Source of the DNA: Chitinophagales bacterium
GTDB lineage: Bacteria > Bacteroidota > Bacteroidia > Chitinophagales > S012-47
Assembly: GCA_015487695.1 (NCBI GenBank)
Contig: WFPF01000026.1
Coordinates: 1-44,187 of the forward strand
Length of the DNA stretch: 44,187 nt
Reading direction: 5' to 3'
Positions 1-44,187 of the stretch are shown piece by piece. Position 1 is the first letter of the stretch. The number at the start of each line of letters is the position of its first letter. The notes beneath the pieces were generated by a model, which was not told the DNA's origin, searched no databases, and saw nothing but the letters and a program-made list of their open reading frames with translations. The position numbers and the translations under genes are program-made.

Positions 1-3000
1 ACTTACGATTATTGGGGCATACCGGGAGATACGGCTGAGTATGCCGTAAGTGCTGTGGTTTCGAAGGAAGGTACCCGCTACGAGTCCGACACAACGGTCA
101 AGAAAATTGTATTCCCCGTTATATTGCCTCCAACCATTGTCAGTACCACGTTGGGCTATGACCAACTGACGGTCAATGGCGCGTACCTGCCCATCAACGG
201 ATATACGGGTTTTAAACTATACCGGACTATCCCGGGAAGCAATGACACATCTCTGGTCAATTCTGTTTTCGAAAGAAAGAACATCTTTTCCATCACGGAT
301 GAGGAAGGATTGCCGGATTCGGCTTACACATATCTGCTCAGGGTGTACAAAGATCTTAATCTGACGTATTATTCGAGCTATGTATCGATTAATGCAAGCT
401 TTCCGAAGCTGACTCGTCCGATGAATCTGCAAGCTAGTGACGGTACCTATTTTAACCATGTCTTGCTTACCTGGGATTATCCCGGATTTGGCAATACCGG
501 ATTCATCGTTTATCGGGATGGTAATCCCATTGATACCATCGGTTCTGTGAATATGAGCAATCCGGGTGTGGCAGGCAAAGGGGTTCGTCATTATATTGAT
601 GTGATCAATGACGGCACGAGCCAACCCGATACGCTATATTACCGGGTGCGGGCCTATGCCATCAAGCAAAGCAAATGGTTCGAATCCGATGAGAGCAACA
701 GCGACTCGGGCTTTGCGCAAGTACAGCGCTTTGAGTCATTGTCTTCTCAAAATGGGGGTTCTGTTGGCGAACGCCTGGGCGCACAGGTCAGTATGGCCAA
801 AAATTTTGGAATCTCAGGAACTTCCAATTCCAACAATTTTGCAAGAACCTACACCCCGGATGCAGCCGCCAACTTTGTATTTACCCAGGCTCCTGCAGCG
901 GATCCGTCCAGCGGAAGCAATCCGGCCTTTGGCTATAATGTCGATGCCGAAGGAAATAAAGTTTTGGTTGGCGCACCATGGGCGTGGTCTACTACATCCA
1001 GCAACCAGGGATATCGCTCCGGAGAAATTTATGTGTACGACCTCAATGGTGCGGGTACGCTTTCCCTAGATACCATATTGAGAAACCGCAATTTTGTATC
1101 ACGGGATACATTGCTGTTCCATCGTTATGATGATCAGCACAGTTTTTCGGTGACCGAGAGCAATGCCTGGAGTGTCATTACGGCCATCAACAATGTGCCG
1201 GGCACGGTTGGCCCACCGAATAACAGCATTGGTAGCGGAGCAAATTATACGATCAAGGCCGGCCTGGAATTTTCAGCTCCCGATGCTTTTACCCTCAATC
1301 AGGTGACCGTATATCCCAGTGATACGGGTATGTTTACGGTTACCATTGAAGGAGCCGCCCCGCCAAATATTGTCTATTATGCTCAAAACTTCTATGTTGA
1401 ACCTCCTTCTGCATATGATCCGGTAGTGTTAACACTGAATGCGGTGATTCCGGGAGGTAATATGAGAATTAACGGAGAGATGGTGACAGCTCCGCCCTTC
1501 GGCTTGTATCGAAATAATTCGGGAACCAGCTACCCCTATCAATCTACGCCCAACTTTGTAACCATCAATACGAGTACCAATGGAAATCCATTTTACTATT
1601 TCTTCTATGACTGGAAAGTGAGTGTTCCGACCGATACCGTGGGTACCCGTGTACATGAGGATACGACAGATTATGCACGAAACAGGAATTTGGCCTGGTA
1701 CTCGATCAGCCTGCCGGAAAACACCTATGGCACGGACCTGCAACTTGATTCCGTAACGGTTGATTTGATTAAAAGCAGCCCGGATGGTGCATGGATTGAA
1801 GTGTTCCTTGAAAAGGATGGTGGCCCGACCATTTCCTTGTTCAAAACCAACAACGATCCGGCAAGCTGTGCTCAGGATACGATTCACGCAGTAATTTCTC
1901 AAACCGGAGGGTCCGGCCTGCTCGAAAATGCGGCTATTTGTAATACCTCTGTCAATGGTCGTTACAGTCCTATTACGAATTTCAATACTGCTTTGAATGG
2001 CAACCCGGTGAATGGCAACTATCGGATGCGATATGTTATCCATATGAAAGATCCCGATAATTCCGTGGCCAATACCTTAACGGCAGATGTCAATGTGGAA
2101 GACTGGATATTGCATTTCTCATCCTTGCCCGGAGGCATCCATGCATCGGAGGTGACCCGGAATGCTCAAATGGGCCGGAGTGTGGCCGTATATGAACGCG
2201 CCATACTGGGAGGTGCTCCGATTTTTGAAACGGATAAAGGCACCATCACGGCATATAGCGAAAATGGAGGGACAGGCATCTGGTCCATCAGCGATACCCT
2301 TTTGCCTCCCTCTACCGTTGCGGCTGCATGCACCTATACGGTGCGGGTCTACGGATATGGATGGGGTGACTTTACCGAGTGGACCCTCGTGGACAACAGC
2401 AATGCAGTGATTGCAGCCGGAGGGCCCTATGGCTACGGATTTGATCAGACCGTCAATGTGACTACAGCCAAAGCTCCCCTTCGTTTCAATATAAATACCG
2501 TTGGAAGCATACCCGATAACGTGGCATACTTTACCATCTCATCAGGGGGCTCAACCTTGGAAAATGGAGCTCTCGGACCTATGCAATCTGTATCCAGAAC
2601 CGGAATAACAGCAAGCTGTGCCGGTGGGCAGTTTGGATATGCCATGGATATGGTCGAAGGGAAGGCGGTAATCGGAATGCCGCGCGCCAATCTCGGAGAT
2701 GGTTATGGTACACGCGGTATCGCTCGTTTCTACAGCATTGGAAGCGGTGGCGGATGGGCATTCAAACAGCAAATCAACATCCCCGTACCACAGGGTGGCG
2801 ATGATCAGTTTGGCTATTCGGTGGCTATGGATGGCAATTACCTGGCCATAGGGGCCAAGGGCGATGACCTGGATGCCAATCCGGGTTTGTGGGATGCCGG
2901 TTCGGTATCGATCTATCAATTTGATGCCGGAGATGAAAAATATTCACTGGTCAAAAAATTATTCAATCCGGACGGTGTGACCAAGCGATTCGAATTTTTC

Positions 3001-6000
3001 GGACACGATGTGGACATTTCCGGAAACTATATGGCCATTGGAGCACCGGGCGTGGATTCATCGGCCTCCTTGCCCAATTCGGGAGCTGTTTTCCTCTACG
3101 AAAAAGATGAAAATGGCAACTGGGTTTTCAAAAAACGATATTTTGCTCCGGATGCAGCAGCTCAGGATAGCTTTGGTTATAGCGTGGCCCTGGCAGGCAA
3201 CACCCTGATGGTGGGTGCTCCGGGCCGTGATGAGGGTGGCAACAATGCCGGCAAAGTGTATTTTATTTATATCAGGGAACAAATTGATTCCGTGGTGGCC
3301 AGCGATGGAACCGAAGGGAATAAAACAAGGGTCTCATGGTTCTACACCGGGAATCGCAACAACCTGAGCAATTTCCATGTCTACCGGGATGGCAGTCTGA
3401 TAGCGGCAGCCGATCCGAACAAGAGCTTTGTCTTTGATTATGACGGCATTCCGGGAAAAGAATATGTCTATCAGGTACGGCCTGTCTCTCTTGACCTTGT
3501 AGAAGGGGTGCCAAAAGGCGACAAAGGATGGAAAGAGAAAAACGGAATTCTGGACGGTAGTGTGATTACCCAAATCGGTTCGGTGGGTGTGCCCAACGTG
3601 AATATAAAGGCATGGGCTATTGTAGATGGGGAGTACTATGAATACAATACGAAAACCGATCTGGGCGGGCGCTTTAAGATCAAGGAAATGTACTATGGTG
3701 ATTCCACTCGCTATTATGTAACGGCTTCTTATAAGGATCACCAAATAATACCCGACACCCAGAACGTTGAATTCAATTTGATTCAGTTTGAGCGCAGTGT
3801 CGATCCCTTTGTTGACAAAACGGCCTTTGTAGCAGTTGGAATTGCACGATACAAAGACAGTGATTGTCCGATTGACAGTATCAATGTAGTCATGACGGAA
3901 GTCTTTGAAGACAGCAGCCGCAGCAATACGCAGGTACAAACGGACGATAATGGGCTTTATTCCTTCAATATCTATCCCGACAAGGAAGGACTAGTTCGAA
4001 ACGAAATCAGAATTGATACGATGAAGGTAGTCGTTGGAACCACCTCATCCGATACGATTTACTATCGTTTTGGTCCGCCAGTGCAATCCATTAGCTCGTA
4101 CAGCAATCTTCCGAAGGTGACGGAAATGTCTCCTTTTGAAGATACCATTAGTTATCCGGTACAATTGTTCGTGCGGAATACCTGTGGGCCGATTGGCACG
4201 AATCGTTGGAAAATTCAGATTCAAAGTGAAACAGGATGCTATTCAAAAGTGATCACAACAGATATTAACGGACGCAAGAAATTGCGCTTGCCGGCACTCA
4301 ATTATGTCATGCGAGTCATTGCCGTAGCCGAGCCAAGTGCCGATAATCTGCCTGTGATTGATTATCTGAAAGTGCGGCCGCGCAAGCTGGAGCTCTTCGA
4401 TATTCATAGGGATATTGGGCTGGCAAGCAGGGATACGAGTTTCGAACTGGACTTTATTTTCCACATCACTCCGACTATCGAGATTACCAATCTGAGCAAT
4501 TTCCTTTGTAATGAGCCCAATCGCCCGGTCGTAGTTTCGCAGGGAGATCAGATGAATCATACGATTGAGGTGAATGAAATCATACAGGGCAATCGTTGTG
4601 CTGTGAGCGAAGGATATCTGGTAATTCGCAACGAAGCTGCACGCGAACAAAACGTTCGAATTGACTATGATAAGAAGACCGGGAAGTTTCCGGATTATAA
4701 ATGGATAGTGGGTGAGCCGAACATTGTGTCGCCCTATATCAGAACCTTGGTGATCGAATACCATACAGCCAGTGACGGATTCCTGGGTCAACAGGTGATA
4801 CCGTTTATTGTTCAGGGTATTGCCGCCATACCGGGTACGGATATTATCGTTGCTCCAAAGACCGAAGGAAACCAGTTGAACCTGCCTCTGATGATTCTTC
4901 GCGATCCTCCGGGAGATGGCAGCTATAGCTATATTGACTCCGGGAAATCGTTTAAAACGAGCCTGAATGTGAGCGCTGACCATACCTTCCTGGGAGGGGT
5001 AAAACTCAGCCTGGCGCTGGGAGTGAAAGTTACACCTACCTTCAGTCTGGAGACGGAATTCGGAGGAGGATTTGGTGATAAAGGAGGATTCTCGCTGGGA
5101 ATATCCACCACGAAGAAAATCTCTACATCTTCGGTTTCGGAGGTGGATAATTCGGAAAATACCGATTGGCTGACCGGAACTTCTGCCGATGTAATTGTGG
5201 GTGCCGGTGCGGCACTGCAATACGGTATAGCCAGGCAGATATTTGTCGATGAGCAATGTCTGGTTCACAACCGGAAGACCATCACTACCGGAGCGGAAAT
5301 CAACACCACGTGGATTTATACCAAAGATCAGATTGATCATTTGATCCGTGAGAATAAAGCCAATCTGGAGTTGGCCAAACAAGGACTCTTTACTATAAGG
5401 CGTAAGAATGAGCAAGGCCAGTTTGAAACCCTTTCACAATCGGCTACGGAAGATTATTTGAAAGCCCGGATTATGAACTGGGAGCAAATACTTCATTATT
5501 ACAGTGTCACCACGCTCCCACATTATGCGCTTTGTGATCCGAACAATGTGGCGAACATACCCGAGCCTTGGAAAAGCAATGTAGAGAGCTGGAGGCGCGA
5601 TGGATTCTGTAAACTCATCGGGACATACAGTACGGTGAACGGTAAAGAAACCTTTACCCTCAAACCCGACTCTACCTGGGAATGGAATACGGATTTGTTG
5701 AAAAAGTATAATGCAGTAAGAGAAGTTGTCCGGAATCTGGAAGATGAATATCTGGCTTATCCGGGGGGACTTACCTTCAGCGAATCGCAGTTGAATGATG
5801 TAAAGGTGGACGAGAGCTATGCCAACCTATACGGAGCCGATGCCAAAAACATCACTTTCTCCGGGGGAACCTCCTTCAGCGAAGAACGAACGGTCAGCCG
5901 GTCGAGCTCACGGGGATTCAAACAGTTTTGGTATAACGACACCAAAATCGGAGTGGGAATTGCCGCAGATGATGCAGTAACCCTTGTGGTAGGTGTTTGG

Positions 6001-9000
6001 GGCGGGTTTGGCGCAGGTGTATTTACCGGAATTGTTCAGCAGGTATTTAAATATAAATTTAGCCTTGAAGGATATTTTGGATATAAATTCAATTTTGAGA
6101 AGGAGCAGGAGAAAGAGTTCGAATCGAATCAGACGATCGGATATGAACTGACCGATGACGATCCCGGTGACCAGTTTAGCGTAACCATTATCCGGGGAGT
6201 ACAACCTACGCATACGCCTTATTTCGATCTCTTTGGCGGCCGCTCAAGCTGCCCCAAAGAGCCTGGGACCATCGCCCGCGATATCCCGGTGCTCAAGTGG
6301 CTCGATCCGCAGGGCAATCCCTACGATCACTATGTGGTCAACAAGGCCGATCCTGACAAGACGGTACAGCTTCAGTTGCAGCTGACCAACAACAACCAGT
6401 TCTTCGAAGGTCGATGGTACACCCTTTACGTCCTGGAAAATAGCAATCCGCTGGGGGCAACTCTGCAGGTGAACGGCCGAACGATCACCACTTCGGCCCG
6501 TGAGGAGTTCTTTATTGGCCCGGAAGAGTCTTTCAATCCATCCGTGACCTTCAAACGAAATCCCTACTTCTATGATTATGAGGGCATACAACTGGCGATG
6601 TTCCCCAGCTGCGATATCTACATCCCAAGCAAGGTGTCGTTGGATGTGCATTTCCGCCATCCCTGTTCGGATATCTCCATCATCGATCCGGGCGATAACT
6701 GGTTGCTCAATACCGATACTTCCAAATTGGCTATTACTTTGAGTGACTATAACCCGTCTAACGATGTATTGAAGCGTGTACAGGTGGTACAGCGAAGACT
6801 GGGTTCTGTCGAGTGGGATACCATTCTGAGTGTCACACCACAGTTCCTCAAACGATATTTCGACTCACTGAAAACGGTCTATCCGGTGCCGACCTACCCA
6901 TTTGTTTGGGATATCAGCACGAGCCCCGATCTGCCCGATGGCGAGTACGAGATTATGGCCATTGCCAACTGCATGCAGGAAGGCATGATCTTCTCGAACC
7001 GTGTAAAAGGAAGGATCAACAGGCGGGTATTCCAGGTACTCGGAACGCCCGAGCCTTCTGACGGACTGCTAAGCCTCGGAGATGAAATCTCAGTATCCTA
7101 CAACAAGGATATTGACTGCGATCTGAGCAAGAGCCGTGCGATGGTATCTTTCCGTGCCGACAGTACCAACGGAGCACCCGTCAGTGTGCATTACACCTGC
7201 TACGGCAACAAGATGGTATTTGTCATAGATACTTTATGGAAGTATGAAGACCGCATGATCTATGCGGTACTCGACAGTGTGGTAGATGTAAACGGTAACC
7301 GGCAGATCGCCCCGGCTGTCTGGTCCTTCAGGGTCAGCAACAACCCGGTCTACTGGTGGCCCGCTTCTCTGGAAGTAACGGTTGAGAAAGACCGCAACGG
7401 CAGTGCCTCTGCCTGGCTGAAAAACAGCGGAGCAGGAAACGAAGCCTTTGTGCTGGCCATGAACAGTTCATGGCTCCAGGCCATGGATATGGCCGGTATG
7501 GTAAGTCCTTCGGGCAAATTGATCGGCTTCAGCATGGATGCCGGTGGCCTCGCCATTGGCACGTACTACGATACGGTCCGGGCCCATATTGCCGGCTTTA
7601 CGGTCATTGACCTGCCCGTTACGATGCACGTTATCAAGACCCGCCCCGACTGGCAGGTCGATGCATCAAAATATGAGCATTCCGTGAGTGTGATTGCCAA
7701 TCCGGATATTGACAGCAGCGGATTGTCCATGGACAGCAGCGATGTAGTGCTGGCCTACCTGAACGGTACGCTGCGCGGTTTTGCCAATGTGCAGAAGGTC
7801 GGCAGCAATTACTATGCAGCCTATCTGACGGTCTACGGCAACGATGCCGATGTAGGGCAGCCGATTGACTTCAGGGTATGGGACGGATCTCGCGGAGCCC
7901 TCTTCCAGGGTCATCCCGACAATGCCATGCCATACACTGCACAAAGCACCATCTACGGAACTACACCAAATCCGGAAATTATCCGGGTGAATACTTCCAT
8001 TGATTCACTGCGGTACATCCCGCTGAAGAAAGGATGGAACTGGTTCTCGATCAATACCCGCATGGAGGATATGAGTGTGAGCAATGTGCTCAAATCACTG
8101 ACACCAACTACGGGAGATGTTCTGATGACGCACTTTATCAGTGCCGAGTACCTTTCCGACAGTGCGCAGTATCAAAGCGGTGGCGGATGGGTTGATTTCG
8201 GAATCGACAGCTTCCGCAATGAAGAGGGTTATCTTCTTCATCTGTCGAAGGCCGATACACTGGTCATTTCGGGCCGTGCGGCCAACAATGATGTGATGAT
8301 TCTCAATCCGGGCTGGAACCTGATAGGCTATCAGCCGCAAAAAGCCAGGGGCATTGACACGGCCTGGCTTCCGGGATCACCGATTCCGGGATGGGACGAT
8401 CAGGATATCATCAAGAGCCAGGATGAGTTTGCCGTTTATAATCTTGACAGCACACGATGGGAAGGAAGCCTTTCGGTACTCAGACCTTATGAAGCCTACA
8501 AGGTGAAAGTGGGTCAGACACAGGCACTCTACTATCGCGGAAAGGGTCCGGCTACCTGGTATGTCAATCCGGCTGCTTACGAGCACACCATGCGTGTGAT
8601 GGCCATTGTTAAAATTGACGGCTACGAATTGCTTGATATGAACAGCAAAGTAGCGGCTTATGCGGGTGATAAATGCCGCGGTGTCGGTCAGCTTCGATTC
8701 GTTCCGGAAATCAACCGCTATGTGGCAGAGCTGATTATTTACGGAAACGGCAAGCCCGATTCGGATGAATTATCTTTCTACATCTGGGATGCCGTGGTCG
8801 ATACGGTATATGAATGTGCTCAGACGCTGGCATTTAAAGACGGAGAACTGACCGGTAGCCTGAGCAGGCCGTTTATTCTATCTCCCCGCAATGCCACCGG
8901 TATCAGTACCCTGGGAGCCGATGATTTCGGACCTGAATTTTCAATCACTCCGAATCCATTCGAATCGGATCTGCATATTTCGTTTACGGACGATGCATCG

Positions 9001-9186
9001 CAGAAATACCGCGTGGAGATGTACAACGGAATCGGAGAGATTTTCTTCCGCAGGACATTGCGTTCTTCACCGGGTGAGAATACCTGGAATATCCTGCCCG
9101 GCAGCAAGCTTGCCAATGGCATGTATTATGTCACCATCAGGCAGGGTTCTTCCATTGTTCGAACCTTTAAAGTGGTGAAAGATTAG
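1..9186 (+). CDS. Giant multidomain T9SS-exported surface protein, 5'-truncated by the window edge
   Basis: The reading frame is open from base 1, with no plausible start, and runs to TAG at 9184-9186, so only the C-terminal 3,061 residues are seen. In order: FN3-like modules (about 130-700), FG-GAP-type blades (about 760-1000 and 2610-3270) separated by a long insert with a proprotein-convertase P-domain-like part (about 1690-2130), another FN3-like module and a carboxypeptidase-regulatory-like fold (about 3280-3780), a glycine-rich segment of alternating hydrophobic residues (about 4950-6200), a Big_5-like Ig domain (about 7020-7340), two copies of a W-V-x-YEH module (from about 7650 and 8560) around two GWN-type modules, and a type A sorting domain (about 8935-9183, with TPNPFES and a terminal K-V-V-K-D). 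The family role is export through T9SS and attachment to the cell surface or release. Adhesion is an inference from the FG-GAP and FN3 content. The exact function is unknown. Confidence 0.93.
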   Translation, partial: TYDYWGIPGDTAEYAVSAVVSKEGTRYESDTTVKKIVFPVILPPTIVSTTLGYDQLTVNGAYLPINGYTGFKLYRTIPGSNDTSLVNSVFERKNIFSITDEEGLPDSAYTYLLRVYKDLNLTYYSSYVSINASFPKLTRPMNLQASDGTYFNHVLLTWDYPGFGNTGFIVYRDGNPIDTIGSVNMSNPGVAGKGVRHYIDVINDGTSQPDTLYYRVRAYAIKQSKWFESDESNSDSGFAQVQRFESLSSQNGGSVGERLGAQVSMAKNFGISGTSNSNNFARTYTPDAAANFVFTQAPAADPSSGSNPAFGYNVDAEGNKVLVGAPWAWSTTSSNQGYRSGEIYVYDLNGAGTLSLDTILRNRNFVSRDTLLFHRYDDQHSFSVTESNAWSVITAINNVPGTVGPPNNSIGSGANYTIKAGLEFSAPDAFTLNQVTVYPSDTGMFTVTIEGAAPPNIVYYAQNFYVEPPSAYDPVVLTLNAVIPGGNMRINGEMVTAPPFGLYRNNSGTSYPYQSTPNFVTINTSTNGNPFYYFFYDWKVSVPTDTVGTRVHEDTTDYARNRNLAWYSISLPENTYGTDLQLDSVTVDLIKSSPDGAWIEVFLEKDGGPTISLFKTNNDPASCAQDTIHAVISQTGGSGLLENAAICNTSVNGRYSPITNFNTALNGNPVNGNYRMRYVIHMKDPDNSVANTLTADVNVEDWILHFSSLPGGIHASEVTRNAQMGRSVAVYERAILGGAPIFETDKGTITAYSENGGTGIWSISDTLLPPSTVAAACTYTVRVYGYGWGDFTEWTLVDNSNAVIAAGGPYGYGFDQTVNVTTAKAPLRFNINTVGSIPDNVAYFTISSGGSTLENGALGPMQSVSRTGITASCAGGQFGYAMDMVEGKAVIGMPRANLGDGYGTRGIARFYSIGSGGGWAFKQQINIPVPQGGDDQFGYSVAMDGNYLAIGAKGDDLDANPGLWDAGSVSIYQFDAGDEKYSLVKKLFNPDGVTKRFEFFGHDVDISGNYMAIGAPGVDSSASLPNSGAVFLYEKDENGNWVFKKRYFAPDAAAQDSFGYSVALAGNTLMVGAPGRDEGGNNAGKVYFIYIREQIDSVVASDGTEGNKTRVSWFYTGNRNNLSNFHVYRDGSLIAAADPNKSFVFDYDGIPGKEYVYQVRPVSLDLVEGVPKGDKGWKEKNGILDGSVITQIGSVGVPNVNIKAWAIVDGEYYEYNTKTDLGGRFKIKEMYYGDSTRYYVTASYKDHQIIPDTQNVEFNLIQFERSVDPFVDKTAFVAVGIARYKDSDCPIDSINVVMTEVFEDSSRSNTQVQTDDNGLYSFNIYPDKEGLVRNEIRIDTMKVVVGTTSSDTIYYRFGPPVQSISSYSNLPKVTEMSPFEDTISYPVQLFVRNTCGPIGTNRWKIQIQSETGCYSKVITTDINGRKKLRLPALNYVMRVIAVAEPSADNLPVIDYLKVRPRKLELFDIHRDIGLASRDTSFELDFIFHITPTIEITNLSNFLCNEPNRPVVVSQGDQMNHTIEVNEIIQGNRCAVSEGYLVIRNEAAREQNVRIDYDKKTGKFPDYKWIVGEPNIVSPYIRTLVIEYHTASDGFLGQQVIPFIVQGIAAIPGTDIIVAPKTEGNQLNLPLMILRDPPGDGSYSYIDSGKSFKTSLNVSADHTFLGGVKLSLALGVKVTPTFSLETEFGGGFGDKGGFSLGISTTKKISTSSVSEVDNSENTDWLTGTSADVIVGAGAALQYGIARQIFVDEQCLVHNRKTITTGAEINTTWIYTKDQIDHLIRENKANLELAKQGLFTIRRKNEQGQFETLSQSATEDYLKARIMNWEQILHYYSVTTLPHYALCDPNNVANIPEPWKSNVESWRRDGFCKLIGTYSTVNGKETFTLKPDSTWEWNTDLLKKYNAVREVVRNLEDEYLAYPGGLTFSESQLNDVKVDESYANLYGADAKNITFSGGTSFSEERTVSRSSSRGFKQFWYNDTKIGVGIAADDAVTLVVGVWGGFGAGVFTGIVQQVFKYKFSLEGYFGYKFNFEKEQEKEFESNQTIGYELTDDDPGDQFSVTIIRGVQPTHTPYFDLFGGRSSCPKEPGTIARDIPVLKWLDPQGNPYDHYVVNKADPDKTVQLQLQLTNNNQFFEGRWYTLYVLENSNPLGATLQVNGRTITTSAREEFFIGPEESFNPSVTFKRNPYFYDYEGIQLAMFPSCDIYIPSKVSLDVHFRHPCSDISIIDPGDNWLLNTDTSKLAITLSDYNPSNDVLKRVQVVQRRLGSVEWDTILSVTPQFLKRYFDSLKTVYPVPTYPFVWDISTSPDLPDGEYEIMAIANCMQEGMIFSNRVKGRINRRVFQVLGTPEPSDGLLSLGDEISVSYNKDIDCDLSKSRAMVSFRADSTNGAPVSVHYTCYGNKMVFVIDTLWKYEDRMIYAVLDSVVDVNGNRQIAPAVWSFRVSNNPVYWWPASLEVTVEKDRNGSASAWLKNSGAGNEAFVLAMNSSWLQAMDMAGMVSPSGKLIGFSMDAGGLAIGTYYDTVRAHIAGFTVIDLPVTMHVIKTRPDWQVDASKYEHSVSVIANPDIDSSGLSMDSSDVVLAYLNGTLRGFANVQKVGSNYYAAYLTVYGNDADVGQPIDFRVWDGSRGALFQGHPDNAMPYTAQSTIYGTTPNPEIIRVNTSIDSLRYIPLKKGWNWFSINTRMEDMSVSNVLKSLTPTTGDVLMTHFISAEYLSDSAQYQSGGGWVDFGIDSFRNEEGYLLHLSKADTLVISGRAANNDVMILNPGWNLIGYQPQKARGIDTAWLPGSPIPGWDDQDIIKSQDEFAVYNLDSTRWEGSLSVLRPYEAYKVKVGQTQALYYRGKGPATWYVNPAAYEHTMRVMAIVKIDGYELLDMNSKVAAYAGDKCRGVGQLRFVPEINRYVAELIIYGNGKPDSDELSFYIWDAVVDTVYECAQTLAFKDGELTGSLSRPFILSPRNATGISTLGADDFGPEFSITPNPFESDLHISFTDDASQKYRVEMYNGIGEIFFRRTLRSSPGENTWNILPGSKLANGMYYVTIRQGSSIVRTFKVVKD

Positions 9187-9213
9187 AGGAGAGTATTCAT
9201 AGTGATTACTCTG

Positions 9214-9246
9214 AGAGGGCTGCCGCAAGGCGGTCCTCTTTTTTTT
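9214..9246 (+). terminator. Rho-independent terminator after the giant surface protein gene
   Basis: The arms 9214-9224 and 9229-9239 pair over 11 bp (including G-U pairs) around a GCAA tetraloop, followed directly by a run of eight T. It lies 27 bases after the stop codon and isolates the giant gene from the downstream one. Confidence 0.9.
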
Positions 9247-9287
9247 GTATTTGCAGTCACGGGAAAAAAGGAAATCTTAATAATTCT

Positions 9288-9295
9288 TATCTTTA
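9288..9295 (+). promoter_or_regulatory. Putative Bacteroidota -7 box for the DUF4412-like gene
   Basis: TATCTTTA differs from TAnnTTTG at one base and lies 37 bases before the ATG at 9333, just after the terminator. No -33 TTG at the expected spacing is visible. Confidence 0.45.
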
Positions 9296-9332
9296 TAAGT
9301 AGCTTATTTCGAAATGAATAAATCGTAATGTC

Positions 9333-10292
9333 ATGAGAAACAGATACCTGATGCTGCTTTTGTTATTGGGATTTTTGTGGCCCTGTGAAGCTGTTCACGC
9401 ACAAAGTCTTAAGGATCTGATGAAGGGGAGAAAGGAGAAAGCGAAAGAAGAACTGAAGGCAAAGGGCACGGAAGAAGCGACAAAGAAGGCAGATGAGAAA
9501 ATTGAGGAAGGGGTCGATGAATTTATCGAAGGCGTGGGTAAGCTCTTCAAAAAGGAGGAGAGGGAAGAGAATAGTGAAGCGGAAGTAGATGAGGAAAACC
9601 AAAATGAAGAGAAAAAGAGCAAACGCGATGGATTCTTCAGGTTGTACAAAGGAGGGGAGGCACCCATGCCCAGGGATGCGTACCACTTTGAGTATGAGCT
9701 GGAAATGGAGAATATTATTGAGGAAGATGGAAGCGATCCACAGCAACTTGATATGATTATGTTGCTCAACAAAGAGGATGGCCCGGCTTATATGGCCTCA
9801 ATCCCATCTCTTGAAAACAGGGATTTGCTTGTCATCATCGACTTCGAGAAACAAAACATGGTCACACTGAGCAACGGGACGGCCATGACCCTTGGTCTGG
9901 ACCCCGCAGCTATGGGCAAAGGGGGAGATGAAGAGGAAAGCGATAGCGATATTCGCTTCGAAAAAACCGGGAAAAGCAAAAGAATTGCAGGCTATCTCTG
10001 CGAGGAATATCGTGTGGAGGACGAAAACGGAGAAGGCACCATATGGGTAACTCAGGATCTTCCCTTTTCGATGAATTCGCTTTATCTCGGTGATCAGAAT
10101 AAAAGCTATATGCCCTATTCTGCAGACCGATTGGAGGGCTTCCCGATGGAGTGGGACTATTATGATCGGTTAAATGGCAATCGCTCACATATGGTGGTCA
10201 CGCGGGTAGAGAAAAAAGAGCGCAGCATCGATATGCAGGATTACCGGCAAATGAATCTTGATCATATTTGGGATTCGGGTGATGACAATTGA
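9333..10292 (+). CDS. Exported DUF4412-like protein with charged coiled-coil segment
   Basis: A 319-residue protein. The first 24 residues form a signal peptide ending in VHAQ, so it should be in the periplasm or outer membrane space. Residues about 25-100 are extremely rich in Lys and Glu and probably form a charged helix or coiled coil. The remainder resembles DUF4412 proteins: the stretch around IAGYLCEEYRVEDENGEGT, followed by IWVTQDLPF, is the kind of motif seen in that family, whose biochemical role is not known. It is flanked by a strong terminator upstream and a weak hairpin downstream, so it is probably a single-gene transcript. The start ATG is followed directly by the signal peptide (MRNRYLMLLLLLG), which supports it. 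Function is unassigned; the family call is moderate. Confidence 0.8.
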   Translation: MRNRYLMLLLLLGFLWPCEAVHAQSLKDLMKGRKEKAKEELKAKGTEEATKKADEKIEEGVDEFIEGVGKLFKKEEREENSEAEVDEENQNEEKKSKRDGFFRLYKGGEAPMPRDAYHFEYELEMENIIEEDGSDPQQLDMIMLLNKEDGPAYMASIPSLENRDLLVIIDFEKQNMVTLSNGTAMTLGLDPAAMGKGGDEEESDSDIRFEKTGKSKRIAGYLCEEYRVEDENGEGTIWVTQDLPFSMNSLYLGDQNKSYMPYSADRLEGFPMEWDYYDRLNGNRSHMVVTRVEKKERSIDMQDYRQMNLDHIWDSGDDN

Positions 10293-10321
10293 GATCTAAT
10301 CAATTGCTGATATGTCAGTAA

Positions 10322-10354
10322 CTCGGACAATAAATTCATCTGTCCGGGCATTTT
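10322..10354 (+). terminator. Weak possible terminator after the DUF4412-like gene
   Basis: CTCGGACA (10322-10329) pairs with TGTCCGGG (10341-10348) over 8 bp including one T-G pair, with an 11-base loop, then CATTTT. The T-run is short, so it may be a weak terminator or chance. Confidence 0.4.
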
Positions 10355-10361
10355 GCTTAGC

Positions 10362-10369
10362 TATCTTTG
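10362..10369 (+). promoter_or_regulatory. TAnnTTTG promoter box for the GT4 gene
   Basis: TATCTTTG matches the consensus fully and lies 18 bases before ATG 10388. Its last three bases form an in-frame TTG that could be mistaken for the start codon, which argues for the downstream ATG. Confidence 0.75.
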
Positions 10370-10387
10370 CCAAAAGCAAATGCCAAA

Positions 10388-11581
10388 ATGCCTCGAGTAC
10401 TCCGTATTATCAACCGTTTAAACTTAGGGGGCCCCACATACAATGCAGCGTATCTGACGCGCTATCTGGCACCGGAATATGAAACCTTGCTTGTAGCCGG
10501 GGTCAAAGAAAAAAGTGAGGCCAGTTCGGAATTTATCCTCAACCGCATGAATATTCAGCCGCTATTCATCGAGTCGATGCGGAGGCCTATTCACCCGCTT
10601 CGCGACCGGGCGGCATTCAAAGAAATAGACCGGATCATCCGGGATTTTAAACCGGACATTGTGCACACCCATGCGGCCAAAGCCGGTGCACTCGGGCGCC
10701 TGGCAGCCAAAAGGAACGGAATTCCGGTAGTCGTTCATACCTTCCATGGTCATGTCTTTCACAGCTATTTCAATCCGGTGAAAACCCGTGCTTTTTTAAG
10801 TATTGAGCGCTATCTGGCGCGGCAATCTTCGCGCATCATTGCCATCAGCGAAAAACAAAAAAGAGAATTAACCAGCGAGCATCAGGTCTGCGAAGCCGAG
10901 AAGGTCAGTGTGATTCCTCTGGGCTTTGATCTCGACCGCTTTGCACAGGACAAGGTGCAAAAACGCAGTCGCATGCGGGACCTCTTTCTGCTCGACAGCG
11001 ATGAGGTAGCAATGGGAATAATCGGGCGCCTGGTGCCCGTAAAAAATCATGCGCTCTTCTTCGAAGCCATTGAGCGCATACGACCTAAACTCAAAAAGAA
11101 ACTGCGGGTATTCGTGGTAGGAGACGGTGAAATGATGCAGAGCCTGCAGGCCCTTTGCCGGAAGCTGAACCTAGAATACACCGTGGGCAATCCACCGGAA
11201 GAGAAAGCACTTATCACTTTTACTTCCTGGATGCGAAATATTGACGATGTGACGGCTGCCATGGACTTGATAGCTCTTTCCTCGCTCAACGAGGGAACGC
11301 CCGTCAGCCTGATTGAAGCGCAGGCAGCCGGCAAGCCCGTGGTTTCGACACGGGTGGGCGGAATCGAAGACATTGTGGAGCACGGAAAGACGGGCCTGCT
11401 CTCAGACTCCGGAGATCTCGAAAATTTCGCTGCCAATCTTTATCGCATGATCGAGTATGAAGAGATGCGCAGGGAGTATGCAGCCAATTGCTCGGAAAGC
11501 ATCCTCCAGCGATTCGGATACCAGCGCCTGGTAGCCGATATGGACCGGCTCTACCGCAGGCTGTTGCAAAATCCGGCATGA
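10388..11581 (+). CDS. Family 4 glycosyltransferase (GT-B fold)
   Basis: A 397-residue cytoplasmic sugar transferase that would move a sugar from a nucleotide-sugar donor to a glycan or lipid acceptor. The N-terminal acceptor domain begins with the RLNLGGPTYNAAYL glycine-rich loop and contains the DIVHTHAAKAGALGRLAA segment typical of GT4. The C-terminal donor domain has GRLVPVKNH and an E-x7-E motif (Glu302 and Glu310, in NEGTPVSLIE), followed by GKPVVSTRVGG. The frame is open further upstream to a TTG at 10367, but that TTG lies inside a TAnnTTTG box, so ATG 10388 is preferred. The gene stands alone, not in an obvious polysaccharide cluster, so the acceptor cannot be inferred; capsule, O-antigen or exopolysaccharide are the usual products of relatives. 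Confidence 0.92.
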   Translation: MPRVLRIINRLNLGGPTYNAAYLTRYLAPEYETLLVAGVKEKSEASSEFILNRMNIQPLFIESMRRPIHPLRDRAAFKEIDRIIRDFKPDIVHTHAAKAGALGRLAAKRNGIPVVVHTFHGHVFHSYFNPVKTRAFLSIERYLARQSSRIIAISEKQKRELTSEHQVCEAEKVSVIPLGFDLDRFAQDKVQKRSRMRDLFLLDSDEVAMGIIGRLVPVKNHALFFEAIERIRPKLKKKLRVFVVGDGEMMQSLQALCRKLNLEYTVGNPPEEKALITFTSWMRNIDDVTAAMDLIALSSLNEGTPVSLIEAQAAGKPVVSTRVGGIEDIVEHGKTGLLSDSGDLENFAANLYRMIEYEEMRREYAANCSESILQRFGYQRLVADMDRLYRRLLQNPA

Positions 11582-11612
11582 CCCTTGTGCCTAAGGAAAA
11601 GTCTTAAAATCC

Positions 11613-11620
11613 TATCTTTG
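11613..11620 (+). promoter_or_regulatory. TAnnTTTG promoter box for the DPP IV gene
   Basis: TATCTTTG, full match, 15 bases before ATG 11636. A TTG lies 25 bases upstream of it, longer than the usual spacing for a -33 element. Confidence 0.75.
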
Positions 11621-11635
11621 ATTGAAAACCAAGCG

Positions 11636-13819
11636 ATGAAAAAAATCCTGCTTTTTTTGATGGGCATTGCATTGTCCTTTGCCGCTGTGGCACAAAACGA
11701 AATCACCCTTGAAGACATCTTCTTTCAGCGAACATTCTCTCCCGATTATATCTGGGGGCTCGAACATCTGGCAGATGGGGAACACTACACCGACATAAAA
11801 GTGGATTATAAAAAGAAAGCGCTGAATGTGCTCATCTACGACTACGAAAAGGGCGAATTGCAGGACACTCTTTTTTCAGGGGCCTGGGCTCCCGACAGCC
11901 TGCAGCCGTTTTATTTCAGAAGCTACACACTCAGCCCTGATTTCAGCAAAATTCTTCTGGCGGTCAATACCGAAGGGATCTATCGCTATTCGAGCCGCTC
12001 AGACTATTATCTTTTTGACCGGACAAGTCGCAGCTTCGAGAAACTATGCGGTGGTTCCAAACAGATGTATGCTACGTTTTCTCCGGATGGAAAGAAAGTA
12101 GCGTATGTGCAGGACAACAATCTCTTCTACAAAGACCTTGGCAGCGCTGAGATCGTGCAGATAAGCAATGACGGGGAAGAAAATAAAATCATCAACGGGG
12201 ATGCCGACTGGGTATATGAAGAAGAGCTCGAACTGGTCAAAGCGTTTTTCTGGTCGCCCGACAGCCGCAAAATTGCCTACTACCGCTTTGATGAGAGCCG
12301 GGTGAAGGAATACGAATTCCCGATATACGGGGGACAGTATCCCGAGATTTATAAATACAAATATCCCAAAGTAGGCGAGCGCAACTCCGAAGTGACGCTG
12401 CATACCTTCTTTCTGGAGGATGCCCGCCAGCTTACCCTTCCCCTGGCAGCCGGCCCCGATGATTATATCCCCCGCATCAAGTGGACAAAAAACCCGGATA
12501 TCCTCAGTGTTCAAAAGCTGAACCGCCACCAGGATACCCTCGAATTTTATTTGGTAAATGTGCAGGACAACAAAGCGTCTTTGCTCTTTACCGAAGGCAA
12601 TCCTTATTACATTGACATTGATGATGACCTCACATTCCTCGACAATGGAAAGCAATTTATCTGGTCTTCCGAGCGGGACGGTTACAATCATCTCTACCTC
12701 TATAACCTTGATGGTACGGTGGAACGACAGATCACCCGGGGGCCCTGGGAAGTGACGGAGTTTTATGGTCTGGATGCCGCTCAGAAGAAGCTCTATTATC
12801 AGGCTGCCGAGCGCTCCCCGCTTCAACGGCAGATTTATTCCATTGCATTGAACGGAAGAAAGAAAAAGCTCCTCACACCCGGCACGGGGACGTTTGATGC
12901 AGACTTCTCGGAAGGATGCGGCTATTTTCTCCTCACCTGGTCGGATGCAAACACCCCGTATCGTTTCAGCATGCACGATGGGAACGGAAAAGAGCTCCGG
13001 CTGCTCGAAGACAATGAAGAGCTCCGGGAAACCATGGCAAAGTACAGCTTCTCAAAAAAAGAGTTTTTCACCTTTAAACAGGATGACGGCATTGAGCTGA
13101 ACGGATGGATGATCAAACCGATGGACTTTGACTCCACGAAGAAATATCCGGTCTTTATGTATGTCTACGGAGGTCCGGGAAGTCAGACCGTGACAGATGC
13201 CTACGGTGGCCGAAATACGAGCTGGTTTCAGATGCTGGCTCAGAAAGGCTACATCGTGGTATCGGTGGACAACCGGGGGACAGGGGCCCGCGGACAGGAA
13301 TTTCAAAAGAAATACACTTACCTGAAGATGGGGCAGGCCGAAGTGGAAGACCAGGCAGCGGCTGCCCGCTTTCTGGGAAGTCGTTCCTATGTGGATGCTT
13401 CGCGCATCGGCATCTTCGGCTGGAGCTACGGTGGCTATATGTCTTCGCTCATGCTCTTCCGCAAAGCGCAGCTTTTTGCCCTGGGCATTGCGGTTGCTCC
13501 GGTTTCCAACTGGAAGTATTACGACAGCATTTACACCGAACGTTATATGCGCACTTACGAAGAAAATAAAAGCGGATACGATGACGGTTCGCCCGGCAAC
13601 TATACCTCCGGCCTGGAAGACCCGTTCCTGCTGGTACACGGCCTGGCCGATGACAATGTGCACTTTCAGAATTCAGCCGAACTAATATCGGGCCTTGTGG
13701 AAAATGGCAAAGATTTTAAGCTTTTTGTATATCCCAACAAAGCCCACGGCCTCAGCGGATCGAAGACTCATTACCATCTCTATCGCATGATGACGGAATT
13801 CATACTTGAGAATCTCTGA
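11636..13819 (+). CDS. Dipeptidyl peptidase IV (peptidase family S9B)
   Basis: A 727-residue exported serine peptidase that removes N-terminal X-Pro or X-Ala dipeptides from peptides. A signal peptide (MKKILLFLMGIALSFAAVAQ) supports ATG 11636 over an upstream in-frame TTG at 11585, and places the enzyme in the periplasm. The N-terminal beta-propeller carries the EEELELVKAFFWSPD segment (Glu195-Glu197), the glutamates that bind the substrate amino terminus in this family. The catalytic triad is Ser597 (GWSYGGY), Asp672 (ADDNVHF) and His704 (KAHGLSG); the Asp-His spacing of 32 equals that of human DPP4. It precedes a POT peptide transporter gene with 85 bases between them, and each has its own promoter box. 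Together they suggest peptide use, which is an inference from adjacency. Confidence 0.96.
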   Translation: MKKILLFLMGIALSFAAVAQNEITLEDIFFQRTFSPDYIWGLEHLADGEHYTDIKVDYKKKALNVLIYDYEKGELQDTLFSGAWAPDSLQPFYFRSYTLSPDFSKILLAVNTEGIYRYSSRSDYYLFDRTSRSFEKLCGGSKQMYATFSPDGKKVAYVQDNNLFYKDLGSAEIVQISNDGEENKIINGDADWVYEEELELVKAFFWSPDSRKIAYYRFDESRVKEYEFPIYGGQYPEIYKYKYPKVGERNSEVTLHTFFLEDARQLTLPLAAGPDDYIPRIKWTKNPDILSVQKLNRHQDTLEFYLVNVQDNKASLLFTEGNPYYIDIDDDLTFLDNGKQFIWSSERDGYNHLYLYNLDGTVERQITRGPWEVTEFYGLDAAQKKLYYQAAERSPLQRQIYSIALNGRKKKLLTPGTGTFDADFSEGCGYFLLTWSDANTPYRFSMHDGNGKELRLLEDNEELRETMAKYSFSKKEFFTFKQDDGIELNGWMIKPMDFDSTKKYPVFMYVYGGPGSQTVTDAYGGRNTSWFQMLAQKGYIVVSVDNRGTGARGQEFQKKYTYLKMGQAEVEDQAAAARFLGSRSYVDASRIGIFGWSYGGYMSSLMLFRKAQLFALGIAVAPVSNWKYYDSIYTERYMRTYEENKSGYDDGSPGNYTSGLEDPFLLVHGLADDNVHFQNSAELISGLVENGKDFKLFVYPNKAHGLSGSKTHYHLYRMMTEFILENL

Positions 13820-13858
13820 GGTGGTGGGGCGCTTCAAAAGACATTGCCTTGATTTTAA

Positions 13859-13866
13859 TATATTTG
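13859..13866 (+). promoter_or_regulatory. TAnnTTTG promoter box for the POT transporter gene
   Basis: TATATTTG, full match, 38 bases before ATG 13905. Confidence 0.65.
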
Positions 13867-13904
13867 GAAACTTATTTAACCCAATCAATTAAAAAACGAT
13901 ACCT

Positions 13905-15425
13905 ATGAGCGAATTAAATCCGACCAAAACCAAAATTTCGCATCCCAAGGGCCTATATACCCTTTTTGCTACGGAGATGTGGGAGCGGTTTAGCTATTAT
14001 GGTATGAGGGCATTGCTTGTCCTCTATCTTACGGCAGAATTGATTAATGGTGGTTTTGGCCTCGGCCGCGAGGCTGCATTGGAAATATATGCCATCTTCA
14101 CCGGGATGGTTTACCTGACTCCAATCCTCGGAGGATGGGTGGCGGATAAATTTCTCGGCAAGCGAAAGACGGTGTACATTGGCGGCCTGGTCATGGCAGT
14201 AGGTCAATTCCTCTTGGCAGCAAGTGCCTTTCTCCATGCTTCTGCTGACCCCGTTACACGCATGAATCTTTTTAATTTTGGATTGGGTATGCTCATCCTG
14301 GGCAACGGATTTTTTAAGCCCAACATCTCCACCATCGTTGGTGATTTTTATGATAACAACGACCCACGAAAAGATTCTGCCTTCAATATCTTTTATATGG
14401 GAATCAACCTGGGAGCCATCCTCGGGCCCTTTATTGCAGGCGGACTTGGTGAAAACGTCCAATGGGGATGGGGCTATTTTGCGGCAGGAGTCGGTTTGAT
14501 CATCAGTGTGATATGGTTGAAATTGCGGGAACATACACTGGATCATCACGGCTTGCCACCCAATGCTCCGGAAGATAAAATGGTGCTCGACAGCAAAGAC
14601 TGGCGCGACATATTTGTGTATTCTATCGGATTGATTTTGGCTACCTTATTCCTGGTCTGGGTTTGGAGTTTTATACCCGAAAATGTTACGAGCATTATTA
14701 TTCCCCTTGGCTTTGTAGGGTTGATTCTTGCCCTTGCCTTTGTCATATTCAAAGGGACAAACGGAGGAGAGGAATGGAGTCGTATGGTTGTGATTGTGGT
14801 CCTGGCATTTTTCAATATCGTGTTTTGGGCCGGTTTTGAACAGGCCGGAGGTACCATGAACCTCTTTGCCGCTGAAAATACCAACCGATTTATAGGAAAC
14901 TGGCAGATTCCGGCCACCTGGTTTCAGAATGTAAATCCGATCGCCATCCTCATCTTTGCTCCCATCTTTTCCGTCTTATGGATCAAACTCGACCGGATAC
15001 GACTTAATCCGAGAACTCCGATTAAATTCGCACTGGGGATGTTGTTTGGAGCTTTGGCCTTCTGGATAATGGCTATAGCTGCCAATAAAGCTGCAGGAGG
15101 CCATCTCGTGTCTCCGCTTTGGCTGGTCATTGTCTATGTAGTGCTTACCCTGGGCGAGCTCATGCTTTCACCCATCGGCCTCTCCATGATTACCAAGCTG
15201 GCACCTGCCAAACTCGTGTCAGTTGTGATGGGACTTTGGATGGCCAGTTTTGCAGCCGGCAACTACTTTGCCGGAGTGCTCGAAAGTATATTGCACAATA
15301 TGAATGCGAAATATGACATGGGCCTGGAGCTCTACCCCTTTATTTCAATGACGATGCTGGGAACCGGTATTATCATCCTGCTCCTGTCCCCCTTGCTCAA
15401 TAAAGCAATGAAAGGAATTCACTGA
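13905..15425 (+). CDS. POT/PTR2 family proton-coupled di- and tripeptide transporter
   Basis: A 506-residue inner membrane protein of the size usual for bacterial POT transporters, with about 12-14 hydrophobic segments. The family's ExxERFxYYG motif is present near the N terminus (EMWERFSYYG), where the acidic and arginine residues take part in proton coupling. The PTR2 signature is also there (FNIFYMGINLGAILGPFIAG). Members import di- and tripeptides with protons. The upstream gene encodes a periplasmic dipeptidyl peptidase whose dipeptide products would be natural substrates; this link is inferred. A perfect-stem terminator 20 bases after the stop ends the transcript. Confidence 0.95.
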   Translation: MSELNPTKTKISHPKGLYTLFATEMWERFSYYGMRALLVLYLTAELINGGFGLGREAALEIYAIFTGMVYLTPILGGWVADKFLGKRKTVYIGGLVMAVGQFLLAASAFLHASADPVTRMNLFNFGLGMLILGNGFFKPNISTIVGDFYDNNDPRKDSAFNIFYMGINLGAILGPFIAGGLGENVQWGWGYFAAGVGLIISVIWLKLREHTLDHHGLPPNAPEDKMVLDSKDWRDIFVYSIGLILATLFLVWVWSFIPENVTSIIIPLGFVGLILALAFVIFKGTNGGEEWSRMVVIVVLAFFNIVFWAGFEQAGGTMNLFAAENTNRFIGNWQIPATWFQNVNPIAILIFAPIFSVLWIKLDRIRLNPRTPIKFALGMLFGALAFWIMAIAANKAAGGHLVSPLWLVIVYVVLTLGELMLSPIGLSMITKLAPAKLVSVVMGLWMASFAAGNYFAGVLESILHNMNAKYDMGLELYPFISMTMLGTGIIILLLSPLLNKAMKGIH

Positions 15426-15444
15426 TCCTGTAATAATTTTCATA

Positions 15445-15480
15445 AGAGGCTGTTTCTGAAAAGGGACAGCCTCTTTTTTT
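15445..15480 (+). terminator. Rho-independent terminator after the POT transporter gene
   Basis: AGAGGCTG (15445-15452) and CAGCCTCT (15467-15474) pair perfectly, and the inner bases extend the stem to 13 bp with a GAAA tetraloop. A T-run follows to 15480. Confidence 0.92.
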
Positions 15481-15518
15481 ATATGGAAATCTATTTATGA
15501 ATGAATCTTCATATTTGT

Positions 15519-15526
15519 TAATTTTG
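15519..15526 (+). promoter_or_regulatory. TAnnTTTG promoter box for hutU
   Basis: TAATTTTG, full match, 20 bases before ATG 15547. Confidence 0.7.
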
Positions 15527-15546
15527 ATTCAAATTCTACTTTAAAG

Positions 15547-17211
15547 ATGTCAAATACATTCAAAACCATACGTGCTCCGAGGGGTAGCAAACTGAACACC
15601 CGGGGCTGGGTGCAGGAGGCCGCACTGCGCATGCTGATGAACAACCTCGACCCCGAGGTGGCTGAAAAACCCGAAGAACTGGTCGTCTACGGTGGCAATG
15701 GAAAAGCCGCCCGCAACTGGGAAGCTTATGAGCAGATCGTAAAAGCCCTGAAAGACCTGAAGGAGGATGAAACACTGCTCGTGCAAAGCGGGAAAGCCGT
15801 GGGGATTATCCGTTCGCACAAGGATGCTCCGCGTGTACTTATTGCCAACTCAAACCTCGTGGGCCGTTGGGCCACCTGGGAGCATTTCAGAGAGCTCGAA
15901 CGCAAGGGGCTGATCATGTATGGCCAGATGACAGCAGGCTCATGGATTTATATCGGTTCGCAGGGTATTGTGCAGGGAACCTATGAAACGTATGCATCGC
16001 TGGCCAAGAGGCACTTTGACGGCAGTCTGAAAGGCAAGCTCAATGTGACGGCCGGACTCGGAGGAATGGGCGGTGCCCAGCCGCTGGCCATTACCATGAA
16101 CGAAGGGGTTTGCCTGGCGGCTGAGATGGAAGCCTGGCGCGTAGAGAAGCGCATTGAAACGAAGTATCTAGACAAGATGTCTTACGACATTGACGAGGCC
16201 ATCGACATGGCCCTGGAAGCAAAAGAGAAGAAAGAAGCCGTCTCGGTAGGCGTGGTGGCCAATGCAGTCGATCTTTTGCAGCGATTGATTGAGCGAAATA
16301 TCGAAGTGGATACGCTTACCGACCAGACTTCGGCACATGACGAACTGAACGGCTACTTCCCCGAAAATATGAGCGTAGAAGAAGCCCGTCTGCTCAGGGG
16401 AAAAGATCCGGATGAATATATCCGCCTTTCGCTCGACACCATGGCACGGCACGTGCGCCTGATGCTTGACCTGCAAAAGCGCGGGTCTGTCGTATTTGAT
16501 TACGGAAACAATATTCGCGGCCAGGTGCATGACAAGCGCGGCCTGTCCGATGCCTTTGATTTTCCGGGTTTTGTACCGGCCTACATACGCCCGCTTTTCT
16601 GCGAGGGCAAGGGGCCTTTCCGCTGGGCGGCCTTGTCAGGCGATCCAGAGGATATCCTGAAAACGGACAATAAACTCAGAGAGCTGTTTCCGGAAGACAA
16701 GGCGCTCATGCGGTGGCTCGACATGGCCGAAGAAAGAATTGCATTTCAGGGGCTGCCAAGCCGCATCTGCTGGCTGGGGATGGGGGCCCGCGAAAAAGCC
16801 GGGCTGGCTTTCAATGAGATGGTGCGCAGTGGCGAACTTTCGGCTCCTGTTGTCATTGGAAGAGACCACCTGGATACCGGATCGGTGGCTTCGCCCAATC
16901 GCGAAACCGAAGCGATGCTCGATGGTTCGGATGCCATTGCCGACTGGCCGATTCTGAATGCCCTGGCCAATACGGCCGGAGGAGCCAGCTGGGTCAGTTT
17001 CCACCACGGTGGAGGTGTGGGAATGGGCTATTCACTTCATGCCGGAATGGTGATTGTCTGTGACGGAACGACAGATGCCGACAGACGTCTTTCGCGGGTA
17101 TTGCACAACGACCCGGCCATAGGCGTGATCCGCCATGCGGATGCAGGCTATGAGCTGGCACGCGAAACGGCTTCGCAATTTGGCCTACACCTGGATGACC
17201 GGCTCGACTAG
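15547..17211 (+). CDS. hutU: Urocanate hydratase
   Basis: A 554-residue cytoplasmic enzyme of the usual length. It converts urocanate to imidazolone propionate, the second step of histidine breakdown, using tightly bound NAD+. Visible family features are [16 protein letters not shown] near the N terminus, ICWLGMG with Cys408 (the counterpart of the conserved active-site-region cysteine), and the long conserved block from [16 protein letters not shown] through [16 protein letters not shown]. It has its own promoter box and follows a strong terminator, so it is a single-gene unit. The other hut genes (hutH, hutI, ftcD or hutG) are not adjacent, so the pathway must be dispersed on the chromosome or incomplete. 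No repressor site of the HutC type was recognised. Confidence 0.98.
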
Positions 17212-17275
17212 TCCGGTAAAAAGCGCCATTCACCGAATATATGAAGCGGACTATTGTGCTTCCGGAAGGAGAAAC

Positions 17276-17283
17276 TTTATTTG
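17276..17283 (+). promoter_or_regulatory. Possible degenerate -7 box for the Asp-box protein gene
   Basis: TTTATTTG differs from TAnnTTTG at one base and lies 18 bases before the proposed GTG start at 17302. The spacing resembles that of the better boxes in this window. Confidence 0.35.
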
Positions 17284-17301
17284 TTGACAGAAAATAAATA
17301 T

Positions 17302-20300
17302 GTGAATAGAAAACTACCATTATCAATCATCACCCTGATTTCCTTTGTCCTGATGCTCTTCTGGCATTCCGGCCGGCCCTTGCAGCAAAAGGAGAACATA
17401 GTTAGTACGGTTCTTCCGCAGCCACCGGAGAAAATGACGAAATATGACCGGATGGATCTGGCCATGCAGCAGGAATTTGAGATGACCGTTGACCATGCCC
17501 TCGGTGTCGTTCCGCGCGAAAGGCTGTATAGGGCTTATGAAATAGCGAGACGCACACTGAACAGCCGGGCAGCCATCCCGAATGTCAACTGGATTGAACG
17601 GGGGCCCAAAAACCAGGGCGGCCGGACACGTACTTTTATCTTCGACCCCAACGACCCCACCCATTCGACTGTCTTTGCCGGATCGGTGGCAGGCGGTTTG
17701 TGGAAAACCACCAATATTTATAACCCCAGCCCCGACTGGAAATTGGTGGATGCCTCATTGACTAATATGGCCGTAGTATCTATGGCTTATGATCCATCCA
17801 ATCCGCAGGTCATGTATTTTGGAACCGGAGAAGGGTATTACAATTCCGATGCGGTAAGGGGCGATGGAATATGGAAGTCTACAGACGGAGGAAGCACCTG
17901 GAGCCAGCTGGCCAGTACGGTTACGAGCAACTCCGCTACCTGTGCAGGCCCGGGGAATTGTGACTTTGACTATGTCAACAAGATTGTGGTCACTTCAGCA
18001 GGCACTGTATTGGCCGCCTGCCGCAGCATCTACACCAATCGGGGAGGCATTATGCGTTCAACGGATGGAGGAAACACCTGGACAAGGGTATTGCCATCTA
18101 CGGGCATTTTCAGGGCTGCAGATATCGAAGTGGCAGAAAATGGAGATTTATATGCGGCTTTGGGAATATTCAATACCGATGGGCTCTATAAATCGACAGA
18201 TGACGGGGCTACCTGGACTAAAATTACAGGGGGCGGGTTCCCGTCCAGCGGTTTTGAGCGCATTGAAATAGCCTGCGCTCCTTCCGACTCCAACCGTGTC
18301 CTGGTCTTGTTGCAGGATGCGGTCAACAACGATTGCTACGGCATATATCTTTCAAGCGATGCGGGGAGCACCTGGTCTTCATTATCTGTTCCAACCCAGG
18401 GAGCCAATGACTTTACCCGGGGGCAGGCCTGGTACGACCTGATTGCTGCATTTGACCCGACCGACAGCTCCCGCATCTTTATCGGGGGTATCGATCTATG
18501 GCTATCTGAAAATTCGGGTTCTTCATGGACCGAAATATCCCACTGGTACGGGGGCGGTTATCAGGAAGTACATGCCGACCAGCATGCCATTTATTTCCTT
18601 CCGGGCAGTGCCGATACGGTTCTTTTTGGCAATGACGGAGGCATTTATCTCTCAAGCAATGCTTCGCTCTCTTCTCCCGATATTGAAGACCGGAGTGAGA
18701 ATTACAATGTGCTGCAACTCTATGCGGCTGCCATGCACCCCCGCAGCGACACTTCGGTCTTTCTGGGAGGGGCGCAGGACAATGGCTCGCATCGTTATCT
18801 AAGCGAAGGCATCAACTATACGCAGGAAGTGACGGGTGGTGACGGTGCTTTCTGTCATATCGACCAGAGCGACTCCAACTATTGGTATACCGCATATGTG
18901 TATAACCGTTTCTATCGCTCGACCGATGGAGGATTGAGTTTTTCCTCGCAGATCAACGTGGGTGCAACGGGTAAATTTATCAATCCCAGCGACTTTGACA
19001 ACGATGCCAACATACTCTACTCTTCTTACAATTCCGGATTCTATCTGCGATGGGATGACCCGCATACAGGAACCTCTTTCTCTTCGGTTAATGCCGGTTT
19101 TTCAAGTCAGGTTTCGGCTGTGACCTGCGACCCTAATACGGCCAACCGGGTTTGGTTTGGTACGGATGACGGATCGGTCTATTATGTCGACAATGCCAAC
19201 GGGGGCTCTCCTACAGTAAACAATGTGACCACGGCCTCTCTTCCCGCTGCCAACCTGTCCTGCATTGAAATTGATCCGACCGATGCCAATCATATTCTCA
19301 TTACCTATTCCAACTACGGAGAGGTGAGTGTGTGGGAAAGTACCAATGCCGGCAGCTCCTGGACGGATGTCGAAGGCAACCTGCCCGACATGCCCGTGCG
19401 CTGGGCACTCTTCAATCCCAACAATACCAGCCAGGTCTTGCTGGCCACGGAAGCCGGAGTTTGGTCTACGGACAATCTGAACGGGGGATCAACGGTGTGG
19501 GCAGCCTCCAACAGCGGCATGGGCAATGTCCGTACCGATATGCTGCAATATCGCAGCAGCGACAACCTGGTTGTGGCGGCAACGCACGGACGCGGGCTCT
19601 TTTCTTCAGATGTATTTACCACGGCATCTGCCGATTTCGGTGCGGCACAAACGGTGGGGTATATTGGCAATGCCATCCGGTTTTATGACGATTCATACAA
19701 AGCCACTTCCTGGCTCTGGAACTTTGGAGATGGCAATACGAGCACAGCCCAAAACCCGACACACAGCTACAGCACGGCAGGTGACTATACGGTCACACTG
19801 ACAATCAATGGAGGAGCGGCTACAAAGACAAAAAGCAATTATATCCGGGTACTGCCCAATCACTACATTCCTTTTGCACTGACCGATGGCGGCAACTTCG
19901 AAGTCAACCCGGCTTATTTTGGTGCCAACAGCACATCGGGCGTGAGCTTTGAAAGAGGAAACTCGACTGTTGCCGGGAAAAATGGTACGAACAGCGGCAG
20001 CAATGCCTGGGTAACGGGCCTCACGGCCAGTTCATACGAGAATTACAATGATGCCCAACTCTGGACCCCCAACTTTAATATGTCCGTGGCGGGTATTTAT
20101 ACCCTTAGTTTCTATGCCAAATACAGCACCGAGTGGTACTCCTCCACCGAAGCCTACGATGGTTTCCGTCTGGAGTATTCGCTTGATAAAGGCGATAACT
20201 GGTACCTTATCGGAGACAATACTTTCTACAACTTTGCAAATACCAACAGCGGTGGATCTACGGCCTTCCCCTACGGGGAGCCTTACTTTGCAGGTTCTGT

Positions 20301-21000
20301 CTCCTCTTTCACAAATTATAGTCTCGATATTTCCTCGCTGGCGGGCAACAGCAATGTGGCTTTTCGATTTGTCTTCCGTTCGGACCGGTCGGTGACGGAT
20401 GCAGGCGTAAGTATTGATGATTTCACCATTACCGGGCCCTCCACCAATCTTTTGCCTGTCGTTTTGACCGCTTTCCGGGCTGTTCCGATAGACGATCATG
20501 CCCGCATCGAGTGGGAAATCGAAGGATTGGAAGATCTGGATCATTTTGAACTGGAGCGCTCTGTGGATGGCCGGCACTTTGAGTTGCTACATCTTCAGGA
20601 AGCAAGCCGGGGTACGGGCAGTAGCCGTTATTCCTGGAACGATTTTGATATCACCCCCGGCACCTATTACTACCGGCTGAAGATTGTGGAGATCAGTGGT
20701 TTTGCTTTTTACTCTGAGATCAGAGAAGCCACCTTTGCCGGCACTCAGGAAACGACTCTCCGGGTGTGGCCCAATCCTGCAGCGGCACAGGTACATGTCA
20801 GTATATCCGGACTTGCGGCTCCGGCCTATTTGAATGTCTTTACATCCAAAGGCCGGCTGATTGGCAGATATGAGCTGCCTGCCTCAGAGGTAGGCGGGGC
20901 ATTGAAACTTGAAACAGGTGACTGGGCCTCCGGTGTATATTTCCTTCAGGCAGAGCTGCCCAACGGGCAATCGCTTAGCCGGAAGCTGATAAAATACTAG
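17302..21000 (+). CDS. T9SS-exported Asp-box (BNR/VPS10-like) propeller protein with PKD domain
   Basis: A 1,232-residue secreted protein. The first 110 or so residues hold a hydrophobic export segment (SIITLISFVLMLFW). A large Asp-box beta-propeller region follows with at least seven SxDxGxTW-like motifs, for example STDGGSTW, STDGGNTW, STDDGATW, SSDAGSTW and STNAGSSW. Next come a PKD domain (WLWNFGDGNTSTAQNPTHSY, about 19630-19850), a jelly-roll-like segment (about 19900-20440), a common Bacteroidota linker starting LPVVLTAFRA, and a type A sorting domain beginning RVWPNPAAAQ. Such propellers occur in sialidases and in VPS10-like proteins, but I see no catalytic signature, so no activity is claimed. 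No ATG exists near the N terminus; GTG 17302 is chosen because it directly precedes the export segment. An upstream in-frame TTG at 17254 is less likely. Confidence 0.9.
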   Translation: MNRKLPLSIITLISFVLMLFWHSGRPLQQKENIVSTVLPQPPEKMTKYDRMDLAMQQEFEMTVDHALGVVPRERLYRAYEIARRTLNSRAAIPNVNWIERGPKNQGGRTRTFIFDPNDPTHSTVFAGSVAGGLWKTTNIYNPSPDWKLVDASLTNMAVVSMAYDPSNPQVMYFGTGEGYYNSDAVRGDGIWKSTDGGSTWSQLASTVTSNSATCAGPGNCDFDYVNKIVVTSAGTVLAACRSIYTNRGGIMRSTDGGNTWTRVLPSTGIFRAADIEVAENGDLYAALGIFNTDGLYKSTDDGATWTKITGGGFPSSGFERIEIACAPSDSNRVLVLLQDAVNNDCYGIYLSSDAGSTWSSLSVPTQGANDFTRGQAWYDLIAAFDPTDSSRIFIGGIDLWLSENSGSSWTEISHWYGGGYQEVHADQHAIYFLPGSADTVLFGNDGGIYLSSNASLSSPDIEDRSENYNVLQLYAAAMHPRSDTSVFLGGAQDNGSHRYLSEGINYTQEVTGGDGAFCHIDQSDSNYWYTAYVYNRFYRSTDGGLSFSSQINVGATGKFINPSDFDNDANILYSSYNSGFYLRWDDPHTGTSFSSVNAGFSSQVSAVTCDPNTANRVWFGTDDGSVYYVDNANGGSPTVNNVTTASLPAANLSCIEIDPTDANHILITYSNYGEVSVWESTNAGSSWTDVEGNLPDMPVRWALFNPNNTSQVLLATEAGVWSTDNLNGGSTVWAASNSGMGNVRTDMLQYRSSDNLVVAATHGRGLFSSDVFTTASADFGAAQTVGYIGNAIRFYDDSYKATSWLWNFGDGNTSTAQNPTHSYSTAGDYTVTLTINGGAATKTKSNYIRVLPNHYIPFALTDGGNFEVNPAYFGANSTSGVSFERGNSTVAGKNGTNSGSNAWVTGLTASSYENYNDAQLWTPNFNMSVAGIYTLSFYAKYSTEWYSSTEAYDGFRLEYSLDKGDNWYLIGDNTFYNFANTNSGGSTAFPYGEPYFAGSVSSFTNYSLDISSLAGNSNVAFRFVFRSDRSVTDAGVSIDDFTITGPSTNLLPVVLTAFRAVPIDDHARIEWEIEGLEDLDHFELERSVDGRHFELLHLQEASRGTGSSRYSWNDFDITPGTYYYRLKIVEISGFAFYSEIREATFAGTQETTLRVWPNPAAAQVHVSISGLAAPAYLNVFTSKGRLIGRYELPASEVGGALKLETGDWASGVYFLQAELPNGQSLSRKLIKY

Positions 21001-21033
21001 CACGGAATAAAGGAATAATTGGGGGAAAGAGAA

Positions 21034-21069
21034 AAAGCCTTTGCCACAGCGGCAAAGGCTTTCTTTTTT
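21034..21069. terminator. Bidirectional terminator between the Asp-box gene and mdh
   Basis: AAAGCCTTTGCC (21034-21045) pairs perfectly over 12 bp with GGCAAAGGCTTT (21051-21062) around a 5-base loop. A T-rich run follows on the plus strand and an A-rich run precedes it, so it can serve both converging genes. Confidence 0.92.
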
Positions 21070-21088
21070 AAAGCATTCTGTCAGCCGG

Positions 21089-22024
21089 CTAAACGATCTT
21101 CATATCGTCCAGCACCTGCAATACTTCTTTTACATGGGCTGCACTGGCACGCAGCAATTTCATCTCCTCTTCGTTGAGTTCCAGCTCAATGATCTCTTCG
21201 ATTCCATTCTTGCCGAGTTTGACAGGAACCCCGAGGTAAATGTTGTTCAGGCCGTATTCGCCCGTCAGCCACGAACATACGGGGAAGATGCGCTGTTCGT
21301 CTTTGATGATGGTCTCTACCATCTGGGCAGCGGCTGCACCCGGGGCATACCATGCCGAGGTTCCGAGGAGATTGACGATCTCACCCCCGCCTTTTTTCGT
21401 CCTTTCCACGATGGCATCCAGGGATTCTTTGTCGATAAGCTCCGTCACGGGTATGCCCGAAACCGTGGTGTAACGCGGCAGGGGAACCATGGTATCACCA
21501 TGCCCGCCCATCAGAACGGCCTGAATGTCTTTTGGGGACACATTCAGTGCATCGGCCAGAAATGCACGGTAGCGGGCGGTGTCGAGGATGCCGGCCATGC
21601 CGAATACCCGGCTGCTGTCAATGCCGGCTGTCAGATACGCAGTGTAGGTCATTACATCCAGGGGGTTGGCCACCACCACAATGATGGCTTCCGGTGAATG
21701 CTTAATTACATTCTCAGTCACTGATTTGACAATGGCTGCATTGGTGCTGATCAGGTCATCGCGACTCATCCCCGGGCTGCGCGGCCTTCCGCTTGTAATT
21801 ACCACTACATCAGAATCAGCCGTAGCTCCATAGTCGTTGGTGACTCCGATGGTCTTGCTACTGTAATAATTGATAGGAGCCGTTTCCCAAATATCCAGGG
21901 CTTTCCCTTCGGCTACTCCGTCTTTGATATCAAGCAGTACGATCTCTTTGATAATATCTTTCTGTGCCAAAACATCTGCGCAGGTGGCACCTACATTTCC
22001 TGCGCCAATTACTGAAACTTTCAT
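21089..22024 (-). CDS. mdh: Malate dehydrogenase (LDH-like type)
   Basis: A 311-residue cytoplasmic enzyme that interconverts malate and oxaloacetate with NAD+, in the TCA cycle. The Rossmann loop GAGNVG is at residues 7-12, Asp32 follows beta-2 as expected for NAD rather than NADP preference, and the mobile loop GRPRSPGMSRDDL holds Arg82 and Arg88; arginine at the first of these positions marks malate rather than lactate specificity. Asn120, Asp148, Arg151 and the catalytic His175 (GGHGDT) are all present. The frame is open to a TTG at 22066, but that TTG is part of a promoter box, and MKVSVIGAGN at 22024 is the normal family start. It converges with the Asp-box gene across a shared terminator. 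Confidence 0.98.
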   Translation of the reverse strand: MKVSVIGAGNVGATCADVLAQKDIIKEIVLLDIKDGVAEGKALDIWETAPINYYSSKTIGVTNDYGATADSDVVVITSGRPRSPGMSRDDLISTNAAIVKSVTENVIKHSPEAIIVVVANPLDVMTYTAYLTAGIDSSRVFGMAGILDTARYRAFLADALNVSPKDIQAVLMGGHGDTMVPLPRYTTVSGIPVTELIDKESLDAIVERTKKGGGEIVNLLGTSAWYAPGAAAAQMVETIIKDEQRIFPVCSWLTGEYGLNNIYLGVPVKLGKNGIEEIIELELNEEEMKLLRASAAHVKEVLQVLDDMKIV

Positions 22025-22063
22025 GGCAATCTTTCTTTTTGTTTTGAACGATTTATTTCCCTG

Positions 22064-22071
22064 CAAAATTA
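22064..22071 (-). promoter_or_regulatory. TAnnTTTG promoter box for mdh
   Basis: Read on the minus strand it is TAATTTTG, full match, 39 bases before the mdh ATG at 22024. Its TTG is in frame with mdh. Confidence 0.7.
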
Positions 22072-22127
22072 GACATTATCATGATGCTTTTATCGTGCTT
22101 ATAGCAAAAAGGAAGGCATGATTTTTA

Positions 22128-22135
22128 TACTTTAG
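22128..22135 (+). promoter_or_regulatory. Possible degenerate -7 box for the M43 protease gene
   Basis: TACTTTAG matches TAnnTTTG except at one base and lies 25 bases before ATG 22161. Confidence 0.35.
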
Positions 22136-22160
22136 CGCAAATTTTACAGTTAGGATCTTT

Positions 22161-23585
22161 ATGAAGTCAATTCCCGCACTTATCGCAGCATTTTTTATTT
22201 TCTTTCAGACCTTCGCACAGAGCACCCCCCAACAATATTGCGGTACGATTTCACTTGGTGAGGAAAGAACAGTTCTATTGAAAGAGTTTCAGCGCTCCCT
22301 CGGAACGAGGGCATTGGCCGAGCCTCAAATAACCTACTATCTTCCCCTGGTCTTTCATATTGTGGGTACCAATGAGGGCAATGGCTATGCCGATTTATCG
22401 ATGGTGCTGGAATCGATCTGTACCCTCAATCAACAATATGCCGGCAGCGGCATTCAGTTTTATCTCGACCGGCCCCCTCTTTATATCAACAACAGCAGTT
22501 ATTATGTCCACAACTTCAAGGATGGCACCCGCATGATGAGGCAAAAGAAGGTGCCCAACCGCATCAATGTCTTTTTTGTGCAGAATGCAGCGGACAACTG
22601 CGGATATTATAATCCCTCAGCGGATGCGGTAGCCATTGCCAAAAGCTGTATGCTGGGCGGAAGTACCACCCTGGCCCATGAGTTGGGGCACTACCTCAGC
22701 CTGCCGCACACCTTCAATGGATGGGAAGGCGGCACGCCTCCCGAAAATGAACAGGAACGGGCCGATGGTTCAAACTGTAAGGTGGCAGGTGACGGTTTTT
22801 GCGATACCCGTGCCGACTATCTGGCCGACCGATGGAACTGTCCGTATAGCGGAGCCGTATTGCTCGACCCCGTGGGCGACACCGTCATTCCCGATGAAAC
22901 ACAGATCATGTCGTACAGTGCGGATGAGTGCCAAACACGTTTCAGCTCGCAACAGAAGGCTGCCATGCGCAATTATATCAACCGTTCAAAACAGGGCATG
23001 GTCGCTTCGGAACTGCCTTATTACGGTGCACTCATTCCTCCGCAGTATTTGAGTCCTGATGCTTCCAACCCCTATGTCAACGGAACACTTTCGGTTTTTC
23101 AATGGTCTGCAGTACCCAGGGCAATAGGTTATCAGGTACAGATTTCACGCTTCTTTTCGATGGCCCAGAATGTGGTGGATGTCTTTGTGGAGGATACCCT
23201 TTTTGCTACTCCCGATTTGATTCCGGGCGTACAGTACTATTGGTGGGTGCGGCCTGTAGCGGATGGAAATACCTGCGGGCCTTTCAGCGAAAAGAATGAA
23301 TTTAGCGTGAATCAGATTACCGGCCTTGGCGACAACCCTGCAAACATGGTAAATATATATCCGAACCCGGCACCGCGCGGAGGCGTGCTGCAGATCGACT
23401 TTACGGACCAGCCGATGAATGATGCGCAAATTGAATTGCTTGACCTGAGCGGAAAACTCATTCAGCGCGTTTCAGCATCGGGACGGCAGCTGCGTCTTTC
23501 GCTCGAAGGAGTGAGTGCAGGTGTTTATCTCCTGAAAATCGAGAGTGATCGCGGACGTTTGATAAGAAGAGTGGTGGTACGCTGA
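22161..23585 (+). CDS. Secreted M43 family zinc metalloprotease (cytophagalysin-like) with T9SS sorting domain
   Basis: A 474-residue extracellular endopeptidase. Signal peptide MKSIPALIAAFFIFFQTFAQ. The metzincin zinc site is HELGHYLSLPH: zinc ligands His173, His177 and His183 and catalytic Glu174. The family's disulfide-bearing segment (DGSNCKVAGDGFCDT) and Met-turn (Met250, in QIMSYSADECQTRF) follow in the right order. After the protease comes a short FN3-like domain (about 23080-23310), then a type A sorting domain starting IYPNPAPRGG and ending in VVVR. Related M43B enzymes degrade matrix or other proteins. The stop codon directly abuts the stop codon of the converging tilS gene with no terminator between. 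An extracellular role in protein digestion is inferred. Confidence 0.95.
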   Translation: MKSIPALIAAFFIFFQTFAQSTPQQYCGTISLGEERTVLLKEFQRSLGTRALAEPQITYYLPLVFHIVGTNEGNGYADLSMVLESICTLNQQYAGSGIQFYLDRPPLYINNSSYYVHNFKDGTRMMRQKKVPNRINVFFVQNAADNCGYYNPSADAVAIAKSCMLGGSTTLAHELGHYLSLPHTFNGWEGGTPPENEQERADGSNCKVAGDGFCDTRADYLADRWNCPYSGAVLLDPVGDTVIPDETQIMSYSADECQTRFSSQQKAAMRNYINRSKQGMVASELPYYGALIPPQYLSPDASNPYVNGTLSVFQWSAVPRAIGYQVQISRFFSMAQNVVDVFVEDTLFATPDLIPGVQYYWWVRPVADGNTCGPFSEKNEFSVNQITGLGDNPANMVNIYPNPAPRGGVLQIDFTDQPMNDAQIELLDLSGKLIQRVSASGRQLRLSLEGVSAGVYLLKIESDRGRLIRRVVVR

Positions 23586-24953
23586 TCACGATTCGGGCAG
23601 AAAACGGAATTCTACCAGCGCCTCGTCTTTGTCCTCTATTCTGAAGCGATGATCTATGCGGTAGCCCGGTACCCATGCGATGCGTTCACCGCTTTGCAAT
23701 ACCCAGACATTTTCTTTCTCTACAGGATTCAGTTTCAGGTCATTCAGAAAATCGCTTATTTTTTTCTTTCCGACTTTGTCCGAGTGGGGCTTGTGCATGC
23801 CGAAGGGATAGAAATAGTCGCCTTTTCGCCAGAGCCGGAGAGTCAGAGGATATTCCAGTGCTTTGGCTGAAAGAAAGGCACGTAAAGGGTCTTTCTTTAT
23901 GGGCCATTCTTCGGGTTTTTCGAGAGGGCGAATGAGGAGTGTCCCGCCTTTGAAGCGGATATTCTTATCACCCGGTTCTATGAGATGAAAAGCACGTTCA
24001 GCGGCTTCATTTCTTGTGAGGATGAGGAAATCGCGGCTGCGAATCAGGCGCCAGTTTTCGCTTATAAAGATTCTGCTGCCGGTGCTTTCCGGGTTTTTTA
24101 AGGCGTTTTTCAGCTGATCCTTTTGGAATCCGTAGGGGGCAAGCAACTCAAAAAGCAATTCGCCCGGGTGGGGATATCGCAGGAGGCGTCCGAGCGAAAT
24201 ATAAATGCCGTCCTTCCTCTGCTCCAGCAGCTTCTTTCTGTATTGCTCAAGTCGTTCCAGAAAAAGCGTTTCGGCAAAACGAAGGTGAGCGCTGCTCTCT
24301 TCGATACCTTCGATAAAGCGCGGATTGAGCTCCGTTAAAAGCGGAATGATGCGGTGCCGTATGAAATTGCGCTCGTATTGAATCGAACGGTTGCTTTCGT
24401 CTTCAGCCCACCCGATCTGATGTTTTCGGGCAAAAGCCTCCAGCTGATCACGGCTGGCAAAGAGAAGAGGGCGGATAAGATAGCCGCTCGATGTTTTCAT
24501 TCCGCGCAGCCCCCGGATGCCCGTCACTTTGGCCAGGTTGAGCAAAATCGTTTCGGCCTGGTCGTTGAGGTGGTGAGCCAGTGAAATCTTGTGATAAGCC
24601 TCCGTCTGACGCAGGGTTTCAAACCAGGCGTAACGGAGTTCCCGGGCGGCCATCTGAATAGAGATTCCTCTGTTTTGGGCATAGGTTTTGGTGTCGAAGT
24701 GTTTGCTGTAAAAGGGGCGATTTAATTTTTTCGCGAGCTCCCGTACCATCGCTTCTTCCCGGTCGGCTTCACTGCGCAGGCCAAAGTGACAATGGGCTAT
24801 GCCGAAAGGTATGCCGGCTGCGTGCAGAAGATGGACCATCACCATGGAATCGAGTCCTCCGCTGACCGCAGCCAAAATCCGTTCATGGCTTTTGACGAGG
24901 TTCTGCGAGCGGATAAACTCCATGAATTTCCGTGTCAGTTTATCTTCCTTCAT
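23586..24953 (-). CDS. tilS: tRNA(Ile)-lysidine synthase
   Basis: A 455-residue cytoplasmic enzyme that attaches lysine to cytidine 34 of the CAU-anticodon isoleucine tRNA, changing both its codon reading and its charging; it is essential in most bacteria. The N-type PP-loop ATPase motif SGGLDS is at residues 31-36, followed by HCHFGLRSEADREE and LAHHLNDQAETILLNL, all family hallmarks. The C-terminal part contains the conserved DFLNDLKLNPVEKENVWVL-type segment of the TilS C-terminal domain. The start is set at MKEDKL (24953), which leaves about 30 residues before the PP-loop as in relatives; in-frame ATGs at 24974 and 24992 would add a charged tail of no known use. It converges with the M43 protease gene with no gap. 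Confidence 0.96.
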   Translation of the reverse strand: MKEDKLTRKFMEFIRSQNLVKSHERILAAVSGGLDSMVMVHLLHAAGIPFGIAHCHFGLRSEADREEAMVRELAKKLNRPFYSKHFDTKTYAQNRGISIQMAARELRYAWFETLRQTEAYHKISLAHHLNDQAETILLNLAKVTGIRGLRGMKTSSGYLIRPLLFASRDQLEAFARKHQIGWAEDESNRSIQYERNFIRHRIIPLLTELNPRFIEGIEESSAHLRFAETLFLERLEQYRKKLLEQRKDGIYISLGRLLRYPHPGELLFELLAPYGFQKDQLKNALKNPESTGSRIFISENWRLIRSRDFLILTRNEAAERAFHLIEPGDKNIRFKGGTLLIRPLEKPEEWPIKKDPLRAFLSAKALEYPLTLRLWRKGDYFYPFGMHKPHSDKVGKKKISDFLNDLKLNPVEKENVWVLQSGERIAWVPGYRIDHRFRIEDKDEALVEFRFLPES

Positions 24954-25251
24954 CCGTTCTTCTTCGTGTTTCATGTTTCCATTCTTCCGCAAGGATTGCC
25001 TGCTTCTTTACCGGGGTTGTCGTGCCTTTTCTTTTGCACCGCTTCGTGTTTTTAAATCCTCTTTCGGGCCTCGACCCGAAGTTCATCCTTTTTTGCTTCT
25101 TTCCCTCATCCCCGGGCCGGTCAAAGAGTGATACAGCGCCCTGTTTTTTCAATCTTCCCGCCTGCGAACAGCTCTTTTCCTCATTTCGCTTATTGCCTTT
25201 ATTTGGTTAATTTTGTGCTCATTCAAATTACCCGGCAAACAGCTCTAAAAT
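24954..25251. other. Divergent intergenic region between tilS and etfB
   Basis: About 298 bases. Apart from the etfB promoter box at 25208-25215 it is pyrimidine-rich on the plus strand and has no recognisable gene. A small hairpin (TTCGGG 25063-25068 with CCCGAA 25075-25080) lacks an adjoining T-run. A Lys/Arg-rich minus-strand frame (24940-25152) overlaps the tilS start and is probably not a gene. No clear tilS promoter box was found. Confidence 0.5.
25208..25215 (+). promoter_or_regulatory. TAnnTTTG promoter box for the etfB-etfA run
   Basis: TAATTTTG, full match, 36 bases before ATG 25252. It is the only good box before the closely packed etfB-etfA-BFN genes. Confidence 0.7.
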
Positions 25252-26001
25252 ATGAAAATACTGGTTTGTATAAGCAAAGTGCCCGATACGACTTCCAAGA
25301 TCAATTTTACGGACAACGATACCCGCTTTGACAGCAACGGAGTTCAGTGGATTATTAATCCGTATGACGAGTGGTACGCCCTGGTGCGGGCCATCGAACT
25401 GAAGGAAGAAAAAGGGGGTGACAGCAAGGTAGTGGTCATCCATGTCGGGCCGAAAGAGAACGAGCAGATTATTCGTAAAGCACTGGCCATTGGGGCGGAT
25501 GAGGCCGTCAGGGTGGATATGGAAGCGCTTGACACCTACAATACGGCCTTTCAGATAGCCGAATATGCCCGCAACGAACAATTTGATTTAATTCTTGCAG
25601 GCAAGGAAACCATCGACTACAATGGTGCGGCCCTTGGAGGCATGCTGGCGGGCATGCTCGATCTGCCATTTATCTCTTTTGCCAGCAAGCTGGACATCGG
25701 AGATGACGGTACAGCGGTTCTCAAGCGCGAAATAGAAGGAGGCGAAGAGGAAGTGGAAGCGCCCCTGCCTTTGGTAATAAGTGCACAGAAGGGCATGGCC
25801 GAGGCACGCATCCCCAGCATGCGCGGCATCATGCAGGCCCGGACTAAGCCGCTGACCGTAGTGGAAGCCAAAGAAGCTCCCGTGCTGACAAGTATCGTGA
25901 AATATGAAAAACCGGCAGCCAAATCGGGCTGCAAGTACATCGATCCGGAGCACCCGGAAGAACTGATCGACTTATTACATAACGAAGCTAAAGTGATATA
26001 A
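25252..26001 (+). CDS. etfB: Electron transfer flavoprotein beta subunit
   Basis: A 249-residue cytoplasmic protein that forms a heterodimer with EtfA. ETF takes electrons from acyl-CoA and other dehydrogenases and passes them to the respiratory chain via ETF-quinone oxidoreductase. Family features seen: the N terminus MKILVCISKVPDT, the segment VQWIINPYDEWYALVRAIEL, GKETIDYNGAALGGMLAGML, and the AMP/adenine-binding loop region around SAQKGMAEARIPSMRGIMQA. Length is normal. The stop codon is one base before the etfA start, so the two are cotranscribed. The gene set matches the housekeeping (fatty acid oxidation) type rather than nitrogen-fixation FixAB; no fix genes are nearby. Confidence 0.97.
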   Translation: MKILVCISKVPDTTSKINFTDNDTRFDSNGVQWIINPYDEWYALVRAIELKEEKGGDSKVVVIHVGPKENEQIIRKALAIGADEAVRVDMEALDTYNTAFQIAEYARNEQFDLILAGKETIDYNGAALGGMLAGMLDLPFISFASKLDIGDDGTAVLKREIEGGEEEVEAPLPLVISAQKGMAEARIPSMRGIMQARTKPLTVVEAKEAPVLTSIVKYEKPAAKSGCKYIDPEHPEELIDLLHNEAKVI

Positions 26002-26002
26002 A

Positions 26003-26968
26003 ATGGCGGTACTGGTATTTGCAGAAAACGCAGGAGGGATTTATAAAAAAGCAGCCCTGGAAGCCGTATTGTATGGACGTATGGTGGCAGAGAAACTGGG
26101 TACGGAAACCGTAGTTGTAACCTATGGCAATGCGGATACGGACGCCCTGATTCGCCACGGAGCCGACCGCATACTGGTGGAAAAAAATGAAAAACTGGAG
26201 CATGTGGATCCCCAGGCTTACAGCAAGATGATTCTGAAAGCACGCGAAAGGAGCGATGCAAATGTGCTCGTCTTTTCGTTCAACTACACCGGCAAGTCAG
26301 TGGCACCTCTGGTAGCCGCAAAGCTGCAGGCAGGATATGTTCCGGGTGTGGTAGAGATGCCATCCACGGATGGGGACTTTGTTGTCAAGAAAATTGTTTT
26401 CTCGGGCAAGGCTTTTGCCTTTTATAAAATAGAAAGCGATATCAAGGTGCTGGCTCTCAACCCGAATTCCTTCCAGCTGGAAGAGAAACTGGGCAAAGGT
26501 GCCGTGGAGGAATTTGATGCCGGATTGAGCGACACAGATTTTAAAATCAAGGTCAGAAAGGTAGAAAAAGTGGAAGGTGAGATACCGCTTGAAGAAGCGG
26601 AAATTGTGGTTTCCGGTGGCCGCGGACTGAAAGGCCCCGAAAACTGGGGTATGATCGAAGAGCTGGCCCGGCTCCTCGGGGGAGCTACCGCCTGTTCGCG
26701 TCCGGTGGCCGATGCCGGCTGGCGTCCACACCACGAACATGTGGGACAAACGGGTGGAACCATCAGGCCCAACCTCTACATTGCCATTGGTATCTCGGGG
26801 GCCATCCAACATCTTGCCGGTGTGAATCAGAGCAAGACCATCGTGGTTATCAACAAAGACCCTGAAGCGCCTTTCTTCAAACATGCGGATTATTGTATTG
26901 TGGGCGATGCCTTTGAGGTCGTTCCGAAACTAATTGAGGCATTGAAGGAGTTTAAGGAAAAAAATTAG
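26003..26968 (+). CDS. etfA: Electron transfer flavoprotein alpha subunit
   Basis: A 321-residue partner of EtfB that holds the FAD cofactor. The C-terminal FAD-binding signature is clear: CSRPVADAGWRPHHEHVGQT followed by RPNLYIAIGISGAIQHLAGV (from about residue 255) and then VVINKDPEAPFFKHADY. The N-terminal half, which packs on EtfB, starts MAVLVFAENAGGIYKKAALE. The start ATG lies one base past the etfB stop, and the next gene begins three bases after the etfA stop, so all three form one transcription unit. Expression should follow the promoter upstream of etfB. Confidence 0.97.
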   Translation: MAVLVFAENAGGIYKKAALEAVLYGRMVAEKLGTETVVVTYGNADTDALIRHGADRILVEKNEKLEHVDPQAYSKMILKARERSDANVLVFSFNYTGKSVAPLVAAKLQAGYVPGVVEMPSTDGDFVVKKIVFSGKAFAFYKIESDIKVLALNPNSFQLEEKLGKGAVEEFDAGLSDTDFKIKVRKVEKVEGEIPLEEAEIVVSGGRGLKGPENWGMIEELARLLGGATACSRPVADAGWRPHHEHVGQTGGTIRPNLYIAIGISGAIQHLAGVNQSKTIVVINKDPEAPFFKHADYCIVGDAFEVVPKLIEALKEFKEKN

Positions 26969-26971
26969 GCT

Positions 26972-27571
26972 GTGAATGAGCAAAACAAAATAGAACTCGA
27001 GATCATCGCCCTCTCGCACAGCATTACACAATCCCAATCTTATGCGGTCGTGCTGGGCGAGAAAAATGGCTCGAGACGTCTGCCCATTGTTATCGGGGGC
27101 TTTGAGGCACAGGCCATTGCCATTGCCATTGAAGAGATTGAGCCTACCCGCCCCCTGACTCACGACCTGATGAAAAACATACTCACCGAGTTTAATATTG
27201 AGCTGAAAGAAGTCATTATCAGTGACCTGATCAACGGGGTCTTCTATGCCAGGCTGGTCTGTGAACATGAAGGGCAACTCCATCATATTGATTCAAGGAC
27301 CTCGGATGCCATCGCTTTGGCAGCCCGGTTTAAATGCCCTATATTCACTTTCGAATCGGTGATGGATACGGCTGGTATTGAGATCGAGGAAGGTGAACTC
27401 AGCGATGTGGAGCCCCCTTCCATTATTGGATCCGAAGAAAAAGAGCCCCCCCTCTACACCGCGAAATCTATTGATGAACTGAAGACGATGCTCAACGAAG
27501 CCATTGAGCAGGAAGACTATGAAAAAGCAGCCAGGATCAGGGACGAGATCAACAAGCGATCGACCAACTAA
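26972..27571 (+). CDS. Bifunctional nuclease (BFN/DUF151) family protein with UVR motif
   Basis: A 199-residue protein. Residues 1-135 are a BFN/DUF151 domain: SYAVVLGEKNGSRRLPIVIG, then GGFEAQAIAIAI, DLMKNILTEF and SRTSDAIALAARFKCPIF. Some plant and bacterial members have been reported to act as DNase and RNase. Residues about 165-199 form a UvrB/UvrC-type helical motif (SIDELKTMLNEAIEQEDYEK then AARIRDEI), used in such proteins for protein-protein contacts. The start is GTG at 26972, three bases after the etfA stop; a nearby out-of-frame ATG soon hits a stop. Its place after etfBA is, from my memory, common in Bacteroidota; no functional link is known to me. Confidence 0.93.
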   Translation: MNEQNKIELEIIALSHSITQSQSYAVVLGEKNGSRRLPIVIGGFEAQAIAIAIEEIEPTRPLTHDLMKNILTEFNIELKEVIISDLINGVFYARLVCEHEGQLHHIDSRTSDAIALAARFKCPIFTFESVMDTAGIEIEEGELSDVEPPSIIGSEEKEPPLYTAKSIDELKTMLNEAIEQEDYEKAARIRDEINKRSTN

Positions 27572-29381
27572 AAAAGCCCTCACGTTCAACGTACTTTATT
27601 TTTTGCTCTTTCTGCTCGCTATGGGCGGACAAGCATTGCATGCCAGCGGCCTCGACCGTGAAATCGTCAGGACCTGGAGGCTGGTACAATCCAATGTGCA
27701 GGAAATCGATAGCACGCTTGAATATGAGCTGGCCCTCGTAAAAACCAACCAGGGACAGACGTTCACATGGGATCGCGGGGCTTATGTGCTCTCGGGAAAA
27801 TGGGAGCAAATCGATGATACCCTTCGATTTATAGTTCCTTCAAAGGATACGGTCCTGGGAATCGATTCCCTGATATATACACGGGTTTCGGGCGAGCCTC
27901 ACCTGCTTCTGCTGAGTGACTCGGCCATGGTTACCACACTCGGCCCCGATGGCAATATGCCGGCTGAGTTTCGCGAGCTGACCTTTCTGATTGATGAATT
28001 CGCCCCTAAAAAACTGGTTTTAAAATCGCTGGACGGAACTGCGGTCTACGAATTTGAGCCGCTGAAAGGTGTGGTTATCGGGCAGATTACTTTTGAAGAT
28101 ATCTGGCGCGGATTGCTCGGAATGGCGGTGCTCATCTTTGTGACCTATCTGATGAGCTCAAATAAAAAACTGATTGACTGGCGACTGGTTATCACCGGTG
28201 TGAGCATTCAGGTGGTTTTTGCTTTTTTGGTGCTCAAGGTGGCTTTTGTCAAGGATATTTTTGCCGGCATTTCCAGCTTTTTTATATGGGTGCTCGATTT
28301 CTCAAAGTTCGGGGCATCCTTCCTTTTTGGCGATACGCTTGTCAATGACCCGAGCTTCGGAGCCATCTTTGCCTTCCAGATACTGCCTACCATTGTCTTT
28401 TTCTCAGCCCTTTCTTCTATCCTCTACTATTTGGGCATTATGCAACGCATTGTCTATGTCTTTGCATGGGTGATGAGCAAAACGATGCGCCTTTCGGGAG
28501 CCGAGAGCCTGGCTGCGGCAGCCAACATTTTTATTGGACAGACCGAAGCACCGTTGGTCGTGAAACCCTATCTCGAAAAAATGACCAAGTCGGAGTTGCT
28601 TTGCCTGATGGTCGGAGGAATGGCCACCATTGCGGGGGGTGTTTTTGCCGCCTATGTCGGATTTCTCGGTGGCAATGATCCTGAGCAAATGCAGTTCTTT
28701 GCTACCCACCTGCTCACGGCCAGCATCATGTCGGCACCGGCTGCCATCGTGGCGGCAAAGATCCTCTATCCGCAGGATCGCAAGGATATTGACAGAACGG
28801 TGATGGTGCCCAGGGATAAAATCGGAGCCAACTTTCTGGATGCCATCTCCAACGGTACGACCGATGGCCTGAAGCTTGCCATCAATGTGGGAGCCATGTT
28901 GCTGACCTTCACTGCACTTATTTACATGGTCAATGTGATTCTGATGAATTTCGGTGGCATGGTCGGTATCAATGAGTGGATCGCAAACATTACTTCGGGC
29001 CGCTTTGACGGCCTCTCGCTTGACTTCATCCTGGGTACGGCCATGGCACCCGTTTCCTGGGTCCTGGGAACGCCCTGGCAGGATGCCTTCTCCGTGGGCG
29101 AGCTGCTTGGGAAAAAGACAATTATCAATGAATTTATAGCTTATCAATCCATGGAGCAATTGATTCAGGAGGGCGCCTTCCGCTCACAGAAAGCCATCAT
29201 CATTGCGACCTATGCACTTTGCGGATTTGCCAATTTTGCCTCTATCGGCATACAGATTGGGGGCATCGGGGCGCTGGCGCCCAACCAGCGACAACAGCTT
29301 GCGCGCTTTGGTATCAGAGCATTGATAGGTGGAACGGTGGCTGCTTTTATGACTGCGGTCATTGCCGGAGCAATCGTCTGA
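27519..29381 (+). CDS. CNT (NupC) family nucleoside transporter with N-terminal lipocalin-like domain
   Basis: About 620 residues from ATG 27519, much longer than the roughly 400 of E. coli NupC. The C-terminal 400 or so residues are a concentrative nucleoside transporter: GQTEAPLVVKPYL (from residue 340), NGTTDGLKLAINVGAML, VGELLGKKTIINEFIAY and YALCGFANFASIGIQIGG. These import nucleosides with Na+ or H+. The N-terminal extension has a signal-like helix (VLYFLLFLLAMGGQALHA) and then a segment with EIVRTWRLVQSN and GAYVLSGKWEQIDDTLRFI, resembling periplasmic lipocalin-like strands. The start overlaps the BFN gene by 53 bases; an ATG at 27504 is also possible. The domain likeness is by eye and less certain than the transporter call. 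Confidence 0.94.
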   Translation: MKKQPGSGTRSTSDRPTKKALTFNVLYFLLFLLAMGGQALHASGLDREIVRTWRLVQSNVQEIDSTLEYELALVKTNQGQTFTWDRGAYVLSGKWEQIDDTLRFIVPSKDTVLGIDSLIYTRVSGEPHLLLLSDSAMVTTLGPDGNMPAEFRELTFLIDEFAPKKLVLKSLDGTAVYEFEPLKGVVIGQITFEDIWRGLLGMAVLIFVTYLMSSNKKLIDWRLVITGVSIQVVFAFLVLKVAFVKDIFAGISSFFIWVLDFSKFGASFLFGDTLVNDPSFGAIFAFQILPTIVFFSALSSILYYLGIMQRIVYVFAWVMSKTMRLSGAESLAAAANIFIGQTEAPLVVKPYLEKMTKSELLCLMVGGMATIAGGVFAAYVGFLGGNDPEQMQFFATHLLTASIMSAPAAIVAAKILYPQDRKDIDRTVMVPRDKIGANFLDAISNGTTDGLKLAINVGAMLLTFTALIYMVNVILMNFGGMVGINEWIANITSGRFDGLSLDFILGTAMAPVSWVLGTPWQDAFSVGELLGKKTIINEFIAYQSMEQLIQEGAFRSQKAIIIATYALCGFANFASIGIQIGGIGALAPNQRQQLARFGIRALIGGTVAAFMTAVIAGAIV

Positions 29382-29396
29382 CCGGCCGCTTTCCTT

Positions 29397-29404
29397 TATT
29401 TTAG
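29397..29404 (+). promoter_or_regulatory. Possible degenerate -7 box for the MFS gene
   Basis: TATTTTAG differs from TAnnTTTG at one base and lies 17 bases before the proposed TTG start at 29422. Confidence 0.3.
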
Positions 29405-29421
29405 CCGAAAGATTTGAAGTT

Positions 29422-30618
29422 TTGAGCAAGATTACCCGCACCGTCATGCTATTGGGTATGGTCAGCCTTTTTACGGATATGGCCAGCGAAATGCTTTATC
29501 CGGTCATGCCGCTTTATCTGCGCGAGATCGGCTTTTCCGTCCTGCTTATTGGTGTGCTCGAGGGCTTGGCCGAAGCCAGTGCCGGGCTGAGCAAAGGCTA
29601 CTTTGGCGAACGCTCTGACCGCCTCGGACGCAGAGTGCCCTTCGTTCGCTTTGGATATGCTTTGAGTGCCGTCTCGAAGCCGCTCATGGGGCTGTTTCGC
29701 CATCCTGCGGGCATTTTTCTGGCACGCACCATGGATCGCTTTGGAAAAGGGGTACGCACGGGTGCCCGCGATGCCATTCTCTCGGCAGAATCGACTTCAC
29801 TCACCCGGGGGGCTGTATTCGGTTTTCACCGCGCCATGGATACCCTCGGTGCGGTACTCGGACCGTCACTCGCGCTGCTTTATCTTTATTTCTATCCCAA
29901 AGATTATGTCAATCTCTTTTTTATCGCTTTTCTGCCAGGATTGCTGGCTGTGGGAAGCACTTTTCTCCTGAAGGAAAAGACGCATCCCCGTGTCTCGGCA
30001 AAGCCCCGGGGTTCATTGCACTTTTTTTCTTTCCTGGCTTACTGGAAAAAAAGCCCTGCCGCCTATCGCAAGCTGGTCGCGGGTCTTCTGCTCTTTACAT
30101 TGATAAACAGTTCAGATATGTTCTTGATTTTGAAGTCGAAGGATGCGGGACTGGGAGATACGGAGGTCGTGGGACTCTATATTTTTTATAATCTTGTTTA
30201 CGCCCTTTTCGCTTTTCCATTGGGCAGCCTGGCCGACAGGGTGGGACTGAAACGCGTCTTTGCAGGGGGGCTTCTTCTCTATTCCGGGGTCTATCTTGGC
30301 ATGGCGCTGGCCGGAGCCCGCTTGTCCGTTTACCTTCTTCTTTTTCTGCTTTACGGCATTTTTGCCGCAGCCAGCGAAGGGATATCCAAAGCGTGGATCA
30401 GCAATCTGGTCAAAGGAGAGGAGACCGCTACGGCCATCGGATTTTATACGGGATTTCAGTCGCTCTTTGCCCTGGCGGCAAGCGCGCTGGCGGGCTTGCT
30501 ATGGTACCGCTTTGGTTCAGCCGCCCTCTTTTTTGTCACGGCTTTTGCCGCCATGCTGCTCTTGCTCTATTTTATCTTTTTTATCCGCTCGGGTGCCGCT
30601 CCTGAGAAGCCCGCTTAG
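29422..30618 (+). CDS. Major facilitator superfamily transporter, substrate unknown
   Basis: About 398 residues with 10-12 hydrophobic segments, an inner membrane transporter. The MFS loop 2-3 motif appears as GYFGERSDRLGRR. The following block DRFGKGVRTGARDAILSAES resembles a group of MFS proteins with a G-K-G-x-R-T-x-x-R-D-A motif. The repeat of the loop motif in the second half is GSLADRVGLKRVF. The start is uncertain: TTG 29422 gives MSKITRTVMLLGMV and 40 bases after the CNT gene's stop, ATG 29446 would shorten the first helix, and a TTG at 29362 would overlap the CNT gene. The stop overlaps that of the converging OmpH-like gene by four bases. I do not recognise a substrate. Confidence 0.9.
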   Translation: MSKITRTVMLLGMVSLFTDMASEMLYPVMPLYLREIGFSVLLIGVLEGLAEASAGLSKGYFGERSDRLGRRVPFVRFGYALSAVSKPLMGLFRHPAGIFLARTMDRFGKGVRTGARDAILSAESTSLTRGAVFGFHRAMDTLGAVLGPSLALLYLYFYPKDYVNLFFIAFLPGLLAVGSTFLLKEKTHPRVSAKPRGSLHFFSFLAYWKKSPAAYRKLVAGLLLFTLINSSDMFLILKSKDAGLGDTEVVGLYIFYNLVYALFAFPLGSLADRVGLKRVFAGGLLLYSGVYLGMALAGARLSVYLLLFLLYGIFAAASEGISKAWISNLVKGEETATAIGFYTGFQSLFALAASALAGLLWYRFGSAALFFVTAFAAMLLLLYFIFFIRSGAAPEKPA

Positions 30619-31298
30619 CGGGCAGGTGCCGTCACACCCATGGACTTCAGTACCAGGGCCGTCAGGTCGGTGCTGCTGTCGGCATAAACCAGTGAGCCGG
30701 CTGTAATGTCGATGATATGTGTATAGCCGTATTTCTTAGCGACCCCGGCAATGGCAGCATCCACTTTCTTCAGAATGGGTGCATAAAGTTTTTCTTTGCG
30801 CTTGGCAAGCTCCTGCTCCGAATTTTGCTGCAACTGCATGATGCGTTGCTGCATCTGTTGCAGTTCCTGGGTTCGCACCTCGATGATCGATTGGCTGGCC
30901 TCTTTGTCGGCCATGTATTCCGTGTATTTTTTCTGCAGTTCATTCTGCTGCCTTTCGATCTCCGACTGCAGGCTTTGGGCAAAATTCTGCAATTGCTTCT
31001 CGGCATCTTGTACCTCAGGCAGTGAAGTAAGGATGACAACCGAGCTGATGTAGCCGATGCGTGAAAAGTTTTTATCGGCAGGAGCCAGCTCATCAACCGC
31101 ATTTGCTACAGGAACGTCCTGAACGCTGCTGTCGCTTTCCGGCAATTCCTGACTAACTAGGCTAGTTTCAACGTTGCCGCTGTCGGCTGCCGGATTTTCG
31201 CTTTTGCTTTCACTGCTTTTTTCGGCATTGCCCGAGCAGGCAGCACTTAGTGCAATAAGTGCCGCAACGGAGAGGAGAAGGAATGTCTTAGATTTCAT
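30615..31298 (-). CDS. OmpH/Skp-like chaperone predicted to be a lipoprotein
   Basis: A 227-residue protein with a lipoprotein signal: MKSKTFLLLSVAALIALS followed by AAC, the likely lipidated cysteine being Cys21. A Ser/Glu-rich linker of about 55 residues follows. From residue about 80 the Skp/OmpH fold is visible: IGYISSVVILTSLPEVQDAE, a long Gln/Glu-rich coiled coil (about 105-180), then YAPILKKVDAAIAGVAKKYG and HIIDITAGSLVYADSSTDLT. Skp relatives chaperone outer membrane proteins in the periplasm; classical Skp is soluble, so the lipid anchor and linker are a variation. The start at 31298 is chosen because the upstream in-frame TTG (31325) is in a promoter box. Its stop overlaps that of the MFS gene. 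Confidence 0.92.
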   Translation of the reverse strand: MKSKTFLLLSVAALIALSAACSGNAEKSSESKSENPAADSGNVETSLVSQELPESDSSVQDVPVANAVDELAPADKNFSRIGYISSVVILTSLPEVQDAEKQLQNFAQSLQSEIERQQNELQKKYTEYMADKEASQSIIEVRTQELQQMQQRIMQLQQNSEQELAKRKEKLYAPILKKVDAAIAGVAKKYGYTHIIDITAGSLVYADSSTDLTALVLKSMGVTAPAR

Positions 31299-31322
31299 GG
31301 CATTTCGCTTTTTAACAGGGCA

Positions 31323-31330
31323 CAAAGGTA
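31323..31330 (-). promoter_or_regulatory. TAnnTTTG promoter box for the OmpH-like gene
   Basis: On the minus strand it reads TACCTTTG, full match, 24 bases before ATG 31298. Confidence 0.75.
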
Positions 31331-31399
31331 GATTTTCATCTTTGTTTCTCCACTTTTTTGCCGCTTTTCCTTCTTCTTTACGGGCCTTTCCGGCTTATC

Positions 31400-31855
31400 T
31401 CAAAGTTTTTTTGACATTTTGTAATGCTCGATTCCCACTTCCGTGAAGGGGCCTTCCACAATTTTGTAATTCATCTTCAGATAAAAGGGCAGGACCACCG
31501 AGCGGGCATGGCAGCTCATCTCCCGGTAGCCTTTTTTGCGGGCAAAGCTTTCCGCCTTTACCACCAACTGACGACCGATTCCCCGGCCCTGAGCCGATTC
31601 TTCCACCGCAACCTGCCGCATGCGGACGCGTTCCTTGTCAATGGGCGTAAGTACAAGGCAGGCAATCAGCTTCGCATTTTCATCCATGAGTGCGAGGTGA
31701 TAATCGCTGCCTTCACGCACCAGGTCTTCGGGCTTAAATTGCAGACCCAGCGGTTTCCTCAATATCCGATCCCGTAATTTTATGCTTTCAAAGTATGCGG
31801 GAGATTCGAAAGCAAGTTCCCGAAAGCTTAATTTTGACCGCGACATAAATGGCAT
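31400..31855 (-). CDS. GNAT family N-acetyltransferase
   Basis: A 151-residue protein, normal for the family, that would move an acetyl group from acetyl-CoA to an amine. The acetyl-CoA-binding motif A is RMRQVAVEESAQGRGIGRQL (Q-x-x-G-x-G/A type loop QGRGIG), preceded by strands ALMDENAKLIACLVLTP and followed by SCHARSVVLPFYLKMNYKIV, which is motif B. The N-terminal segment SIKLRDRILRKPLGL resembles the ElaA/YjcF-like subgroup. The substrate is unknown. Its start at 31855 is only four bases from the start of the divergent deaminase gene at 31860, and the deaminase promoter box lies inside this gene's first codons. A start at 31843 (MSRSKLSF) is possible. Confidence 0.9.
   Translation of the reverse strand: MPFMSRSKLSFRELAFESPAYFESIKLRDRILRKPLGLQFKPEDLVREGSDYHLALMDENAKLIACLVLTPIDKERVRMRQVAVEESAQGRGIGRQLVVKAESFARKKGYREMSCHARSVVLPFYLKMNYKIVEGPFTEVGIEHYKMSKKL
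31829..31836 (+). promoter_or_regulatory. TAnnTTTG promoter box for the deaminase gene
   Basis: TAATTTTG, full match, 23 bases before ATG 31860, inside the 5' end of the divergent GNAT gene. Confidence 0.65.
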
Positions 31856-31859
31856 TTGG

Positions 31860-32327
31860 ATGAAGCAGGAATTTCTTGAACGAGCGATAAATTTAGCAAT
31901 TGAAAATGTAGCTTCTCATAAAGGCGGGCCTTTTGGGGCCGTTATTGTAAAAGACGGGAAGATCATTGCCGAGGGAGTCAACCGCGTGACGGACGACTGT
32001 GACCCAACGGCCCATGCCGAAATAAGGGCCATCAGGGCAGCGGCCAGGGCACTCAACGATTTTCACCTGGAAGGATGCGAAATATACAGCAGTTGTGAGC
32101 CCTGTCCCATGTGTTTTTCTGCTATTTACTGGGCGCATCTGGATTGTGTCTATTATGCCTCGGATGCGAAAGATGCTGCCCGGGCCGGCTTTGACGATGC
32201 TTTTATCTATGAGGAACTGAAGAAAGATCCCGAAAAGAGAAGAATACCCTTTAGGAAAGTGGAGCTGGGCGGAGCAAAAAGGCCTTTTGAGGATTGGCTG
32301 GCCGATCCTGAGCGGAATGAATATTGA
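31860..32327 (+). CDS. CDA-fold nucleobase deaminase, guanine deaminase-like
   Basis: A 155-residue cytoplasmic zinc hydrolase. The zinc and catalytic site is His52 and Glu54 (TAHAE) with Cys82 and Cys85 (PCPMC). The surrounding sequence fits bacterial guanine deaminases of the GuaD type: GGPFGAVIVKDGKIIAEGVN, RVTDDCDPTAHAEIRAI, EIYSSCEPCPMCFSAIYWA and AGFDDAFIYEEL. Those enzymes turn guanine into xanthine. A tRNA adenosine deaminase (TadA) is the main alternative, but the GFDDAFIYEEL region and the C-terminal tail favour the guanine group. The frame is open upstream to 31782, but ATG 31860 lies behind a good promoter box and starts at the usual family position. A CNT nucleoside transporter 2.5 kb away hints at purine salvage. 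Confidence 0.93.
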   Translation: MKQEFLERAINLAIENVASHKGGPFGAVIVKDGKIIAEGVNRVTDDCDPTAHAEIRAIRAAARALNDFHLEGCEIYSSCEPCPMCFSAIYWAHLDCVYYASDAKDAARAGFDDAFIYEELKKDPEKRRIPFRKVELGGAKRPFEDWLADPERNEY

Positions 32328-32426
32328 AAAAAGAAACAGGGAAGAAAGCGGTGAGCAGCGGCAGCAAAAAGTGGCTTCTTTCCAAACTCTTCATCCCTCT
32401 TTGGCATTGAAAGGAAAAAGCCAAAA

Positions 32427-33203
32427 ATGAAACTTAATTATAAAGTATTCGGTGCGGGGCAGCCATTGATCATACTGCATGGTCTTTTCGGATCTCTGGA
32501 CAATTGGCAGCGCATTGCAAAGGAATTGTCGGGGGACTTTAAGGTATATATCGTGGACCAGCGCAATCATGGCCGATCACCTCACGCTGAGGAAATGAAC
32601 TTTGAAGTGATGGCAGCCGACCTCCTTGAACTGATGGAGGATGAAGGCCTTGAAAGGGCCCATATCCTCGGACACAGCATGGGCGGAAAAACAGCTATGC
32701 AATTTGCCCTGAGCCATCCCGGGCGAAGCGACAAGCTGATTGTGGTCGATATAGCTCCGAAGAAGTATCTCCCCGGGCATGAGTTGATCTTCAAAGCTCT
32801 TTTTGCGCTCGAACCTTCAAAAATCTCTTCCCGCCAGGAAGCCGACCGGGCCCTGAGCAAACTGATAGGCAACGAGAACATACGTCTCTTTTTACTGAAA
32901 AACCTGCAACGAACTCCCGATGGACATTTTCAGTGGAAGATGAATCTTCCCGTGCTCTATAAAAACTATCCACGCATTCTGGAGGAGATACGGAGTCTTT
33001 ATCCCTTTGAGCATCCGGCTCTCTTTATCCGGAGCGAACACTCGGGCTATATTCTTGATGAAGACATAGCGAAAATCAAAGAGCTTTTTCCCAAGGCCCG
33101 TATTGTTACGATCAAGAATACCGGACATTGGGTGCATGCCGAGGCCCCCCGGGAGTTTGTTTCTCTCGTAAGGCAGTTTCTTCTTGAGGGCGAGCGGCAA
33201 TAA
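32427..33203 (+). CDS. Alpha/beta hydrolase, YbfF/ABHD11-like esterase
   Basis: A 258-residue cytoplasmic hydrolase. The oxyanion loop is HGLFGSLDNW (from residue 18), the segment DQRNHGRSPH is typical of the YbfF/ABHD11 group, the nucleophile is Ser84 in GHSMGGKTA, and the catalytic histidine is His234 in NTGHWVHAEAP. YbfF-type enzymes hydrolyse acyl esters such as acyl-CoA or short esters in vitro; the physiological substrate is not settled. It lies 99 bases after the deaminase gene on the same strand and has no clear promoter box, so it may be cotranscribed with it. Length and motifs are complete. Confidence 0.93.
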   Translation: MKLNYKVFGAGQPLIILHGLFGSLDNWQRIAKELSGDFKVYIVDQRNHGRSPHAEEMNFEVMAADLLELMEDEGLERAHILGHSMGGKTAMQFALSHPGRSDKLIVVDIAPKKYLPGHELIFKALFALEPSKISSRQEADRALSKLIGNENIRLFLLKNLQRTPDGHFQWKMNLPVLYKNYPRILEEIRSLYPFEHPALFIRSEHSGYILDEDIAKIKELFPKARIVTIKNTGHWVHAEAPREFVSLVRQFLLEGERQ

Positions 33204-33250
33204 GAATAGCTTGGCGGTAAACGGGGCAGGACATGGTGTTAACTGTCTTG

Positions 33251-33294
33251 TATACATGATCGATTGCAATATTGTACTTTTGCATCAATGTATA
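33251..33294. repeat. Imperfect inverted repeat around a promoter box upstream of the FkbM gene
   Basis: TATACATGAT (33251-33260) is the inverted form of ATCAATGTATA (33284-33294) with one bulged base. The arms flank 23 bases that contain most of the TACTTTTG box. It could be an operator or chance in AT-rich DNA. Confidence 0.4.
33275..33282 (+). promoter_or_regulatory. TAnnTTTG promoter box for the FkbM gene
   Basis: TACTTTTG, full match, 68 bases before ATG 33351, giving the longest leader among the recognised boxes here. Confidence 0.5.
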
Positions 33295-33350
33295 TACCTT
33301 TTTCCTTCTAATTCCGTTTACTGTAAAACGACACAACCACAATAGGATTC

Positions 33351-34055
33351 ATGCTGCTCAGGCCTGCTATCAAACTCAATTCATCCGCTGCTCTTCTCAA
33401 TCAAATCGTAAAAAGAATTTTGCGGGAGGATGATCATTGTGTGGATGTGGGGGCGCACAGGGGCAATATGCTGAAACTCTTTGCAAAATATGCTCCGGAC
33501 GGAATCCACTATGCAATCGAGCCGGTTCCCGATCTCATGCAACTGTTGAAAAAACAATTTAAGGGAAAGGGCAATATACGCTTCGTAGAAAAGGCGGTGG
33601 CCGATGTAAATGATCATCTCGACTTCATGTATGTGATCAACAAGCCGGCACTGAGCGGAATTATAGAAAGGGAGCTGCCACGGAGGGCCCGAAGCATAAG
33701 CATCCTGGTAGAGTGCGTGACACTGGATGACTTCCTTCCGTCAGACTATCGCATGAATGCGTTGAAAATTGATGTGTGTGGAGCTGAGCAGCAGGTTTTG
33801 CTCGGTGCCCGCGAGCGAATTATGAGGGACCGGCCAAGGATTTTCTTCCGGCACTATCATAAGGAACTGAGTTGCTACAATGCCCGTCCTCAGGATACTT
33901 TTCAACTGCTCAACGAAGAACTGAACATGCGGATATTTACCCCCCGCGACTTTCTCAGTGGCCATGATGCGCTGAGCAGCGAGCGTTTCGTGTCGATCTT
34001 TCACCGCGGAGACGATAAGTACTTTGTGGCCCTTCCGGCAGAGGAAAAGATCTGA
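33351..34055 (+). CDS. FkbM family methyltransferase
   Basis: A 234-residue S-adenosylmethionine-dependent methyltransferase. The SAM-binding motif I is VDVGAHRGN (residues 31-39), followed by YAIEPVPDLMQLLKK (the E-P pair of motif II), VEKAVAD, and CVTLDDFL. The family's L-K-I-D-V-E-G-A-E block appears here as LKIDVCGAE: a cysteine (Cys143) replaces the usual glutamate. FkbM members methylate hydroxyl groups of sugars, polysaccharides or natural products; the target here is unknown. The stop at 34055 is four bases from the end of the converging PKD-protein gene, with no terminator visible. The gene starts 147 bases after the hydrolase and has its own candidate promoter. Confidence 0.88.
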   Translation: MLLRPAIKLNSSAALLNQIVKRILREDDHCVDVGAHRGNMLKLFAKYAPDGIHYAIEPVPDLMQLLKKQFKGKGNIRFVEKAVADVNDHLDFMYVINKPALSGIIERELPRRARSISILVECVTLDDFLPSDYRMNALKIDVCGAEQQVLLGARERIMRDRPRIFFRHYHKELSCYNARPQDTFQLLNEELNMRIFTPRDFLSGHDALSSERFVSIFHRGDDKYFVALPAEEKI

Positions 34056-34059
34056 GCCA

Positions 34060-37000
34060 TTACTGATAGATTACCAAACGACTGACATTGCCGTCCGGGC
34101 CTGAAACCCTAAGGAGATAAAGCCCTTTGCTTTCTCCGGAAAGGTTAATTTCCCAGAATTCCACGGTTTTTGAAATCTCTTCTTTTCTATTGAATAGCAA
34201 TCGTCCGTTCAGATCATACAGTGCAATATTCGCTTCTCCGTGTTTCCTGCTTTTCATTAGCAAATTGAAGCGCCCGTTATTGGGGTTGGGCTGAATGGCA
34301 ATTTCATAATTTCCTTGAGGCCCGGTTAATATACCGGAAGGTACAATAACGACATCTTTATAGACGGTGTCTTTATCGCAATAGGAGTAGCTAATAAGCC
34401 GCACTTTATAGGTGCCTGCAGCCGTATACTGATGGTCTATGCTTCGAGCGCTATCCTCTGCTGAACTGCCATCACCAAAGCCCCAGTCGTGGCGGATGGC
34501 ATTTCGGCTGGTATCGGTAAAAGTGACCTGCATCTTATTGATCAGGGCAGAAAATCCGGCATCTATGAGGGAGTCCACTACAAATTCAACGGAGTCGCTG
34601 TAGGAATCATGGCAGTTATGAACGGTATTCACACTCAATGTGATCCACTGATGTTCTGCACTGTCATTGGGTGAGTAATAGACATCTTTTCCCTGGAGGG
34701 TGTCGTCAGCAAAGTACCAGATCCATGCATTGATAGGGTTGCCGGGGTCCGCATAGGAAGAATCGCTGAAAAGCACCGAATCGAGCAGGGCACAGAAGGT
34801 GTCGGCAGCGTAATAAGCATCGGGATTGCCATAGATGGTCACGTTTTGAGTGGCCGTGTCTGCACATATTCCGCCCGGTTCAGTAGCAGTAACCTGCACC
34901 TTGTAGTTTCCTTTCTTTTGAAAAGCATGGGCGCTGTTTTGTGTAGTGGCAATTCCACCATCACCAAAGTCCCATTTCCAGCTGTAATTATTGCCGGCCG
35001 GTTGGGCGGAGGCTTGAAAGTGAAGTGTTTCGCCTTCACATCCTTTGCTGTCTCCGGTCATGGATGCCAGTACCGTGATAATATCCAGCAAATCATTGGC
35101 TTGATCGCTGCAGCCATTGGCATCCGTTACCTGCAGGGTGATATTTAATCCTGCACCTATATTTGTATAGGTATGTACAGGGTTTTGTTTGTTTGAAACG
35201 CTTCCGTCACCAAAGGTCCAACTCCAGGTTTTGATAGCAGCATCTCCGGGAATGGATTTGTCTTTAAAATGGAGCGGCAAACCGAGACACCAGTAGGGGG
35301 GTGCATCAATTCCGGCACTTGGTCCATTGTAAATCTGAATTTTATTTGTGATGCTGTCTTTGCAGCCACTGCTGTCGGTCACTACCAGTTTTACATTATA
35401 CATGCCCGCTGCCGTGAAATTGTGTGTTGGGTTTTGCACATGGGAAAGCGGACTGCCATCACCAAAGTCCCATTTCCATTTGACAATAGCTGTGCTTCCT
35501 GCCACGCTATTATCGAAGAAGTTAACGGCAGTAAAGCCTGCCAGCTTATCGAAGCATTGGGGCGCATTGCTGTTGAAAAGGGCCAGAGGGCCGAGTCCAA
35601 TTTCTGCATCATATTCTCCCTTCAGGGTGTCTTTGCATCCGTTCGAGTCTGTGACCACTAAGATGAAGTCCCAGATTCCCGACTCTGTAAATGTCACTTC
35701 TACCGGGTTCCCGTTTTCCTTTATCTTTTGATTACCGAAAAAACTTATAAATTCCCATTGGTATGATACGATAGGGGCACTTCCCGCCATCACATTGGCA
35801 GCAAAGCCGACAGTGATATCCTCGCACGGAGTGCTGTCCATTACTATCTTTAATATTTGTTTTATCTCGGGCCCTTCCCCGTACTCTAAAAGTATTGATG
35901 TAGAATCTATGCACCCGAAGTCTGTTTCTACTATGAGGGTGATTCTGGCCGTATCATAGCTCGTGAACACTCCGGTATAGCTGTTCCCTGTGCCTACGGT
36001 ATCTCCGTTTAAGGTCCATAGCCGCGAAACGATTTGCCCGCAACCATTGCTTCCCGATACGTCTGTAAACACGACCGTATCTTTCTCGCCAAACTTGATG
36101 CAGGGATCAGGGTCTCCGGCTGATATTCCGGCAATGGGGTTGGGACACATGTAAAAGGTATCGCTGATGCTGTCGACACAGGCAAAATCATCACTAACGA
36201 TCAGCGTGACAATATACTGACCGGTATCAGAAAAAGTTCGGGAGACGGCACTTTTATTAAATCCTTGTAGCGTTACTCCGTCACTGAATTTCCATGCATA
36301 GTATTCGGGTCCGGGGTTGCCGTAGGACGTACTGATAAAGTCGAGGGTGCTGCCTGCACAGGAGCCACCGAAAATTAAAAAATCAGCTGTCAGATCGCAG
36401 TTGCGCGAGCAGGAGGTTGAAAAGTACATATTGATGAGCTGATCGATAAGAGTATTGATGTTAAATGCAGGGTGGGTTCCGGTGTCTTCCTCTATATTGA
36501 CATTATCCAGTGTCCAGCTTTGAGAAACCGTGCTGACGGTTTCCGTGCTTTGGCAGTTGTTGCTTTCACCGGGGAGGGAAAGGTTTAACCATGGAGCCTC
36601 GTCTATAAAATAACGACCGCTGCTGCCATAGGTCATAACAACACCACTTTTTGTCTTGGTCACACCGTTTGCAAGTCCTGTATCGTTCTTGACCAGCTTT
36701 CTTTCGCCCGTACTGATATTTGTGAAATCAGGAATGGTAATCAGGAACGGATCGTAGATGACTCCCGCATACATATTGTATTCGTGGCCCGAAAGGATGA
36801 GCGGACATCCGCTGCCCGTGCTTTTTGATGTCTCCGGGCAATCCGGCTGTATACCCGTAAATTCGCGGTAGATATAAGACGCAAGCCCGGGATCTAAAAA
36901 AGAGTATAGCAGGACTATTCCCGGATTGTTGACAAAGTCCATATAAGCAAGGGTAGCACAATTGTCGCAACCGGTAACGAGAGAAGATCCGGCCATCAGC

Positions 37001-37866
37001 AGATATCCGTTTACAATGCTATAGGCAAAAAAGTCAAGATAAAAATAGGGTGAACTATAGCCGGCAAGGAGCAGTAATGCCGGTGAAAAATTCAGAAACG
37101 CCATGCGATGAGATCCATTGTCATAAGCAATAAGCCAAAGATTGCCATTGTTTCCGATCACCAGGCCTCTTATCTCATAGCCGGGATAATTTGATACATA
37201 TCCTGAGCCTGCAAGTGTAAATGCTAAAGCGTGCTGAATGATGAGCCCTGTGGTAATGTTTACTGCCAATAACATGAGGCCGTATCCGTCATCGTTGACG
37301 CTGAATGTCCTGACCGCAAGGTAAAGCATATTGGCGTTGACCATGCTCCAGGCCATATTCATAATAGCATAGTTGTATCCCCCCGCAGAGGAAGCAGAAC
37401 CGTTTCGGTTTCCTCCCAGGTCGCTGAGTTGGTATGATTCAAGCACATTTCCGTCAGAACTTATTTTGACGAGGTCGCCCCACATACTGCATATCCAGAT
37501 ACTGAATCCCCCGTTGCCGTCTTCCACTACCTGGAGGTCGGTGATTAAAGAAATGTCGATCTGGAGCACCCAGTCGAGGGATTGCGTGGCCGGATTGTAG
37601 ATGGCCACAGCCGGATTAGTTCCTCCCTGTCCATCGGGAATGGAGTTGAGCAATTGCGCCACTCGCCCGTCAGGGGTATTTTGTTGCTTCATGATTTCAC
37701 CATAAGTAATAGGAGCGGTACTTAACTGATATACAAGGTCGGTCGAACTCAGGCCTACCTGCCCGCTTGATGTGCGTTGCAACTGAATATCGTCCGTTTG
37801 TCCGCTTAGCTGTGTGAAATAAATGATCCCCAATGACAGTAAAAGAACGTAACGCAATGCTTTCAT
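34060..37866 (-). CDS. T9SS-exported protein with about eight PKD domains
   Basis: A 1,268-residue secreted protein. The signal peptide starts MKALRYVLLLSLGIIYF and ends near LSGQ. The N-terminal 470 residues show propeller-like strands (for example GGFSIWICSMWGDLVKISSD) but no recognised family. Then about eight PKD or PKD-like domains follow in tandem (about residues 490-1170), the clearest having WKWDFGDGSPLSHVQNPTHN, WSWTFGDGSVSNKQNPVHTY, WKWDFGDGGIATTQNSAHAF and HDWGFGDGSSAEDSARSIDH; each carries a Cys pair pattern around the strand edges. The C-terminal sorting domain is type A (IQPNPNNGRF to SRLVIYQ). PKD arrays usually act as rigid spacers or binding modules on the cell surface. The start ATG at 37866 directly precedes the signal peptide. 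The role is otherwise unknown. Confidence 0.93.
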   Translation of the reverse strand: MKALRYVLLLSLGIIYFTQLSGQTDDIQLQRTSSGQVGLSSTDLVYQLSTAPITYGEIMKQQNTPDGRVAQLLNSIPDGQGGTNPAVAIYNPATQSLDWVLQIDISLITDLQVVEDGNGGFSIWICSMWGDLVKISSDGNVLESYQLSDLGGNRNGSASSAGGYNYAIMNMAWSMVNANMLYLAVRTFSVNDDGYGLMLLAVNITTGLIIQHALAFTLAGSGYVSNYPGYEIRGLVIGNNGNLWLIAYDNGSHRMAFLNFSPALLLLAGYSSPYFYLDFFAYSIVNGYLLMAGSSLVTGCDNCATLAYMDFVNNPGIVLLYSFLDPGLASYIYREFTGIQPDCPETSKSTGSGCPLILSGHEYNMYAGVIYDPFLITIPDFTNISTGERKLVKNDTGLANGVTKTKSGVVMTYGSSGRYFIDEAPWLNLSLPGESNNCQSTETVSTVSQSWTLDNVNIEEDTGTHPAFNINTLIDQLINMYFSTSCSRNCDLTADFLIFGGSCAGSTLDFISTSYGNPGPEYYAWKFSDGVTLQGFNKSAVSRTFSDTGQYIVTLIVSDDFACVDSISDTFYMCPNPIAGISAGDPDPCIKFGEKDTVVFTDVSGSNGCGQIVSRLWTLNGDTVGTGNSYTGVFTSYDTARITLIVETDFGCIDSTSILLEYGEGPEIKQILKIVMDSTPCEDITVGFAANVMAGSAPIVSYQWEFISFFGNQKIKENGNPVEVTFTESGIWDFILVVTDSNGCKDTLKGEYDAEIGLGPLALFNSNAPQCFDKLAGFTAVNFFDNSVAGSTAIVKWKWDFGDGSPLSHVQNPTHNFTAAGMYNVKLVVTDSSGCKDSITNKIQIYNGPSAGIDAPPYWCLGLPLHFKDKSIPGDAAIKTWSWTFGDGSVSNKQNPVHTYTNIGAGLNITLQVTDANGCSDQANDLLDIITVLASMTGDSKGCEGETLHFQASAQPAGNNYSWKWDFGDGGIATTQNSAHAFQKKGNYKVQVTATEPGGICADTATQNVTIYGNPDAYYAADTFCALLDSVLFSDSSYADPGNPINAWIWYFADDTLQGKDVYYSPNDSAEHQWITLSVNTVHNCHDSYSDSVEFVVDSLIDAGFSALINKMQVTFTDTSRNAIRHDWGFGDGSSAEDSARSIDHQYTAAGTYKVRLISYSYCDKDTVYKDVVIVPSGILTGPQGNYEIAIQPNPNNGRFNLLMKSRKHGEANIALYDLNGRLLFNRKEEISKTVEFWEINLSGESKGLYLLRVSGPDGNVSRLVIYQ

Positions 37867-37939
37867 GATTGAGCCTTTTTTGATAACACATTTAAATTAA
37901 ATAATAGATGTGTGCTTTAGCAGTAAAAAAAATCATATT

Positions 37940-38018
37940 ATTACCATTCAAAGAAAAGAGCAGGAGAATATAAAGTCAGTAATTAAATAACTTTAACCTG
38001 ATTGGAAATTACCATTCA
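37940..38018. repeat. 11-base direct repeat in the divergent intergenic region
   Basis: ATTACCATTCA occurs at 37940-37950 and again at 38008-38018, the second copy two bases before ATG 38021. The region between two divergent genes is AT-rich, so it may be a regulatory site or chance. Confidence 0.4.
37988..37995 (+). promoter_or_regulatory. Possible degenerate -7 box for the TPR-like gene
   Basis: TAACTTTA differs from TAnnTTTG at one base and lies 25 bases before ATG 38021. Confidence 0.4.
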
Positions 38019-38020
38019 GA

Positions 38021-39511
38021 ATGGCAGAAACACTAAGCGCACTGCTTTCGAGGCTCAGCAAAGAAGAACAGCGTTATATCAGCATAACGCTGAAGCACAG
38101 CGGTCGGGATTCCCGTTACCTCAGGTGTTACCGACTTTTGAAGAAAGGAATTCCGGCCGGCAAAATCTCAGAAGAGCTGGGACTTCCCGAACGTGACCTG
38201 TCCGTACTAAAAAGCAAACTTTACAGACGTCTGCTGGATATTCTGGCGGATTTTTCTCTCAGCGGGAACATCTTCCTGCAGCTCATGCGCATGCGGGAAC
38301 GCATAGAGGTGCTGATATCGAAGGGGCTCTTTCGTGAGGCAGAAAAGCAAGTGGAAAAGCTTCTGACGAAGGCAAGTTCCCATGAGTTTTATTTGTTTGA
38401 AGCAGAGGCATTGCGCCTCAAAAGGTTGCTGATGGCACAAAGAAATTATTCAGAAAGTAAGAGAGAAGAGCTTCTGACGATGAAAGAAGAACTTCAAAAA
38501 AAGACAGGTGCTTTTCTCCATCTGAGTGAACTTCAAATTGATTCCTCCCTGCTTTTCATGCAATTCTACCGCGAGGGGCATCTCGATGAAGAAAGCGAAA
38601 CTTATCAGCGCTTTTTGCAGAGTCATGGCAGTGATTTTGAAAGCAACTCGGCCCGCTTCGTGGTGCACAATACGCGCGGTTTTCTCTTTGGTCTCAGCGG
38701 AGTAGCGGAGGGAAGTATTTCCGAACAGAAAATGGCCATTGATGCATTGATGCAGCTGCCGGCCATTGACAATGAGCGCTGGTACAATCTGGTTTCGGCT
38801 TTTAACAATATTTGTGTTGCACTTTGCAATGAGGGCGATTTTGGCAGGACAAAGGAATACCTCGAAAAACTGAGACAACTTCCGGAAAAAAGAAAAGGAC
38901 TAACATATCAGGAATCGATATTCTGGTGGCAGCACATTCTGGCCCTTGATTTCTACCTGATGATGGAAAGTGCCGAATTTAAGAACCTGGACCGCTTGCT
39001 CGACTCCCTGTACCGGGCGTTGAAGCAGTATGAATTTTCGCAATGGTACCGCGCGTATTTTCATTACTCGGCTGCCTATGCCGCCCTGCTGGCCGGCCGA
39101 CCGGATGATGCGCTGCAATGGAATCTCCGCTTGCTGCAATATCCGCACAATAAAATTCCGAAAGAGATTCATCGTTTTGCGCTTTTGCTGCAGGGGCTTA
39201 TCCATTTCGAATTGAGAAATTACGAGGTAGCTTCTGTACTGCTCGAAAACCACAGGCGCAAACTCAGAAAGATGAAGAATTCGTACCGCTTGGAAACCCT
39301 GTTTACCCGTTTCTTGCTGCGTGCCGCTAAAGCAAAGGAGTGCAGTGCTTTGGCATCGGCATGCCTTTCCGAAGTGAATGTGTTGTTAAAGGAGCATGGC
39401 CCGGAGCGTCATGTCCTGGATTATGTGGATATTGATATTTATCTCGAAGCGCTTTCATCGGGAATGTCGTTTTCCACTTTTTATCAGAAAAAGAAAAATA
39501 ATGATGCCTAA
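38021..39511 (+). CDS. Helical TPR-like hypothetical protein
   Basis: A 496-residue protein without signal peptide or membrane segments, predicted cytoplasmic. It is almost wholly alpha-helical and rich in Leu, Glu, Lys and Arg, with paired helices spaced like degenerate tetratricopeptide repeats, for example NICVALCNEGDFGRTKEYLE and AAYAALLAGRPDDALQWNLR, and ALLLQGLIHFELRNYEVASV. The N-terminal 70 residues (SALLSRLSKEEQRYISITLK, then GKISEELGLPERDLSVLKSK) look like a helical segment with helix-turn-helix character, but a DNA-binding role is only a guess. The end overlaps the start of the phosphoesterase gene, so translation is probably coupled. I do not recognise a named family. Confidence 0.88.
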   Translation: MAETLSALLSRLSKEEQRYISITLKHSGRDSRYLRCYRLLKKGIPAGKISEELGLPERDLSVLKSKLYRRLLDILADFSLSGNIFLQLMRMRERIEVLISKGLFREAEKQVEKLLTKASSHEFYLFEAEALRLKRLLMAQRNYSESKREELLTMKEELQKKTGAFLHLSELQIDSSLLFMQFYREGHLDEESETYQRFLQSHGSDFESNSARFVVHNTRGFLFGLSGVAEGSISEQKMAIDALMQLPAIDNERWYNLVSAFNNICVALCNEGDFGRTKEYLEKLRQLPEKRKGLTYQESIFWWQHILALDFYLMMESAEFKNLDRLLDSLYRALKQYEFSQWYRAYFHYSAAYAALLAGRPDDALQWNLRLLQYPHNKIPKEIHRFALLLQGLIHFELRNYEVASVLLENHRRKLRKMKNSYRLETLFTRFLLRAAKAKECSALASACLSEVNVLLKEHGPERHVLDYVDIDIYLEALSSGMSFSTFYQKKKNNDA

Positions 39512-40007
39512 AGTTGCCATCCTTTCCGATACCCACGGCCATCTTGACGAGGCCATGATTCGCCACCTGCAGGGGGTTGATGAGATATGGCATGCCGGTG
39601 ATTTCGGCACGCCCGGGCTCTCGGATCGCCTGGCAGCCCTGGCTCCGTTGCGGGGTGTCTGGGGCAATATTGACGGCCGGACCCTGCGGCTTATTCACCC
39701 CAAAGAGCAGCTCTTTACTTTCGAAGGCATCAAAGTGTACATGATTCACATTGGCGGCTATCCGCCACGATATTCACCGGAGGTGAGAAAAGTGCTGGAA
39801 CGCGAGAAGCCCGATCTTTATATCTGCGGCCATTCTCATATTGTACGGGTGATGCGGGATACGCAAAGAGGACTTCTGCATATCAACCCGGGAGCAGCCG
39901 GAAAAGCGGGCTTCCATAAAGTCCGCACCATGATCACCCTGGAAATAAAGAAAGGAAAGATGGAGAACCTTAAACTTATTGAACTGGGGCAAAGAGGTGC
40001 CTTGTGA
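39501..40007 (+). CDS. YfcE/MJ0936-like metallophosphoesterase
   Basis: A 168-residue cytoplasmic phosphodiesterase of the calcineurin-like fold. Metal-binding residues: Asp10 and His12 (LSDTHGH), Asp34 (WHAGDFG), Asn in VWGNIDGRT, His in MIHIGG and the ICGHSHI pair near the C terminus, all in the order of the YfcE/MJ0936 family, which hydrolyses small phosphodiester substrates in vitro. The start is ATG 39501 or the next codon ATG 39504; the tandem ATGATG overlaps the last codons of the TPR-like gene by 8-11 bases. A longer frame back to 39396 lacks any support. The function of YfcE proteins in the cell is unsettled, and the coupling with the TPR-like gene suggests they may act together. Confidence 0.92.
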   Translation: MMPKVAILSDTHGHLDEAMIRHLQGVDEIWHAGDFGTPGLSDRLAALAPLRGVWGNIDGRTLRLIHPKEQLFTFEGIKVYMIHIGGYPPRYSPEVRKVLEREKPDLYICGHSHIVRVMRDTQRGLLHINPGAAGKAGFHKVRTMITLEIKKGKMENLKLIELGQRGAL

Positions 40008-40053
40008 TCTCTTAAGGGAAAAGGATAAACCCGGAATGATCGGGACAATATTT

Positions 40054-40061
40054 TATCTTTG
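40054..40061 (+). promoter_or_regulatory. TAnnTTTG promoter box for the glycosyltransferase fusion gene
   Basis: TATCTTTG, full match, 21 bases before ATG 40083. It ends in a TTG that is in frame with the gene but is not the likely start. Confidence 0.75.
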
Positions 40062-40082
40062 GTGCTTCAAGCCGTCAACTTT

Positions 40083-43000
40083 ATGAAGCAGAGCAATCAA
40101 AGTCAAAAGGGAGGGACGTCCTTTCCCAAACTTTCCCTTGTCATTCCGTGCTACAACGAAGCCGAAAGGCTTGAAAAACTCTTTGTCCCCTTGGCCGGAT
40201 TTGAAAAAAAATGGAAGGGCGAACTTGAAGTGCTTATCGTGGATGACGGAAGCACGGACGGCACTGAAGAAGCCATACGCCAGCACCCTGTATTCAGGGA
40301 ACTGGAGGCAGCGGGCCGGGCCCGGCTGATCACTTACCGGCCCAACAGGGGCAAAGGCTTTGCCCTGAAGACCGGAGTGATGGAGGCTACGGGCGATTAT
40401 ATTCTCACCCTTGATGCCGACATGAGCATGAAACCCGGACAGTTGCTCCGCTGGATGGAGATGAACGGGGGCCGCCTGCCCGAAAACGAAATATGGATCG
40501 CATCGCGCGAGCTGAAAGACTCCTCCACCGAGGGCGACCAGTCGAGGCGCCTGGCCGGCAATATCTTCAACCGCATCGTACGGATTCTCACTCCGCTGGA
40601 TGTAAAGGATACGCAATGCGGATTCAAACTCTACCCGGCTGCTGTCGCTAAAAGGCTTTTTTCGCGTATGAAAGTGCATGGCTGGGCCCACGATGTCGAA
40701 TTGCTTTACCGGGCCCGCCTCGAAGGAATTCCGGAACGGGAAATGCCCATACAATGGTTTCAGGAGCCCGGAAGCAAAGTGAGTGTTGTAAGAGATGCGT
40801 TGAAGATGCTGATGCAGGTGCTCATGGTGACCCTTCTTCTCAAATGGCAATTCTTTATCTCCGACCCTGTTCGCTCCATATTCGGGAAGAATGATAATAT
40901 CAGCGGAGGAGGAGACCGGGCATCGGTCTTCCGGCTGCTTTATTTCCTTTCCCTCGCATTTCTGCTTTTTTATATGCCTTACATTTCAAAGGACTACGGC
41001 ATCACGGGAGACGAAGATGTGCAGTACGTCTATGGCGAGCATCTCTACGATTATTTTGCCAGTGGCGGCAGCAACGACACGGCTCAGAACTGTTGTCCCG
41101 ACCTGGGTGCCAATGCGCCCCAAAACCTGCACTTTTACGGAGGCTCATTTGACCTGCTGGCATCTACGGTTCACCATACCCTTGGGCTGAAAGGCGATCC
41201 CTTCCGTACCCGGCACTTTCTGAATGCCCTTTTCGGATTTCTGGCTTTGCTTTTTGCTGCCAAACTGGCCAAAATGTACGGAGGCTATACTGCGGGCTTC
41301 CTGGCCATCCTCTTGCTGGTGCTGACGCCCCGCTTCTTCGGGCATTCCATGAACAACCCAAAAGATATTCCCTTTGCCGCGGCCTATATCGTTTCCATTT
41401 ATTTCCTGCTGAAGTCCATCCGCCAGTTTCCCAGGCCCCGCATTTCTTCCCTTATCGGGCTGACCCTCGGCATTGCGCTGGCGATCAGCATTCGTATCGG
41501 TGGCCTCATGCTCATCGGCTTTACGGGGCTGCTCGGTCTTTGGGAGGTCTTTGCCAACCCGGAGCTGCGCAAGCACTTCAGCCGCGATTTCAAACATTAT
41601 CTGAAGATTGTGCTCGGGGTTTCCCTGCTGGGCTATGCCCTCGGCATCCTTTTCTGGCCCTATGCCCACCTTGATCCCATCAACAATCCGATGAAGGCCC
41701 TCGGACTGATGGAGCAGTTTAATGTGGGCGTGCGGGTACTTTTCGAAGGAAAATACATCATGAGCACCGAAGTGCCCTGGTACTACGAGCCCAAATTCAT
41801 GCTCCTCACACTGCCTCTGGCACTGATGGCGGGGTTGATCCTTCTGCCATTTGCATTTTTGCACAAGTCTTATAACAAGCGGCATCTGCTGATGCTTCTT
41901 TTTACGGTGATATTTCCCCTTGCTTATGCCATCTACAAATCATCGCCACTCTATGACGGTATGCGGCACTTCCTTTTTGTTGTGCCTATCCTGGCTGTGC
42001 TTTCCGCTCTTTCGTGGAAAGCGCTCATCTGCAAAGTGCCGGGACGGGCAGGCAAGGGCGCTGTAGCATTGCTCCTTGCCGTGCTCTTGTTTTTACCGCT
42101 CCGCTGGATGATCAAATATCATCCCATGGAGGCCACCTACTTCAATGAAATATCGGGAGGTGTGGAGAAGAATTTTGGTGATTACGAAACGGATTACTGG
42201 TTCAATGCGCTGAAACCTGCCGTAGACTGGCTGGTCGATGAGGAGTTGAAGGAAAGAAGCGATACAGTCCTGATCATTCACAATGTGTCGTATATCGTAA
42301 GGCATATGATGAAAGAGCGGGGCATCCCCGCCATCGACCGCTGGGGGCGCTACAACAATGCCGCCAACTGGAGCAACCGCAAGAAGAACAGGCGATGGTC
42401 AGACTGGGATTATGCCATCTTTACCCCGCGCTTTCTTGATACGGAAATTCTGAAAGAGGAATGGCCGCCCCACAACACCGTGTACACCGTGGATGTCGAA
42501 GGCAAAGCCATGGCTGCGGTGATCAGGCGCCCATCGAAGAAAGACAGCGAAGGGTATGAGGCCTTGCAGGCGGGGGATTACGAGCGAGCCATTGCGGCAT
42601 TTGAAAAGTACCTCGAGGCCGACCCCGATGACCCGGTCGTACTCTACTATCTGGGGCGGGCCTGCCTGCAAGCAGGTCGCTACCGGGATGCAGCCCGTTA
42701 TCTCGAACGCTCGATGGAACTCAGAAAGATACCCATTGACGAAGAGCAGGAAATCCTGCTGGCGCAGGCGCTCCTGCAGGGCGGACAAGTACAGAAAGGA
42801 CTTGATTTCATCCGAAAACGCATCGGTGAATACGAAGCCCGTTTCAATGCAATCGGGCGCAGCGGGGTGCTGAATGAATATCAGCGGCTGATGGCAGCTT
42901 ATCAGCGTGCCCGGCAAAGCGGTGCAGACGAAGACGCACTCCGAAAGCTCTCAAATAAGCTTTCGGGCCCCTCCCGTTCGGTGCAGGAATACATTGGCCT

Positions 43001-43121
43001 GGCTCGCAGGCTGAATGCATTTTATACTTTGGGAGCCAATGCCTGGCAGTCGCAGGGGAATATGCAGAAAGCGGAAGAGTGGAAGAAAAAAGCGGGCCAG
43101 TATGCTAAATTGCTGAAGTAA
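40083..43121 (+). CDS. Three-part fusion: ALG5-like GT2, GT39-like membrane glycosyltransferase, TPR
   Basis: A 1,012-residue inner membrane protein. Residues about 15-250 are a GT2 domain of the polyprenyl-phosphate sugar synthase kind: LSLVIPCYNEAERL, VDDGST (53-58), LDADMS with the DxD at 111-113, DTQCGFKLYP (from 176) and GWAHDVELLYRARLEG, as in ALG5/DPM1 relatives. From about 280 there are some 10-11 membrane helices. The first outer loop, ITGDEDVQYVYGEHLYDYF, carries Asp310-Glu311 in the place of the acidic motif of GT39/ArnT-like GT-C enzymes, and TPRFFGHSMNNPKDIPFA is typical of GT39-like proteins. A soluble tail follows with TPR-like repeats (from about 823: ALQAGDYERAIAAFEKYLEA). 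The GT2 half could make the lipid-linked sugar that the membrane half transfers; this is inferred. Confidence 0.93.
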   Translation: MKQSNQSQKGGTSFPKLSLVIPCYNEAERLEKLFVPLAGFEKKWKGELEVLIVDDGSTDGTEEAIRQHPVFRELEAAGRARLITYRPNRGKGFALKTGVMEATGDYILTLDADMSMKPGQLLRWMEMNGGRLPENEIWIASRELKDSSTEGDQSRRLAGNIFNRIVRILTPLDVKDTQCGFKLYPAAVAKRLFSRMKVHGWAHDVELLYRARLEGIPEREMPIQWFQEPGSKVSVVRDALKMLMQVLMVTLLLKWQFFISDPVRSIFGKNDNISGGGDRASVFRLLYFLSLAFLLFYMPYISKDYGITGDEDVQYVYGEHLYDYFASGGSNDTAQNCCPDLGANAPQNLHFYGGSFDLLASTVHHTLGLKGDPFRTRHFLNALFGFLALLFAAKLAKMYGGYTAGFLAILLLVLTPRFFGHSMNNPKDIPFAAAYIVSIYFLLKSIRQFPRPRISSLIGLTLGIALAISIRIGGLMLIGFTGLLGLWEVFANPELRKHFSRDFKHYLKIVLGVSLLGYALGILFWPYAHLDPINNPMKALGLMEQFNVGVRVLFEGKYIMSTEVPWYYEPKFMLLTLPLALMAGLILLPFAFLHKSYNKRHLLMLLFTVIFPLAYAIYKSSPLYDGMRHFLFVVPILAVLSALSWKALICKVPGRAGKGAVALLLAVLLFLPLRWMIKYHPMEATYFNEISGGVEKNFGDYETDYWFNALKPAVDWLVDEELKERSDTVLIIHNVSYIVRHMMKERGIPAIDRWGRYNNAANWSNRKKNRRWSDWDYAIFTPRFLDTEILKEEWPPHNTVYTVDVEGKAMAAVIRRPSKKDSEGYEALQAGDYERAIAAFEKYLEADPDDPVVLYYLGRACLQAGRYRDAARYLERSMELRKIPIDEEQEILLAQALLQGGQVQKGLDFIRKRIGEYEARFNAIGRSGVLNEYQRLMAAYQRARQSGADEDALRKLSNKLSGPSRSVQEYIGLARRLNAFYTLGANAWQSQGNMQKAEEWKKKAGQYAKLLK

Positions 43122-43332
43122 GAGTGCCGCGCTTCTTTGGCGGCCATTCTTCATAGCTGCCGGAGTTCAAACTGGCTCTTATACAATACGTGAGAAAATA
43201 TTAATGCAAGATCTTTTGCCCGGGAAAGGCAAGGAAATTTATGTGTTTTCCTATATTGCATATGCTTCCTCCGGGTCAGTCATTTGAAGTGCATCTTGTC
43301 TTCCTGATCCAGGTGGCAAATAGAATACAGAA
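43122..43332. other. Intergenic region before the RDD-like gene
   Basis: About 211 bases. A short GC-rich inverted repeat just after the stop of the fusion gene (GCCGC at 43125 onward with GCGGC) has no T-run. No convincing TAnnTTTG box was found before ATG 43333. Confidence 0.4.
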
Positions 43333-43812
43333 ATGGGAAAAAGGATAGCTAATATGAAGGATGCGGACACCCTGCTTAGGTCTGCCGGCAGCTTCATTGC
43401 GAATCTGCTCATTGTTTACCTTGCAAGTATTCCATTGGTGACTCTTGTGTTTTTTGTATCCGCTGTTACGGGTTTTTATAACTATCATTTTCTGCTGGGG
43501 ATCAACTTCGTTTTTCCGCTTTTTATCTGGTGGGCCTATGACGTGCATTTCCTGAGCAAATACGGTACGACTCCCGGGAAACGGTTCTTTAAGCTGGCGG
43601 TATTGAAAGAAAACGGAGAGCGGCTGACCCGGGGAGAAGCCAATAAAAGATTCCTGCTCAAGTTTTTCTTCGGAATGGTTTTAGGCATCGGGTACCTGTA
43701 CATCTTTTTTAATCGCAAGGGGAATACACTGCACAATGCACTGACGGGAGCCCGCTATTATTATGATCCTTCCATATCGCTGAATAGTAAGGGCGAGAGG
43801 AAATTTGTCTGA
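43333..43812 (+). CDS. RDD family-like small membrane protein
   Basis: A 159-residue protein with two clear membrane helices (ANLLIVYLASIPLVTLVFFV and the YNYHFLLGINFVFPLFIWWA region) and a third near FFFGMVLGIGYLYIFF. The loop YGTTPGKRFFKLAVLKENGE matches the RDD domain's G-x-T-P-G-K segment, and the C-terminal KGNTLHNALTGARYYYD fits its end, where the usual D is replaced by N. RDD proteins are membrane proteins of mostly unknown role; some are proposed to take part in ion transport. ATG 43333 is used; ATG 43354 is a second option. The next gene converges from the minus strand. Confidence 0.85.
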   Translation: MGKRIANMKDADTLLRSAGSFIANLLIVYLASIPLVTLVFFVSAVTGFYNYHFLLGINFVFPLFIWWAYDVHFLSKYGTTPGKRFFKLAVLKENGERLTRGEANKRFLLKFFFGMVLGIGYLYIFFNRKGNTLHNALTGARYYYDPSISLNSKGERKFV

Positions 43813-43894
43813 AAAGGGGTTAAGTGGTAAGGACGGAATGGCAGATTCTATTCTGAAAGAGACTGGCAACAGGGGAGACTCCTTCCGCGCTTTT

Positions 43895-44187
43895 CTATCC
43901 TTCCATTGCAAGGCAGAGGGCTTCGGCATCGTCCAGAATGTTCCGGCTTCGGGCTTCGGAGATTCCGATTTCTCTTAGTATTTCGGGTTTTTCGCAAAGC
44001 TGGCGACACAGAACCAGATCGCGGTGCAGCAGCTCCTTTTTCTCCGATTTTCGCAACGAGGCCAGGCAGGTCACGGGGTAGAGCCCCGAATAGCTTATTT
44101 GCTTTTTCAGGCCGTTTTCTGGCGGATAATCCCAGCTCAGCAGCTGCAGGCCTACGCAGCGGGCATACTGAATGGCATCTTCACTGA
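43895..44187 (-). CDS. C-terminal fragment of an ATP-cone/restriction-endonuclease-like protein
   Basis: A minus-strand frame enters at the right window edge and ends with TAG at 43897-43895, giving the last 96 residues of a longer protein. The text is protein-like: SEDAIQYARCVGLQLLSWDY, then SGLYPVTCLASLRKSEKKEL, HRDLVLCRQLCEKPEILREI and a final helix with ARSRNILDDAEALC. From memory, this resembles the C-terminal part of Bacteroidota proteins with an ATP-cone and a restriction-endonuclease-like (Mrr-type) domain, in which this tail follows the nuclease core and looks helix-hairpin-helix-like. The catalytic core would lie outside the window, so no nuclease residues are visible. It converges with the RDD-like gene, leaving 82 bases between. 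Confidence 0.75.
   Translation of the reverse strand, partial: SEDAIQYARCVGLQLLSWDYPPENGLKKQISYSGLYPVTCLASLRKSEKKELLHRDLVLCRQLCEKPEILREIGISEARSRNILDDAEALCLAMEG

Follow-up and report, generated by a model that had tools for sequence, protein, structure and literature searches.

Does a single bacterial polypeptide both make a lipid-linked sugar and use it? The question is raised by a gene at positions 40,083–43,121 (+) of the window (the whole 44,187-nucleotide stretch, from contig WFPF01000026.1 of a Chitinophagales bacterium), in which the first-pass annotation had read a GT2 domain, a GT-C membrane domain and a TPR-like tail on one polypeptide. This reading was borne out by a continuous open-reading frame of 1012 codons without internal stop or gap, by Pfam matches to the GT2, PMT-type GT-C and TPR parts, and by an AlphaFold2 model in which the same parts were found (mean pLDDT 90.6, pTM 0.88; input alignment of 60 family members). 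The longest alternative start is a TTG at 40,059, 24 bases upstream of the ATG at 40,083, and a near relative (L008, about 90% identity) has the identical ATG start and length (1012 aa). Identity to the window protein falls to 49% in L034/L102 and to about 36–42% in further homologues of the same order, the lower limit among the fused proteins being about 35% overall. The window comes from a MAG-like draft in 137 contigs, which would be the ground for suspecting that an assembly error or frameshift had fused two neighbouring genes; such an artefact is virtually ruled out, because the three-part order with its GT2 motifs recurs in nine proteins from several genomes (window, L008, L009, L010, L102, L103, L104, L106 and L107), eight of them in separate assemblies. 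We consider it probable that the gene product is a bifunctional glycosylation enzyme anchored in the membrane, a lipid-sugar synthase/transferase, and that in the wider family the synthase half has repeatedly been made non-catalytic.

The N-terminal part (residues 1–266; 40,083–40,880, +) is a GT2 domain of the DPM1/ALG5/GtrB-like kind, recognised above the cut-off by Pfam Glycos_transf_2 (PF00535, residues 18–123, E 1e-20). It carries the motifs DDGS (55–57), DADMS (111–115), DTQCGFKLYP (176–185) and GWAHD (200–204), and the second and third of these, like the D310-E311 pair of the membrane part, lie where the first-pass annotation had placed them. All nine fused members keep DDGS/DAD/QCGFK-type motifs with small substitutions (NDGS in L010/L104, DTD in L102). 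In foldseek searches of the PDB the best matches to the modelled domain were DPM synthase (9ep0, 6e-10; 5mlz, 2e-9), ArnC (6e-9) and GtrB (4e-8), and profile searches gave long alignments to GtrB (7e-22), ArnC (5e-19) and DPMS (3e-16); chondroitin synthase had a higher summed score against the GT2 profile, but via two short stretches only. The domain is under purifying selection in the active fusions (w 0.09–0.12, Nei-Gojobori, close pairs), and this half looks catalytically intact and, judged by its fold, of the polyprenyl-phosphate type. A long helix at its end (residues 235–266) is read as interfacial with no membrane span, because it carries charged residues in homologues; taken as a membrane span, it would put D310 in the cytoplasm.

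Downstream, the GT-C domain (residues 280–679; 40,920–42,119, +) is matched by Pfam PMT_2 (PF13231, residues 371–514, 3.5e-8, 34.3 bits against a cut-off of 26.1) and PMT (PF02366, residues 379–520, 8e-8, 32.6 bits against 22.7), and the best foldseek match of the membrane part in the PDB was ArnT with undecaprenyl phosphate (5f15, 8.4e-8), followed by Stt3 chains of OST. A GT-C profile gave marginal sequence similarity to ArnT (E 0.058); assignment to the PMT/ArnT type rests on the Pfam PMT models and the predicted fold. Homologues keep the acidic motif noted in the first pass: D310 is invariant in 58/58 aligned sequences, and at position E311 50 of the 58 have E and 5 have D; D428 and D704 (58/58) and R471 (59/59) are invariant too. 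The eleven predicted TM helices fit the positive-inside rule when the N-terminus is placed inside. In this topology D310, the candidate catalytic acid, would sit in the first periplasmic loop, and the C-terminal tail would be periplasmic as well. The GT-C half looks catalytically intact and, by fold, lipid-dependent. Between the last membrane helix and the TPR-like helices lies a soluble, mixed alpha/beta stretch (approximately residues 690–815), delimited from the family alignment, conservation and the model as a predicted periplasmic domain (residues 680–821; 42,120–42,545, +) that includes the invariant D704 within a conserved HP..YFNE..GG..ETDY pattern. The remainder (residues 822–1012; 42,546–43,118, +), also predicted periplasmic, consists of TPR and TPR-like helices in the model; as a minor correction to the first-pass annotation, sequence matching identifies no more than about two canonical TPRs (TPR_19 at 827–876 and TPR_16 at 823–876; about 823–880, 8e-11).

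Among 80 non-redundant homologues from Bacteroidota three classes were found: nine active fusions with all GT2 motifs kept (class A), 42 in which a ~200–260-residue N-terminal domain has lost the GT2 catalytic motifs (class B), and 29 GT-C(-TPR) proteins without any N-terminal domain (class C). Two class C proteins have a short or missing tail, and L028 may be a truncated class B member, as its start is near a contig end; a phylum-wide scan with only two candidates scored per genome added no members. The first-pass suggestion that the lipid-linked sugar is made and used by the same molecule therefore holds at most for a minority of the family: both halves look intact in the active fusions, but class B (42/80) is without a GT2 active site, most homologues with an N-terminal domain having lost it, often with a separate GT2 gene adjoining. 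In a quick, midpoint-rooted GT-C tree with long branches, class A and three class B members (Saprospira L011/L012 and L108) formed one supported set (95), other class B members fell in two further sets, and class C was basal under this rooting. Rebuilding of an active site once lost is unlikely, so the history would most simply be read as one in which an active GT2 was fused early, was then inactivated several times independently, and in some cases was lost altogether.

More surprising than the fusion itself is that an inactivated GT2 domain has been kept. Pfam does not recognise GT2 in the class B domains tested, but profile comparison shows their homology with the class A GT2: hhalign gave 98.8% (E 7e-17) once every class B member hit directly by the HMM had been taken out, against 3.2% or less for reversed or column-shuffled controls. 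The domains also share with the class A GT2 their position, length and a linker motif R-x-x-W-F/Y-x-x-x-P before TM1. For a modelled example (L013, pLDDT 83) the best PDB matches included ArnC, GtrB and DPMS (8e-6 and weaker). That such domains are functionless relic DNA in the course of being lost would agree with their absence from 29 members and with their faster evolution (w 0.12–0.25 against 0.03–0.09 in the adjoining GT-C part; Nei-Gojobori, close pairs with dS estimable in both parts, the values being rough as many dS are near saturation). We regard this as unlikely, since w is still far below 1, the frame, length and linker motif are maintained in deeply separated lineages, and the predicted fold is well defined. 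Measured by these substitution rates the class B domain appears relaxed relative to the active enzyme yet clearly constrained by purifying selection. Because the GT2 has been inactivated repeatedly while the domain was kept, often with a synthase-like gene alongside, the N-terminal domain has probably taken on a further role that involves no catalysis, which would be docking of a synthase or membrane anchoring.

The neighbourhoods bear on this role. A separate, same-strand GT2 lies within 1 kb of 19/42 class B genes against 0/9 class A genes (Fisher p 0.018, not corrected for phylogeny), and more than half of class B members have no GT2 within 1 kb. These separate GT2s belong to at least two lineages other than that of the fused GT2: an ALG5/DPM1-like protein of 240–267 residues whose gene directly follows the class B gene (Odoribacteraceae, L070) and which has D[ST]QCGAK motifs in the sequences inspected, and a protein of 386–411 residues with C-terminal hydrophobic segments encoded upstream, in most cases with a methyltransferase gene between it and the class B gene. 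In L113 a motif-intact GT2 of the class A type (49% identical) lies immediately upstream and overlaps the start of the GT-C-TPR gene, an arrangement that we count as Rosetta-stone evidence for the bifunctional reading, and in a GT2 tree the nine fused domains, L113 and L119 form one group (93/98). The last of these, from the window's own family (G002, L119:4980-5750), is the GT2 part alone in a gene of 257 residues, with a metallophosphatase upstream as in the window; no GT-C match was found in that genome (89% complete). It is possible, though we put it forward tentatively, that we are dealing with a pseudo-glycosyltransferase family, in which a synthase fused to a downstream GT-C lost its active site several times and the domain persisted, serving synthases encoded by separate genes as a dock or regulator; synthesis and use of the donor would thereby stay physically coupled across the membrane.

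No neighbour gene common to all active fusions was found. The window and L008 share the upstream metallophosphatase and a downstream RDD protein, whilst L009, L102, L103 and L106 have a methyltransferase gene 3–57 bp downstream of the fusion gene. Class I SAM-dependent methyltransferases of several little-related subfamilies directly adjoin the GT-C gene at about 18/80 loci (L102:6761-7477, L103:7832-8554, L009:5369-6088, L106:7730-8464, L077:3668-4213, L015:4310-4906 and L029:5933-6547 among them), which suggests an O-methylated sugar or acceptor at the methyltransferase-linked loci. None lies beside the window fusion gene, and no homologue of the L102 enzyme was found in the window genome. 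Away from the fusion gene, the window encodes a GT4-type glycosyltransferase (10,367–11,581, +) and an FkbM methyltransferase (33,351–34,055, +). It also encodes a protein of 496 aa (38,021–39,511, +) whose resemblance to the BT2802 family is weak and falls short of the cut-off. At another locus a 632-residue open-reading frame directly upstream of a GT-C-TPR gene (L096:3037-4932) matches the GT2 model weakly (2e-15) and is possibly another fused glycosyltransferase.

How might the two halves work together? We propose that at the cytoplasmic face the GT2 domain would move a sugar from a nucleotide-sugar to polyprenyl phosphate, that the sugar lipid would then cross the membrane, as it must if the two active sites lie on opposite faces, and that at the periplasmic face the GT-C domain, with D310 as candidate acid/base, would pass the sugar to an acceptor; in the wider family the inactivated N-terminal domain would serve as a dock for the synthase, or as a membrane anchor. 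A GtrA-type flippase (PF04138) was not found in the window genome (98.7% complete), and among seven other active-fusion genomes searched it was present in two and not found in four, so the product could enter a common pool. The window genome also encodes at least five further PMT_2 enzymes, one TMEM260-like enzyme and other GT2s, and exclusive pairing is therefore not required. The linkage may in that case be a matter of bookkeeping, the GT2 half feeding a common polyprenyl-P-sugar pool from which the GT-C half draws, with neither hand-over nor a dedicated pathway; the opposed active sites, the distribution of GtrA, the other PMT_2 enzymes able to use the same donor and the many relatives without a fused synthase all fit such an arrangement. 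We are inclined to doubt it, given that association of the two activities recurs in different forms: as a fusion, with the GT2 as upstream neighbour (L113), with a GT2 of a different lineage as downstream neighbour (Odoribacteraceae, L070), and in operon-like GT2-methyltransferase-GT-C order. How a lipid-linked sugar is handed over from the face where it is made to an enzyme on the opposite face is an open question, for which natural fusions, split versions and catalytically dead versions form a comparative system, hand-over against free pool.

For the acceptor, the fused synthase/transferase would most likely use a protein, which the periplasmic TPR tail would help to bind or select. Recruitment of a protein by the TPRs, as the first-pass annotation had it, is plausible by analogy with TMTC1-4, whose TPRs are proposed to recruit protein substrates (PMC11292533, PMC7801869). 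Its further proposal, a T9SS cargo as acceptor, found no support: co-occurrence with SprA is uninformative, since SprA is present in 382/396 sampled Bacteroidia genomes. One protein encoded in the window (1268 aa; 34,060–37,866, −) combines seven PKD (Ig-like) domains with a T9SS sorting tail; it is a speculative acceptor candidate because TMTC and TMEM260 enzymes modify Ig-like folds. The acceptor of ArnT, the closest solved GT-C fold, is lipid A, and ArnT-like enzymes modify lipids; a glycolipid or envelope polysaccharide as acceptor (ArnT-like or Gtr-like), with the TPR tail binding an assembly partner in place of a protein acceptor, is accordingly a reading that we take seriously without favouring it. 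Against it, TMEM260-like GT-C genes, bacterial relatives of a human protein O-mannosyltransferase, directly adjoin the GT-C-TPR gene in three genomes (L108:7616-10636, L113:7132-10464 and L114); in the window genome the TMEM260-like gene lies elsewhere (G000:C34:20388-20915). Three-component Gtr systems do modify polysaccharides (PMC11127046), whereas the C-terminal TPR tail parallels that of TMTC1-4, where recruitment of proteins is proposed (PMC11292533). With a protein acceptor the fusion would be a candidate protein-glycosylation enzyme in Bacteroidota, a phylum in which the O-oligosaccharyltransferase of Tannerella forsythia has been described as unknown (PMC8729774).

In a full-text search of part of the literature we found no description of the GT2-GT-C-TPR fusion or of its decayed form, the fusions being surveyed in Bacteroidota; prokaryotic GT-C-TPR proteins are already on record (PMC7801869). 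Like DPM1, ALG5, GtrB and ArnC, the GT2 half has a predicted GT-A fold, DDGS, DAD and QCGFK-type motifs and an interfacial helix past the catalytic domain, but the known enzymes stand alone or carry GtrA-like TM segments, whereas here a GT-C follows in the same chain. Three-component systems (GtrABC: GT2, flippase and GT-C) likewise divide two catalytic steps between two membrane faces (PMC11127046), but do so from separate genes, and GtrA was not found in the window genome. With ArnT and PMT the fusion protein shares the GT-C fold, acidic residue(s) in the first periplasmic loop and a predicted polyprenyl-P-sugar donor, but it has a TPR tail and a fused synthase and no MIR domain. TMTC1-4, the animal O-mannosyltransferases of GT105, resemble it in their 11-TM, N-in GT-C, catalytic acids in EL1 and lumenal TPRs (PMC7801869, PMC11292533), as far as the predicted topology of the window protein goes, but have no synthase domain, and the TMTC DUF1736 (PF08409) is absent among the best 25 of 27 Pfam matches of the window protein (E up to 0.055). 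Each part of the fusion belongs to a known kind, and the whole would give the TMTC O-mannosyltransferases of animals a parallel in bacteria.
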